From assembly GCA_021295715.1 (NCBI GenBank), contig JAGWBV010000023.1:1-46666 (forward strand): 46,666 bases of DNA, written 5' to 3'. The DNA comes from Candidatus Poribacteria bacterium (lineage in GTDB: Bacteria; Poribacteria; WGA-4E; WGA-3G). The notes under the pieces were generated by a model that saw only the letters and a program-made list of their open reading frames with translations, had not been told where the DNA came from and did not search any database. The position numbers were made by a program, and so were the translations under genes. This document shows, piece after piece, positions 1 to 46,666 of the stretch (within the stretch, counting starts at the first letter, position 1; each line of letters starts with the position of its first letter).

Positions 1-57
1 AGAGGTATTTCTGTTTTACACCAAAAACATACTTATTCCTACTAAATTGACACCTAT

Positions 58-103
58 GGTGCGGTTTCTAACCGCACCGATCAATTATGGACTTTACTAT
101 AAT
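58..103. repeat. Palindromic intergenic repeat with AT-rich tail
   Basis: A 9-bp perfect inverted repeat (GGTGCGGTT, 3-nt loop, AACCGCACC; 58-78) is followed by an AT-rich tail that contains CAATTA and ends in ACTTTACTATAAT (91-103). The same hairpin-plus-tail arrangement recurs at 37934-37992, and a related one at 14262. The tail ends in a -10-like TATAAT 22 nt before the first gene, but no -35 box is seen at the right distance. Confidence 0.7.
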
Positions 104-124
104 GTCATATGGGAGATTCAATCA

Positions 125-730
125 ATGGCTTATAGCAATTTTACGCTGGAAGCAGTGGTGACGGGGTTTCAATTAGAAATCGTTGAATCCGCGGCACTCT
201 TTGCTGAAATAGAAGCGGTAGTTCCAAGCCCCTATCTTACAGAAGTCCTAATGAAAAAGGTTCAGTTAGCTACCGCAATAGGGACAGAGAAGGCAAAGTC
301 GGAACTGATTGTTGCTGATATTTTGTTTGAACTCCGTGAGCAATTCAATCATCGGATCAGTTTTTTTTCTGGCATTGAGTTCAGTGTTGATGAGGAAAGC
401 GGATTAACCGGGGTATGCGATTTTTTGGTGAGCCTCTCACCCGTGCAGCATTTGTTACAGGCACCTGTCATCGTCCTTGTTGAGGCGAAAAAGGATGACC
501 TGAAACTGGGTATGGGACAGTGTGTCGCCGAGATGCTCGCCGCCCAACGCTTTAATGCTGAAAGAGGAAATGATATCCCTTGCGTTTACGGAGCTTCCAC
601 GACAGGAATAGATTGGCTGTTCCTCAAGTTGGACGGAAAATGCCTGCACATTGATATGGTAACCTACGCGATTGAGCGGTGTGACAGAATCCTCGGTATC
701 CTCTCCAGCATGGTCGCCCAAAAAGCATGA
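125..730 (+). CDS. PD-(D/E)XK nuclease-like hypothetical protein
   Basis: The protein has 201 residues and I cannot name its family. The second half holds a pattern typical of PD-(D/E)XK folds: an Asp in GVCDFLV, then after a hydrophobic strand VLVEAKKDD (an E-x-K), then a helix with GQCVAEMLAAQRFN. This suggests a restriction-endonuclease-like fold and is inference only; activity is unproven. The reading frame is open from 47, but ATG 125 is preferred because GGGAG lies 9 nt upstream and the preceding codons cover the palindromic repeat. It converges on the DUF2779 gene, 97 bp away. Confidence 0.75.
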   Translation: MAYSNFTLEAVVTGFQLEIVESAALFAEIEAVVPSPYLTEVLMKKVQLATAIGTEKAKSELIVADILFELREQFNHRISFFSGIEFSVDEESGLTGVCDFLVSLSPVQHLLQAPVIVLVEAKKDDLKLGMGQCVAEMLAAQRFNAERGNDIPCVYGASTTGIDWLFLKLDGKCLHIDMVTYAIERCDRILGILSSMVAQKA

Positions 731-827
731 AACGAAAACAAGTGGATGTAACGAGACTTACGTTATGTGCAATTTCTTCTTGTGGGCTTCTGCCGAACCT
801 ATTACAATTTCTTTAGCACCTATCATA

Positions 828-2294
828 TTATGCGGGGTAGGTGCTTTTTTCTTGCAACACCTTATGGATTTCGACCATCGCAAGCGTATCGAGTTTACAG
901 TAAGTTCTCAAACGTCGATCCCATTCTTGCTTTTCGGTTTCACTGCTCGCACTGAGCATCAAATTCCAAACCGCTGGCGCGTCTCCGCCCTCTTGGATGT
1001 CTAAAGTCTTATAGGAAAGCGAAGGCACTAATACAGGAAGGACCGTCTTGAGGGATTTAGACCCACAGAAATCCGGGTGTTCGTAGTGTTTTCTGAGCAC
1101 CGTTAACTGATCCCAGAGTCTTTTAATGATTGATCGAAGTGCCGAAGCGTATTCCGGAAAAGATTCAGCCAAACCTCTGAGTATCCGACGTTCGGTGGAT
1201 AGATTGTAAACGACGATGGAACCTTGGTCGGAGATGTGCGCGAGCAGGGAGTGCAAGAGCGGCGGACGTGGATCGGTTGTATCAGGATGCAAGTATTCGT
1301 GATGTGTAACCACACCATCAGATTGAAGAATGTGACAACTGAACTGAAACGGAAATTCTTCGTATACCTTGAAACCGTTGAACCGTGGGACCACAGGTCT
1401 ATCGGCTTCAAAGTCGAGAAAATGGATCGGATATTGCAAGTTTGCTAACGCTCGTCGAATTGCGGCTCTGTTGATGACTGGTCTGTTTTCGAGAACGCTG
1501 TCAACATAATTGCTTTGTGCCGGTGTCAACGGGAAATCGGTTGGGAGGTCGGAGAGACGAAAAATGCCACTCTCTGCCAGCAAAGTCGCTTCAGGATCTT
1601 TGATTTTCGGAATAGTAAAGACCGAATTTTTAGGCATAAACGCCCAACAGGGTGTCTTGAACGGGCATCTATAGGGTCGGTTACATAGATTTTTCCCAAT
1701 CAGGACGCTCGGTTCAACATCGCTGTGGCGTATCGTATTGAACGTCCGTAGAGCGTCAGGGACTTCCTGTTCTAACACATTAACCTTATCCGTCACATCT
1801 TCAAAAACAAACAGATTGGACAAATCAGGATAGACGCACGCTTCGTTTAGGAGCAGCAATTGCGTCGCAGAGATCGGTACATCAGATGCATCCAATATGT
1901 GCTTTTGTAGAGCCAAGTTAAGGAGATATTCCTTTTTGATCTTCTTCGATGCTCTAAATTCAATGATGTGCCACCCTTTTTCGTTTTTTTGGAGAATATC
2001 GGATTGGACGAAAGCACCATTTGAATGGAAGGCAGCGTTGAAGATACAGGATTCGCCACGGCTTATTGCGGTTTCGGTTTGCCAGACGGCAACATCAGGC
2101 TCTTCAGCGTCAATGTACACACCCTCTGGGAATCCGGAGTAGACGAGGGTTTTTAACGCTTTGCGTTGCTCGAAAAGTCTCTGTTGGAACAAGGAGAAGG
2201 GCGGTGCTTTTTCGGGATGTTTTTCTTCATACCAGAGCCGTTTGAGACAATGGATGCCGTTCAAATACTTTGCTGTTGTGAGGTAGCTTGGCAT
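828..2294 (-). CDS. DUF2779 protein (Cas4-like nuclease plus RNase H-like fold)
   Basis: The N-terminal part resembles a Cas4-like PD-(D/E)XK nuclease. There is an early Cys (HCLKRLW), an Asp in VQSDIL, the strand WHIIEFRASKK, and a Cys cluster (CNRPYRCPFKTPC) that in relatives binds an Fe-S cluster. The C-terminal half is the DUF2779 domain with DEDD-exonuclease-like motifs: FLDFEAD, a YN..xE segment (YNLSTERRI) and YCKLDTLAMV. The usual E-x-K of the nuclease site reads E-F-R here, so the Lys is changed to Arg. ATG 2294 gives the N-terminus usual in the family. An in-frame GTG at 2330, with GAGG upstream, would add 12 residues but lies inside a palindrome. Its cellular role is unknown; a nucleic-acid-processing or defence role is a guess. 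Confidence 0.85.
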   Translation of the reverse strand: MPSYLTTAKYLNGIHCLKRLWYEEKHPEKAPPFSLFQQRLFEQRKALKTLVYSGFPEGVYIDAEEPDVAVWQTETAISRGESCIFNAAFHSNGAFVQSDILQKNEKGWHIIEFRASKKIKKEYLLNLALQKHILDASDVPISATQLLLLNEACVYPDLSNLFVFEDVTDKVNVLEQEVPDALRTFNTIRHSDVEPSVLIGKNLCNRPYRCPFKTPCWAFMPKNSVFTIPKIKDPEATLLAESGIFRLSDLPTDFPLTPAQSNYVDSVLENRPVINRAAIRRALANLQYPIHFLDFEADRPVVPRFNGFKVYEEFPFQFSCHILQSDGVVTHHEYLHPDTTDPRPPLLHSLLAHISDQGSIVVYNLSTERRILRGLAESFPEYASALRSIIKRLWDQLTVLRKHYEHPDFCGSKSLKTVLPVLVPSLSYKTLDIQEGGDAPAVWNLMLSASSETEKQEWDRRLRTYCKLDTLAMVEIHKVLQEKSTYPA

Positions 2295-2321
2295 TGATAC
2301 GTTTGGGAATAATGAAGGTTG

Positions 2322-2340
2322 GGCGGGCACTAAACCCGCC
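2322..2340. repeat. Short palindrome at the 5' end of the DUF2779 gene
   Basis: GGCGGG and CCCGCC are separated by a 7-nt loop. The palindrome overlaps the alternative GTG start codon at 2330. It has the same design (G-rich arm, short T-rich loop, complementary arm) as the other intergenic palindromes in the window. Confidence 0.6.
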
Positions 2341-2424
2341 TCTTAATTGTGTTTCGGCGATCTAACACGCAGAACGGAGTGCTCAGTTGAAATGCTGAGG
2401 GTGTGGAAAGGTTACAAAGATTAC

Positions 2425-3351
2425 TTAGTACCCCAGCAATTCGATGCCTTCTTTATAGGTCGCTGCGGAATGTTGTAAAGAGCCGATTTCGTCATCCGTT
2501 AATTCGATCTCAATGATCTCTTCCACACCGTTTCCACCGAGTTTAATCGGAACACCGATATAGAGGTCGTCAATACCGTATTGTCCGGTGAGGTGTGCAG
2601 AGCAAGGGAGCAGCCGTTTCTTATCGAGGATGATAGCTTCTGCCATCTGTGCCAACGAGGCACCGGCGGCATAATAGCCACTCGTTTTAAGAAGGTTAAC
2701 GATTTCAGCACCACCGTCGCGAGTCCGTTGTGCCATCGCTTCGATGCGGTCTTCCGGTATGAGTTGCGGGATCGGGATACCGTTGACGGTCGTATAACGT
2801 GGGAGCGGAACCATCGTGTCGCCGTGGCCACCGAGGACAAGCGCATGGATGTCTTCCATGGAGACACCGAGTTCGAGCGAGATGAAATAGCGGAACCGTG
2901 CCGAATCCAACACGCCTGCCTGTCCGACGACGCGATCGGATGGGAAGCCTGAGACCTTCCACGCATGGTAGGTCATGATATCGAGGGGATTCGTGAGCAT
3001 CATGATAATGCAGTCTGGCGAATTTTTTACGACGTTCTCTGTGACGCTACCAACGATATTGGCGTTCGTTTGCAACAGATCTTCACGCGTCATTCCCGGT
3101 TTTCGTGGGGAACCTGATGTGATAATTACGAGATCGGAGCCTGCGGTTGCTGTGTAGTCCAGATCTCCGTCGATTGCAGCATCAAACATCTCTACGGGAC
3201 CCATTTGTGCCATGTCCAATGCCTTACCTTGCGGGACACCGTCTACAATGTCTATCATGACGACATCCCCGAGTTGTTTTTGTGCGATCAGAAACGCCGC
3301 TGTTGCGCCGACGTTTCCCGCACCGATAACACTGATTTTTTTTCTTGCCAC
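2425..3351 (-). CDS. mdh: Malate dehydrogenase (LDH-like type)
   Basis: This enzyme interconverts malate and oxaloacetate with NAD in the TCA cycle. It has 308 residues, the normal length. Visible features are the Rossmann motif GAGNVG (10-15), Asp34 for NAD preference, the substrate-loop arginines in PRKPGMTRE (R83, R89), LTNPLD, Asp149/Arg152 in VLDSARFR, and catalytic His176 in GGHGDTMVPL. The start is GTG 3351, because GGAGG sits 5 nt upstream and the protein then begins MARKKISVIGAG as in relatives. An ATG at 3363 overlaps that Shine-Dalgarno sequence and has none of its own. It is monocistronic or leads its own unit, with a good promoter at 3406-3434. Confidence 0.96.
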   Translation of the reverse strand: MARKKISVIGAGNVGATAAFLIAQKQLGDVVMIDIVDGVPQGKALDMAQMGPVEMFDAAIDGDLDYTATAGSDLVIITSGSPRKPGMTREDLLQTNANIVGSVTENVVKNSPDCIIMMLTNPLDIMTYHAWKVSGFPSDRVVGQAGVLDSARFRYFISLELGVSMEDIHALVLGGHGDTMVPLPRYTTVNGIPIPQLIPEDRIEAMAQRTRDGGAEIVNLLKTSGYYAAGASLAQMAEAIILDKKRLLPCSAHLTGQYGIDDLYIGVPIKLGGNGVEEIIEIELTDDEIGSLQHSAATYKEGIELLGY

Positions 3352-3405
3352 TTCTGCCTCCATTGTGAAAATGTATGATTTGTTATGCTTAGTTGACCAT
3401 ACTAA

Positions 3406-3434
3406 ATTATACCCCAAAATTTGAAAATAATCAA
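3406..3434 (-). promoter_or_regulatory. Promoter of mdh
   Basis: On the minus strand TTGATT (3429-3434) and TATAAT (3406-3411) are separated by 17 nt. The predicted transcript starts about 50 nt before GTG 3351. Confidence 0.75.
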
Positions 3435-3485
3435 GTTTCCTGTGTTTCCTGTAGAACGGATTGGTCAGCCATGAGGCGCGGGCTC

Positions 3486-3848
3486 CTATCGGAGGAATCG
3501 GGGACCAGGCCATCCGATTACGAAAGAGGATGCGGAAATGATACCGGCAACTATGAGGATATAAAACCACCAACGAACGGTACGAAACTTCGGATATATC
3601 ACCTTTAAACAGTAATACCGATAATTTGCTAACCATATCACAATGCATTCAATGCCGCCCTCTATTATGCGATCGTAACTGTTACCTGAAATGAGACGAA
3701 TAATGTAGACGCTTCCAAGAGATACAGCAGTGATGGCATACGCAAGTGTGAATCTATCTGATGTCCCAAAGGTGATAATCTGTTCCTTTAAGGCTGCCCT
3801 CCGTTCTTTTAAGACCTGGTTAGGTTTTTTGAAAATTTCTTTCTTCAT
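3486..3848 (-). CDS. Small membrane protein, function unknown
   Basis: A 120-residue protein I do not recognise. A charged N-terminus (about 25 residues, many Lys/Arg) is followed by three hydrophobic stretches at roughly 34-53, 62-76 and 92-112, which look like membrane helices. The ATG has no clear Shine-Dalgarno sequence. It begins only 20 nt downstream of a strong terminator, so it has little room for its own promoter and may depend on read-through. The stop lies upstream of the mdh promoter, so it does not overlap the true mdh gene. It could be spurious. Confidence 0.5.
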   Translation of the reverse strand: MKKEIFKKPNQVLKERRAALKEQIITFGTSDRFTLAYAITAVSLGSVYIIRLISGNSYDRIIEGGIECIVIWLANYRYYCLKVIYPKFRTVRWWFYILIVAGIISASSFVIGWPGPRFLR

Positions 3849-3868
3849 CGTTTAATCGAGGGCTTTTG

Positions 3869-3898
3869 AAAAAAAAAGGCGAGGTGGATAACCTCGCC
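3869..3898 (-). terminator. Rho-independent terminator after the PhyH gene
   Basis: Read on the minus strand, an 8-bp stem (GGCGAGGT / ACCTCGCC, 5-nt loop; 3878-3898) is followed directly by nine T residues (3869-3877). It lies 16 nt after the stop of the dioxygenase gene. The stem sequence matches the GGCGAGGTT palindrome at 14262, suggesting a dispersed repeat is doing the terminating. Confidence 0.85.
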
Positions 3899-3914
3899 CT
3901 AAGAAATTACGGAA

Positions 3915-4844
3915 TTAAGCATGCCGGGGTCCCATCGCAAGCGTAGGATCGTCCCCAAGGTTTTCAAGAAGCCATCCGCGCAGCGGCACATCGTCTTCCG
4001 AAGGGACGTAGCGTCCGTTGTTTCGGGTAGCGGCACCGAGCAGTTGTCGACGAATCGCATCGCACTTTTCATAGAGGGGTTCGACCGTCATCTCGTCTTT
4101 CGGACGGATCCAACGGTAGCCGTAGCCGTAGAAGAGTGCCTTTCGGGTCATTTGGGAGTTGTTTGGACTCCGCGAGTGCCAGAGGCGTCTGTCGAAGAGA
4201 ACAGCGGTTCCGGGTTCCACACAGACCGGCATCGCGTCGTCAGGGATGTCCTCTGCGGTTGCTTCGCGTGGGTCGCGACTGATTTCGGACGTTGGAACAG
4301 TCATATCCGACTTTAGATGGCTGCCGGGGCGGATGTAGAAGTTACCACGTCCGGGTTCAGAGACATCTGTGAGGAAATATGCCACTTTCAAGGACAAACG
4401 CGGGCGTGGATCGGTTTCCAACTCGATGTTAACGCGTCCACTGTCTTGGTGCCATTCCAACCATCCTTCACCCTCTTCGGCATCGGGTGGGGCTGGCGGT
4501 TTAACGTGCATGTGGGCGTGGTATAGGTAGATATTCCATCCCAAAATTCCCCAGACTTTCGGTAACGTCGTGTGCAGATCAACGAGATTTAAGAGCGCGT
4601 CGTCGGCACCTAAGAAATCCGACCAACCCCAGTGTGAGTCGGGCTTTGCTCTACCTGTAGCGAGTGCTTTGTTGTGCAACGTGTCCACGGCGTGTATGAG
4701 TTGTTCCCGCATTTCAGTAGAGAGGGCGTTCGGGATGTATAGGTAGCCATTTTCTTCAAAATGAGTGCGCTCTTCTTCTGTAATTAGGTGAGGAAGATAC
4801 TTCTCAGGCGAAGCTTCCATGCCCATCTTAAGAAGTTCTTTCAT
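3915..4844 (-). CDS. Phytanoyl-CoA dioxygenase (PhyH) family protein
   Basis: A 309-residue Fe(II)/2-oxoglutarate-dependent oxygenase of the PhyH family, expected in the cytoplasm. The metal triad is visible as WHQD (His132, Asp134) and a distal His223 in LWHSRSPN; Arg234 in TRKALFYGYG is placed to bind 2-oxoglutarate. The double-stranded beta-helix core spans roughly 100-245. Start ATG 4844 has AGGAGG upstream at good spacing. It follows the sugar-phosphate isomerase-like gene by 71 bp on the same strand and is closed by a strong terminator, so the two probably form a small operon. The substrate cannot be deduced; members hydroxylate many small molecules. Confidence 0.93.
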   Translation of the reverse strand: MKELLKMGMEASPEKYLPHLITEEERTHFEENGYLYIPNALSTEMREQLIHAVDTLHNKALATGRAKPDSHWGWSDFLGADDALLNLVDLHTTLPKVWGILGWNIYLYHAHMHVKPPAPPDAEEGEGWLEWHQDSGRVNIELETDPRPRLSLKVAYFLTDVSEPGRGNFYIRPGSHLKSDMTVPTSEISRDPREATAEDIPDDAMPVCVEPGTAVLFDRRLWHSRSPNNSQMTRKALFYGYGYRWIRPKDEMTVEPLYEKCDAIRRQLLGAATRNNGRYVPSEDDVPLRGWLLENLGDDPTLAMGPRHA

Positions 4845-4915
4845 GATAAATCCTCCTGAGTTGCGCCGTTGCTTTTTCTAACGCGCGGGGCGCGTCTCTG
4901 CAAACATGGGACGGA

Positions 4916-5779
4916 TTACCGGACAAACTCCGCGAGGAATTCGCGTGAGCGGCGCAGACCGTCCGATTCTGCTTCCCACGTTCGCCAATACCGGTAATCT
5001 TCAAGTTCTACGCTGACGATCCCATCAAAACCCTCGTCTTCTAAGCGTTGAACCACCCTCAACCAATCCACTATCCCGTCACCAGGGATCGTATAACGCC
5101 ACCAATCTTCACCGAAACCGCGTGCAGATTGGAAACTCGGTCCCAAATTACCGTGTAGGTAGAGTGCTTCTTCGTCGAAGGCTGTGTCCTTCCCATGGAC
5201 ATGTTTGACGTAGGGCGCGAATTCGTTCAGGGCGCGGATATAGTCGATACCGATTCTGACGAGGTGTGATGGATCGTAGTTAAGTCCTAATCCCGGGGAT
5301 GAACATTCTGCGAACATCGCACGCCACATCTCCGGTGTACAACCGAGGGCAGGATACGCGGGACCGGGACCGGGCCATCCCTCTACCGCGATCGTTACAC
5401 CTTTAGAGGCGGCGAATTCGGCGATAGGTGGGATGGTTTGCTTCCAAATATCAAAGTTTTTTGCTCTGCCGAGACTGGCATCTTCTGGCACAAAGACACA
5501 GAACATAATATGGACATCGTTGTCAGCGGCGGCTTCGATGGCGGCTTTTGCTGCCGAAGCCCCGGCTCTCTGTTTAGATTTTTTTGCGCTGAGTAAGTCG
5601 CTGACACCCGGGAGATCCGCGCTCCCGATCACAAGACCGGCATCTCTTGCTGTTTGGACAATTTCGGGGGTCGTTTCTCCAATGTCAACGGCTTCAAACC
5701 CGTTATCCGCACACCATTTACAAAAATCTGCGAAAGGCAATTGTCGGGCTGTGCCCGGAATTCGTAATCCTATTTTCAT
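4916..5779 (-). CDS. Sugar phosphate isomerase/epimerase-like TIM-barrel protein
   Basis: A 287-residue xylose-isomerase-like (AP endonuclease 2 fold) TIM barrel. The start MKIGLRIPG and the repeated strand ends are typical. Candidate metal ligands are Glu in TIAVEGWPG, the Asp and His in NYDPSHL, His in KHVHGKD and Glu in GIVSVELED. Family members isomerise or epimerise sugars and inositols; the substrate here is unknown. It lies upstream of the PhyH gene, a frequent pairing in this type of genome. The ATG has only a distant AAAGGA. Confidence 0.9.
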   Translation of the reverse strand: MKIGLRIPGTARQLPFADFCKWCADNGFEAVDIGETTPEIVQTARDAGLVIGSADLPGVSDLLSAKKSKQRAGASAAKAAIEAAADNDVHIMFCVFVPEDASLGRAKNFDIWKQTIPPIAEFAASKGVTIAVEGWPGPGPAYPALGCTPEMWRAMFAECSSPGLGLNYDPSHLVRIGIDYIRALNEFAPYVKHVHGKDTAFDEEALYLHGNLGPSFQSARGFGEDWWRYTIPGDGIVDWLRVVQRLEDEGFDGIVSVELEDYRYWRTWEAESDGLRRSREFLAEFVR

Positions 5780-5925
5780 ATTTTTAACTATGGTCCTTTG
5801 AGCATCGCTTCACTATGTTTCTGGATGGTTTCTGGTTAAGTACGAAGGGGTTTCAGTGTAGGAAACTGTTGGTCGCCTACGCACGAAGAGGCACAACCTA
5901 ACAGGTTATGCTACAATAGTCTCAA

Positions 5926-6020
5926 ACCCGTAGCCCGTAATGTAATGGAGGGCGGATTTGAGAAAGGTACTTCAACGTCGAAACGTCCGTTGTTCCTCCG
6001 CAAGGTAAAATTAAAAATTA
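5926..6020. repeat. Dispersed repeat at the 3' end of the radical SAM gene
   Basis: This stretch begins with GTAGCCCGTAATGTAATGGA (5931-5950) and ends in CGCAAGGTAAAATTAAAA (5999-6016), running into the stop codon of the radical SAM gene. A related stretch lies at 40350-40555, with GTAGTCTGTAATGAAATGGA and CGCAAGGTAAAGTTAAAA, also at the 3' end of a minus-strand gene. The rest of 5780-6017 shows nothing else. Confidence 0.6.
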
Positions 6021-7238
6021 AAAACCCATGAGTCCGCAGCAGCGGCGACAGACGGGCATCGGTCCATCATTACTCACGGACTGTCGGAACTTCATCGCCT
6101 TCTGGTTGTTCCACATATCGACAACCTTGTCCGTTTTGATATTACCAATGATGTAGTCGTGATAATCGCGACAGAGGCTGACGTCACCGTTGCTATCGAT
6201 CTCCATAGTCATGTAGATACTGACACACTGATTGTACCCAAAGGTCTGCTCGTGATCTGTGTAATAGCGTTGGATTTCGCCTTTTGTGTTGAGCCTCGGC
6301 ATCATAATCGGTGGACAGCGTTTCTGTTCGTTGGAGAGGCTTTCCATCTCTTCAAAGCGATCCAAGATGACACCGTGATCAAAGTCCTTCCATGTCCCTA
6401 TCCACCCGTAATGCGTTTGCGGTTTGAATCCGAAGCGTTTTTCAAACTCTTCTGTGTGTTCCTGCGCCGATTCGGAATCTATCCACCACGTCAAATAAAA
6501 TATTTGCGCATCGGCATATTGACTCGTGAACTTATAGAGATCCACGACATAATCGATGTTATACATTGTGACGCAGCTCAGCGGGACAATATAAGGGAAT
6601 GCGACATTCCGTTTCTCTTTTTCCGCATTGAGTGTTTCCAGCGCGGCTTTGACATCCTTGAAATTGTCATAGTTTTCAGAGACACCGGGACGCTGCGTGT
6701 TGTGGATCTCCTCATTCGGTCCATCAACGCTCAGATAGATAATTTTGCAGGTTTCCAAGATGTCATCGGCACGTCTTGCGATGTTGGTTGCGTTACTGAC
6801 GAGTGATATCGGCATTCCGCGCGCTTTGATGTAGTGCATCAATTCGATGATACCCGGGTAAAGCATCGGTTCACCACCCCAGATGTACCAAACTGGGGAC
6901 CAACCTTGGTCGACAATCTGATCGACGAGATTCTTGTAGACTTCGACAGGGACTTCGCGTTGTTTGAGATCTTTGAGAGATTCCCCGACAAGATAACCGT
7001 TATCTCCCCATTGTCCACAAGAATGGCAACGGAGGTTACACATGTCGGTAATGCGGAGGCTTACCAGTTCGATGGGGTCTCCTTTGCCGTGTTTCGCACC
7101 GAGCGGGTGCCGCCAGCTGAAACTTTCTTTGGCGAGTTGGTAACGCATGAACTTCCGCGAAGTCCCCCAATCCTCCGATATGGCGGTGGCGAGTTCGTTA
7201 ACGAGAAATCTTGATGAGATTCGACTTCGTAGTGCCAT
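6018..7238 (-). CDS. Radical SAM protein with SPASM-type C-terminus
   Basis: A 406-residue iron-sulfur enzyme that should cleave S-adenosylmethionine to start radical chemistry. The core 4Fe-4S motif CxxxCxxC is visible as CNLRCHSC near residue 67, followed by WGGEPMLYPG (the GGEP motif). Extra cysteines near the C-terminus (NQCVSIYM, VSLCRDYH, PVCRRCCG) fit a SPASM domain with auxiliary clusters, as in peptide-maturing and anaerobic sulfatase-activating enzymes. The substrate is unknown and no obvious peptide precursor gene is adjacent. ATG 7238 is chosen because AAAGGAG precedes it; the one-codon-longer TTG is less likely. Confidence 0.93.
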   Translation of the reverse strand: MALRSRISSRFLVNELATAISEDWGTSRKFMRYQLAKESFSWRHPLGAKHGKGDPIELVSLRITDMCNLRCHSCGQWGDNGYLVGESLKDLKQREVPVEVYKNLVDQIVDQGWSPVWYIWGGEPMLYPGIIELMHYIKARGMPISLVSNATNIARRADDILETCKIIYLSVDGPNEEIHNTQRPGVSENYDNFKDVKAALETLNAEKEKRNVAFPYIVPLSCVTMYNIDYVVDLYKFTSQYADAQIFYLTWWIDSESAQEHTEEFEKRFGFKPQTHYGWIGTWKDFDHGVILDRFEEMESLSNEQKRCPPIMMPRLNTKGEIQRYYTDHEQTFGYNQCVSIYMTMEIDSNGDVSLCRDYHDYIIGNIKTDKVVDMWNNQKAMKFRQSVSNDGPMPVCRRCCGLMGF

Positions 7239-7375
7239 CAATGCTCCTTTATGTTGTGACTATCGGCAGTTAGGTCGCTGTGCTTCCAGCAATTAGGTCG
7301 GATGGCTACGCGATCCTTTCAGCAATCTCTAACAGTTATTTGACGTGGATCAAATCCTCTGGTCTGACCGCCATT

Positions 7376-7792
7376 TTAAGATTTGTCTTCCGGTTTTACC
7401 AGTGTCAGTGCCGCAGAATTCATGCAGTAACGCATGCCTGTCGGTGGCGGTCCGTCGTTAAAGACGTGTCCGAGGTGTGCATCACACCGGCTACAGACGA
7501 CTTCGGTGCGTGGCATGAAAAATATGCTACGGTCCGATTTCGTCTCAATGGATTCTGGGGAAACAGCGTCCCAAAAACTGGGCCACCCCGTTCCTGAATC
7601 GTACTTGGCTTCGGAACTAAAGAGCGGGCTTCCACAGCAGATACAGTGATAGGTGCCTTCCTCTTTGCTGTCGTGGTATTGCCCTGTAAAGGCGCGTTCT
7701 GTCCCCTTCTTCCGGGTTACCTTATATTCTTCTGGTGTGAGTTGTTCTTGCCATTCTTCTTCTGATTTAATAATTTTTTCGGCTTCTGCCAT
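7376..7792 (-). CDS. msrB: Peptide-methionine (R)-S-oxide reductase MsrB
   Basis: This enzyme reduces methionine-R-sulfoxide in proteins during oxidative-damage repair. It has 138 residues. Zinc-binding cysteine pairs are seen (C50/C53 and C100/C103), as are the substrate motif SGTGWPSF and the catalytic Cys123 in RYCMNSAAL. The start is ATG 7792, with GGAGG 8 nt upstream. An ATG five codons earlier (7807) overlaps that Shine-Dalgarno sequence. There is no fused MsrA domain and no signal peptide. Confidence 0.95.
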
Positions 7793-7883
7793 TTCTCCTT
7801 CCTCCATGAATGTAGTGAGTTTCCTACATCAATACTATACTACATTCTAAAAAAAAACGCAAATGTGTTTCAAAATCTTAACT

Positions 7884-9098
7884 TTAATCGTTGTTTTTCC
7901 GTCTGGACTTTACCGTCCCTAAAACCCGACATTTCGTTGCCGACAAAATTTCGTAGCGCACCCCACCCCAGGTAATTTTCCGCTGGAATACTGCATAGAG
8001 GGCGTTCAGGCCTCCGAGCAATAGCGAAACTGAAGCGACATAAGAGGTTACGCCAATTGTCTCCCGCATCTTCGGCATTTCGCGAAGCCATTTTGGTAGA
8101 TTTTTGGCGTAGAGCCTGTAACCAAATGCTTCCAGAAACGGAATGAAGACAATCGGCAGAAACCCGTCACGATAAAATAGGAGTGGAATCATTCCAAACA
8201 CACAGAGACTTTTCGGGAGAAGCACGATGAGGCTCGCGAGCCACTGCTTCCAAAGTCCCATGTGGAAGGTCATAATCATCTGGCGGTTCGTGAATTCCAC
8301 AATTTGGCGCCATGTCCGATTGGTGGTGCGTGTAATTGCTACGCAATCTGGGACAAAATGCACCTTGTGTTTAACATCTTTCATTGCCAAAGTCGTATTG
8401 TGATCTTCGATGGTGGCTTCTTCCCAGCGTTGAAGGATGTGTGCCTTCTCAAGCATCTCGCGTCGAAAGGCGTTAGAACCGCCCCAGACCATTGAGAGCG
8501 GATGATCACCTTGGAAACTCATCTGGAAGTTTACCCAGATGGCTTCCACCAGAGATGCGATATTCCATGTTTGCGGGAAATAGAAACGTCCACCCACGGT
8601 TGTCCCTATTTCTGGTTCTTGAAGCGGGTTCACAAGCAGCGTTAGCCAATCTTCGCGGATACCAACATCGGCATCTACAAACGCTATGACTTCGATATCA
8701 TCTGGGAGTTTTTCTATCGCTGTCATGAGGTTCTGCACCTTTTGTGAGCGTGGCAGTTTGTTATCAACGATATTCGGTGCTAACAACACGTGTGCATGCG
8801 GATGACCGTCAGCAATGTCGCACAGATATGGATAAGAGACATCGTGTCCTACGTCCGCTTTCTGATGTGTGACGAAGAAGACTTCATATTCACCCACATA
8901 CGTTTGATACAAGAGTCCTTCGGCGTGTTCTGCTGTGTCGGCATCCCATCCATAGTGAGGCGCGATGATTGCCACCTTTGGGGTGTAAGTCGGTCGATCC
9001 GCCCTACGTTCGCGCCGAGCGTACCGAAAGGACCGGCTAATAATCAGCAGTTCGATAATAACGAAAAAGTAAGCGGTTGCGATAATATAGATCTGCAT
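7884..9098 (-). CDS. Membrane glycosyltransferase, family 2 / ceramide glucosyltransferase-like
   Basis: A 404-residue GT-A-fold glycosyltransferase anchored in the membrane. An N-terminal helix (1-20) precedes the catalytic domain, with the nucleotide-binding strand KVAIIAPHYG, the metal-binding VDADVG (141-146), WGGSNAFRREML, an acidic TIEDHN (229-233) as the catalytic-base region, and FTNRQ in the place of the Q/RxxRW motif. Two or three C-terminal hydrophobic segments (about 285-335 and 350-385) follow. The order resembles GT21-type ceramide glucosyltransferases and HpnI-like enzymes, so a lipid acceptor is plausible but unproven. It lies 23 bp after the DUF4340 gene and may be the last gene of that operon. 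Confidence 0.9.
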   Translation of the reverse strand: MQIYIIATAYFFVIIELLIISRSFRYARRERRADRPTYTPKVAIIAPHYGWDADTAEHAEGLLYQTYVGEYEVFFVTHQKADVGHDVSYPYLCDIADGHPHAHVLLAPNIVDNKLPRSQKVQNLMTAIEKLPDDIEVIAFVDADVGIREDWLTLLVNPLQEPEIGTTVGGRFYFPQTWNIASLVEAIWVNFQMSFQGDHPLSMVWGGSNAFRREMLEKAHILQRWEEATIEDHNTTLAMKDVKHKVHFVPDCVAITRTTNRTWRQIVEFTNRQMIMTFHMGLWKQWLASLIVLLPKSLCVFGMIPLLFYRDGFLPIVFIPFLEAFGYRLYAKNLPKWLREMPKMRETIGVTSYVASVSLLLGGLNALYAVFQRKITWGGVRYEILSATKCRVLGTVKSRRKNND

Positions 9099-9121
9099 AG
9101 TGGTTGTTGGTTAACTGAAAA

Positions 9122-11023
9122 CTATTGCGGCGTCCGAAGCCGTGTAAGTGTAGTTTTCAGTTTCGGAACGAGTTCCGCATTAAGCAGAAAGATTAAATTC
9201 GGTTCGTGTTGAAGCCGAGCGTAAAAACGCCCGGATGCCTCTGTCGGGTTTCCAACTTGCAAGGTATACACCTTCTGATTCCGCAATTCGATGGTAATTT
9301 GGAACTGCGGGGTGCTGAAGCCTGTCACCGCATCGGTGAGTGCGGGTTCGCTCCGAACATAAGTGTCTGCCATCAGATCATCGAGTTCGTAGATGATAGC
9401 GTTAACTTCTGCGTTGTTCGCCTCTTCTTTCACCGGCGAGGTGAGTCGCCAGTTCGTCCCGAGGCGTTGGCATGTCAGCGAATCTTCTCCGTGCAAAGTG
9501 AACCGAATCGCGTCGTCAATGTGGAAGTTGAGAATCTGTTTATCTCTTAACCATGCCGCACCGAGCGCAATCTTGTCGATTAAATCGCGTTCGACACGGG
9601 CGATTTGATTGGACGGCTCGGCTCTAACGTAGACGGTTCCGTCTTCGGTAGAGTCTCCAATATGTAACACCGCTGGTTTTTCTTCACCACGTTGCGTAAA
9701 GGCAACCTCAATTGACGGTGACGCTAAGCCGTAAAACGCAAGGTTTTTCGGAGGCGTGTCAACAAAAGCAGCAGCTTCGAGGGAATCTACGCCAAAAATC
9801 AGATCATCCACCACTTTCGCATCTGCCTTCACTTTTCCTGTCGGGGTTTGTAATTCCCATGTATTATCAGAGTTTTTGGTGCAGACAGTCGTCTCCTGAT
9901 CCTGTTTGATTTGGATACGAATTGTATCCGTCCGTTGGAAGTCTATAATCCTTTTATCGCGCAGATCGAAAACAGATGTATTGAGAAGTCGATAGATGTC
10001 ATTGCTGACGGTGTAGATGGCGTCTTGGTGAACGGATTTGACGTAGACGTGTCCCAGAGTCCCATTTTCTGGCGGGACTTCTGCACCGATGTTAAGCCCG
10101 TAGATGCTATTTCCATCTGTCAGTTTTATCTGGACGCGTGGCGTGTCTAACCCGGTCCTTTCTAACTCCGCTGGCGTATTCGCGTCTGCTTGGTCGGCTT
10201 CAAATGTTGACACCTGCAATGAACGCAATTCCGAAAGAAGATTCTCAATTTCTTGGGTGTCTGCTTTTGCTTCGATCGGATGCGTGACACGCCATGTCCC
10301 ATCTCGCTTTTCGCAATTAAGGGTTGTATAGCCGTCAGCTTTCAGCAATCGGCTATCGGTAAGGAGGTTCTCTTTCTGACCGCTATTCCGCTGACCGCTG
10401 ACCGCTGATCGCTGATCGCTATTCCGCCCTATATCTCTGGACGCAAGCTGAATCTTAGACACCGTTTCCGCGTTGAACTTAATAACCGACGGGTCGCGGA
10501 GGTCTGTCGGGGATTTCGTCAGATCGTCAAGCGCACTGGATTCGATCAAAAAGATATGTGCTTCGGATCTCTCTTTGACATAGACAGAAAAATGAATCGC
10601 TTTCTTACCGATAGAAAAGGTTACCGCTGGTGATGCCTGTTCTGTCCACAGCGAAAGTATGATGCTCGGTATATCCAGACCGTACTCTGCCAGCGTTGTT
10701 ACCTCAAGCGTCTGCTTGATGCGTTTATTGAGTATGTCGTCTAACATTTGGTTCACTTTTTCACTGTCCGCATCTGCTTGAAAAGGGTTTTCCAATTGCC
10801 AGTTCCCAGACACACCTTTTACCAATTTCAGATCTTGGTATGCCTTATCCGCGAACATAACTTCCACCTGTTGGACCTTTTCTCGCGTTATACCGTAAAC
10901 CTGATGGATCGGCGGTTTTTCACTTGTTGATGCGTTCTCTGGCGATTCCTGAAAAAATAGGAAATACGCGCCCGCAATGCCTCCGAGGAGAACTATAATG
11001 ATAAGGGTCGTCCTGAAATTCAC
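9122..11023 (-). CDS. DUF4340 repeat protein with N-terminal membrane anchor
   Basis: A 633-residue protein with one N-terminal hydrophobic helix (about 5-23) and then about four DUF4340-type repeats, each containing W-x-L/V-x-x-P and a later xIGxxxxDGTVYV-like strand; the bulk should lie outside the membrane. It starts at GTG 11023 with GGAG upstream, and its first four bases overlap the stop of the GldG-like gene, so the two are translationally coupled. Such proteins accompany GldG-like auxiliary ABC components. Residues about 199-231 are encoded by a 7-bp-period repeat and look like low-complexity filler (Ser/Gln/Arg-rich), unlike the rest of the protein. Confidence 0.9.
   Translation of the reverse strand: MNFRTTLIIIVLLGGIAGAYFLFFQESPENASTSEKPPIHQVYGITREKVQQVEVMFADKAYQDLKLVKGVSGNWQLENPFQADADSEKVNQMLDDILNKRIKQTLEVTTLAEYGLDIPSIILSLWTEQASPAVTFSIGKKAIHFSVYVKERSEAHIFLIESSALDDLTKSPTDLRDPSVIKFNAETVSKIQLASRDIGRNSDQRSAVSGQRNSGQKENLLTDSRLLKADGYTTLNCEKRDGTWRVTHPIEAKADTQEIENLLSELRSLQVSTFEADQADANTPAELERTGLDTPRVQIKLTDGNSIYGLNIGAEVPPENGTLGHVYVKSVHQDAIYTVSNDIYRLLNTSVFDLRDKRIIDFQRTDTIRIQIKQDQETTVCTKNSDNTWELQTPTGKVKADAKVVDDLIFGVDSLEAAAFVDTPPKNLAFYGLASPSIEVAFTQRGEEKPAVLHIGDSTEDGTVYVRAEPSNQIARVERDLIDKIALGAAWLRDKQILNFHIDDAIRFTLHGEDSLTCQRLGTNWRLTSPVKEEANNAEVNAIIYELDDLMADTYVRSEPALTDAVTGFSTPQFQITIELRNQKVYTLQVGNPTEASGRFYARLQHEPNLIFLLNAELVPKLKTTLTRLRTPQ
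10331..10426. repeat. Heptanucleotide repeat inside the DUF4340 coding sequence
   Basis: Units related to AGCGATC / AGCGGTC on the minus strand follow one another with a 7-bp period (clearest at 10376-10426; degenerate at 10331-10360). The same type of array occurs between genes at 14338-14371, 29054-29145 and 42546-42566. Here it is in frame and adds about 32 residues between DUF4340 repeats. Confidence 0.75.
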
Positions 11024-12615
11024 GCGTCCTCTCCTTTACGGCGTTGCCACCAAACGATAAGTCCAGCGAGAAAGACGGTTGAAGGTATCAGGAATACAGA
11101 TGTTATTTGAACTAAACGTGTATCGTGAACGCGCATTTGGCGCAGCGTTTGCCCCTGTAAGTCGATAGGACGGATCGCGATGAGATCCTCTTCTAATGTA
11201 AGCCAATTGATTGTAGAGAGAAAGAGGTCGCGGTTTGCCTCTCGGAAAGCCGCATTCGCTGCGAAATCTGAGTCCCCAAAAACAACGATTCGCGTCGGAC
11301 CGCGTGCGGCATTCCCATCGCTGTTTTGTTCGGCTTTTTTCTCAGCGGCAACGGCAACAGATACCGGGGGCGGCAGGTCTGTGCCGGGCGTGTAAGTAAA
11401 CGATCCACTGAACGTGCCATCCGTGTCGCGTTGCTTTTCGCCCCAGCTGTCGTCTGTGCCACCAACGGTTTTGGCAAGCGATTTGACGCTGAGGTGCGAG
11501 ACGCTATCTGCTATCGGTGTGACAGAGCGGGTCACAGGAAATGCGACAGGATCTCTCATCGCACGCGTAATCTCGTGCAGTTCAAACCCTGGGACCGGTG
11601 CGCGGGGTCCGAACAGCGGTACGAACTGGGTCTCGTCGATGACAATATCATTTCCGATCGCGATTCCCCATCTCCTCATGAGTCGAACGAGTCCTCTGTT
11701 TGCATCTTCTGCGGAGGCTAACGACGGATCGAGCATCAAGAACAATTTTCCATTACGCCTTAAGTATTTCGCCACTATGTTAATTTCATTAGCCGTCAAG
11801 GCGGTTTTTGGACCGGCGATGACAAGCAATTCACAATCCGCTGGAATGTCCGGTTCTGTCAAGAGCGAAAGGGAAAACGCCGCATAGTTCTGATTCTCTA
11901 ACTCCGTCCGAACTTCACTATATCCGTCATTATTGAAATCACCGATTTCATGTTCTTTGTGACCCACAAGGAAGTAAACCTTTTTCGTCTCCTCTCGGAT
12001 GAGTTTAAGAATCGCACTCGTGAATTTCTGTTCCTCAACCGCTCCGACTTTTTCGTATCGGTCCTCGCTATCGAAAATGATTGTCCCATCGTATCGCAGT
12101 TGATATCTGGTGCTCAGTTGGAGGTCGATGTAAGGATTTTTAAATGAAAAGGTTAAAAGTTCAGTTTCACGCTGGTACAATTCTAATATATCTTTCGCAC
12201 GAGCCGCTGACTGTGAGGTTTCGTCGCTGAAAAACGCTATGACCCGGATTTCCTTTTTAAGGTCTTTGAGAACGGTCTGCGTTTGTTCCGAAAGCGTGTA
12301 AAGCTGCAACTTTGTTAAATCTATCTGTTTATCAAACTGACGGACAACAATAGCATTGACAAAAACCACAATGCCGATAACTCCAACGATACTTAAAGCG
12401 ACGTTCGCTCCGTAACGCGCTTGGCGGCTGATGAAGAAATTCCTAAAATCAGTGAATCGTAAGCATGCGAAAATGCCGAGTGAGATCAGCGCGAGCAAGA
12501 GGCAGATCCAAAAAACGAGCCTCGCTTGAAAGAGCCAACTGGCGATCGCAATGAAACTGAAAATTAGCGTTAGGAAACCGAGGAGCGGACCTGTCACCCT
12601 TTTGTTGGCTTCCAT
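11020..12615 (-). CDS. GldG-like ABC transporter auxiliary protein
   Basis: A 531-residue membrane protein of the GldG / ABC-transporter-auxiliary (PF09822-like) type. Two hydrophobic helices near the N-terminus (about 10-52), a third (about 72-91), a large soluble domain typical of the family (YTLSEQTQTVLKDLKKEIRVIAFFSDE) and a C-terminal helix (about 505-522) are visible. In Bacteroidetes GldG works with GldA and GldF in gliding motility; outside that group the role is undefined. It starts 3 bp after the permease gene ends, with GGAGG upstream of ATG 12615, and overlaps the DUF4340 gene by 4 bp. Confidence 0.92.
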   Translation of the reverse strand: MEANKRVTGPLLGFLTLIFSFIAIASWLFQARLVFWICLLLALISLGIFACLRFTDFRNFFISRQARYGANVALSIVGVIGIVVFVNAIVVRQFDKQIDLTKLQLYTLSEQTQTVLKDLKKEIRVIAFFSDETSQSAARAKDILELYQRETELLTFSFKNPYIDLQLSTRYQLRYDGTIIFDSEDRYEKVGAVEEQKFTSAILKLIREETKKVYFLVGHKEHEIGDFNNDGYSEVRTELENQNYAAFSLSLLTEPDIPADCELLVIAGPKTALTANEINIVAKYLRRNGKLFLMLDPSLASAEDANRGLVRLMRRWGIAIGNDIVIDETQFVPLFGPRAPVPGFELHEITRAMRDPVAFPVTRSVTPIADSVSHLSVKSLAKTVGGTDDSWGEKQRDTDGTFSGSFTYTPGTDLPPPVSVAVAAEKKAEQNSDGNAARGPTRIVVFGDSDFAANAAFREANRDLFLSTINWLTLEEDLIAIRPIDLQGQTLRQMRVHDTRLVQITSVFLIPSTVFLAGLIVWWQRRKGEDA

Positions 12616-12618
12616 GTT

Positions 12619-13344
12619 CTACCTCCACTTTGATGATTCAATCGACTTGAACGTCGCAAATAAGCAGACACATGTGAAACTGACGTAGTAAATAACGTCT
12701 TTCAAAAGGATGATACCGCGTGAGAAATCTCGGTAGTGTTCAGGAAGCGACAGGTAACTCAGGAATTTCGTTATCGGTCCACCGCGGGCTGAGAGTGAAC
12801 CGATCACCCATAATGTTATGAGGATGCCAAAACTTGTCAACGCCGCGACGAGTTGGTTTTTACACATTGACGACATCAGCAAACCTAATGCCAGAAAGGA
12901 GGAACTGATGAGGAGGATACCGAGATAACCGCTGATGAGGAGTCCGCCGTCCAAATAACCGAAGCGTTGGGTCAGGAGTGGAAACAGAAGCGTTAAGCCA
13001 AGCATAATAAGGACCAATGTGCAACTCGCCAAAAATTTGCCGAGAACCACTTGTCCGTCTGTGATTGGGGAGGTAAGAAGGAGTTCAATCGTTCCCGATT
13101 TCCGTTCTTCCGCAAAGAGTTTCATTGTCAGCACTGGCGTAAAAAAGAGTAAAACAATCGCCATGTTACCGAAGAGTGTTTCCATCACATATCCACCGGT
13201 TCCGCCGACGTTGCTGGCACTGATGAGCAGGATGGAGAACAGGAACCCCGAAATCGCTGTAAAGACAAAGCAGACGAAATAGGCGATCGGTGAAACGAAA
13301 TAGGTATAGAGTTCTTTTGTGCAAACGGCAAAAATATTTCTCAT
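12619..13344 (-). CDS. ABC-2 type permease (GldF-like)
   Basis: The membrane component of an ABC transporter, 241 residues with about six hydrophobic segments. The N-terminus MRNIFAVCTKELYTYFVSPIA and the MKLFAEERKSGTIELLLTSPI segment are characteristic of ABC-2/GldF permeases. ATG 13344 is chosen by this similarity; a TTG 12 codons upstream has no ribosome binding site. It is the first gene of a permease - GldG-like - DUF4340 operon. The ATP-binding partner (GldA-like) is not beside it and must be encoded elsewhere if the transporter works. Confidence 0.92.
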   Translation of the reverse strand: MRNIFAVCTKELYTYFVSPIAYFVCFVFTAISGFLFSILLISASNVGGTGGYVMETLFGNMAIVLLFFTPVLTMKLFAEERKSGTIELLLTSPITDGQVVLGKFLASCTLVLIMLGLTLLFPLLTQRFGYLDGGLLISGYLGILLISSSFLALGLLMSSMCKNQLVAALTSFGILITLWVIGSLSARGGPITKFLSYLSLPEHYRDFSRGIILLKDVIYYVSFTCVCLFATFKSIESSKWR

Positions 13345-13447
13345 TATTTTTCTTGCATCGCCACGCGTGGAGATAGGCAATTAGGGCGTTAGCGGTTTTC
13401 GCTTAAGGTCCGCACGCGCCGTTGTTGCATACTACTGGCATTTTTTT

Positions 13448-14191
13448 CTATGCACCTCTCGCAAATTGTTTCCGAACTTTTCCAACGAAGAAGGGACCGA
13501 GGGATTCGATGTATTTCGTGGTCTGCTCCGTTTGACGCATATCCTGTATCAAGCGCGATAACGGATGTAGATCGGGACCAACCAATCCAATAACGAATTC
13601 GTTGTCGTTTGTATCTAATCCGAAACATGCGAGTCGGATGTCACTGGCGTATCCACCCGCGGCGTAACTACGACCGAGCAAGGCGTGTTCGCCTAAGATT
13701 CGACCCCGCTCACGGTATTCGAGACGATAGAACTCAGATTTTCGGCGCAGTGGATACCAAATCGCCCACGGAAACTCAGGATTGAGAACGTTTTGGAGGG
13801 GTCTGTTGAGGAGCCACTCTTCCAGATTCGGTTCTCTGCCACTTGAATACGTTCGACCTGTCATCGTCATTTCTGGACGATATGCGAGTTTCGGCGCGTC
13901 CTGTGCTTTTACGAGTAGGGCGCGTGACTCTGCCATTAACACCGCTGGGTCTTCTGCAATGAACAGCACACCGATCCCTGTCGGATGGTTTAAATCGTCG
14001 TATAGGACCGCGTTGAGACTTCCTTTCTCAAGTATTTTAACGAGAAGTCTGTGATCATAGCATTCTTTAAAGATGTGCAGTTGAAAGAACAAACGTCGGT
14101 CGCTCACCTGCAGTTTTCCGTCGATGGGCGCGCCGACTTCTTGGATATCCGGTGGTTCAGGACGTTGTGGCTTCTTCTGTTCGGTATTCAT
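13448..14191 (-). CDS. Chlorite dismutase / HemQ-family heme protein
   Basis: A 247-residue member of the chlorite dismutase family. The C-terminal half matches well: EHALLGRSYA, with His169 in the position of the proximal heme ligand, GLDTNDNEFVIGLVGPD, and RQTEQTTKYIESLGPFFVGK. Relatives are coproheme decarboxylases (HemQ, the last step of coproporphyrin-dependent heme synthesis), chlorite dismutases or dye-type peroxidases. No chlorate genes are nearby, so a heme role is more likely; this is inference. ATG 14191 is chosen because the 22 codons before it look non-coding, although no Shine-Dalgarno sequence is visible. The first about 25 residues are Pro/Lys-rich. Confidence 0.87.
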   Translation of the reverse strand: MNTEQKKPQRPEPPDIQEVGAPIDGKLQVSDRRLFFQLHIFKECYDHRLLVKILEKGSLNAVLYDDLNHPTGIGVLFIAEDPAVLMAESRALLVKAQDAPKLAYRPEMTMTGRTYSSGREPNLEEWLLNRPLQNVLNPEFPWAIWYPLRRKSEFYRLEYRERGRILGEHALLGRSYAAGGYASDIRLACFGLDTNDNEFVIGLVGPDLHPLSRLIQDMRQTEQTTKYIESLGPFFVGKVRKQFARGA

Positions 14192-14261
14192 AAATTTAGG
14201 GTGAATCCAAAAAAATAGACATTTCAATGGGCTGTTAGAACGATGGTGCTCTACCACCGCT

Positions 14262-14283
14262 GGCGAGGTTTCCTAACCTCGCC
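14262..14283. repeat. Palindromic intergenic repeat
   Basis: A perfect 9-bp stem GGCGAGGTT / AACCTCGCC with a 4-nt loop. It is followed by an AT-rich tail (CAATTAAT, ending in ATATAAT near 14330) like the ones after the palindromes at 58 and 37934. It lies between the ClpX-like and HemQ-like genes. Confidence 0.7.
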
Positions 14284-14337
14284 GTTACTAAGTTCCAATT
14301 AATCCAAAATCTACCATATAATGGTTTTTCGCTTTAT

Positions 14338-14371
14338 GACTGATGGCTGACGGCTGATCGCCGACTGCTAT
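14338..14371. repeat. Heptanucleotide repeat array
   Basis: About five degenerate 7-bp units (GACTGAT, GGCTGAC, GGCTGAT, CGCCGAC, TGCTATA) lie 3 bp beyond the stop codon of the ClpX-like gene. They are related to the arrays at 10331, 29054 and 42546. Confidence 0.65.
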
Positions 14372-14373
14372 AT

Positions 14374-15939
14374 TCAACGCTTTGTCGTGTACGACTCGCG
14401 AATCCACTCTTCGAGCACCTGATCGGGATTTTCCAAAACAGCCTTTGGGAAAGTGAATGTGGATTGTCCTGTGTTCTGTTTAATTAGGTTTAACCCGTGC
14501 TGGTAGCTGCCGAGGAGTTGGTCGCAGACCTGCTGGACTGTTTGTGCGTCTGCAATCGCACGTTCACAAATAAGCGCAGTTGCCTCATCGTCGAACTGAA
14601 TTTGCAGTTGATGTTCTGCGTAGAACTGTGCTTCATACCGGCGAACCTGTTCATACATCACTGTCCTGTGGTTGTAGTCGGCGTCTCCGATGATTCGCTT
14701 GAGTTCCACATCAGGCGCATCGACAACTTCAGTGGTGACAACAAATTCCTCGACACCCGTGGACGGAAGTTCAAATTTATAGTTGCGCAGAACCTTTTCG
14801 CAGACCGTCATTAAAGCACGCGCTCCTGTTTTTTGCGCAATCGCTTTTTCGGCGATTCTTCGTAAACCGCAGTCTGAAAACAGGGTCGTGATGCCATACG
14901 CGCGAAACGCGTTTTCATATTGTCGGATAATGGAGCCTTCGGAGTGTTTCAGGATATAGAAAAGGTCATCTACGCCGAGTTCCGTACAAATGACGTGTAC
15001 AGGCAGGCGTCCGATAAATTCGGGTTCAAAGCCGAAGTCGATGAAGTCTTTCGGTGTAACGTTCTCGAAATACTGGGTCGTATCGTCGGTTTGGCTGGTA
15101 ATCTCAGCGTTGAAGCCGATTTTGTTTTGATGCATACGGTTCTTGATAATATCTACCATACCCGTGAACGCACCACTGATGATGAAAAGGATATGCCGTG
15201 TATTGATAACCTCTTTCTCGACCTTGCCGCTTTTCTGGAATTCCATAGCGGCACGCATCTGCGAGGCGACATCGTTTCCGCTACGCAGATCGACTTCGGT
15301 TTCCTCCATCAATTTGAGGAGCCCAATCTGCACGCCACGTCCACTCACATCGCGTCCCATAATATTTGGCGGTGTCGAGATTTTGTCGGCTTCGTCGAGA
15401 TAGATGATGCCGTATTGCGCCAATTCGAGGTTATCTTCGGCTTGGGTTACCAACTCACGGATGAGGTCGTCAACGTTCGCACCGACGTAACCTGTTTCAC
15501 TGAATCGGGTCGCATCCGCTTTGACGAACGGCACGCCGATGAGTTTGGCGATGTGTCGGATGAGGTAGGTCTTACCGACGCCGGTCGGTCCGAGCATGAC
15601 GATGTTCTGTTTGGAGTAATCAGCCTCCGCAGCATCTGGATTTTCGTGGCATTCTCGGACGTGATTGTAGTGGTCACAGACAGCGATCGCGAGTGCCTTC
15701 TTTGCCTCGTCTTGTTTAATCACATATCGGTCGAGGTATTGTTTAATCTCCTTCGGTTTGAGGTCGAACTTCAGATCGAAGGTTTTTTTCGGCTCAGGTG
15801 CTTCTTCTTCTGCTTCAGACGACAGATCATCTGCAGATGCGTTAATTAAACGGACGCTCCCGCCGTATTTCTGTTGAACGAATTCTTGGAATTCCTTTTC
15901 AATTTCTTCGGGTGTGGGTACCTTCTTATTTGTGCTCAT
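14374..15939 (-). CDS. ClpX-like AAA+ ATPase without zinc-binding domain
   Basis: A 521-residue AAA+ unfoldase-like protein, about 100 residues longer than ClpX. The N-terminal zinc finger of ClpX is absent; residues 1-60 are acidic and unstructured-looking. The Walker A motif GPTGVGKT (117-124), pore loop GYVG (150-153), Walker B IIYLDEAD (178-185) and the IGF tripeptide (274-276), which in ClpX docks on ClpP, are present. GARAL near 370 fits sensor 2. A C-terminal extension of about 110 residues (EQVRRYEAQFYAEHQLQ onward) has no assigned function. No clpP gene is adjacent. It probably unfolds proteins for degradation or remodelling with a different adaptor. No clear Shine-Dalgarno sequence is seen. 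Confidence 0.92.
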   Translation of the reverse strand: MSTNKKVPTPEEIEKEFQEFVQQKYGGSVRLINASADDLSSEAEEEAPEPKKTFDLKFDLKPKEIKQYLDRYVIKQDEAKKALAIAVCDHYNHVRECHENPDAAEADYSKQNIVMLGPTGVGKTYLIRHIAKLIGVPFVKADATRFSETGYVGANVDDLIRELVTQAEDNLELAQYGIIYLDEADKISTPPNIMGRDVSGRGVQIGLLKLMEETEVDLRSGNDVASQMRAAMEFQKSGKVEKEVINTRHILFIISGAFTGMVDIIKNRMHQNKIGFNAEITSQTDDTTQYFENVTPKDFIDFGFEPEFIGRLPVHVICTELGVDDLFYILKHSEGSIIRQYENAFRAYGITTLFSDCGLRRIAEKAIAQKTGARALMTVCEKVLRNYKFELPSTGVEEFVVTTEVVDAPDVELKRIIGDADYNHRTVMYEQVRRYEAQFYAEHQLQIQFDDEATALICERAIADAQTVQQVCDQLLGSYQHGLNLIKQNTGQSTFTFPKAVLENPDQVLEEWIRESYTTKR

Positions 15940-15960
15940 GACTATATACTACCTATCTTC

Positions 15961-15987
15961 TGTAGGAGGGAACTCCGATTCCCGACT
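15961..15987. repeat. 27-bp dispersed repeat, copy 1
   Basis: This sequence begins TGTAGGAGGGAACTCC and is identical over 27 bp to 32930-32956. It contains a GGGAA / TTCCC stem. It lies in the 78-bp gap between the MetE-like and ClpX-like genes. Confidence 0.75.
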
Positions 15988-16017
15988 CTCCTTCTAAAAT
16001 GGGAAACCGAACCTAAT

Positions 16018-17052
16018 TTAAACGGACCTACCCGCGAGTTCACGGCGGACAATTTCAGTACCGGCTACCATCGTTTTCAGTTTCGCGGCAGCTGCCCATC
16101 GTGCTGTTTGACTGAATCCACAATCCGGCGTGATGGACAGTTTTTCGGGACGCACGTGCTTGAGTGCTGCGCGCAGCAATGTCGCCACATCCTCCGGTGT
16201 TTCTACATAGTAGTTTTTGACATCGATAAGCCCAGCGGCGAGTTCTTTATCGTTCGGAAACTCGCTCCACAATCCGATTTCTGCCAATTCTCGGTTTGCG
16301 AATTCCAATGCGAGTTGATCGAAAGCTGCGTCTAAAATATACGGAAAAAGCGGACGATACGAGCGTTTCCCGACAGCTCTGCCGCGGTAGTTCCCGAAAC
16401 AGATGTGCAGTCCGATCTTTGCAGAGACACCTTCAACGGTGTGATTGAACAGTTTAACGAACGCTTCAGGACGATCGGGATAAACGGCGTAAGAGGGTTC
16501 ATCTAACTGGATGAATTCTGCACCAGCGGCGGCGAGTTGGCGGAGCTCTGTATTGATAATCTCCGCGCAGGCGTAAGCGACTTCGAGACGTTCTTTATAA
16601 ATACCACCCGTCTGGATGCGTCCAGAGAGAGTGAACGGACCGGGACATGTCACCTTAAGCGGTTTCGTCGTTTCGTTCTTCGCGAACTCAAATTCCGCGA
16701 GGATACCGAGACCATCGGGAGCCGCGAGCGGGACAGAGGGCAACCATTTACCGCGTTGATCGTGTCCGTCGGGTCCCTGTGTTCTGGGTGCTGGAAGTTC
16801 TTCTAACCCGGTGAGCCGTTCATAGAAACCGAGCACGAAGTCTTGTCGGCGCATCTCACCCTCTGTGATGATGTCAACGCCGGCGCGTTCTTGATCGGAG
16901 ATAGCAGTGCGGACTGCGTCGTCGAAGGTCTCGTTAATATCGGTTTCACCGAGTTCTCCGCGTCCGATTGCCTCTAACGTAACGCACAGCCAACTCGGTG
17001 GCGCATAACTTCCGATAGTGCTGGTGGGTATCAAAATGTCCGTATTTTTCAT
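16018..17052 (-). CDS. MetE C-terminal domain-like (cobalamin-independent methionine synthase family)
   Basis: A 344-residue protein equivalent to the catalytic C-terminal barrel of MetE. The zinc ligands line up as His216 and Cys218 (LHICFGN), Glu250 (LALEFANRE) and Cys311 (TPDCGF). The N-terminal folate-binding half of MetE is absent, as in stand-alone archaeal-type and other methylthiol transferases. It probably moves a methyl group to or from a thiol; the donor is unknown. No Shine-Dalgarno sequence is visible before ATG 17052. It lies downstream of the LarA-like gene in a run of same-strand genes. Confidence 0.9.
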   Translation of the reverse strand: MKNTDILIPTSTIGSYAPPSWLCVTLEAIGRGELGETDINETFDDAVRTAISDQERAGVDIITEGEMRRQDFVLGFYERLTGLEELPAPRTQGPDGHDQRGKWLPSVPLAAPDGLGILAEFEFAKNETTKPLKVTCPGPFTLSGRIQTGGIYKERLEVAYACAEIINTELRQLAAAGAEFIQLDEPSYAVYPDRPEAFVKLFNHTVEGVSAKIGLHICFGNYRGRAVGKRSYRPLFPYILDAAFDQLALEFANRELAEIGLWSEFPNDKELAAGLIDVKNYYVETPEDVATLLRAALKHVRPEKLSITPDCGFSQTARWAAAAKLKTMVAGTEIVRRELAGRSV

Positions 17053-17100
17053 TTGTTTGTAGGTTTACCGTTGCCATCGTTTGATGCGGTTATGTTGAAA

Positions 17101-17169
17101 CTATGAGAAAAACGCCTTTATCGCACCGCCGACACCAACCGCGGCGGCAATTCGGAAGAGCCAATTCAT
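17101..17169 (-). CDS. Possible 22-residue hydrophobic peptide
   Basis: A short open frame begins 9 bp after the stop of the 53-residue gene. The peptide starts MNWLFRIAAAVGVGGAIKAF and looks like a single amphipathic or membrane helix. No Shine-Dalgarno sequence is visible. It is listed because it fills the gap to the MetE-like gene on the same strand; it may be chance. Confidence 0.25.
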   Translation of the reverse strand: MNWLFRIAAAVGVGGAIKAFFS

Positions 17170-17178
17170 GAGCGTTTT

Positions 17179-17340
17179 CTAAAAAGTTGTCACTGCTTTT
17201 TTGCCAGCGACGGCTTCCTCCACTTTTCGTAATCGATCCTCCAAACCATGTATATCCGCCAAGAGGCGTGCCTCCGAAGATTTTATATCTTCCCGCAGCA
17301 ACTGAAACATATCCAGCGTCGTGATTTTTTCGTCGTTCAT
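17179..17340 (-). CDS. 53-residue coiled-coil peptide coupled to the LarA-like gene
   Basis: A small gene. AAAGGAGG lies 7 nt before ATG 17340, and the start overlaps the stop of the LarA-like gene by 4 bp (ATGA), so it should be translated with it. The peptide is charged and helical, with heptad-like spacing in HGLEDRLRKVEEAV, predicting a short coiled coil; there is no membrane segment. No family is recognised. The coupling suggests it binds or assists the LarA-like protein, but this is inference. A competing 94-residue frame in the same place has no good start. Confidence 0.7.
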   Translation of the reverse strand: MNDEKITTLDMFQLLREDIKSSEARLLADIHGLEDRLRKVEEAVAGKKAVTTF

Positions 17341-18905
17341 TGTGAGCCTCCTTTAGAACCCCCAACGTTTGCATAGAAGAACGGCGGCATCGTCAAGGCG
17401 ACCACATCGTCTTCCCCAGAGATTTCACGCGCCATCGCGAGTGCATCGTCTAAGTTTTTCGCCCAGTCAACACCAAGCCGTTGTGCAACTCTCGGTTCCT
17501 TCGGACCGACGAGGATTACCTTCGCGAGGTATTTCAGCGGATATGTTGCCCAATACCAGACAGTGAACGGATGGAAACCGTGATGCGCAAACCTGTTCCG
17601 ATAGCAATCGATAAAATACTCGTCTTTTGCGTATTTTTCCTGAAACTTCTGCTGCATCTCAAAAGGTTCTGTCGTTTCGGCGAGGACTTCATCATAAAAT
17701 TGTTTATAGGCGACGTGATACTCGTCGTGAAAGATCTCGTAGGTCGGGTTCATGATGATAACGACACCGTTCTTTTTGATGATGGGTTTGTTATAGAACC
17801 AATTGAAGACGTAGCCTAAAACATCGCTCACCACCAAAACCGGGTTGATACGCGCATCAACGGCGTAGGGACTCATATCGGGAAGTCCGAATACCAGCGT
17901 GCTGAATTGGCGTGGAATATCTATTGCCAACTGATCCTTCATTGACACTAACGTTTTCGCATGGACTGCATCGATGTCGCCTGCGTTGATTTGTATCGGT
18001 TCGTAGTCCGTTTGGACGCTCTTGAGTATCTTGTAACGCAACGATTCAGGCAGCAGCGATAGCGTCGCCGGTGTGAAGGTTTTCAGCACCCTCTCTGCGA
18101 TGTTGCAGTCGCGGTTCGGTTTCCCGACGTAGCGCAGATGAAACGGATAAATCGCGCCATTCATCGCCGCTTCGAGTACCAAGATGGGTGTCTCTTTCTG
18201 AATCAGACGACTCATCCGCTCGATACAGGCGTGCATGTGCGAACCTTCAGGTTGCATGACGTGCGGGCTTTCCGATGTCATGTGCGGCGAGTGGTGCGGT
18301 GCAATGGAGTTATACGTCCCAAGACCCACCGCGACAGATTTATGCCCACCGTTGAGCGGGATCTGTATCATATCAACATAAATCACCAGATCGGATTCAA
18401 GGACTGCCTTATCCGTCTCAACGGTTTCGTCTTTTTCTGTCTGCCCTACCTGAACAATCTGTTCTGCATCCTCAGCATCGAAGTTTCGGAGTTGATGCGG
18501 ATAAAACTCGTCCATGATGTCTTTTCCGAGCATATAGGCGAGTTCGTGTTCTTTCATCTTTCGATGCAACGCAACAGCGCACATCAGTTGGATGTTCTTT
18601 TTCTCCACGCCGTAGCTATAGAGCATCTTCAGAAGCGTCTCGGTCATGATCTGCCGCATATCCGGCTTTTTGGTGGCGGGGAAAGGTTGGCAGTTATCAT
18701 CGAACAGGATAAGCACCTTTGAGTTGCCGTTAACGAGTTCGCGTAACGAGGGCATCTCAAGTGGGTTTTCAAATGCGCGCTGTGTATGTTCGCTCAGTGC
18801 GGCGCGCTTGATTCCCGGTAGCGGAGGTTTCGCGTAGTAAACCTCTGAATTGTCCGGCAATTTCGCGTTGATGAGATGATTTCCGAAGTAGGTGAAGTAT
18901 TTCAT
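17337..18905 (-). CDS. Lactate racemase (LarA)-like protein
   Basis: A 522-residue protein of the LarA / DUF2088 family, about 100 residues longer than LarA. LarA racemises lactate using a nickel-pincer nucleotide. Residues matching its active site are seen: His114 in VALHRKMKEHE, Lys189 in NGGHKSVAVGL (LarA binds the cofactor through this Lys), and a His cluster at 204-208 (PHHSPH). The early LFDDNCQPFP resembles the family's VxDxTRP. No larB, larC or larE cofactor genes are nearby, so the substrate and even the cofactor are uncertain. It has a good promoter at 18974-19002 and overlaps a small coiled-coil gene. Confidence 0.85.
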   Translation of the reverse strand: MKYFTYFGNHLINAKLPDNSEVYYAKPPLPGIKRAALSEHTQRAFENPLEMPSLRELVNGNSKVLILFDDNCQPFPATKKPDMRQIMTETLLKMLYSYGVEKKNIQLMCAVALHRKMKEHELAYMLGKDIMDEFYPHQLRNFDAEDAEQIVQVGQTEKDETVETDKAVLESDLVIYVDMIQIPLNGGHKSVAVGLGTYNSIAPHHSPHMTSESPHVMQPEGSHMHACIERMSRLIQKETPILVLEAAMNGAIYPFHLRYVGKPNRDCNIAERVLKTFTPATLSLLPESLRYKILKSVQTDYEPIQINAGDIDAVHAKTLVSMKDQLAIDIPRQFSTLVFGLPDMSPYAVDARINPVLVVSDVLGYVFNWFYNKPIIKKNGVVIIMNPTYEIFHDEYHVAYKQFYDEVLAETTEPFEMQQKFQEKYAKDEYFIDCYRNRFAHHGFHPFTVWYWATYPLKYLAKVILVGPKEPRVAQRLGVDWAKNLDDALAMAREISGEDDVVALTMPPFFYANVGGSKGGSQ

Positions 18906-18973
18906 TTATACGGGATAACTCGCTTCTTGAGACGGTTTCAGTCTATGTTTTTACGGCTTGCAATCACCAATCT

Positions 18974-19002
18974 ATTTTACCATAATTTGTGGGAGTGTGC
19001 AA
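18974..19002 (-). promoter_or_regulatory. Promoter of the LarA-like gene
   Basis: On the minus strand TTGCAC (18997-19002) and TAAAAT (18974-18979) are separated by 17 nt, with TGG directly before the -10 box. The leader would be about 60 nt. The rest of 18906-19020 holds nothing else visible. Confidence 0.72.
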
Positions 19003-19097
19003 ATTTTTTATCAAAGTTTCCGAGTCTAAAACCCCTTGCTTCAGCTGGGGGATACAGACTCGCCCTTTTGGAAAGGACCAAAGTGTTCATTTTTTCC

Positions 19098-19126
19098 TTG
19101 ACGTTTGGCGAAAAATATGGTATAAT
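19098..19126 (+). promoter_or_regulatory. Promoter of tnpB
   Basis: TTGACG (19098-19103) and TATAAT (19121-19126) are separated by 17 nt, with TGG before the -10 box (extended -10). It is one of the strongest promoter matches in the window and lies inside the element. Confidence 0.8.
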
Positions 19127-19130
19127 AGCC

Positions 19131-19205
19131 TTACATCGTGGCGGTGGATTCTACCTCCTGCTTGGGAGTGCCACCGCACCGTTTAGAAGCGGTATCATGA
19201 TGTAA
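19131..19205 (+). ncRNA. Multibranched structured leader before tnpB
   Basis: Immediately after the -10 box the sequence can fold as a closed multibranch structure. P1 is TTACATC (19131-19137) with GATGTAA (19199-19205). P2 is GCGGTGG (19141-19147) with CCACCGC (19171-19177), capped by CTCC / GGAG. P3 is ACCG (19178-19181) with CGGT (19190-19193). The predicted transcription start is at or near the first base of P1. It could be a regulatory leader or a separate small RNA. It is not a tRNA. Confidence 0.5.
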
Positions 19206-19216
19206 AGAAAAACACG

Positions 19217-20371
19217 ATGTATACCACAAACTATAAACTTTTCCGTGCGCCACGTAATCGGAATCTGAAACGAAAGACGTGGATTGCACACACAATATGG
19301 AACTACTTTCTCGGTTGGCAACGCACACGATATTCTCTTGGGCTATCGTATTTATCCTACAAAGAGATGTCGCAAGCGTTCACGATTCTGCGTAAGTCAC
19401 ATCCAGAGATGTTTGCACAGTGGCGTGAGTTAGATTCATGGGCAGCACGCCAAGTTTTAAAACGTCTTGATGAAGGTTACCAGCGGTTCTTTAGGAAAAT
19501 CGCGAAACGCCCTCCAAAATTCAGATCGGTTCGTAAACCTTACTCGTTCACAATGTGTCCATCTGGATACAAGTTTGATACGCCTATAGCGGGGGATAAA
19601 GGATTTGGAATCTATAGCGATCGCGTGTCTATCATGGGAAAAACTTACCGATTTAATCTCAGTCGCCCTATATTTGGCAATATCAAAACTGTTACTATCA
19701 AAGAAGATGCACTTGGCGATTTTTACATGTCTATTGTTACGGATCATATTCAGTCCCATCTCAAGCCAATGACGGGTAATGCTGCGGGGTTTGATATGGG
19801 CATGAAAACAATGCTGACCTGCTCCAACGGTAAACACCATCCATCGCCTCATTTTCAGATCGAGTCTATGGATAAAGTTAGAGCCACGAATCGCCAATTG
19901 TCCAGAAAACAACGTGGAAGCAATAATAGAGAACGCGCCCGCCAACACCATGCCCGTATACACCGCAAGATTACAAGGCAACGCGAAGATCACCAGTGGA
20001 AACTCGCCCTTGAACTTGTGCGTCGGTTTGATGTTCTGTTCTTTGAGACGTTGAACCTTGACGGCATGAAACGCCTTTGGGGACGAAAAGTGTCTGACAT
20101 CGGATTCTTCGCATTCTTGCAGAAACTCAAGTGGCAAGCAAAGAAACGTGGTAAGCGTGTTGAATTTATTGATCAATGGCAACCGACAACTTCCGTCTGC
20201 CATATATGCGACAGACGCATTTCGCTTGAGTTGAGGGATAGAACATGGACATGTAGACATTGCCATACCTATCATGACCGCGATATTAATGCGGCTATTA
20301 ACATTCTTCAGGTTGGGGCATCAACCTTTGGAGTAGAAAACGTTAGACTTGCGATAGCAGGCGGTTCTTAA
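19217..20371 (+). CDS. tnpB: TnpB RNA-guided endonuclease (IS605 OrfB)
   Basis: A 384-residue TnpB, an RNA-guided nuclease of IS200/IS605 elements and relative of Cas12. The RuvC residues are intact: Asp193 (GFDMGMK), Glu277 (FFETLNL) and Asp356 (DRDINAAIN). The zinc ribbon has C328/C331 and C346/C349. The N-terminal RNA/DNA-binding region is Arg/Lys-rich. The guide (omega) RNA normally ends at the right end of the element, here about 20410, overlapping the 3' part of the gene. Nothing suggests inactivation. The frame opens at ATG 19217, 12 nt after the structured leader. Confidence 0.95.
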   Translation: MYTTNYKLFRAPRNRNLKRKTWIAHTIWNYFLGWQRTRYSLGLSYLSYKEMSQAFTILRKSHPEMFAQWRELDSWAARQVLKRLDEGYQRFFRKIAKRPPKFRSVRKPYSFTMCPSGYKFDTPIAGDKGFGIYSDRVSIMGKTYRFNLSRPIFGNIKTVTIKEDALGDFYMSIVTDHIQSHLKPMTGNAAGFDMGMKTMLTCSNGKHHPSPHFQIESMDKVRATNRQLSRKQRGSNNRERARQHHARIHRKITRQREDHQWKLALELVRRFDVLFFETLNLDGMKRLWGRKVSDIGFFAFLQKLKWQAKKRGKRVEFIDQWQPTTSVCHICDRRISLELRDRTWTCRHCHTYHDRDINAAINILQVGASTFGVENVRLAIAGGS

Positions 20372-20561
20372 TGATACCAGAATCTCCCATGCTTTAGCAG
20401 GGAGAGTATGTCAACAGATTTAGACATTTCTACTATAGCTGCTATGAGCAAATCGCGTGCCAGTCTGGGTAGGTATTCCACTGGTATTTGGGGCAAAAAT
20501 TGTACCGAATAGGGCAAATCTCATTCCAGATTGCACGAGGTGGGGCAGTTTCAAAGTCTCG

Positions 20562-20600
20562 TAGGTTGGGTAGAGTGTAGCGAAACCCAACACTTTACAC
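20562..20600. repeat. GTTGGGT...ACCCAAC inverted repeat, short form
   Basis: GTAGGTTGGGT and GAAACCCAAC face each other across a short loop. Longer forms of about 100 bp with the same ends lie at 23878-23976 and 38784-38886. The remaining gap 20411-20636 shows nothing else. Confidence 0.65.
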
Positions 20601-20636
20601 GATCCATGCCTGCTATTTTTATAGACGCACACTGGA

Positions 20637-22604
20637 TCAACCCGGCAATAGACGATACCCAATGCCCGTAAAGAGTCCAACAACGATCCAGATACCGCCG
20701 ATGAAGCATTCTCCTAATATAATGCCTAACACGAAAGGACGGAGTTTGCGATAGAGGGTGACGCCGCCGAATTTCAGGACGGTGTATTTGAAAAGCCAAC
20801 CGATGAAGAATGAACCCCAAAAACAGAAGGTCGCATAACTCGTCATCAGGAGAGAGCCGATCGGATGTAGTTTCCACCAGAGGTAGTGGTGTCGCATCCA
20901 GAGCATCCCGAACATCGTGGCACCGCCGAAGATGAACGAACCGAGCCGTTCCAACTCAATGCCACTTGGGTTTTGGAGGATGCTGGTAAGTCGGTTAAAT
21001 GGGACGGTCGTGGAGATCATGTAGGTCCAGTGTTGCAAGTTCACCGCGCCGTGCGTGTAGGCAAGGTCTAAGGACGTGTAGTAAGAGACACCCATCGCCA
21101 AGACGATCGCGATCCCCATCGCAAGTAGGAACGGACGCTGCTTGAGGCGCAGCGGTTCTGCGAGTTTGAAGTTGTTCATGATTCCCGGCATGAGGATCTC
21201 CCGCATATCGAACATCAAGACCCGTTCATACGAGACCAACGTCCAGCTCGGGGCGTTCACACGAGAACTACCAAACAACGTAATCAGGAATTCACCGGGG
21301 AGGTAAGAGTAGATGATAAACAACAAACCGCCGTTCGCAACCATCCACGTTCCGACCGTCGTTATGGCGAGGAAAATCCCCAGCATAACAAGTGCGACCC
21401 ACACACTCATCCCTGCCATGCGACATATCAGCGTAAGTAGCAGGATACCGACGATTAAACCACCGACCGCCCAAACGTAAGGTAGCGGTTCGTTTGTGTC
21501 ATCTGCCTGTTTCCCAAAGATGGTAGCGAATGCACGTCCGAAGTGGCGTTTGCCGATAAAGAGGATAAATCCGATAAAGACGAGCAGTGCACCCATCTGT
21601 TGATTCTGGTGGAAGTTCCACTGATTCACTTTCGAGCCTGTTGCGTAGATAAGCACCGTCTCCATCTTTCCGAGTAGGAAGAAGAACCAGAAACTAAACG
21701 ATATCTCAAGGGTCAGTAGATAGACGATGGCAACAATTGAGGGATAGATAAACAGATGCACCGTGGGCCACCATCCAAGTGCAGATAGCGGTTTTTCGGT
21801 GAAGAATTGGGCAATCGGGAAATCGAGGGGCGGTCTCGGAAAGGCTGGGAAATACGAGTTCAGTCCTCTCAAGCCGTGCAATATGACAGGCAGCATGAAA
21901 CCGAACCACATCAGCCGCGATTTGAAGAACCGATTCAGAAGGGTACCCCCTGACGGAGATTGGAACATCTCCTGCGGCAATTGAACGATCGGAAACGTGA
22001 AGCGTTCGTGTTCTACCCACTGTTTTCGGAGAAGTACCGTCCAGCAGATGGTAACGAAATAGAAAATCAGGACAAACGCACTCCATCCGACAATCGGTTT
22101 CAGCCATGCTCGCCACGGGATCGAATCGCCATCGGGTAATTTCTCATAAAAATAGAAGACGGCTTTTGGGTCTTTCACGACCATCCAATCTGGAAGGTGC
22201 TGATGAAAAAGGGTAATCCACTCGTTTTCGGCGGTTGCGAAGTAGTGTGGACTGACAGCGAGTGGAACGAGGTATCGCATCAGACCTGAGGAAGGAATGC
22301 CTGATGCAACCACCATCATTCCCCAGATAATGAGGAGTTCGCCACCTTGCAATTCGGTGCCGGGTTTCAGTTTCTTGAGGAGGACGTTAATGCTGAGGAC
22401 GAAAATCAGCATGACAAAGACAACGGCGATCGGTAAGTGATTTCCCGCAAGGTAGGTGCCACCGACGTGGAAATCGTTATAGGGAGTGGCGAAGCATTGG
22501 CATATCACGCCTCCCATACCGATAAGCACACTCCGCAGTGTAAGTCCAGTGTGAGCAAGATGGGTGGTTTGCTGAAAATTCTGAGAGGTGGTGGGGGATG
22601 TCAT
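20637..22604 (-). CDS. DUF6785-type polytopic membrane protein (paralogue 1)
   Basis: A 655-residue membrane protein with about a dozen hydrophobic segments, resembling DUF6784/DUF6785 proteins and distantly oligopeptide transporters. It shares with the protein at 29147-31033 the segments FATAENEW..LFH.H.PDW..V, RKQWVE.ER..(F/Y)PI.QLP and a C-terminal LKFGG.TLYRK..PF.LGI.LGE (sequences as here or nearly so). A transport role is likely but the substrate is unknown. It starts 17 bp after the alcohol dehydrogenase gene ends, so the two are probably cotranscribed. No Shine-Dalgarno sequence is visible before ATG 22604. Confidence 0.87.
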   Translation of the reverse strand: MTSPTTSQNFQQTTHLAHTGLTLRSVLIGMGGVICQCFATPYNDFHVGGTYLAGNHLPIAVVFVMLIFVLSINVLLKKLKPGTELQGGELLIIWGMMVVASGIPSSGLMRYLVPLAVSPHYFATAENEWITLFHQHLPDWMVVKDPKAVFYFYEKLPDGDSIPWRAWLKPIVGWSAFVLIFYFVTICWTVLLRKQWVEHERFTFPIVQLPQEMFQSPSGGTLLNRFFKSRLMWFGFMLPVILHGLRGLNSYFPAFPRPPLDFPIAQFFTEKPLSALGWWPTVHLFIYPSIVAIVYLLTLEISFSFWFFFLLGKMETVLIYATGSKVNQWNFHQNQQMGALLVFIGFILFIGKRHFGRAFATIFGKQADDTNEPLPYVWAVGGLIVGILLLTLICRMAGMSVWVALVMLGIFLAITTVGTWMVANGGLLFIIYSYLPGEFLITLFGSSRVNAPSWTLVSYERVLMFDMREILMPGIMNNFKLAEPLRLKQRPFLLAMGIAIVLAMGVSYYTSLDLAYTHGAVNLQHWTYMISTTVPFNRLTSILQNPSGIELERLGSFIFGGATMFGMLWMRHHYLWWKLHPIGSLLMTSYATFCFWGSFFIGWLFKYTVLKFGGVTLYRKLRPFVLGIILGECFIGGIWIVVGLFTGIGYRLLPG

Positions 22605-22621
22605 AGGAGGTGTATGTCATT

Positions 22622-23842
22622 TTACCGTAAATCAAAAGCCGTTTTCACGGTCGCTGTTTTTCCTGTGTTCAAGGCAGTCTGGATAGCACGTTTGTAATCT
22701 CGCAGTGGAAAGAGCGTGCTGACCAGTGGACGCAAATGGGATTTCATTTTTTGGAGGAGACGCATACCGAGTGTGAAGGTATGGACCTGTTCTCCGTTAT
22801 GCGTTTCGAGTCCGTACGTATAGGCACCCGTTACGCGCAACTGCTTATACCAGATTGAAGTCCAGTCAACGTTTTTCGGGACCCCCGGCATACCGACCAA
22901 GATGACCTCGCCTCCCGCTCGGGTAAAACGGAGCGCGTCGTCTATTGTGACGCTGGAGCCGATACAATCGAAGGTAACATCCACACCACCCAGTAATACC
23001 TGTTGTCCTAATTCAGGTTGATACGATTTTGCCCCTGTGAGTTCACAGAACGCCGCATACCGATCACTATTCGGTGATAACACATCATCCGCGCCGAGTT
23101 CCCTCGCCAATTGCTGTTGGTGCGGATATTTGGCGAAAATGCTAATTCTGTTGCGATGTCCAAGGACCCGAAGTGCCGCAACGGTGAGCAGTCCGATAGT
23201 CCCGCCGCCGATGACACAGATAGTCGCTGTTCTGTTGGACGGAATTTTCAGAACGCCGTGTAGCGCGCAGGCAAAGGGTTCGAGGAGCACCGCCGTTTCG
23301 TCCGAAATACCGTCAGGAACGAGATGGAGTTGCGACTGATGCGCGAGAACATATTGGCTCCATCCGCCCCCTGTATCGCGGCAATAACCTGTTTGAACCC
23401 CTTCAGAGATGTCGCCTTTTATGATGTTTTCGCAGTTGGCAAAACGTTGATTTCGGCATTGGGAACACGGCGGCGAGATTCCTCTCACGGGACACGACAG
23501 TGCCGGTTCGATCACCACCCGTGTCCCAACAGAGAACCCCTCCACAGCATCGCCTATCTCCGCGATTTCACCGACGATTTCATGTCCTAATACAAAAGGC
23601 GTTGACGTGAACGGCGAGAAATAGGGACTCCCTTTCGCAGTGATTGTTGCCAAATCGGAGCCACAAATGCCGCTGAGTCGGGTTCTGACTTTGACCCATT
23701 CAGGTGTTGGCAGTTGTGGCTCCGGAATATCAACGAGACGCGTGCAGGAAAATGGAGACGTATAAAGACTTCGCCACCGTTTCCCAAGATAGCGCATCGC
23801 CAAATAACGAGGGATGCTTTTGGTATATTGAATAGCTTCCAC
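22622..23842 (-). CDS. Zinc-dependent alcohol dehydrogenase (MDR superfamily)
   Basis: A 406-residue medium-chain dehydrogenase. The catalytic zinc site is seen as Cys60 (GICGSD) and His87/Glu88 (GHEIVGE). The structural zinc site is C117, C126, C129 and C137, with an unusual 8-residue insertion between the first two cysteines. The nucleotide-binding motif is VIGGGTIGLL (about 221-230). The N-terminus is about 45 residues longer than usual before the GroES-like domain. Threonine-dehydrogenase-like and sorbitol-dehydrogenase-like enzymes are the nearest types; the substrate is unknown. It forms a likely operon with the downstream DUF6785 gene. Confidence 0.92.
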   Translation of the reverse strand: MEAIQYTKSIPRYLAMRYLGKRWRSLYTSPFSCTRLVDIPEPQLPTPEWVKVRTRLSGICGSDLATITAKGSPYFSPFTSTPFVLGHEIVGEIAEIGDAVEGFSVGTRVVIEPALSCPVRGISPPCSQCRNQRFANCENIIKGDISEGVQTGYCRDTGGGWSQYVLAHQSQLHLVPDGISDETAVLLEPFACALHGVLKIPSNRTATICVIGGGTIGLLTVAALRVLGHRNRISIFAKYPHQQQLARELGADDVLSPNSDRYAAFCELTGAKSYQPELGQQVLLGGVDVTFDCIGSSVTIDDALRFTRAGGEVILVGMPGVPKNVDWTSIWYKQLRVTGAYTYGLETHNGEQVHTFTLGMRLLQKMKSHLRPLVSTLFPLRDYKRAIQTALNTGKTATVKTAFDLR

Positions 23843-23877
23843 TATGTTGTTTCCAAGGAGGTCGCGATTTTACCCGT

Positions 23878-23976
23878 AGGTTGGGTTGAGCGGTGCCCCA
23901 TAAAAGAGTGGTAACGAAAAGACACTTTCAAGGTCACATTCGGCTTAAAACTCCCGAAAAACAAGTGAAACCCAAC
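23878..23976. repeat. About 100-bp inverted-end repeat (GTTGGGTT...AACCCAAC)
   Basis: It begins TAGGTTGGGTTGAGCGG and ends AAGTGAAACCCAACG. The interior is unrelated-looking but of similar length to the copy at 38784-38886. It lies upstream of the alcohol dehydrogenase start. Confidence 0.65.
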
Positions 23977-24026
23977 GCTTACAATTCCCCGCACACTAAT
24001 GCGGTGCCGTAATATTCAAAGATTTC

Positions 24027-24611
24027 TTAAGGACCGCTATCAAATGTGACACGTCTGTAGATGTGCCGTAACGGTAACTCACACCCTATAGAGATAAGCG
24101 GCATTACATCGTCAAGTCCCCGGAATTCTGTTGCCATCCACTCAGGTTCTTGACGACAATACTGCACGACTTCTGCTCTGTCTTGTGAAATCAGAATGTA
24201 TTCCTGCAAAGTGTCAATCTGGCGATAGTGCACGAATTTCTCGTCTCTGTCATACGTTTCAGTGGAGGCTGAAAGCACCTCTACAATGAGTGTCGGATTC
24301 ACGAGTGTGTCAAAGGTATTATCCTCAGCCCGTGGTTCTCCGCAAACAACCACAATATCCGGGTAAAAGTAGGATGCCGTTTGACTAACTTTCACACGTA
24401 GATCACCTGTAGAGGCGACTTCACAGTCGCTATCCATCAATTGGCGGCTAAGATAGATCGTTGTATCTAACGTGATGAAATTGTGTGCGAAACTGGCACC
24501 TGCCATCGCGATTGTCTCTCCATTCACATATTCGTTTTTTGTTATCGCCTTACGTTCCAATTCGAGGTATGTTTCAGGAGTTAAGTGAGTCGGTGCTGCT
24601 GGAGTTGCCAT
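24027..24611 (-). CDS. Uma2 family (DUF820) endonuclease-like protein
   Basis: A 194-residue PD-(D/E)XK-superfamily protein of the Uma2 type. Diagnostic motifs are YFYPDIVVVCG (Asp85), LIVEVLSAST (Glu111) followed by ETYDRDEKFVHYR, and a DTLQEYILISQD strand. Such genes are very abundant in cyanobacteria and other repeat-rich genomes; their function is unknown and a link to mobile DNA is often suspected. AAAGGAG lies 8 nt before ATG 24611. It stands alone, with repeats on both sides. Confidence 0.93.
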   Translation of the reverse strand: MATPAAPTHLTPETYLELERKAITKNEYVNGETIAMAGASFAHNFITLDTTIYLSRQLMDSDCEVASTGDLRVKVSQTASYFYPDIVVVCGEPRAEDNTFDTLVNPTLIVEVLSASTETYDRDEKFVHYRQIDTLQEYILISQDRAEVVQYCRQEPEWMATEFRGLDDVMPLISIGCELPLRHIYRRVTFDSGP

Positions 24612-24649
24612 CTGACTGTCTCCTTTGCCGGTGTTTTTACCTGAACGAA

Positions 24650-24675
24650 AGGCGGGACGATAGAGAACGCCCGCC
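24650..24675. repeat. Short palindrome upstream of the Uma2 gene
   Basis: AGGCGGG and CCCGCCT are separated by a 12-nt loop. The design matches the GGCGGG palindrome at 2322. Confidence 0.5.
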
Positions 24676-24690
24676 TACAGATAAATGACT

Positions 24691-24845
24691 TAGGACTTAC
24701 GCATTGCCTCTTAAAGTCCCCCTGATAAGGGGCGGGGAATGCCATAAGGCATTCATACCGTTGATTCTTTAGGAGGTTTAAAGGACGAAAATTACCGCTT
24801 TTTACGTCTAAATGTCCGATATTTGCTTAATTTGCGTAAGTCCTA
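24691..24845. mobile_element. MITE with 13-bp terminal inverted repeats
   Basis: TAGGACTTACGCA (24691-24703) is repeated exactly in inverted form at 24833-24845. The 155-bp interval has no coding frame of note. If the element proper starts at GGACTTACGCA, it is flanked by TA on both sides, as expected for the IS630/Tc1-mariner target duplication. The right end lies 4 bp beyond the stop codon of the ATP sulfurylase gene. No matching transposase is in the window. Confidence 0.8.
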
Positions 24846-24849
24846 TGAC

Positions 24850-26046
24850 TTATGCATTTGCTTCGGACTGATAGTACGCCATCAGGATCTCCGCAACTTC
24901 AGGGCGCGCAATTTCCGGGGGCAGCGGTTCACCCGCCGCGAGAATCTCACGCTGCCTTGTGCCAGAGACGTTGAAATAATCGTCGCCACCGTGCGGGCAG
25001 TCGCGCATCATCACGATCTCATTGCACTTTTTGCACCAGACTGTGAAGTCGCCACGGAAGATACCGATCTCTAAGGCATCTTCGGGGATTGTGTCGAAGA
25101 CCTCTTGTGCCTCGAACGCACCGTAGTAATCGCCTGCACCCGCGTGATCCCGTCCGACGATGAAGTGTGATGCACCACAGTTCTGACGGAAAACGGCATG
25201 GAGCAGTGCTTCCCGCGGTCCAGCGTAAAGCATATCGAATCCGTAGCCGGTGATGGAGACGGTGTTTTCGGGGAAGTAGTGTTGCACCATCGCACGGATA
25301 GAGGCATCGCGAACGGCGGCAGGAATGTCGCCCGGTTTTAACTTGCCGAGGAGCATGTGGATCAGGACACCGTCGGCGTTGACTTCCTTTTGTGCAATCT
25401 TACAGAGTTCCTCGTGGGCACGGTGCATCGGGTTCCGCGTCTGGAAAGCGACGACTGTATCCCAGCCACGCGCCGCGATGTCCTCGCGAATTTCAACCGC
25501 TGTGCGGAACGTATCAGGGAAATCCTCGCGGAAGTAAGAATAGTTCAGGACGTCAATCGGACCGGAGAGAACGTTGTCTCCGACATCCGAGAAAGCGGGG
25601 ACACCTGGGTGTTCAGGGTCGGTCGTTCCGAAGGTCTTTTCAATGAGAAGTTGTTTCTGTTCTGTTGAGAGTGTCTCGATAGCCGAAACCTTCATAACAG
25701 CGAGTGGCGGATTGCCTTCAACGTTCGGATCGCGTAGGGCAATTCTGTCGGCGTTCTTTACGGCATCCGTGAGTTGTTCCGATGAAACGATGTTCATCAC
25801 GGGGACGGGCCAGAAGAGTCCGTTTGACAGTTGCATATTTGTTGCGACGCTTGTCGCTTCAGCGATGTTCATATAACCCGTAAGCGGTGTAAAGTACCCT
25901 GACGCGAGCATAACGGCTGATGCGGCGGCACCTGACGAGATCAGGACAGACGGAAGTTGCTCCGCTTCTTTGGTGAGCTCAGCACGTTGTGCATCATCCG
26001 AAACGTAAAGCGGGTTTAAGGTTTCGGCTCCATGTGGTTTAATCAT
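24850..26046 (-). CDS. sat: ATP sulfurylase (sulfate adenylyltransferase)
   Basis: This enzyme makes adenosine 5'-phosphosulfate from ATP and sulfate. It has 398 residues, the usual length for the homo-oligomeric type. The active-site motifs QTRNPMHRAHE (202-212) and GRDHAG (298-303) are intact. A zinc-binding set C338, C341, C350 and H352 is present, as in archaeal and dissimilatory-type enzymes. There is no APS kinase domain and no APS reductase or APS kinase gene nearby, so the pathway direction cannot be decided. GGAG lies 10 nt before ATG 26046. It follows the GT-C-like gene on the same strand. Confidence 0.96.
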   Translation of the reverse strand: MIKPHGAETLNPLYVSDDAQRAELTKEAEQLPSVLISSGAAASAVMLASGYFTPLTGYMNIAEATSVATNMQLSNGLFWPVPVMNIVSSEQLTDAVKNADRIALRDPNVEGNPPLAVMKVSAIETLSTEQKQLLIEKTFGTTDPEHPGVPAFSDVGDNVLSGPIDVLNYSYFREDFPDTFRTAVEIREDIAARGWDTVVAFQTRNPMHRAHEELCKIAQKEVNADGVLIHMLLGKLKPGDIPAAVRDASIRAMVQHYFPENTVSITGYGFDMLYAGPREALLHAVFRQNCGASHFIVGRDHAGAGDYYGAFEAQEVFDTIPEDALEIGIFRGDFTVWCKKCNEIVMMRDCPHGGDDYFNVSGTRQREILAAGEPLPPEIARPEVAEILMAYYQSEANA

Positions 26047-26082
26047 TCAATCAATTCTCCTTTTCAAAAAAAACGATTGTAG

Positions 26083-26103
26083 GGGCAGGTCTTGTGCCTG
26101 CCC
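26083..26103. repeat. Palindrome between ATP sulfurylase and the GT-C-like gene
   Basis: GGGCAGG and CCTGCCC around a 7-nt loop, preceded by TTGTAG. It could weaken transcription between the two genes, but no T-run follows it on the minus strand. Confidence 0.6.
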
Positions 26104-26115
26104 ACATATTCTGCA

Positions 26116-28215
26116 TTATTTTGATTGTATTTGTTCGACTGTGCAGCCGTTCCAAATCCAAAAATGATTTTTATGCCCCCAGTCGGCTTCAGCCCGCACC
26201 CGGTCTTTGGGTGTAAAAATAACTTGGGTGAGATAACCTTCCATAACTTCGATCGTATAGGTATGTTGAAGCACGTCATCAGCGTCTGATATTGTAAAGT
26301 CCTTAAGAATTTGCTCTCCATTGGCTAATAGATTGAGCGTATGTATTGCATCTTCTCTTTCAGCAAAGGTGTTGGTTACGCGATAGGTTCCATTGGGTAA
26401 GTCGATTTTGAATGCAGCATCTCTCTGACCCCAAACACCGTCCTGTGCGAGTTCTGTCGTCCTTCTGTTGACTCGATAGCCTTCGTGAGGTGAGCGTGTA
26501 TGCCACCCGAATTTGCCGCTCTCATATTCTGTATCCGGTCCGATAGCGTGGTGGTCTAAGGCGGTTGCACTGCCGTTGGGTTGCATGTCGAAACGAATTA
26601 TCAAATTCCCTTCTTCCGTCCTGTTCCACAATTCAAGTATGGGTCCAACCGCTCGCTTTTTCCGATAAAGCTGGAGGTGTTTTGTCTCATGGATGATTTC
26701 GTGATCGGCGGTATACGCCCGAAATTCAGCCGTATCCGGCGGATACCACGCCACCACATAGTCTACGGATGCTTGATGGTACCATAGATCTTTATAATTC
26801 GTTGGGGCGTTCTCGTCGTTGCGGTTTACCGGAAAGTAATTGAATTCGGCTTCGTAGTTGGACAAATGTGCCACATCCTCTGCGTATACGCCATAGAGCG
26901 CCATGTGGTGGACAAAGGGTGTGACGTATTCAATCTTTCCTAAAGCGTCAGATTTGTGCCAATCCGCACTTCGCATCTGGTAAGTTGTATGCGGTTCGAT
27001 AAGATGTGTACCCGACACCAATTCCGCAATCTCTGGTGCTATCCGCGCGTGATCATACGCCGTCCTGCCAAAGTGGAGTAAGCTAAAAAGGACGAGGCAC
27101 GCTGCGACAGCGTAACGAAAAGATTTACCCATATTCGGAATGAGTGATGCTGCCAACATCGGCAAAATATAGAGATGAATTCTATCGTTAATCCATCCCC
27201 CCGGTCCGTAGCTCCACGGTGCCCGCACGAACATATAGGTAAACAGGAACGCAATTAACAGAAACGCATCCGTCCGTTTCACCCACTCCTTCCGGTGAAT
27301 TCGGTAACCGATGGAGATGATAACGGCTATTCCTAACACCGCGAGAAGAAAATAGTTCGCTCTAACATGCCAGTCGGTGAAATAGACGATCGATTTAACG
27401 CCCAAAAAATATTCCCAAACCCATTCCATACCGCGATGGTTCCCCTGTTGATGCTGTTTTGTGCTCTGTAGGTAATAGCCTACCAGCACAAAATACATCG
27501 GCACCATATAGAGGAACAGACGAAAGACGGGCTTGAGGTAGACAACAAATTTTTGCAGCAGCGCAGTGAACCCTTCTCTGCGTGTTTGCCACACTGCGGC
27601 TATCGCTGGTGCACCCCACAAGCAGCCGCCTACTACAGAGATACCTAAAACGACCAAGCCATAAGAAGCGATATGTGACAGATACGTAAGCAGTAGCAAT
27701 ACGTAGAGCCGAACCAGATGCCTTACCTGCAGGTCGTCTTTGTGCTTCCACCAGAACCCGAAACTAAAGAAGAAAAACGAAATGCTCAACTGGAAGTTGT
27801 AAAACCCCATGTAGAGAAGGTAGTTGTAAGCGAAAGGGAAACCGAGCCAGGCATATATAGGTTGACCTCTCTCATCTTTGTGGACAGCATTAAAGAAATA
27901 GAGGAAAGCGATCGGGACCATGCCTATCGCGATTGTAAGAAAAACCTTCTCCGAGATGACGGGTGGGAACACGTAGAGCAATGCTAACAAACAGATGTGC
28001 GACAGCCAGTTCGGAAAGATCGTTATATTCAGTTCCCATGCATTCCGCATCTGATAGTTTTCATGTTTCCCATACTCCTTTAGCACCAAACCGTTGTAAA
28101 CGTGGCTCGCACCGTCTTGCGAAGGAAAATACGCAAAGATCCAGAGCGGGAGAACGTGTAGTAACAGCAGCACCACAAATAGATGTTTCCACGACAAATT
28201 TCTCCAATTAAACAT
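26116..28215 (-). CDS. GT-C-like polytopic membrane protein with C-terminal beta domain
   Basis: A 699-residue protein. Residues 1 to about 400 contain some ten hydrophobic helices. An early loop reads FPSQDGASHVYNG, with an acidic residue where GT-C glycosyltransferases carry their catalytic Asp. Residues from about 400 are soluble. The last about 170 residues (RFDMQPNGSATALDHHAIG onward, with LPNGTYRVTNTFAE) look like a malectin/carbohydrate-binding-type beta sandwich, probably outside the membrane. A lipid-linked glycosyltransferase is the best guess; it is not certain. GGAGGG precedes ATG 28215. It starts 29 bp after the endonuclease III gene. Confidence 0.8.
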   Translation of the reverse strand: MFNWRNLSWKHLFVVLLLLHVLPLWIFAYFPSQDGASHVYNGLVLKEYGKHENYQMRNAWELNITIFPNWLSHICLLALLYVFPPVISEKVFLTIAIGMVPIAFLYFFNAVHKDERGQPIYAWLGFPFAYNYLLYMGFYNFQLSISFFFFSFGFWWKHKDDLQVRHLVRLYVLLLLTYLSHIASYGLVVLGISVVGGCLWGAPAIAAVWQTRREGFTALLQKFVVYLKPVFRLFLYMVPMYFVLVGYYLQSTKQHQQGNHRGMEWVWEYFLGVKSIVYFTDWHVRANYFLLAVLGIAVIISIGYRIHRKEWVKRTDAFLLIAFLFTYMFVRAPWSYGPGGWINDRIHLYILPMLAASLIPNMGKSFRYAVAACLVLFSLLHFGRTAYDHARIAPEIAELVSGTHLIEPHTTYQMRSADWHKSDALGKIEYVTPFVHHMALYGVYAEDVAHLSNYEAEFNYFPVNRNDENAPTNYKDLWYHQASVDYVVAWYPPDTAEFRAYTADHEIIHETKHLQLYRKKRAVGPILELWNRTEEGNLIIRFDMQPNGSATALDHHAIGPDTEYESGKFGWHTRSPHEGYRVNRRTTELAQDGVWGQRDAAFKIDLPNGTYRVTNTFAEREDAIHTLNLLANGEQILKDFTISDADDVLQHTYTIEVMEGYLTQVIFTPKDRVRAEADWGHKNHFWIWNGCTVEQIQSK

Positions 28216-28244
28216 TATGTTCCCTCCGATGCAGGGAATGCTGC

Positions 28245-28946
28245 CTAAGTTTGTGAGTTCTCTCTAAAGTAGAGGCAGTGCTCTGTCAACGCGCACCGTT
28301 CACATAACGGCTTTCGGGCATCACAGATTTTTCTACCGAAGTAAATCAGGTTCATATGGAACGGATACGCCTTATCCTCTGGCACAATCAGTGGCAAGAG
28401 TTGATGTGCTTTCTCTGCGCTGCAATTCGGTGGAATCAGTCCGAGGCGTTTGGAAATTCGCAGGATGTGTGTATCAACTGGGAAAACCTCCCGACCACAC
28501 GCGAAGGAGAGTGTAACGGATGCTGTTTTAATACCGATACCTTTGTGTTGACACAGGAACGCTAATGCTGCTTCCGTTTCCATGTCGTGCATGAACTCCA
28601 GTGAGAGTTCACCACGTTCGGTTTTAAGCCAAGTGAGGAAGTTTTTAATAGTAAGGCTCTTCTGTTTTCCGAGTCCAACAATCCTTATCGCTGCCTCTAT
28701 CGCTTTGGCATCGGCGTGTAGCACATCCTCCCACGTTGGAAAGCGATCTTTCAACACAGCATATCCTTTATCGCGGCTAACATCTGTTGTATTTTGTGAC
28801 AGGATCGTTAGGATAAGGCATTCTAACACGTTACCCGCACCTTCACGGGTCGGTACACCGAATAAGTTTTCCAGTGCTTCTGATATAATTTCCGCTTTCT
28901 GCTGTAATTCCAATTGTTTGCTTCCAAGGCATTGCGTTTTTAACAT
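28245..28946 (-). CDS. nth: Endonuclease III-like DNA glycosylase
   Basis: A base-excision-repair glycosylase/AP lyase of the HhH-GPD family. The helix-hairpin-helix holds GIGIKTASV with catalytic Lys140, and Asp158 lies in FPVDTHI. The 4Fe-4S cluster cysteines have the exact C-x6-C-x2-C-x5-C spacing (C208, C215, C218, C224). The first ATG (28946) overlaps the predicted -10 box, so it may not be in the mRNA. A TTG at 28913 with GGAA upstream would give 222 residues, closer to the usual length. It heads a possible nth - GT-C-like - sat unit. Confidence 0.93.
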   Translation of the reverse strand: MLKTQCLGSKQLELQQKAEIISEALENLFGVPTREGAGNVLECLILTILSQNTTDVSRDKGYAVLKDRFPTWEDVLHADAKAIEAAIRIVGLGKQKSLTIKNFLTWLKTERGELSLEFMHDMETEAALAFLCQHKGIGIKTASVTLSFACGREVFPVDTHILRISKRLGLIPPNCSAEKAHQLLPLIVPEDKAYPFHMNLIYFGRKICDARKPLCERCALTEHCLYFRENSQT

Positions 28947-28972
28947 TATAACACAAACAGAAAAAATAGCAA
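28945..28972 (-). promoter_or_regulatory. Promoter of the endonuclease III gene
   Basis: On the minus strand TTGCTA (28967-28972) and TATAAT (28945-28950) are separated by 16 nt. The -10 box shares two bases with the ATG at 28946, so transcription should begin downstream of that codon. Confidence 0.6.
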
Positions 28973-29007
28973 CGCCTTTTACGAATGGTCAGAGACATTT
29001 AGTTCTT

Positions 29008-29145
29008 CTGTAGGAGGACGGAAACGCCCAAGCAAAAACACCCCGACTCCCGACGCTTGCTAATCGCTGGCTACGAATCGCTGACTGCTGACTGCCGACC
29101 GCTGGCTACTAATTGCTAACCGCTAATCGCTGACTGCTGATAGCC
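29008..29145. repeat. Composite repeat: TGTAGGAGG unit plus heptanucleotide array
   Basis: 29008-29045 contains TGTAGGAGGACGGAAACGCC and CCCAAGCAAAAACACC, both found elsewhere (15961, 32930, 33183, 42448). From 29054 to 29145 about thirteen 7-bp units such as GCTAATC, GCTGACT, GCCGACC and GCTGGCT follow, ending 1 bp before the stop codon of the DUF6785 gene. Confidence 0.75.
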
Positions 29146-29146
29146 A

Positions 29147-31033
29147 CTAAAATAGAAAGCGATACATCGGTTTATCGAGCATAACAGCGAGGAGACTCCA
29201 GAACGAACCAATCACAAACTCACCGAGCACAATGCCGAGGAAAAACGGAACCGCTTTCCGATGCAAGTGGAGTCCACCGTATTTCAGCACGAGCCATTTC
29301 AGCAACCATCCGACAAAAATTGAACCCACCATCGGGTTAATCGCCCAACTCCCTGAGATAGCATAACCGACAGGGTGTAAGTTCCACCAGATGAACCGCA
29401 TCCGCATTGCAGCGAGGAGTAGCGTCAGGACGAATCCAAACGATGCAAAACCAATCGCTGGGACATCCGGCGGTGTGGTGTAGGTGAGCCATGTCTCTAA
29501 CCGATTAAAAGATTCTCGTCCGAATCCTGCGAAACCACCCTCCGAGTAATACATAGACAAGTATGCCCAGAATGAACCGAGCGCGCCCAAGGCGGAAGCC
29601 AACATCATGAGAAGCGCAAACCGTCGCAGTGGGATGTTAGCACCCTCCGCCAATTTAAAGCCTTCAAGCTGGTGCGGCATGGCGTGTGAACGGTGGGCGC
29701 GGTTCAGGCAATACAGATAGGCGAATCCCGTTAAGTTCACTGCTCCCAACCGGCGAATCCCCATCAAACGTGGTAACATTTCATCGGGCCCAATGAAATG
29801 CAAGTCGTGCACGGGTGAACCGAGTTCCGCACGCAAACGTGTGATCGCCATCGCAATCGCGAACCAGATGGCAAAGTAGACGATGATGATCCAAAAACTC
29901 ATGCCCATCTTCAGACAGAACCCAACAATAAACCCCGATGCACTGAGAAACCCAAGAACGATCAGGCGATATGAAATCGGTTCGTCTGCTTTTGGGGACA
30001 CGAGTTGGCGTGCAATTCCCATCAGATAGCGTCGGCTCATCCAGATCGCTACAACGCAAAGCCCTAAATATGCACCGTGGGATTGCTCGGCTTCGTAGGG
30101 GAAGCGCGGCAGTCCCCGCCATCCCGCGATAACCCCCAATAACCGTTCCGCTCGCCAAATCAACCAGAATGCCCAACACGAGAAGGAGAGGTCCAGCGGG
30201 ATAAAGAACGAAAGTCCAACACCGAACGGGAAGACACCCAGTGGACTCCAACCGATGCCGCTCCATGGGCGTTCTGTGAAGATCTTCCGCAGATCATACA
30301 ATTTTCCACCGAGACTCGGAACCGCAGGAAACAGGAAGTTTAACCCATTGATGATGTCGATGGAGACACCGATCGAAAGTCCAAGCCACATCCACGGTGA
30401 ACGGAAGAAATTACGGGTACGGGTCGTCATCTCAAAGGGTAATTGGATGATCGGATAACTGAGTCGCTCCGATTCAACCCACTGCTTCCGAAAAATCAGG
30501 CTGAGGCAGAGCATCACGAGGTGGATAGCGACTAAGAAAAGCGTCCACCAGAAGATCGCGGGGAGCCATCCCATCAAGTAACGCGATTCATAGATACTCG
30601 CGAACCCGTGGTAATATCCCTCAAGCACACGTTTATCGCTGACAGCCAACCAGTCTGGAACGTGCAGATGGAACAGGTTTGCCCAGTCGTTCTCCGGTGT
30701 CGCGAACCAGTGAGCATGCCCGATAATCGGCATAAGGACAAGGAATCGGTCCACGCCTGCAAGCCCCGCACCGACTGAAATGCAAGTGTAGATGACAAGC
30801 AATTCAGCGCGGTTAAGCGCGAGCGCGTGATGCAAACGGCGCAAAAGGACGCCGATGCCCAGTAGAATTAAAATGGTGATAACGGCGTTATAGAAAAGCG
30901 AAACCTGCGTCGGACTGCCACCGCCACGGATAATAGAAGCGGACACCCACCAACAGTTGGCAGGCACTAACACGCAGATGAGGAATATAGTGAATGGCCG
31001 AATTTTAAGATATTTGGTCGGAACAGTGTTCAC
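29147..31033 (-). CDS. DUF6785-type polytopic membrane protein (paralogue 2)
   Basis: A 628-residue protein with about a dozen hydrophobic helices, paralogous to the one at 20637-22604. Shared landmarks are FATPENDWANLFHLHVPDW, FRKQWVESERLSYPIIQLP, and a C-terminal LVLKYGGLHLHRKAVPFFLG. A transporter-like role is likely; nothing points to the substrate. It has its own promoter (31058-31086) and faces away from the DUF3352-like gene. A heptanucleotide array abuts its stop codon. Confidence 0.87.
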   Translation of the reverse strand: MNTVPTKYLKIRPFTIFLICVLVPANCWWVSASIIRGGGSPTQVSLFYNAVITILILLGIGVLLRRLHHALALNRAELLVIYTCISVGAGLAGVDRFLVLMPIIGHAHWFATPENDWANLFHLHVPDWLAVSDKRVLEGYYHGFASIYESRYLMGWLPAIFWWTLFLVAIHLVMLCLSLIFRKQWVESERLSYPIIQLPFEMTTRTRNFFRSPWMWLGLSIGVSIDIINGLNFLFPAVPSLGGKLYDLRKIFTERPWSGIGWSPLGVFPFGVGLSFFIPLDLSFSCWAFWLIWRAERLLGVIAGWRGLPRFPYEAEQSHGAYLGLCVVAIWMSRRYLMGIARQLVSPKADEPISYRLIVLGFLSASGFIVGFCLKMGMSFWIIIVYFAIWFAIAMAITRLRAELGSPVHDLHFIGPDEMLPRLMGIRRLGAVNLTGFAYLYCLNRAHRSHAMPHQLEGFKLAEGANIPLRRFALLMMLASALGALGSFWAYLSMYYSEGGFAGFGRESFNRLETWLTYTTPPDVPAIGFASFGFVLTLLLAAMRMRFIWWNLHPVGYAISGSWAINPMVGSIFVGWLLKWLVLKYGGLHLHRKAVPFFLGIVLGEFVIGSFWSLLAVMLDKPMYRFLF

Positions 31034-31057
31034 CCTCTTTCAAGAAATAACTCTAAT

Positions 31058-31086
31058 ATTTTACATCATTTTTCGGCTTCAGGCAA
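31058..31086 (-). promoter_or_regulatory. Promoter of DUF6785 paralogue 2
   Basis: On the minus strand TTGCCT (31081-31086) and TAAAAT (31058-31063) are separated by 17 nt. It is one half of a divergent promoter region. Confidence 0.7.
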
Positions 31087-31158
31087 CATTTTTTACGACT
31101 CTGGCTGGATAGACTGCGATCGCGCTTCGGAAACATACCGAATCTCTCCTCAATTTGA

Positions 31159-31187
31159 TTGTTTACCGAAACGAGGTGTGGTATAAT
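31159..31187 (+). promoter_or_regulatory. Promoter of the DUF3352-like gene
   Basis: TTGTTT (31159-31164) and TATAAT (31182-31187) are separated by 17 nt, with TGG before the -10 box. The leader to ATG 31269 is about 75 nt. Confidence 0.7.
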
Positions 31188-31268
31188 CAAATGGTTGGGA
31201 AAATTCACTGGACGCTTGAGAAACCGCTGGCAGAAGTTTTTCTGTCGTAACAAAGGTCTCAAAAACCG

Positions 31269-32897
31269 ATGCCTCTAAACAAACGGAAAAAAATCATTTT
31301 TATTTCCTTAATCGTTCTTATTGGGGTTATCATTTTGCTATCCATTATCTATCAACGGACTGCGCTGTGGGAACCGGAACAGCATCTTATCACGCTACTC
31401 CCGAAATCTCCTATTTGCTATTTGACGCTCAAGGAATTGAAAGGCTTGGTGGAAACCTTCAATCGTAGTGAATTCGGAAAACAGCCTGCTAAAATGCCGA
31501 TTCTCACGGAGATTCAAAAGCAGCTCTGGTGGAAACAACTCGTCTACCAGAAGCAGCTCTGGGAATACGAGGTGGGGGGTAAGCTCGACCTGAAGACGAT
31601 CACCGGTTATTTTGGGGAGGAAGCCATTCTCGCACTCTATCGGCGTGAAGGAGAACTCTCGTTTCTGCTCATCTCCGCAGTCGGCGCGCCGGAGAAACTG
31701 AGCATTGAAGCGATTACGGCGACGGATGTAATCAACCCAAAATACGAACGGATTCAAACCGATTACAACGGGTTGACGATTAATACCATCATAGGGTATC
31801 CACGCAATTTTAGTTATACCTTCATCGGAAAGATTGGGATCTTAACCCTCAATCCGTTGTTATTAGCTGAGACGCTTGACCTCTATACCGAGCTTTCTGG
31901 CACAAAAACTGACCCCAAAAAGCAAGGATTTCTTGCTGAGCACCCCATGGCGGCGGAGATACAGGACGATTATCAGCAGAACAAAAACACCGGGTATATA
32001 GATTTGCAGCAGTTTACGCCTTTAGTGGCTGGTATGAGTTCCGATGTGCTTGCTAAACAGATTTTGGGCTGGTTTGGGGATTCAGGAACTTGGGCGTTTA
32101 GCAACCGATATGAAGAGGGTGTGATTGTGTCACGGCATCGGTTCCGAAGCGGTATTGACACCACCCGTTCTCATATTCCAACTGCGGATGCCTCAAACTC
32201 GTTCCTTGCTTACCCTGAACGCACTGCCTTTGTTGCTTCGCTCCCGATCCTGAAACAGCTGCAAGAACTCTTCGGTGATATAGATCTCTCCGAAATTTTG
32301 GGTCAAGACTTAACTGTTCTGTTAGTCGCGCCCGATCCGGGTGAAGTTTCGGTTGTGCCTTCATTGGTTCTGCTGGCGCATGCGAAGGCTCCCGATGTCC
32401 TAAACGAGGTTTTGGGGGTCGTGAAGGCAGGGAAGCCCGCAATTGCTGGCAAACCGCTCGAATTCCTTGAACCGAAAGATTATAAGGGCATCAAACTGCA
32501 ACCTGTGCAGCTCCGACTCAATTTTCTATTAGCGATTACAGGTGGATACGCAATCGTTGACGACTATTTCGTCTTGGGGACAACGCTGGCGGGATTGAAG
32601 TCTTTGGTTGATACGACGACAGGTAACGCGCCTGTCTTGGAGGGTATAGCGTTTTCCGCAGAGGCAAGTGGCGTTCAGACGTTCGTTCAACCGGAGTTGT
32701 TTGTGCCGGAGTTGAAGCGTTTCCTTCCGATCGTAACAGTGCTTTTTTCTTTATCGGGACAGAAGTTAGATGCAACAGTAACGCAACATATCACGGAAAA
32801 CCTCTTTCCACTGGAATCTCTCGGTCCGGTTTCCACTGAGATGAATTTTGGTGAGCACGGTATCGATGCAGAGATTCGGATTGTTTTGGAGAAGTGA
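31269..32897 (+). CDS. Membrane-anchored DUF3352-like protein
   Basis: A 542-residue protein with one N-terminal hydrophobic helix (about 8-27) after a Lys-rich start, then a large soluble part that should lie outside the membrane. The pattern of LLPKSPICYLTLKELKGLVE, followed by repeated strand/helix units and VLLVAPDPGE / VPSLVLLAHAKAP, resembles DUF3352 proteins, whose function is unknown. It is the first plus-strand gene of this region and is divergent from the DUF6785 gene. The family assignment is tentative. Confidence 0.75.
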   Translation: MPLNKRKKIIFISLIVLIGVIILLSIIYQRTALWEPEQHLITLLPKSPICYLTLKELKGLVETFNRSEFGKQPAKMPILTEIQKQLWWKQLVYQKQLWEYEVGGKLDLKTITGYFGEEAILALYRREGELSFLLISAVGAPEKLSIEAITATDVINPKYERIQTDYNGLTINTIIGYPRNFSYTFIGKIGILTLNPLLLAETLDLYTELSGTKTDPKKQGFLAEHPMAAEIQDDYQQNKNTGYIDLQQFTPLVAGMSSDVLAKQILGWFGDSGTWAFSNRYEEGVIVSRHRFRSGIDTTRSHIPTADASNSFLAYPERTAFVASLPILKQLQELFGDIDLSEILGQDLTVLLVAPDPGEVSVVPSLVLLAHAKAPDVLNEVLGVVKAGKPAIAGKPLEFLEPKDYKGIKLQPVQLRLNFLLAITGGYAIVDDYFVLGTTLAGLKSLVDTTTGNAPVLEGIAFSAEASGVQTFVQPELFVPELKRFLPIVTVLFSLSGQKLDATVTQHITENLFPLESLGPVSTEMNFGEHGIDAEIRIVLEK

Positions 32898-32929
32898 GGG
32901 CAGAGGCATTCAGTTCTCTTGTAGGAGGG

Positions 32930-32956
32930 AACTCCGATTCCCGACTTTCCTTTTCA
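32930..32956. repeat. 27-bp dispersed repeat, copy 2
   Basis: It is identical over 27 bp to 15961-15987 and is followed by ACCCCGTAGGGGT, a short hairpin that recurs in weaker form near 33015-33030. Confidence 0.75.
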
Positions 32957-33063
32957 ACCCCGTAGGGGTGGCATCTCTGTAGAAAACTGTAGAACGTTAT
33001 GAACCCTAACAGTGAACCCCGTAGGGATGACATTTACAATCTTTGACTTCGCGGTATGTTGAC

Positions 33064-33092
33064 GTGACATTCACTGATTTGTGTGGTATTCT
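33064..33092 (+). promoter_or_regulatory. Promoter-like sequence upstream of the antitoxin/PIN pair
   Basis: GTGACA (33064-33069) and TATTCT (33087-33092) are separated by 17 nt, with TGG before the -10 box. The leader to ATG 33361 would be about 260 nt. Confidence 0.45.
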
Positions 33093-33308
33093 AATAACAT
33101 GAGTTCAGTGTAAAGATAAAAACGAATATTAGAAAAGTAGATTTATCGTAACATAACGCCAGTTTGAAAATAAATCTGTAGGTGTTTTTGCTTGGGTGTT
33201 TCCCCAGGTAGAGCGGTAAATACACACCAAAAGCCACTTTTCAAGACACTTGCTGCCTCAATACCGGTAGCGAAACCCGACATTCCACTTTTATCAAACT
33301 CACGTTAA

Positions 33309-33360
33309 CATAAACTGTTAGTTTGTGCCATTTCGGAAAAGATACAGGAGGGTTTTACAA
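33309..33360 (+). promoter_or_regulatory. Conserved 52-bp leader before the antitoxin gene
   Basis: CATAAACTGTTAGTTTGTG forms a small stem and is followed by CATTTCGGAAAAGATA and an AGGAGGG ribosome binding site. The same block stands at exactly the same distance (52 bp) before the start codon at 34493. Confidence 0.6.
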
Positions 33361-33707
33361 TGGAAAAAGACACACTCGAAACCATCGCCCAACGTTTGGA
33401 TCGGTTGGAGAAGATGATGACCGAGGTAAATCAGACGCTTTCTTGGATCGTTGAGAAAGTGGTACCAGATATTCCGAAAGACCGCGAAGCTGCCGCTACG
33501 CTGAGGGGAGCTGAAGCACTAAAAAACGACAAGCGGGATGCCCATCGCGCCAAGGAAGCCTTGGACAGAATATTTGAAAAAATGGGAATTCCACCTGATT
33601 TTGAACTCAGACCTCTTAAGGAAGTTCGTAAGAGTATGGTCGAAAGCGGCATCCGACCGGAGGACAACGAGTTCAGTCGCGCAATTATCGCTGAGCGAGA
33701 GAAATAG
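33361..33707 (+). CDS. Probable antitoxin of a PIN-domain pair
   Basis: A 115-residue charged, mostly helical protein. Residues 5 to about 35 could form a coiled coil (RLDRLEKMMTEVNQTLSWIVEKV). No recognised DNA-binding motif is seen. It ends 2 bp before the GTG start of a PIN-domain gene, the usual layout of type II toxin-antitoxin pairs, so the antitoxin role rests on position. AGGAGGG precedes the ATG. The gene lies between 15-bp inverted repeats (33294-33308 and 34286-34300). Confidence 0.75.
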
Positions 33708-33709
33708 CC

Positions 33710-34207
33710 GTGTACTATTTCTACTTTGACGCTAGCGCACTTGCCAAGCGATATATTGAAGAAATTGGTAGTGATAAAATTGATTTTCTTTTTGCAAATC
33801 TCTCTTTGACGCATCTGCAGTGCTTGGTAATCGGGGCGATGGAAGTATTTTGGATCTGTGTTCGTAAAAAGAATGATGGTCGCATCACTGCGGATCAGTT
33901 TACTCAGGCTACTGGACACTTAGAATTTGAGGTAATTAACACCCAATCCGATTTCAAAACTATTCCGATTCCGGATTCGCTTGTTTGGGACTCAATGGAT
34001 TTGATTGAAACTCATTCGCTCAATAGTGTTGATGCAATCGTCTTGCGTTCTGCCTTGAACGTTGCAGCAGAACTCCGCCGCGCAGGCGATACATTGGTAC
34101 TTGTTGCATCAGATCAACGTCTTCTCAGAGCCGCTCGCGCTGAGGGATTGCAAGTTTTTAACCCAGAAATAGATTCACAAAAAATACTCACAGATTGGAT
34201 AAGTTAA
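33710..34207 (+). CDS. PIN-domain ribonuclease (probable VapC-type toxin)
   Basis: A 165-residue PIN-domain protein. The acidic residues that hold the catalytic metal are present: Asp7 (YFDASALAKRY), Glu45 (GAMEVFW), Asp108 (NSVDAIVL) and Asp135 (LVASDQRLLRAA). VapC toxins cleave RNA such as tRNA, but the target here is unknown. It starts at GTG 33710, 2 bp after the partner gene. Its last about 26 codons are repeated in diverged form at 36737-36817, in front of the oxidoreductase. Confidence 0.9.
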   Translation: MYYFYFDASALAKRYIEEIGSDKIDFLFANLSLTHLQCLVIGAMEVFWICVRKKNDGRITADQFTQATGHLEFEVINTQSDFKTIPIPDSLVWDSMDLIETHSLNSVDAIVLRSALNVAAELRRAGDTLVLVASDQRLLRAARAEGLQVFNPEIDSQKILTDWIS

Positions 34208-34247
34208 CAGAATGGAAACAAAAATTGGTATCGGCATCATCAGTTTG
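34127..34247. repeat. Border repeat, copy 1 (PIN tail plus oxidoreductase start)
   Basis: About 121 bp at a constant offset of 2,610 bp from 36737-36857. By eye about 12 mismatches are seen, all in the PIN-tail part; the 36 bp from the ATG to the break are identical. Confidence 0.85.
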
Positions 34248-34289
34248 CGCACGTATTGGAAACCCAATCTAAAAAATTCTGCTACTTAA
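34212..34289 (+). pseudogene. Truncated start of a Gfo/Idh/MocA oxidoreductase gene
   Basis: ATG 34212 begins METKIGIGIIS, the same eleven residues as the intact oxidoreductase at 36822. The frame then leaves the homology and stops after 25 residues (TAA 34287-34289). It is a 5' remnant created at a recombination border, 4 bp after the PIN gene. Confidence 0.8.
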
Positions 34290-34300
34290 CGTGAGTTTGA
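34286..34300. repeat. 15-bp inverted copy flanking the toxin-antitoxin unit
   Basis: TTAACGTGAGTTTGA is the exact reverse complement of 33294-33308. The two enclose the leader, antitoxin, PIN gene and truncated oxidoreductase start (about 1 kb). The rest of 34301-34440 holds no gene. Confidence 0.65.
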
Positions 34301-34440
34301 CATAAAAATCTACCTTTAGATCGGATCGAACAGAAGAAAATAGAACACTACCTATCCAAAAAACTTTGACCCTCCTGTCAATATCTCATTTTAGTCAGGG
34401 GTCTATGGTAAAACCTATAAATAAGTGGACATCTTTGTAG

Positions 34441-34492
34441 CATAAACTTTTAGTTTGTGTCATTTCGGAAGAGATAAAGGAATTTTGCGATA
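34441..34492 (+). promoter_or_regulatory. Conserved 52-bp leader before the hydrolase-like pair
   Basis: CATAAACTTTTAGTTTGTG followed by CATTTCGGAAGAGATAAAGG, ending at ATG 34493. It matches the leader at 33309-33360 in sequence and in spacing to the start codon. Confidence 0.6.
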
Positions 34493-35566
34493 ATGGCAGA
34501 CTTTTACACAATTGAGAAGCAGGACGGGCGTTGGTGGTTCATCACACCCGACGGCGCGCGGTTCTGGTCCATCGGCATGAACCATATCGACTCGGCTGCG
34601 TTGCGATATGTAGAGTCGGACGGCGTGTGGGAACGCGAGTTCGGCAACAGTCAAGAACAGTGGTTACGCACGGTCGCTGATGATCTGCGTGATTGGGGTT
34701 TTAACACGATTGGCTGGACCCAGGAAGTCGTAATTATCACTCCAGGCTACCACCGCCATTCGCGACCCTTCACCTATGAGGAATACCAGTGGGCAGATAT
34801 GCCTTACTGCCACCTACTACCTTTCACCGAGGCACATCAGTGGCAGGTTGAGGTCCGTATGCCCGATCTGACGAGTTCCGACTTCGAGGAGTGGTGCGAC
34901 TACGTCGCCCGCGATGAGTGTGTACGCTTGCGCGACGATCCCAAGCTTATTGGCTATTTCTACTGCGATTGTCCTCAGTGGGTGCACACCTCTCCTGACA
35001 CGCAGTGGCGTGGGTCGTTAGTCGATCCAGAGTTGCTCGAATCGGAGGCAGGACGCCGCGAACTCTCTGTCATTGCTGAACGCTACTACAGGATCACGCA
35101 TGACGCTATCCGCCGTTACGATCCGAATCACCTGATCTTGGGGGACCGATGGGAGGCAAACGCAGTGCTTCCTGAGGAGGTGGTCCGTGCGGCACTGCCC
35201 TACGTCGATGTACTCAGTTTTCAATGTTTTGGGACAGTAGAGAATATCGCCACGAAGATGCGACACTGGGCAGACTTCGCAGACCGACCGGTTCTGCTGG
35301 CTGACGCGGCGGGGCATATACGCGCCCATAGCGACACCAGTTGGCCCCCCACCGCAGACCGCTTGCACGATACAGACCACTATCGTCAAGTGATGGACGC
35401 GCTCGGGGATATCCCGCAATGCATCGGATATCATCTATGTGGGGCATACCTTAAGAACAACGCGCGCATGTGCGGATTTCGAGACCCGGCAAACAATCAA
35501 ATTAACGAGACGGTGGCTGGTATTCGCGCCGTCAACGCCGAAAGGCAGCGGAGACAAAACCCATGA
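34493..35566 (+). CDS. Glycoside hydrolase-like TIM-barrel protein (GH50-like), paralogue 1
   Basis: A 357-residue protein. It opens with GRWWFITPDGARFWSIGMN, a start common in beta-agarase (GH50-like) and related clan-A barrels, and keeps the helix/strand ERYYRITHDAIRRYDPNHLILG (197-217). The two places where such enzymes carry catalytic Glu are altered: GYFYCDCPQW (154-163) instead of a motif ending in N-E, and RPVLLADAAG (265-274) instead of VL-x-E. It may use other residues or be a non-catalytic sugar-binding barrel. No signal peptide is seen. Its last 4 bp overlap the next gene (ATGA). By eye it is more GC-rich than its neighbours. Confidence 0.75.
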   Translation: MADFYTIEKQDGRWWFITPDGARFWSIGMNHIDSAALRYVESDGVWEREFGNSQEQWLRTVADDLRDWGFNTIGWTQEVVIITPGYHRHSRPFTYEEYQWADMPYCHLLPFTEAHQWQVEVRMPDLTSSDFEEWCDYVARDECVRLRDDPKLIGYFYCDCPQWVHTSPDTQWRGSLVDPELLESEAGRRELSVIAERYYRITHDAIRRYDPNHLILGDRWEANAVLPEEVVRAALPYVDVLSFQCFGTVENIATKMRHWADFADRPVLLADAAGHIRAHSDTSWPPTADRLHDTDHYRQVMDALGDIPQCIGYHLCGAYLKNNARMCGFRDPANNQINETVAGIRAVNAERQRRQNP

Positions 35567-36738
35567 CACATACACTTGATGCGTACGGCGGCACAACCCA
35601 ACTCAGGGGAAAAAGCACCGGTTGGTTTCATCTGGAGAAACTGAACGGACGCAGATGGTTCATCACACCTGAGGGCAACGCCTTTTTCCCGGTGTCGCTG
35701 TCTCATCTCTACACCGGCAACAGTCAGCCAACCGTGCGAAAACTCTATAACGGGGACAAGGATACGTGGATTGAAAATTGGTTCGCTCAAATGCGAGCAC
35801 TCGGATTTAACTGCGCACTCGCAGGCGCGACGAGTCAGTGTCGGGATCCTAAGGGCTATGTGGAGGTCGAGAAGGTGGAAGCACTGTTTCGCCGTGAATC
35901 TTTCCCATACGCTGCCGGACTTTTCCTGATCCCTCACCCCAACGAACTACCGAAAAGTCAGGAACGCCCGGATATCTTCGCCGCCGCTTATCAGGAGTGG
36001 GTAGAGGCGTTAGTCGCCGATGTTTGCTCGCGGTACGTCAATGATCCGATGATGATGGGATACTACTACGGTTTCGGGACCTTCATCAGACCGGGGAGTT
36101 GGATCGATGCAATACCCTCGCTCGACAGTGAAGCACCAGAGCAGGAGAATATCCGAAAAATGGCAGTCCACCTGTACCGTATGGCACACGATGCGATACG
36201 TCGGCATGACCCCAACCACCTGATTCTCGGACCTTATGTCAAGGAGCAGTCCTTCGACTTGGAAACGTGGAAGGCTTTGACGCCTTATGTTGACATGCTT
36301 TCGCCTCAGCACTTCAACCGCAACATCAGTTTTGCCGAACAGAGTGCCGCAACAGGCAGATCCGTGTTGGTTTCTGATGAGGAATCGGGTCATATTTTCG
36401 ATGCGCCACGCCAGAATCCGCGCAGTGTGACGTCCGAGCACAAGGGACGCATCTACAGCTTGCTGCTTGACCGCCATTTGCGAGACTCGAACGTGTGCGG
36501 CATCAATTTTTGCGCGACGCTGTACGACCTTGACGATGGTCCGTTGATGGACATGGCGGGCATGATGGAGGGCTTGTACGACTGGGACGGTAACCCTAAA
36601 CCCGGTCTGGTGGACGCCGTAAGGGACGCCAACAAGGAAATCTATGGACGCGCAACAGAGCCTTGTGGTTCTGCTCTCGACGAGTTGGATGAAAAGTTGT
36701 GTCGCACCAGAGATAAAGTCCACGAACACATTCGTTAG
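35563..36738 (+). CDS. Glycoside hydrolase-like TIM-barrel protein, paralogue 2
   Basis: A 391-residue relative of the preceding protein. Shared segments include RRWFITPEGNAFFPVS (30-45), GFNCALAGAT, YRMAHDAIRRHDPNHLILG (205-223) and PYVDMLSPQHF. The catalytic positions again differ from GH50: MMGYYYGFGTF (164-174) and VLVSDEESGH (268-277); the latter keeps acidic residues. The start overlaps the upstream stop by 4 bp, so the two are made together and may form a heteromer. The stop codon falls 2 bp into, or directly at, the border repeat at 36737, so the C-terminus may have been set by the recombination. Confidence 0.75.
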   Translation: MTHTLDAYGGTTQLRGKSTGWFHLEKLNGRRWFITPEGNAFFPVSLSHLYTGNSQPTVRKLYNGDKDTWIENWFAQMRALGFNCALAGATSQCRDPKGYVEVEKVEALFRRESFPYAAGLFLIPHPNELPKSQERPDIFAAAYQEWVEALVADVCSRYVNDPMMMGYYYGFGTFIRPGSWIDAIPSLDSEAPEQENIRKMAVHLYRMAHDAIRRHDPNHLILGPYVKEQSFDLETWKALTPYVDMLSPQHFNRNISFAEQSAATGRSVLVSDEESGHIFDAPRQNPRSVTSEHKGRIYSLLLDRHLRDSNVCGINFCATLYDLDDGPLMDMAGMMEGLYDWDGNPKPGLVDAVRDANKEIYGRATEPCGSALDELDEKLCRTRDKVHEHIR

Positions 36739-36817
36739 AGCCGCTCGCACAGAGGGATTGCAAATTTTTAACCCAGAGATAGATTCACAACAGACACTTG
36801 TAGATTGGATAAGTTAA
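36737..36817 (+). pseudogene. Remnant of a PIN-domain gene (C-terminal end)
   Basis: Read in frame this encodes RAARTEGLQIFNPEIDSQ and then QTLVDWIS before a TAA stop at 36815-36817. It matches the last 26 residues of the PIN protein at 33710-34207 with a few substitutions. No start or catalytic part remains. Confidence 0.8.
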
Positions 36818-36857
36818 TAGTATGGAAACAAAAATTGGTATCGGCATCATCAGTTTT
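36737..36857. repeat. Border repeat, copy 2
   Basis: The partner of 34127-34247. It runs from the end of the second hydrolase-like gene into the first twelve codons of the intact oxidoreductase. Confidence 0.85.
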
Positions 36858-37874
36858 GCACATGGACACGCCAACGCCTACTGCAACCAGATGCAGACGT
36901 TTGACGATGTTGAACTCATCGCGTGTTGGGACGATAACGTTGAACGCGGGGAAGCCGCCGCAACACAATACGGCATGCGTTACTCGCCGCACCTTGAAGA
37001 TGTCATCAACCACCCAGATATTCACGCCGTTATCGTGACGTGTGAGACGAATCGGCACGCCGAGATGGTGGTCGCCGCCGCGTCGGAGGGAAAGGATATC
37101 CTCTGCCAAAAACCGATGGCACTCACGTTGGAAGATTGCGATCGCATCGCCGAGGTTGTCGAGAAAACAGGTGTAAAATTTATGATGGGGCATCAGATGC
37201 GGCGCGATCCAGCGAACATCGCCATGAAAGAGATCATTGACAGCGGTGTTCTCGGTAAAATCGGTGTGCTCCGCCGCCGACACTGCATCAATGCCTTGTT
37301 CAGTGAAGCCTTCGTAACAGGACCCAGTCGTTGGCACATCGATCCAGAGAAGAATATGGGGATGTTCATGGACGATGCCTCTCACGCAACCGATTTTATC
37401 CACTGGATGCTCGGTAAACCGACGAGTGTTATCGCCGAGATTGATAACATCTTGACGGATGTCGCACCAGATGACACCGGGTTGGCTGTCTATCGGTTTG
37501 CGGATGGTGAAATGGCGATTCTGCTGAATACATCTGTGACACTCGCCGGTGAGAATACGACCGAAATCTATGGCGATGAAGGTGTCGTCATTCAGAACTA
37601 TGGCGATGCACCATCGTGCAATATCCCGCGTCCCGTGGATGCTGTTGCACTTAAGTTGTATACGCGAGATGAACCCTCGTGGAAGGATCTGGGTATCCCA
37701 ATCCCAGATGGGCACGGAGAACGGATTGGCGGCGTGCCTCGACCCTTTATTGACTGCCTGAAGAACGGAACGGAACCCGATGTTACAGTGGAGGATGGAC
37801 GGGTTTCAGTAGAGATGATTTTGGGAGCGTATCGTTCTGCACAGGAAGGACGGCGCGTTACATTTCCTTTGTAA
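36822..37874 (+). CDS. Gfo/Idh/MocA family oxidoreductase
   Basis: A 350-residue NAD(P)-dependent sugar or inositol dehydrogenase-like protein. The N-terminal Rossmann strand (IGIGIISFAHGHA) has a modified glycine motif. CQKPMAL carries Lys97, the usual E-K-P site. DDASHATDFIHW contains the His of the catalytic D-x-x-x-H. The substrate is unknown. The ATG follows the PIN remnant by 4 bp, the same spacing as between the PIN gene and the truncated copy at 34212, so the gene once stood directly behind a PIN gene. Only a weak ribosome binding site is seen. It converges on the SDR gene. Confidence 0.93.
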   Translation: METKIGIGIISFAHGHANAYCNQMQTFDDVELIACWDDNVERGEAAATQYGMRYSPHLEDVINHPDIHAVIVTCETNRHAEMVVAAASEGKDILCQKPMALTLEDCDRIAEVVEKTGVKFMMGHQMRRDPANIAMKEIIDSGVLGKIGVLRRRHCINALFSEAFVTGPSRWHIDPEKNMGMFMDDASHATDFIHWMLGKPTSVIAEIDNILTDVAPDDTGLAVYRFADGEMAILLNTSVTLAGENTTEIYGDEGVVIQNYGDAPSCNIPRPVDAVALKLYTRDEPSWKDLGIPIPDGHGERIGGVPRPFIDCLKNGTEPDVTVEDGRVSVEMILGAYRSAQEGRRVTFPL

Positions 37875-37933
37875 AAAATATTGGGTTTATAGTGAATCGA
37901 AAAAATAAATGGACGTTCACCCCTCCCGGGTAG

Positions 37934-37992
37934 GTGCGGTTTCCCAACCGCATCGGTGTGGAGTGTCCAATTAATTCTAAACTTTACTATAA
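37934..37992. repeat. Palindromic intergenic repeat with AT-rich tail
   Basis: GGTGCGGTT / AACCGCATC around a 4-nt loop (37934-37955), then CAATTAAT and ACTTTACTATAAT (37980-37992). It is the second full copy of the element at 58-103. It lies between two convergent genes, where the hairpin could act as a terminator. Confidence 0.7.
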
Positions 37993-38002
37993 TACTTGGT
38001 CA

Positions 38003-38737
38003 TTACGGACTATTTCGACGCATGATGCTCAAAATCTGACCCGTCATGCCGCTTGCAGGCGGTTGTGCCGCGAGAAACAGTGCCGAGGCCACAACCTGCT
38101 CCGGCTCTTTCCACGGATCACTTTCTGCCCTGAAGGTGTCCGAATTCTCCCAAGCGGGTTTTGAGAGTTCCGTTCTCACGGGACCGGGGATGAGAACGTT
38201 CGCGATAATGCCATCTTTCCAGACCTCTTCAGCAATCGATTGGGTCAACCCGTGCAACGCCGCTTTCGACGCACAGTAGACGCTCAGGTTTGAACGTCCC
38301 ACCTGTCCCATACCGGAGCCGACGTTAATAATATTTCCGCTTCCCTGCCGTTGCATGATTGGTAAAGCCGCACGACAGCAACGCACAACACCCATAACAT
38401 TAATCTGCCACCCCTGTTCCCATTCCTCGGCTGTACTCTCCAAAAATGGACCTCGTGGATTGATACCAGCGTTATTGACGAGGATGTCTATCCGTCCGAA
38501 CCGATCTACAGTTTTCTGAACGAGGTTTTCCACTTCTGTCTGGATACGCAAGTCGGTTGGTACAGTGAGGACTTCACCACCCTGATTCGTTATTTCTGCG
38601 GCGACTTCATCAAGTTGTTCGGTGTTTCGCGCGGCGATGACAATCCGTGCGCCTTCAGCGGCATAGGCGGTAGCAATGGCTCTGCCGATGCCGCGTCCGC
38701 CACCCGTGATAATAGCGACTTTCTCTTTCAGTTGCAT
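38003..38737 (-). CDS. Short-chain dehydrogenase/reductase (SDR)
   Basis: A 244-residue classical SDR. The cofactor motif TGGGRGIG (11-18), NNAG (88-91), Ser141 and the catalytic YCASK (Tyr154, Lys158) are intact. It resembles 3-oxoacyl-ACP reductase/gluconate dehydrogenase-type enzymes; the substrate is not evident. The C-terminus TGQILSIMRRNSP departs from the usual TGQ-x-(I/L)-x-VDGG ending. ATG 38737 is used because AAAGGGA lies 8 nt upstream and TGGGRGIG is then at its normal position; the longer frame to 38920 runs through a repeat. Confidence 0.95.
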   Translation of the reverse strand: MQLKEKVAIITGGGRGIGRAIATAYAAEGARIVIAARNTEQLDEVAAEITNQGGEVLTVPTDLRIQTEVENLVQKTVDRFGRIDILVNNAGINPRGPFLESTAEEWEQGWQINVMGVVRCCRAALPIMQRQGSGNIINVGSGMGQVGRSNLSVYCASKAALHGLTQSIAEEVWKDGIIANVLIPGPVRTELSKPAWENSDTFRAESDPWKEPEQVVASALFLAAQPPASGMTGQILSIMRRNSP

Positions 38738-38783
38738 GATTGATTCCCTTTGAGGATATAGGTTCAACTTAAGGGCATAGTGC

Positions 38784-38886
38784 GTAGGTTGGGTTGAACG
38801 GGACACTAAGAAAATGGCACAGGGAGGATAACTTTTAAGGTTCGTATGGACACTTGACAGCATAAAGATAAAAGTGAAACCCAACG
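38784..38886. repeat. About 100-bp inverted-end repeat (GTTGGGTT...AACCCAAC)
   Basis: It starts CGTAGGTTGGGTTGAACGG and ends AAGTGAAACCCAACG, as at 23878-23976. It lies upstream of the SDR gene. Confidence 0.65.
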
Positions 38887-38950
38887 TGTCCTGAAAATCC
38901 TTAAATCCTGATTCAGACAATTAACATCGCACATTACCGATTGATATAGA

Positions 38951-39766
38951 TTACTTTGAACGGTGCCACATATTAATTAAGCGTACGAGCTGTCCTCGGC
39001 TTGCCTTGATTTTTCGCTCTAAATCTTTAGCGAGAGTTGTCAGCAGATCCGTCCCCATCTTTTTAGCGGTTTCTACCTGTTGTTTCAGTTGATAGGTGCG
39101 TCCCGCCTTGAGTCGGTTTATCTCAAATCGCAATTGACTCGCGGCTCGATTAAGCCTTCGCAGCTCTGTTTGTAGTGCTTTTTGTTTCTCGGTAGCAGTT
39201 TTTTCTCGGACGTGTAGTTCTGTTTCGCCCAGACTTAGCCGCTCTAAGGTCTCAATGTCTTGTTCGTTATAGGCTCGGTTAATGAGCGGCATGAGTTGTT
39301 TTCGTCGTTCCGACGTTTTGGCATCTATAGCCTTGTCTGGATGGTGCCGTTTGGCGAGTTTGCGGTAGAGGTCTTGTAGGTGCTTCGCTTTGGTATCAGG
39401 AAGTTTGTCCTCTATAGGCGTTGGTTCTGATTCATTTACCGCCTCGTATGCGTTGACACGTGCGCGACTCGCCCTGAAACACGATTCCACCCGTGCTTCT
39501 ATCTCTTCTTCGCTCACGTTTTCTCGGCGAAGTTGTAACCGGAGGCGATACTCCTTCATTTCGAGTTCAACTTTATCAAGTTCGAGATAGTATCGACTGA
39601 TATGCGCAGTGTAGCGTCGCTCGAATACGTCAACTTCTGACTTCAACGTCTCGATTGCGATTGTAAGTTCTTCAACCTGCTTCTGTTTCGCTTCAATATT
39701 CTCTATGAGTCGGGTTGTTTCCTGTTCAGCGACGATGTTGGCGTGAATTAATGCGGCAGGTTTCAT
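38951..39766 (-). CDS. J-domain-like coiled-coil protein
   Basis: A 271-residue protein. Residues 12-95 and 185-262 are long charged helices predicted to form coiled coils. Between them QDLYRKLAKRHHPDKA (131-146) contains the HPD tripeptide (142-144) of J domains, and LMPLINRAYNEQDIETLERL fits the domain's last helix. J domains stimulate the ATPase of Hsp70 (DnaK). The domain is internal, and the Gly/Phe and zinc-finger regions of DnaJ are absent. It may recruit DnaK to a specific partner; this is inference. It lies downstream of the IF-1 gene on the same strand. Confidence 0.8.
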   Translation of the reverse strand: MKPAALIHANIVAEQETTRLIENIEAKQKQVEELTIAIETLKSEVDVFERRYTAHISRYYLELDKVELEMKEYRLRLQLRRENVSEEEIEARVESCFRASRARVNAYEAVNESEPTPIEDKLPDTKAKHLQDLYRKLAKRHHPDKAIDAKTSERRKQLMPLINRAYNEQDIETLERLSLGETELHVREKTATEKQKALQTELRRLNRAASQLRFEINRLKAGRTYQLKQQVETAKKMGTDLLTTLAKDLERKIKASRGQLVRLINMWHRSK

Positions 39767-39848
39767 GGGAATATCCGAAAGCGTGATAAGATCGGTTTTG
39801 CAATACAGGCGTGGTTGCCGGTGTTCGGGCTTACGAAAATTGATGACC

Positions 39849-39872
39849 GGTGCGCGGCGGGAAACCGCGCCG
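39849..39872. repeat. Imperfect palindrome downstream of infA
   Basis: GGTGCGCGG and CCGCGCC face each other across GCGGGAAA-type loop bases. It is a diverged relative of the palindromes at 58 and 37934 and may end infA transcription; no T-run follows on the minus strand. Confidence 0.5.
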
Positions 39873-39888
39873 ACAAGTCTATTTGAAA

Positions 39889-40254
39889 CTACTTTTTCCG
39901 GTAGGTAATACGTCCCCTCGTGAGATCGTAAGGGGAGAGTTCTACAGTCACCTTATCTCCGGGCAAAATCTTGATGAAGAATTTTCGCATTCTGCCGGAG
40001 ATATGTGCGAGAATCTGATGCTTGTTTTCCAATTCCACACGGAACATCGCGTTGGGTAAAGGTTCCACAACGGTGCCTTCAACCTCTATTTTATCGTTTT
40101 TAGGCGGCGTTTGCGTCTCGCCTTCGGCTTGGGCTTCCGTATCCACGTTGACATCAGGATCTCGCCCTTTCTTGGGTTTCGACTTCCGTTTCGGGTTAGG
40201 CCGCCGCGTTTGCGGTCTCCTGGCATTTCTATTTCCTGAGGGTCTGCGATTCAC
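39889..40254 (-). CDS. infA: Translation initiation factor IF-1 with basic N-terminal extension
   Basis: The last 70 residues are a canonical IF-1 S1-type fold ([20 protein letters not shown], then [18 protein letters not shown]), which binds the ribosomal A site during initiation. About 50 extra residues precede it, first Arg/Lys/Pro/Asn-rich ([20 protein letters not shown]) and then acidic. IF-1 is normally about 72 residues. The extension is supported by GTG 40254 with AAGGAG 9 nt upstream, and no ATG or GTG with a ribosome binding site is seen near the normal start. The basic tail may add RNA contacts. Confidence 0.92.
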
Positions 40255-40349
40255 AGTATAAATCTCCTTTTTGTGATGCGTTAAAGGGTGTGAAGCATAG
40301 ATACTTCACACGTAGTTACAGAGTAAAGTTAAAAATGTTTATCCAAAGC

Positions 40350-40555
40350 ACGTAGTCTGTAATGAAATGGATGGGTCTTTGCGAATCAACACTGGATTTA
40401 GTCTGAGGATAGACTAAATCCGTTCCTTGTATTACATTTCCATTCCTTGTATTACATTTGGGCGTGTGGCATTCCGTGGGGTGTTTCTCCAGATTTAAGA
40501 AAGGCACGCCGAATTCCAAACCCGTTCGTTTAGTCGCAAGGTAAAGTTAAAAATT
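40350..40555. repeat. Dispersed repeat with hairpin and tandem 20-bp units
   Basis: It carries the GTAGTCTGTAATGAAATGGA and CGCAAGGTAAAGTTAAAA landmarks shared with 5926-6020. Inside lie an 11-bp perfect stem GGATTTAGTCT / AGACTAAATCC (40394-40421) and two TTCCTTGTATTACATTT units spaced by 20 bp (40423-40439, 40443-40459). Its right end covers the last codons of the CinA-like gene. Confidence 0.65.
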
Positions 40556-41321
40556 TTCCTGCTTCAACAACAAGTTCTCGGAAGTAAGACGTAGCGAGTT
40601 CCAATTGCGTTTCGGCATCCGCTTTGTCCGTGCTCGTTGAAACAAGATCGACTGGCATTGTGTCCCCATCCGCTTTGCGGAGAGCAACATACGCCTTGAG
40701 ATAGACATCTGGGTAGCGTTCCATCACTTTCTGCATCAGTGGTGAAACTTGGGCTTCAAACATGTTGACATGAACCCGCACTGTGGTAATTTCTGAACGG
40801 TAACGTTCCGCAATTAAGGGTTGAATATGTGTTTCAAAAACTGCCTTCATCTCACGAGGTGGACCAGGCATCATCATGATTGTGGAAGACTTGTGTGCCA
40901 CACTGATGCAGGGTGCCCATCCTGCCGGGTTCTGCAAAACGACAGCGGTTTCCGGCACAATTGCCATTTTCATTAGTGCTTCGCTGATGACATCGTTCTC
41001 TGACATCTCACGACGTTTCCGAAATTCAGCGACAGTTTCTTCGCTCACGACAGATTTCGTGCCGATGAGTGAAGCGATCACATCAACGGTCATATCATCG
41101 GGTGTAGGTCCAAGTCCACCTGTTGTGAGAATAAGTGATGTTTCGCGTTCTATTGCCGAATCCAATGCCTCGGACATCTCGTCGCGGTTGTCGCGTAGCA
41201 TTGTGACTCGCCGGAGTTCGCCACCAATCTGGAGGATTTGCTGCGCAATCCAGTGTGCATTGGTGTCCTGAATCTGACCAAGTACTAACTCTGTGCCGAT
41301 CGAAAACAGTTCAATTGCCAC
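40530..41321 (-). CDS. CinA-like molybdopterin-binding domain protein
   Basis: A 263-residue protein equal to the N-terminal half of CinA (COG1058, MoCF-biosynthesis fold). SIGTELVLGQIQDTNAHWIA and LTTGGLGPTPDDMT are typical; relatives act as ADP-ribose/nicotinamide-nucleotide pyrophosphatases. The C-terminal nicotinamide-nucleotide amidase domain of full CinA is absent. It starts at GTG 41321, with AAGGAGG 5 nt upstream. The last seven residues (FLTLPCD) are encoded by the dispersed repeat at 40350-40555, so the natural end may have been lost. Confidence 0.9.
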   Translation of the reverse strand: MAIELFSIGTELVLGQIQDTNAHWIAQQILQIGGELRRVTMLRDNRDEMSEALDSAIERETSLILTTGGLGPTPDDMTVDVIASLIGTKSVVSEETVAEFRKRREMSENDVISEALMKMAIVPETAVVLQNPAGWAPCISVAHKSSTIMMMPGPPREMKAVFETHIQPLIAERYRSEITTVRVHVNMFEAQVSPLMQKVMERYPDVYLKAYVALRKADGDTMPVDLVSTSTDKADAETQLELATSYFRELVVEAGKFLTLPCD

Positions 41322-41335
41322 GCTATCCTCCTTGT

Positions 41336-42376
41336 TTATAGGACCTGTTTAAGAAACTCGAACGCACCAACACCGTGGAAACTATGTCCTGCCTCGAATA
41401 CTTCAAGTCCTAATTTGTCTTCCGCATTGAAGAGTTTGTAAATGGCTTTTGCCTCATTAACCGCAAAGCGGGTGGCTTCAATTGGAAAGATTGTGTCTTC
41501 CGTACCGGATTCAACGAACATCGCGCGCGGTGCTATCAACCCCGCGATGTCGTACATCTCCGCATATTGTAGCACATTTGGTATATAATTGTCTATACAA
41601 TGGCTGAGACTCAAGATACTGTCCCGAAACGTGTTGAAGTAACCGCTCACAACAGCTGCCTTGACACGCGCATCAATTGCAGAAGTGAAGAAGGTGGTTG
41701 TGCCTCCGCCAGAAATGCCCATCACACCAAGACGGTTCATATCAACCTCTGGACGGGTGTCCAGATAGTCAAAGGCGCGCATCGCATCGTAAACCCGCCA
41801 TCCTACCATCGTATGACCTAAAAGGAGTGCAGCACCAGCACTCGGTTGACATGAAGAACTCCCACCGCCCTTCTCATGCGCGACAGGATCCCGTCGATGA
41901 CCAAACCCGAATTGCTCAATGGCAAGCACGGTGTACCCGTTTGCCACGCATTGAAGGGCAAAGTCGTTCTGATAACCGCCATATTCTGCGCGCATGGTGC
42001 CATCTTCCTCAATGCCGACGATGTCATCTACACCGCGCCCGTGCCCCGCTAAACAGAGAATCGTGGGCTTCGGGGTCGAACTGTCGAGAGGTTTCGGGGA
42101 AAGGAAGTATCCGAAGATATTAGCGTGTGAACGACTCTGAAATTGCACTGTCTCGCGGAAATAGGTGGGAAATTCACAAGAATCCAGGACTTGCGGTTGT
42201 AGGGCGCAGGGTTCCGGCGGAAAACCACCAACTAACTCGATGAGTTTTGTCCGCAGTTCGCGCTGCCACACTTCCGCTTCTGCAATACTCGTCGCCTGAA
42301 ATGCAAGTTGACGCGGTGTCTCCGCATATAACTGATGCGAAAATGCTAATGTATCTCGTGCCTGTTCGTAATACAT
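41336..42376 (-). CDS. Alpha/beta hydrolase (acetyl xylan esterase / dienelactone hydrolase-like)
   Basis: A 346-residue alpha/beta hydrolase. The nucleophile elbow GISGGG places Ser222, Asp294 is in ESGTEDTIFP and His331 in EAGHSFHG, a complete triad. There is no signal peptide, so it is cytoplasmic. The family acts on acetylated sugars and other small esters; the substrate is unknown. ATG 42376 is chosen because the longer frame (to 42568) crosses a repeat-bearing gap and low-quality sequence. The ribosome binding site AAGGAA is distant (about 12 nt). It is 14 bp from the CinA-like gene, so the two are probably cotranscribed. Confidence 0.9.
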   Translation of the reverse strand: MYYEQARDTLAFSHQLYAETPRQLAFQATSIAEAEVWQRELRTKLIELVGGFPPEPCALQPQVLDSCEFPTYFRETVQFQSRSHANIFGYFLSPKPLDSSTPKPTILCLAGHGRGVDDIVGIEEDGTMRAEYGGYQNDFALQCVANGYTVLAIEQFGFGHRRDPVAHEKGGGSSSCQPSAGAALLLGHTMVGWRVYDAMRAFDYLDTRPEVDMNRLGVMGISGGGTTTFFTSAIDARVKAAVVSGYFNTFRDSILSLSHCIDNYIPNVLQYAEMYDIAGLIAPRAMFVESGTEDTIFPIEATRFAVNEAKAIYKLFNAEDKLGLEVFEAGHSFHGVGAFEFLKQVL

Positions 42377-42542
42377 TTTTAAGTTTTCCTTGCAGTTAAA
42401 CAGCGGACGTTTGGCCTTTGACGTGGGTTCCTCAAATCCGCCTGCGTGTTTTTGCTTGGGTGTCTCTGCGTATTTCTGCGTATTGTTGCAGGTTACGTTT
42501 TTGATGATACCTTGAGGAAACCTATATGAGGCGCAACCCTCT

Positions 42543-43823
42543 TCATCGACTGCTGATTGCTGACGCATTCAACGGGTTTAAAACGAACCCTGTTGCCATC
42601 TTCGGATAGAAGTAGGTGGACTTCTGCGGCATTGTTGATCCTGCCATAGCCACATCTAAGACCTGTTCAACAGGAGTCGGGTTCATCAGGAGTGCGACGC
42701 GGTCTGCTCCTTCTTTCACATGGGAAACGGCATCATCTGTGTATGCGGTGTAACTGATGTGTTCCGATAGTGTTTCAATCTGAAATAGATTTTTGATGAT
42801 AGTTTCTTGAACAAGCATTACATCCAATTGTTTGGGGGGTGTTGAATGCGGAATCAACAGGCGATAGGTGTCGTCTGCTGTGTACATACCAACTGCACGG
42901 GATTTCCCGCTCATCGCACCCAATTTTGCCATGAGGTTCGCCTGCGTGTCAATTTCATGCACCTCAAACGCCTCTGGGAGTTTCGCGATAGCGTATGCGA
43001 TCTGATCTGCGCTGAGGTTAGACAAGAGGCGATGAATCGCTAAGACCGCCAAACCCGGTGATTCCATTCTGACGAGATTCACCATCATGTAGTCGTAACC
43101 GCTGGATACGCCGTTTGGTGTCTTCTGAGCTATTTCGTCTCGGAAGGCGAGAGCGGTTTCATAGCGATGATGTCCATCGGCGATTAGGAGTGGTTTCGTT
43201 GAAAAAAGAGCCTGAATTTCACGGTTACGTTCTGTGTCGTCTAAACACCAGAGTTGGTGCGTGCTTCCAAAAGTTTCAGGACAGTCGATGTGGGGCTGAT
43301 TTTTATCGGTGAAACTCTCCATGATCCGTTCAATATCCCCAGCGGGGTCGGCGTAGAGGAGAAAGATGGGACTAAGATTGACGTGACATTCCCGCATGAG
43401 ATTGAGTCGATCCGCCTTCGGTCCGGCATGTGTTTTTTCGTGCGGTAGGACCACCCGATTTTCAAAGGGTTCGAGTTTCACGAGTGCTATTAAGGCGCGG
43501 CGCGTGTAGTTTTTCCCATCCGGAGCATTAAAGGATTGGTCATAGATGTAATAACGGGGGGTTGCATCCCTGACAAGCGTGCCATTTGAAATCCACTTGT
43601 TCATCCTTACAGCGGCACGTGTGTACTGATTTTCGTCGTCAGTATCGTTATCTTGTGGTTGACTTAGAATTAAACGAATGATATTGGCGGGATGGCGTGC
43701 CTCTAAAGCGATCTGTTCATCGGATTTGATGACATCGTAAGGCGGTGCGATGACATTCGAGATGCTTTCTACCTGAGTCGTGTTGTAGCGTAAGCCTCGA
43801 AACGGAATAACGGTTGTTTCCAT
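42543..43823 (-). CDS. DUF1015 family protein
   Basis: A 426-residue protein matching DUF1015: IPFRGLRYN near the start, APPYDVI (26-32), LPHEKTHAGPK, ADGHHRYETALAFR (about 215-228) and KSTYFYPKMATGFVLNPL near the end. The family is common in bacteria and its biochemical role is unknown; members are often near amino-acid or cofactor genes. The final ASAISSR and the stop codon come from a 7-bp-period repeat (42546-42566), suggesting that repeat insertion trimmed or replaced the C-terminus. Confidence 0.93.
   Translation of the reverse strand: METTVIPFRGLRYNTTQVESISNVIAPPYDVIKSDEQIALEARHPANIIRLILSQPQDNDTDDENQYTRAAVRMNKWISNGTLVRDATPRYYIYDQSFNAPDGKNYTRRALIALVKLEPFENRVVLPHEKTHAGPKADRLNLMRECHVNLSPIFLLYADPAGDIERIMESFTDKNQPHIDCPETFGSTHQLWCLDDTERNREIQALFSTKPLLIADGHHRYETALAFRDEIAQKTPNGVSSGYDYMMVNLVRMESPGLAVLAIHRLLSNLSADQIAYAIAKLPEAFEVHEIDTQANLMAKLGAMSGKSRAVGMYTADDTYRLLIPHSTPPKQLDVMLVQETIIKNLFQIETLSEHISYTAYTDDAVSHVKEGADRVALLMNPTPVEQVLDVAMAGSTMPQKSTYFYPKMATGFVLNPLNASAISSR
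42546..42566. repeat. Heptanucleotide repeat at the DUF1015 stop
   Basis: Three 7-bp units (CGACTGC, TGATTGC, TGACGCA) encode the last residues of the DUF1015 protein. Confidence 0.55.
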
Positions 43824-43918
43824 ATTTATAATTTTCCTTGCGGTTTGTTCAAATTGATCTTCGGAAGAGCGTTATTCTCCATTTAATTTTGTCAGATCAC
43901 TAATTGGAAAGTGATGGT

Positions 43919-43974
43919 AGCCTGCAACAACGGCGCAGGCAGTGGATAAGCAAAAATCGTTATGGAGCTTATCC
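43919..43974. repeat. Two adjacent hairpins after the cysteine synthase gene
   Basis: GCCTGC / GCAGGC (about 43920-43940) and GGATAAGC / GCTTATCC (about 43943-43973) lie in the gap downstream of the cysteine synthase stop. The second is an 8-bp stem with a 15-nt loop. Neither has a T-run on the minus strand. Confidence 0.45.
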
Positions 43975-44006
43975 CTTCAGTGAACGCCTTGCGAATTATT
44001 AAAAAA

Positions 44007-44936
44007 TCAATCCCATAATCTTGTGCTGAAATAGCGTTCGCCGAGGTCATTAAACACTGTGACGATAATGCCTTCCTGAATTTCTTGGGCGACTTTATAT
44101 GCGCCGTAGAGATAGCCACCCGATGATTGTCCAACAAACCAGCCCCGGCGTGCGAGACGCGTACACATTTCGTGGGCATTTTCAATCGTCGCAGGAATCC
44201 GGGAATCAATCACGGATTCGTCCAAGATTTCTGGAACGATGTCGTCTGGATGTCCGAGCGGTTTGAGTCCTTCAATACCGGGGAATGCCTCTGGTGAAAT
44301 AGAGCAGACTTGGATGTCGGGATTATAACTTTTAAGCCGCCTACCCACGCCAGTGATGGTGCCACCCGTCCCTACACCCGCGACGAAGTGTGTGACTTTC
44401 CCGCCTGTCTGATTCCAAATTTCGACACCCGTTGTTTCATAGTGGGCACGCCAGTTGTTGTCGTTTTCGTATTGCGATTTGAAGAAATACCGCTCAGGAT
44501 CCGCTTCATAACGCCGATCGACTTCTCGTAGGGCTTCATCGTAACCAAGGATCGCATCGGTATAGACAATGTCCGCACCGTGTGAGTGGATACGTTTTTT
44601 TCGTTCTTCGCTGGCGTTGTCTGGAATCACAAGTTCAACTTTATAACCGAGTGTGGCACCTATCATCGCGTAGGCGATCCCAGCATTACCGGAGCTGGAG
44701 TCGAGGATAACTTTTTCTCGTGTGAGTTCGCCGGAAGCAACCGCCTCAGTGAGCATCCTTAGGACCGGTCGGTCTTTAATCGAACCTCCGGGGTTGTAGG
44801 TTTCTACCTTCGCGTAGATGTCAACGTTCGGTAACTCGTTTGAAAAAAGATCTATTTTAGCGAGCGGTGTTTGTCCTATTATCTGAAGTAGTGGATATTC
44901 TGAAAGATTCACCTTTCCAGGCTTTCGCTTGCTCAT
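44007..44936 (-). CDS. Cysteine synthase / PLP-dependent O-acetylserine sulfhydrylase
   Basis: A 309-residue PLP enzyme of the cysteine synthase family that forms cysteine from O-acetylserine (or a similar activated serine) and sulfide. PGGSIKDR carries the PLP lysine Lys54, SSGNAGIAYA binds the substrate carboxylate, and GVGTGGTITG binds the PLP phosphate. A C-terminal GERYFST matches the family. CysK, CysM and cystathionine beta-synthase-like forms cannot be separated with certainty. It follows the conserved hypothetical gene by 10 bp. With sat at 24850 it shows sulfur assimilation capacity. Confidence 0.95.
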   Translation of the reverse strand: MSKRKPGKVNLSEYPLLQIIGQTPLAKIDLFSNELPNVDIYAKVETYNPGGSIKDRPVLRMLTEAVASGELTREKVILDSSSGNAGIAYAMIGATLGYKVELVIPDNASEERKKRIHSHGADIVYTDAILGYDEALREVDRRYEADPERYFFKSQYENDNNWRAHYETTGVEIWNQTGGKVTHFVAGVGTGGTITGVGRRLKSYNPDIQVCSISPEAFPGIEGLKPLGHPDDIVPEILDESVIDSRIPATIENAHEMCTRLARRGWFVGQSSGGYLYGAYKVAQEIQEGIIVTVFNDLGERYFSTRLWD

Positions 44937-44946
44937 GTAGTCTTGT

Positions 44947-45588
44947 TTACCCTACCTTTTTATTTTTTGCGGCGATTGAAGATATTTTGAGTCGTTCGCA
45001 CAATAAACGTTCCATGTAAGCCTTCGCGGCATCTCCTGTGAGGTGTCCGTTGAGAATCGGTGTAACTTCAAATTCGGCTAACCGCACAGTTGGATTGAGA
45101 CCGTGCAGGGGCGGTAGCCAGTCCCGAAACGTGTCAAAGAAAGCGCGTTGTGCGGCGCGCCCGTTAATGTATGAAAAGTCCGCTGTGCGTCGTCGAAACC
45201 GTTCCGGTCCTTTTGCGAGGGCTGCCACGTGGTGTTGTCGACAAAACTGACGGTATTTCTGCGGTTCATAAGCGAGCCGGATGTTCGCCGGGTAAAACCG
45301 CAAGGTCTGCTCTCGATAGTGTGTAAAATGTTGAAGCTCGTCAAATTCAAAGATAAAGTGATACGGCTCCGGGAAATAGGCATCGGGAATCAGGTGACCG
45401 TCAGCTTTCGCTGTTGTGCGTTGCCAGTCCCCTTCTAATTCAGCATAGAGTGCCATCACAGCATCGTAATGCTCGCCGAAATCTTTGGGGCGTGGTTTGT
45501 TACGAAGCCAGTCAAATTGAGTGCGGCGTTCTGCGGGTATTCCGAAGACCTCTTCTACCAGTGCGATGATACCAACTTCTAACCGCAT
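44947..45588 (-). CDS. Conserved hypothetical protein
   Basis: A 213-residue soluble protein. The middle has HFIFEFDELQHFTHYR, an acidic/Gln/His cluster after a strand, and the second half has RAAQRAFFDTFRDWLPPLHGLNPTVRLAEFEV. I recall similar conserved hypothetical proteins, but no function. The FEFDELQH pattern could be a nuclease-like active site, but no complete PD-(D/E)XK set is evident. It stands between an isomerase-like gene (19 bp upstream) and cysteine synthase (10 bp downstream), all in one probable operon. Confidence 0.8.
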   Translation of the reverse strand: MRLEVGIIALVEEVFGIPAERRTQFDWLRNKPRPKDFGEHYDAVMALYAELEGDWQRTTAKADGHLIPDAYFPEPYHFIFEFDELQHFTHYREQTLRFYPANIRLAYEPQKYRQFCRQHHVAALAKGPERFRRRTADFSYINGRAAQRAFFDTFRDWLPPLHGLNPTVRLAEFEVTPILNGHLTGDAAKAYMERLLCERLKISSIAAKNKKVG

Positions 45589-45607
45589 GCAGACCGATTC
45601 CTAAATT

Positions 45608-46414
45608 TTAGACGGGTGCGATGTCGAGATCCTTCAGCGTTTCCCCGTTTGTTGCGTTAATTAAACTCGCAAGATAGTCGCGGTCGCGTTGGAGTGCCTC
45701 CAATTTGTTATCGCCATGCACGAACTCTACTTCTAAGTATCCATTATATCCAGCCGCGCTCAGCGTTTCAACGATTCGGGTGTAGTCTACCACGCCGTCT
45801 GCGATGGGGCATCCTTTTCCAGTTTCGTCAAAATTTTGGGCGTGGACGTTTACGATATGTTCGGCGAGTTTTTCAGCGGCAGTGTGTGGTTCATCGGCAT
45901 CCGAACGTGCGAGGGGTTGATAGTAAGTTTGCAGCGACGGCACTCTCACCCCTTCAATCGTCTCCAAGATGCTGGCGACACTGTCGGTGAGCTGGTTGTT
46001 GTGCATTTCCAATCCGAGCCGAATGCTACGGAAATTTGCCCACTGTGCAAGGCTTACCAATCGAAAGTTAATCAGGCGTTTATCCGAGGGAGCGATGGAT
46101 TTAGAGGGACCGCCACCCGACCAAATTCTGACGAGATCCGTGCCCAATTCATGCGCGATTTTGAAGGCTTCCTCGAAATGCTTCTGGTGAAGATCCATCA
46201 ATGGGTCCACGTATGAGCCGAATGCTGAGATCGCCAATCCCTTCCGATGCGCCATATCCCTAACGTTTTTGACGTAATTCTCGTCGTAGTCCGCTGGTAG
46301 ATGCGGCGGCTTTCCCCAAATTTCGATACCCTCAAAGCCGTAATTCGCAGCTATGTCGATGACCTCTTCCAACGGTTTTTCCTGAAAGGCGATGGTGCAT
46401 AAACCTAATTTCAT
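45608..46414 (-). CDS. Sugar phosphate isomerase/epimerase-like TIM-barrel protein
   Basis: A 268-residue xylose-isomerase-like barrel. MKLGLCTIAFQEKPLEEVID is the typical first strand and helix. Candidate metal ligands are Glu in LGLEMHNN, His in IVNVHAQNF and Glu in GYLEVEFVHG. The substrate is unknown. ATG 46414 is preferred; the frame extends 16 codons further, but those codons lie in the hairpin of the neighbouring IS-like end. It begins a likely operon with the conserved hypothetical and cysteine synthase genes. Confidence 0.9.
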   Translation of the reverse strand: MKLGLCTIAFQEKPLEEVIDIAANYGFEGIEIWGKPPHLPADYDENYVKNVRDMAHRKGLAISAFGSYVDPLMDLHQKHFEEAFKIAHELGTDLVRIWSGGGPSKSIAPSDKRLINFRLVSLAQWANFRSIRLGLEMHNNQLTDSVASILETIEGVRVPSLQTYYQPLARSDADEPHTAAEKLAEHIVNVHAQNFDETGKGCPIADGVVDYTRIVETLSAAGYNGYLEVEFVHGDNKLEALQRDRDYLASLINATNGETLKDLDIAPV

Positions 46415-46423
46415 CAAATTCTT

Positions 46424-46523
46424 CGGTGTGGAGACCCCTGTCTTTAGGCAGGGAGGAAACACCGCTCCTTTTTTACTTTAAAATGTAAAGTGCTGTTTTA
46501 ACACCACCCGCACAGTGGGTGTT
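46424..46523 (-). other. Structured end of a second IS200/IS605-like element (candidate omega RNA 3' part)
   Basis: Three stem-loops follow one another. CGGTGT / ACACCG (46424-46429, 46459-46464) encloses CCCTG / CAGGG with a TTTAGG-type tip, like the hairpins of the tnpB element at 19021. Then come ACTTTA / TAAAGT (about 46475-46491) and CACCC / GGGTG (46505-46521). It abuts the start of the isomerase-like gene. Confidence 0.4.
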
Positions 46524-46528
46524 TGGAT

Positions 46529-46666
46529 TCAGATGGGGCTGCTTCGTTGAACAGAACTCGCACTTTCCGTCTCATAGACCTGACCCAGTGTCCTACCAAA
46601 AGATTTTGTGGGTAATCTCCCTCTCGGGTTGTATGTTTCCCCTTCCACATCACAGTATCCAAGTTT
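46529..46666 (-). CDS. Possible C-terminal end of a TnpB-like protein (partial)
   Basis: An open frame of 45 codons enters from the window edge and stops at TGA 46529-46531. It is Ser/Thr/Glu-rich near the end (GQVYETESASSVQRSSPI) with no domain visible. The reason to suspect TnpB is only its position directly before IS200/IS605-like hairpins. The reading frame continues outside the window. Confidence 0.35.
   Translation of the reverse strand, partial: KLGYCDVEGETYNPRGRLPTKSFGRTLGQVYETESASSVQRSSPI

Follow-up and report, generated by a model that had tools for sequence, protein, structure and literature searches.

We report a clearly bounded case from uncultured sponge symbionts in which a pair of hydrolase genes, HYD1 and HYD2, appears to have left its usual site, to have taken over the leader and ribosome-binding site (RBS) of a toxin-antitoxin locus, and then to have been exchanged between two species, whereas its surroundings were not. 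The common ancestor of the pair is younger than that of the genes around it. The window, i.e. the whole stretch of DNA that was analysed, comprises 46,666 nucleotides of a Candidatus Poribacteria draft genome of 175 contigs (G000); the relatives named below are likewise Candidatus Poribacteria, all of which we take to be symbionts of marine sponges, and the closest of them, G013, is a sister species.

Structure of the two units

The initial annotation described two consecutive units with matching borders and different middle parts, and this was confirmed, together with the gene content assigned to them. The right-border repeat (34127-34246 and 36737-36856) spans 120 nt with 90% identity, the leader repeat (33306-33349 and 34438-34481) 44 nt with 89% identity, and exact matches between the units reach 35 bp at most. 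The distance from hairpin to start codon, given as 52 bp for both, is indeed 52 bp in unit 2 (34441 to 34493) but 51 bp in unit 1 (33309 to 33360). Features are on the plus strand unless stated otherwise.

The left neighbour of the array, TM542 (31269-32897; 542 aa, no Pfam match), is conserved and syntenic in most congeners. It is followed by a promoter-like site of the antitoxin operon with an extended -10 element (33064-33092), the scan by itself being not above chance; the string TGTGGTATnCTAATA is kept upstream of the antitoxin in relatives. A 19-bp direct repeat, AACCCCGTAGGGRTGRCAT, occurs twice upstream of this site (window positions 32956-32974 and 33015-33033).

Unit 1 consists of leader 1 (33309-33359: a GTAG-type hairpin at 33309-33327, the antitoxin 5'UTR and RBS), an antitoxin-like gene (33360-33707) that is conserved beside the PIN gene in the genus, an intact PIN-domain toxin-like gene (33710-34207) and a truncated oxidoreductase copy of 12 codons (34212-34247), which matches 36822-36856 exactly over 35 bp. 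Unit 2 opens with leader 2 (34441-34492: hairpin at 34441-34459, antitoxin-type 5'UTR and RBS), fused to the start codon of HYD1 (34493-35566). HYD2 (35563-36738) follows, and then the last 24 or so codons of a PIN gene (36739-36814), which form part of the right-border repeat and at the same time the 5' flank of an intact Gfo/Idh/MocA oxidoreductase (36822-37874; PF01408, E 1e-22), a gene with orthologs in most congeners. Two genes similar to GH50 agarases occupy the position of the antitoxin and of the greater part of the PIN gene. The joins fall on a start codon on the left, where antitoxin and HYD1 share ATGG, and on the HYD2 stop codon on the right, with a TTAG that some relatives likewise have in their PIN genes. 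As a result, the HYD pair sits behind the antitoxin RBS, and the oxidoreductase has kept its own 5' flank.

The sharp left edge of unit 1 results from MITE-A (33155-33306, minus strand, 152 bp), inserted within the leader; the site is uninterrupted in G013 (GATTTATCGTAGCATAAACTG) and empty in G010 as well. This element has terminal inverted repeats (AACGCCAGTTTGA / TCAAACTCACGTT), an AACAT target duplication (33150-33154 and 33307-33311), no gene, and many copies with a common body (47 genomic matches to its end against none for the reversed control), as is characteristic of MITEs. The 193 bp between the units (34248-34440), on which the initial annotation is silent, are mostly debris of dispersed mobile repeats. 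The right half of a GTAG-hairpin pair (34242-34285) meets the oxidoreductase start at the microhomology CAGTTTgCGCACG and has matches at 80-84% in G018, G003, G014, G033, G034, G007 and G001; next to it lie MITE-B (34288-34387), possibly partial, which has the AACGTGAGTTTGA end of MITE-A and 83% identity to G000:C86:735-835, and the left arm of MITE-C (34403-34440), which ends in GTAG. The latter represents a third MITE family with dozens of copies in congeners, and those read run on into the same hairpin as the leader. Since the MITE-C arm adjoins the hairpin, leader 2 is composed of a MITE arm and the hairpin, followed by the antitoxin 5'UTR. An inverted repeat (33294-33308 and 34286-34300) was considered as the boundary of a transposon containing unit 1; this was rejected, as the conserved body of other copies lies outward of these ends, which therefore belong to two separate MITEs.

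Ancestral order, the hairpin leader and the source of the hydrolase genes

Oxidoreductase orthologs were present in most of the congeners first searched, and the DNA upstream of them was compared. The usual order in most congeners is TM542-antitoxin-PIN-oxidoreductase as a single unit, and it recurs in more distant Poribacteria, with oxidoreductase identity down to approximately 82%. Unit 1 is therefore the old locus, cut at codon 12 of the oxidoreductase. Common departures among relatives are two to three antitoxin copies, loss of the PIN gene, or loss of the antitoxin-PIN pair; the locus has repeatedly undergone tandem duplication of the antitoxin gene, a single PIN gene then being preceded by two or three copies (L065, L076, L080, L087, L090, L236, L263). 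The last PIN codons are often retained in deletion alleles. As this tail is the oxidoreductase's own 5' flank, that part of the right border would persist whatever happened upstream. The right border is thus largely explained: the flank, which most deletion alleles keep, accounts for most of the match.

The leader match begins right at a hairpin. This hairpin makes up its first 19 bases and has 50 copies in the genome within two mismatches (reversed control, 0), so on their own these bases would not be special; those that follow (CATTTCGGAAnAGATAnAGGA) belong to the 5'UTR of this operon. GTAG precedes the stem in 27 of 30 genomic copies; copy 2 of the window has it, and the tag of copy 1 read GTAA before MITE-A was inserted. 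Both partners of one stem pair are altered in 26 of the 32 two-mismatch copies (about 5% expected), so the structure is conserved, although the 26 are related copies (six of eleven distinct sequences) and not independent events. The hairpin is found within the antitoxin 5'UTR of G010, G008, G034 and G013 and is absent from that of most other congeners compared; therefore it is a young insertion in this clade and not an ancestral border.

Further copies were noted elsewhere. One (CATAACCTGTTAGGTTGTG) lies in the window at 5892-5910 on the minus strand, and at least three MITE families of these Poribacteria, unrelated to one another, contain the hairpin; these have the ends AACGTGAGTTTGA, AGGACTTACGCA and CTATAGTAAAACC (L103, L112, L116; L104, L114, L115, L132; L169-L179). 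Deletions in G034 and G027 (L070, L077) fuse the end of TM542 straight to a GTAG hairpin, which puts the hairpin at the breakpoints of several lineages. The idea that the leader is a conserved regulatory RNA was rejected (no Rfam match, hairpin missing from the antitoxin leaders of most congeners), as was an origin from RAYT transposases: Y1 genes are not enriched for the hairpin, with a tagged copy at 5 of 31 Y1 loci, near background. The single Y1 gene found in the genome is of IS200/IS605 type (L207, G000:C32:28337-28690); it adjoins an interrupted tnpB-like gene and has a GTAG hairpin within 400 bp.

Counting fragments, 23 of the 38 genomes in the genus contain HYD1, and at least 15 of the 23 have it in full at a different locus; where such loci were compared, its usual site is behind gene X, which is nucleoside-hydrolase-like. 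Among 83 genomes of the class, HYD2 is intact only in G000, G013 and G022, and only in G022 at the usual site. There (L157), HYD2 has downstream of it a repeat of a 46-bp piece similar to the end of gene X, so that at this site, too, the tail of the left neighbour recurs after the cargo. In our genome, X is directly followed by a desaturase gene, with no HYD gene between them; the same vacated site exists in G010, with nearly the same scar, and in G033, with a related one. The HYD pair has therefore left its usual site in this clade. The DNA upstream of HYD1 at the usual site in relatives shows no resemblance to leader 2, hence HYD1 took the antitoxin leader at its start codon. In G033, scraps of HYD1 and HYD2 precede the PIN tail and there is no antitoxin unit, which points to a HYD allele at this locus that is older than the recent exchange.

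Divergence from the sister species and formation of the array

The sister relationship with G013 is supported by the oxidoreductase (99/95) and TM542 (100/99) trees. G013 has both halves of the array on two contigs, of which C186 carries TM542-leader-antitoxin-PIN start and C124 carries HYD1 (from codon 100)-HYD2-PIN tail-oxidoreductase; the missing PIN body and HYD1 start were found on no G013 contig. The comparison accordingly spans the tract from HYD1 codon 100, where C124 ends, onward. Along C124, the two sequences differ by about 2% within HYD1-HYD2 and, once the PIN tail is reached, mostly by 7% or more. At synonymous sites, dS between the two species is 0.048 for HYD1 and 0.048 for HYD2, against 0.342 for the oxidoreductase, 0.319 for TM542 and 0.299 for the antitoxin. 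The change in divergence is best placed at 36743 (support 36592-36778, log-likelihood gain 24); as the cargo ends at 36738, this point lies five bases beyond its stop codon. The ratio of HYD1 to oxidoreductase dS is 0.14 for this species pair, compared with 0.33-1.02 in 78 pairs from 13 genomes (our genome included, G013 excluded). A dS of 0.05 in the cargo and of 0.30-0.34 around it means that the cargo was exchanged after the species split. Exchange of cargo between borders, as initially proposed, thus stands in so far as a block passed between species with its right edge at the PIN-tail/oxidoreductase junction; the leader does not stand as an ancestral border. Given the support interval of approximately 190 bp, the end of the tract near the cargo border could be a coincidence.

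We consider it fairly probable that the array combines a resident unit 1 with a second copy of the locus that bears the displaced HYD pair, and that this pair was later exchanged again with the sister lineage. Unit 1 would be the resident antitoxin-PIN-oxidoreductase locus; in unit 2, HYD1-HYD2, displaced from the site beside X, would have replaced the antitoxin and most of the PIN gene. The order of events and direction of transfer that we infer are as follows. DNA with the HYD allele probably joined the resident locus, on the right through homology in the PIN tail and oxidoreductase and on the left perhaps through short homology, linking the oxidoreductase start to the GTAG-hairpin repeat; afterwards, the HYD segment would have been exchanged once more between lineages of this species and its sister. 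The leader may now drive expression of the HYD genes. The full array is visible in one genome only; in G013, the two units lie on separate contigs and are not seen side by side. The vacated X site is also present in G010, which has a single intact toxin-antitoxin unit, so the proposal needs a loss in that genome. In more general terms, the data suggest a role for dispersed GTAG hairpins and MITEs as sources of breakpoints in these genomes.

The structure expected from incoming DNA would equally result from a partial tandem duplication and a subsequent replacement. In its plain form, the leader-antitoxin-PIN-oxidoreductase start would have been duplicated in an ancestor and HYD1-HYD2 would then have replaced antitoxin and PIN in the second copy, no outside DNA being needed for the array. 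Both borders are copies of one locus, at which tandem antitoxin duplications are recurrent, but duplication alone leaves the 6-7-fold lower dS of the cargo between the sisters unexplained, and a later exchange has to be added; we regard this course as possible but rather unlikely. Incoming DNA with one homologous and one short-homology end would cover all joins in one step, whereas duplication and replacement would need two.

It is improbable that HYD1-HYD2 moves as an exact cassette from start to stop codon, which some activity at the GTAG-hairpin repeats would have placed at an identical nucleotide of two species in separate events; if it did, the break in divergence, five bases beyond the stop codon, would mark the edge of the cassette itself.

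Similarly, the recurring hot spot for cargo swapping in front of the oxidoreductase, put forward in the initial annotation, now seems quite improbable. In its favour, cargo does lie within matching borders at our locus and was exchanged between two species. However, a survey of approximately 45 poribacterial loci, each with an oxidoreductase ortholog of 80% identity or more, shows hydrolase cargo only in G000 and G013, plus the remnant in G033, which all belong to a single clade. Within the two borders, these loci yielded no other recognisable cargo, the remaining changes being antitoxin duplications, PIN losses and losses of the pair, and the hairpin leader is restricted to one clade.

An assembly chimera of strain variants, for which the draft state of the genome and the 35-bp exact repeat might speak, is very unlikely: the units do not meet at the shared stretch but are linked through 193 bp of other sequence, and the HYD2-stop/PIN-tail junction is present independently on C124, where PIN bases specific to G013 begin at the fifth position past the border (mismatches at 36743, 36747 and 36754), which an overlap join would not give. 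The same mismatches speak against a misjoined contig in G013. Strong purifying selection on HYD1-HYD2 without exchange is hardly credible, for although enzyme genes can be conserved, the low divergence concerns synonymous sites and HYD1 is not unusually slow elsewhere (dS 0.36-0.62 in the other species pairs listed).

Comparison with known systems

GTAG-tagged REP elements are short palindromes preceded by an unpaired GTAG and present in many dispersed copies (Di Nocera et al. 2013, PMC3733652), in a study that does not mention Poribacteria. The hairpins described here share the tag, the dispersed copies, head-to-head pairs and a covarying stem with them; in contrast, copies sit inside several MITE families and no link to Y1 (RAYT-type) genes was seen. 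A literature search for REP elements together with tandem duplication retrieved nothing.

The genes of unit 1 and the cargo resemble known families in part. VapBC-like toxin-antitoxin operons pair a small upstream gene with a PIN gene. Judged from sequence, the unit 1 operon appears alike in having a small upstream gene, the PIN gene 2 bp downstream and a conserved pairing; it differs in that no family of Pfam or NCBIfam matches the upstream protein and the PIN domain scores 19.9 bits against PF01850, under the curated threshold of 23.6. HYD1 and HYD2, neither of which has a Pfam match, are similar to enzymes of solved structure (phmmer, 4bq4, E 4e-12, and 4bq2, E 7e-8, respectively); these entries and 5t3b are GH50 beta-agarases. 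The similarity extends over parts of both proteins, which are thus agarase-like in sequence, yet they are short, with 357 and 391 aa compared with 481-765 aa.

Homologous or homology-facilitated illegitimate recombination after DNA uptake is characterised by homology on one side, microhomology on the other and a partial duplication beside the insert. Our case is unlike it in that the left join also involves dispersed hairpin repeats, and the process is read here from its sequence traces; it is like it in having one homologous end, one microhomology end and a partial duplication adjoining the insert.
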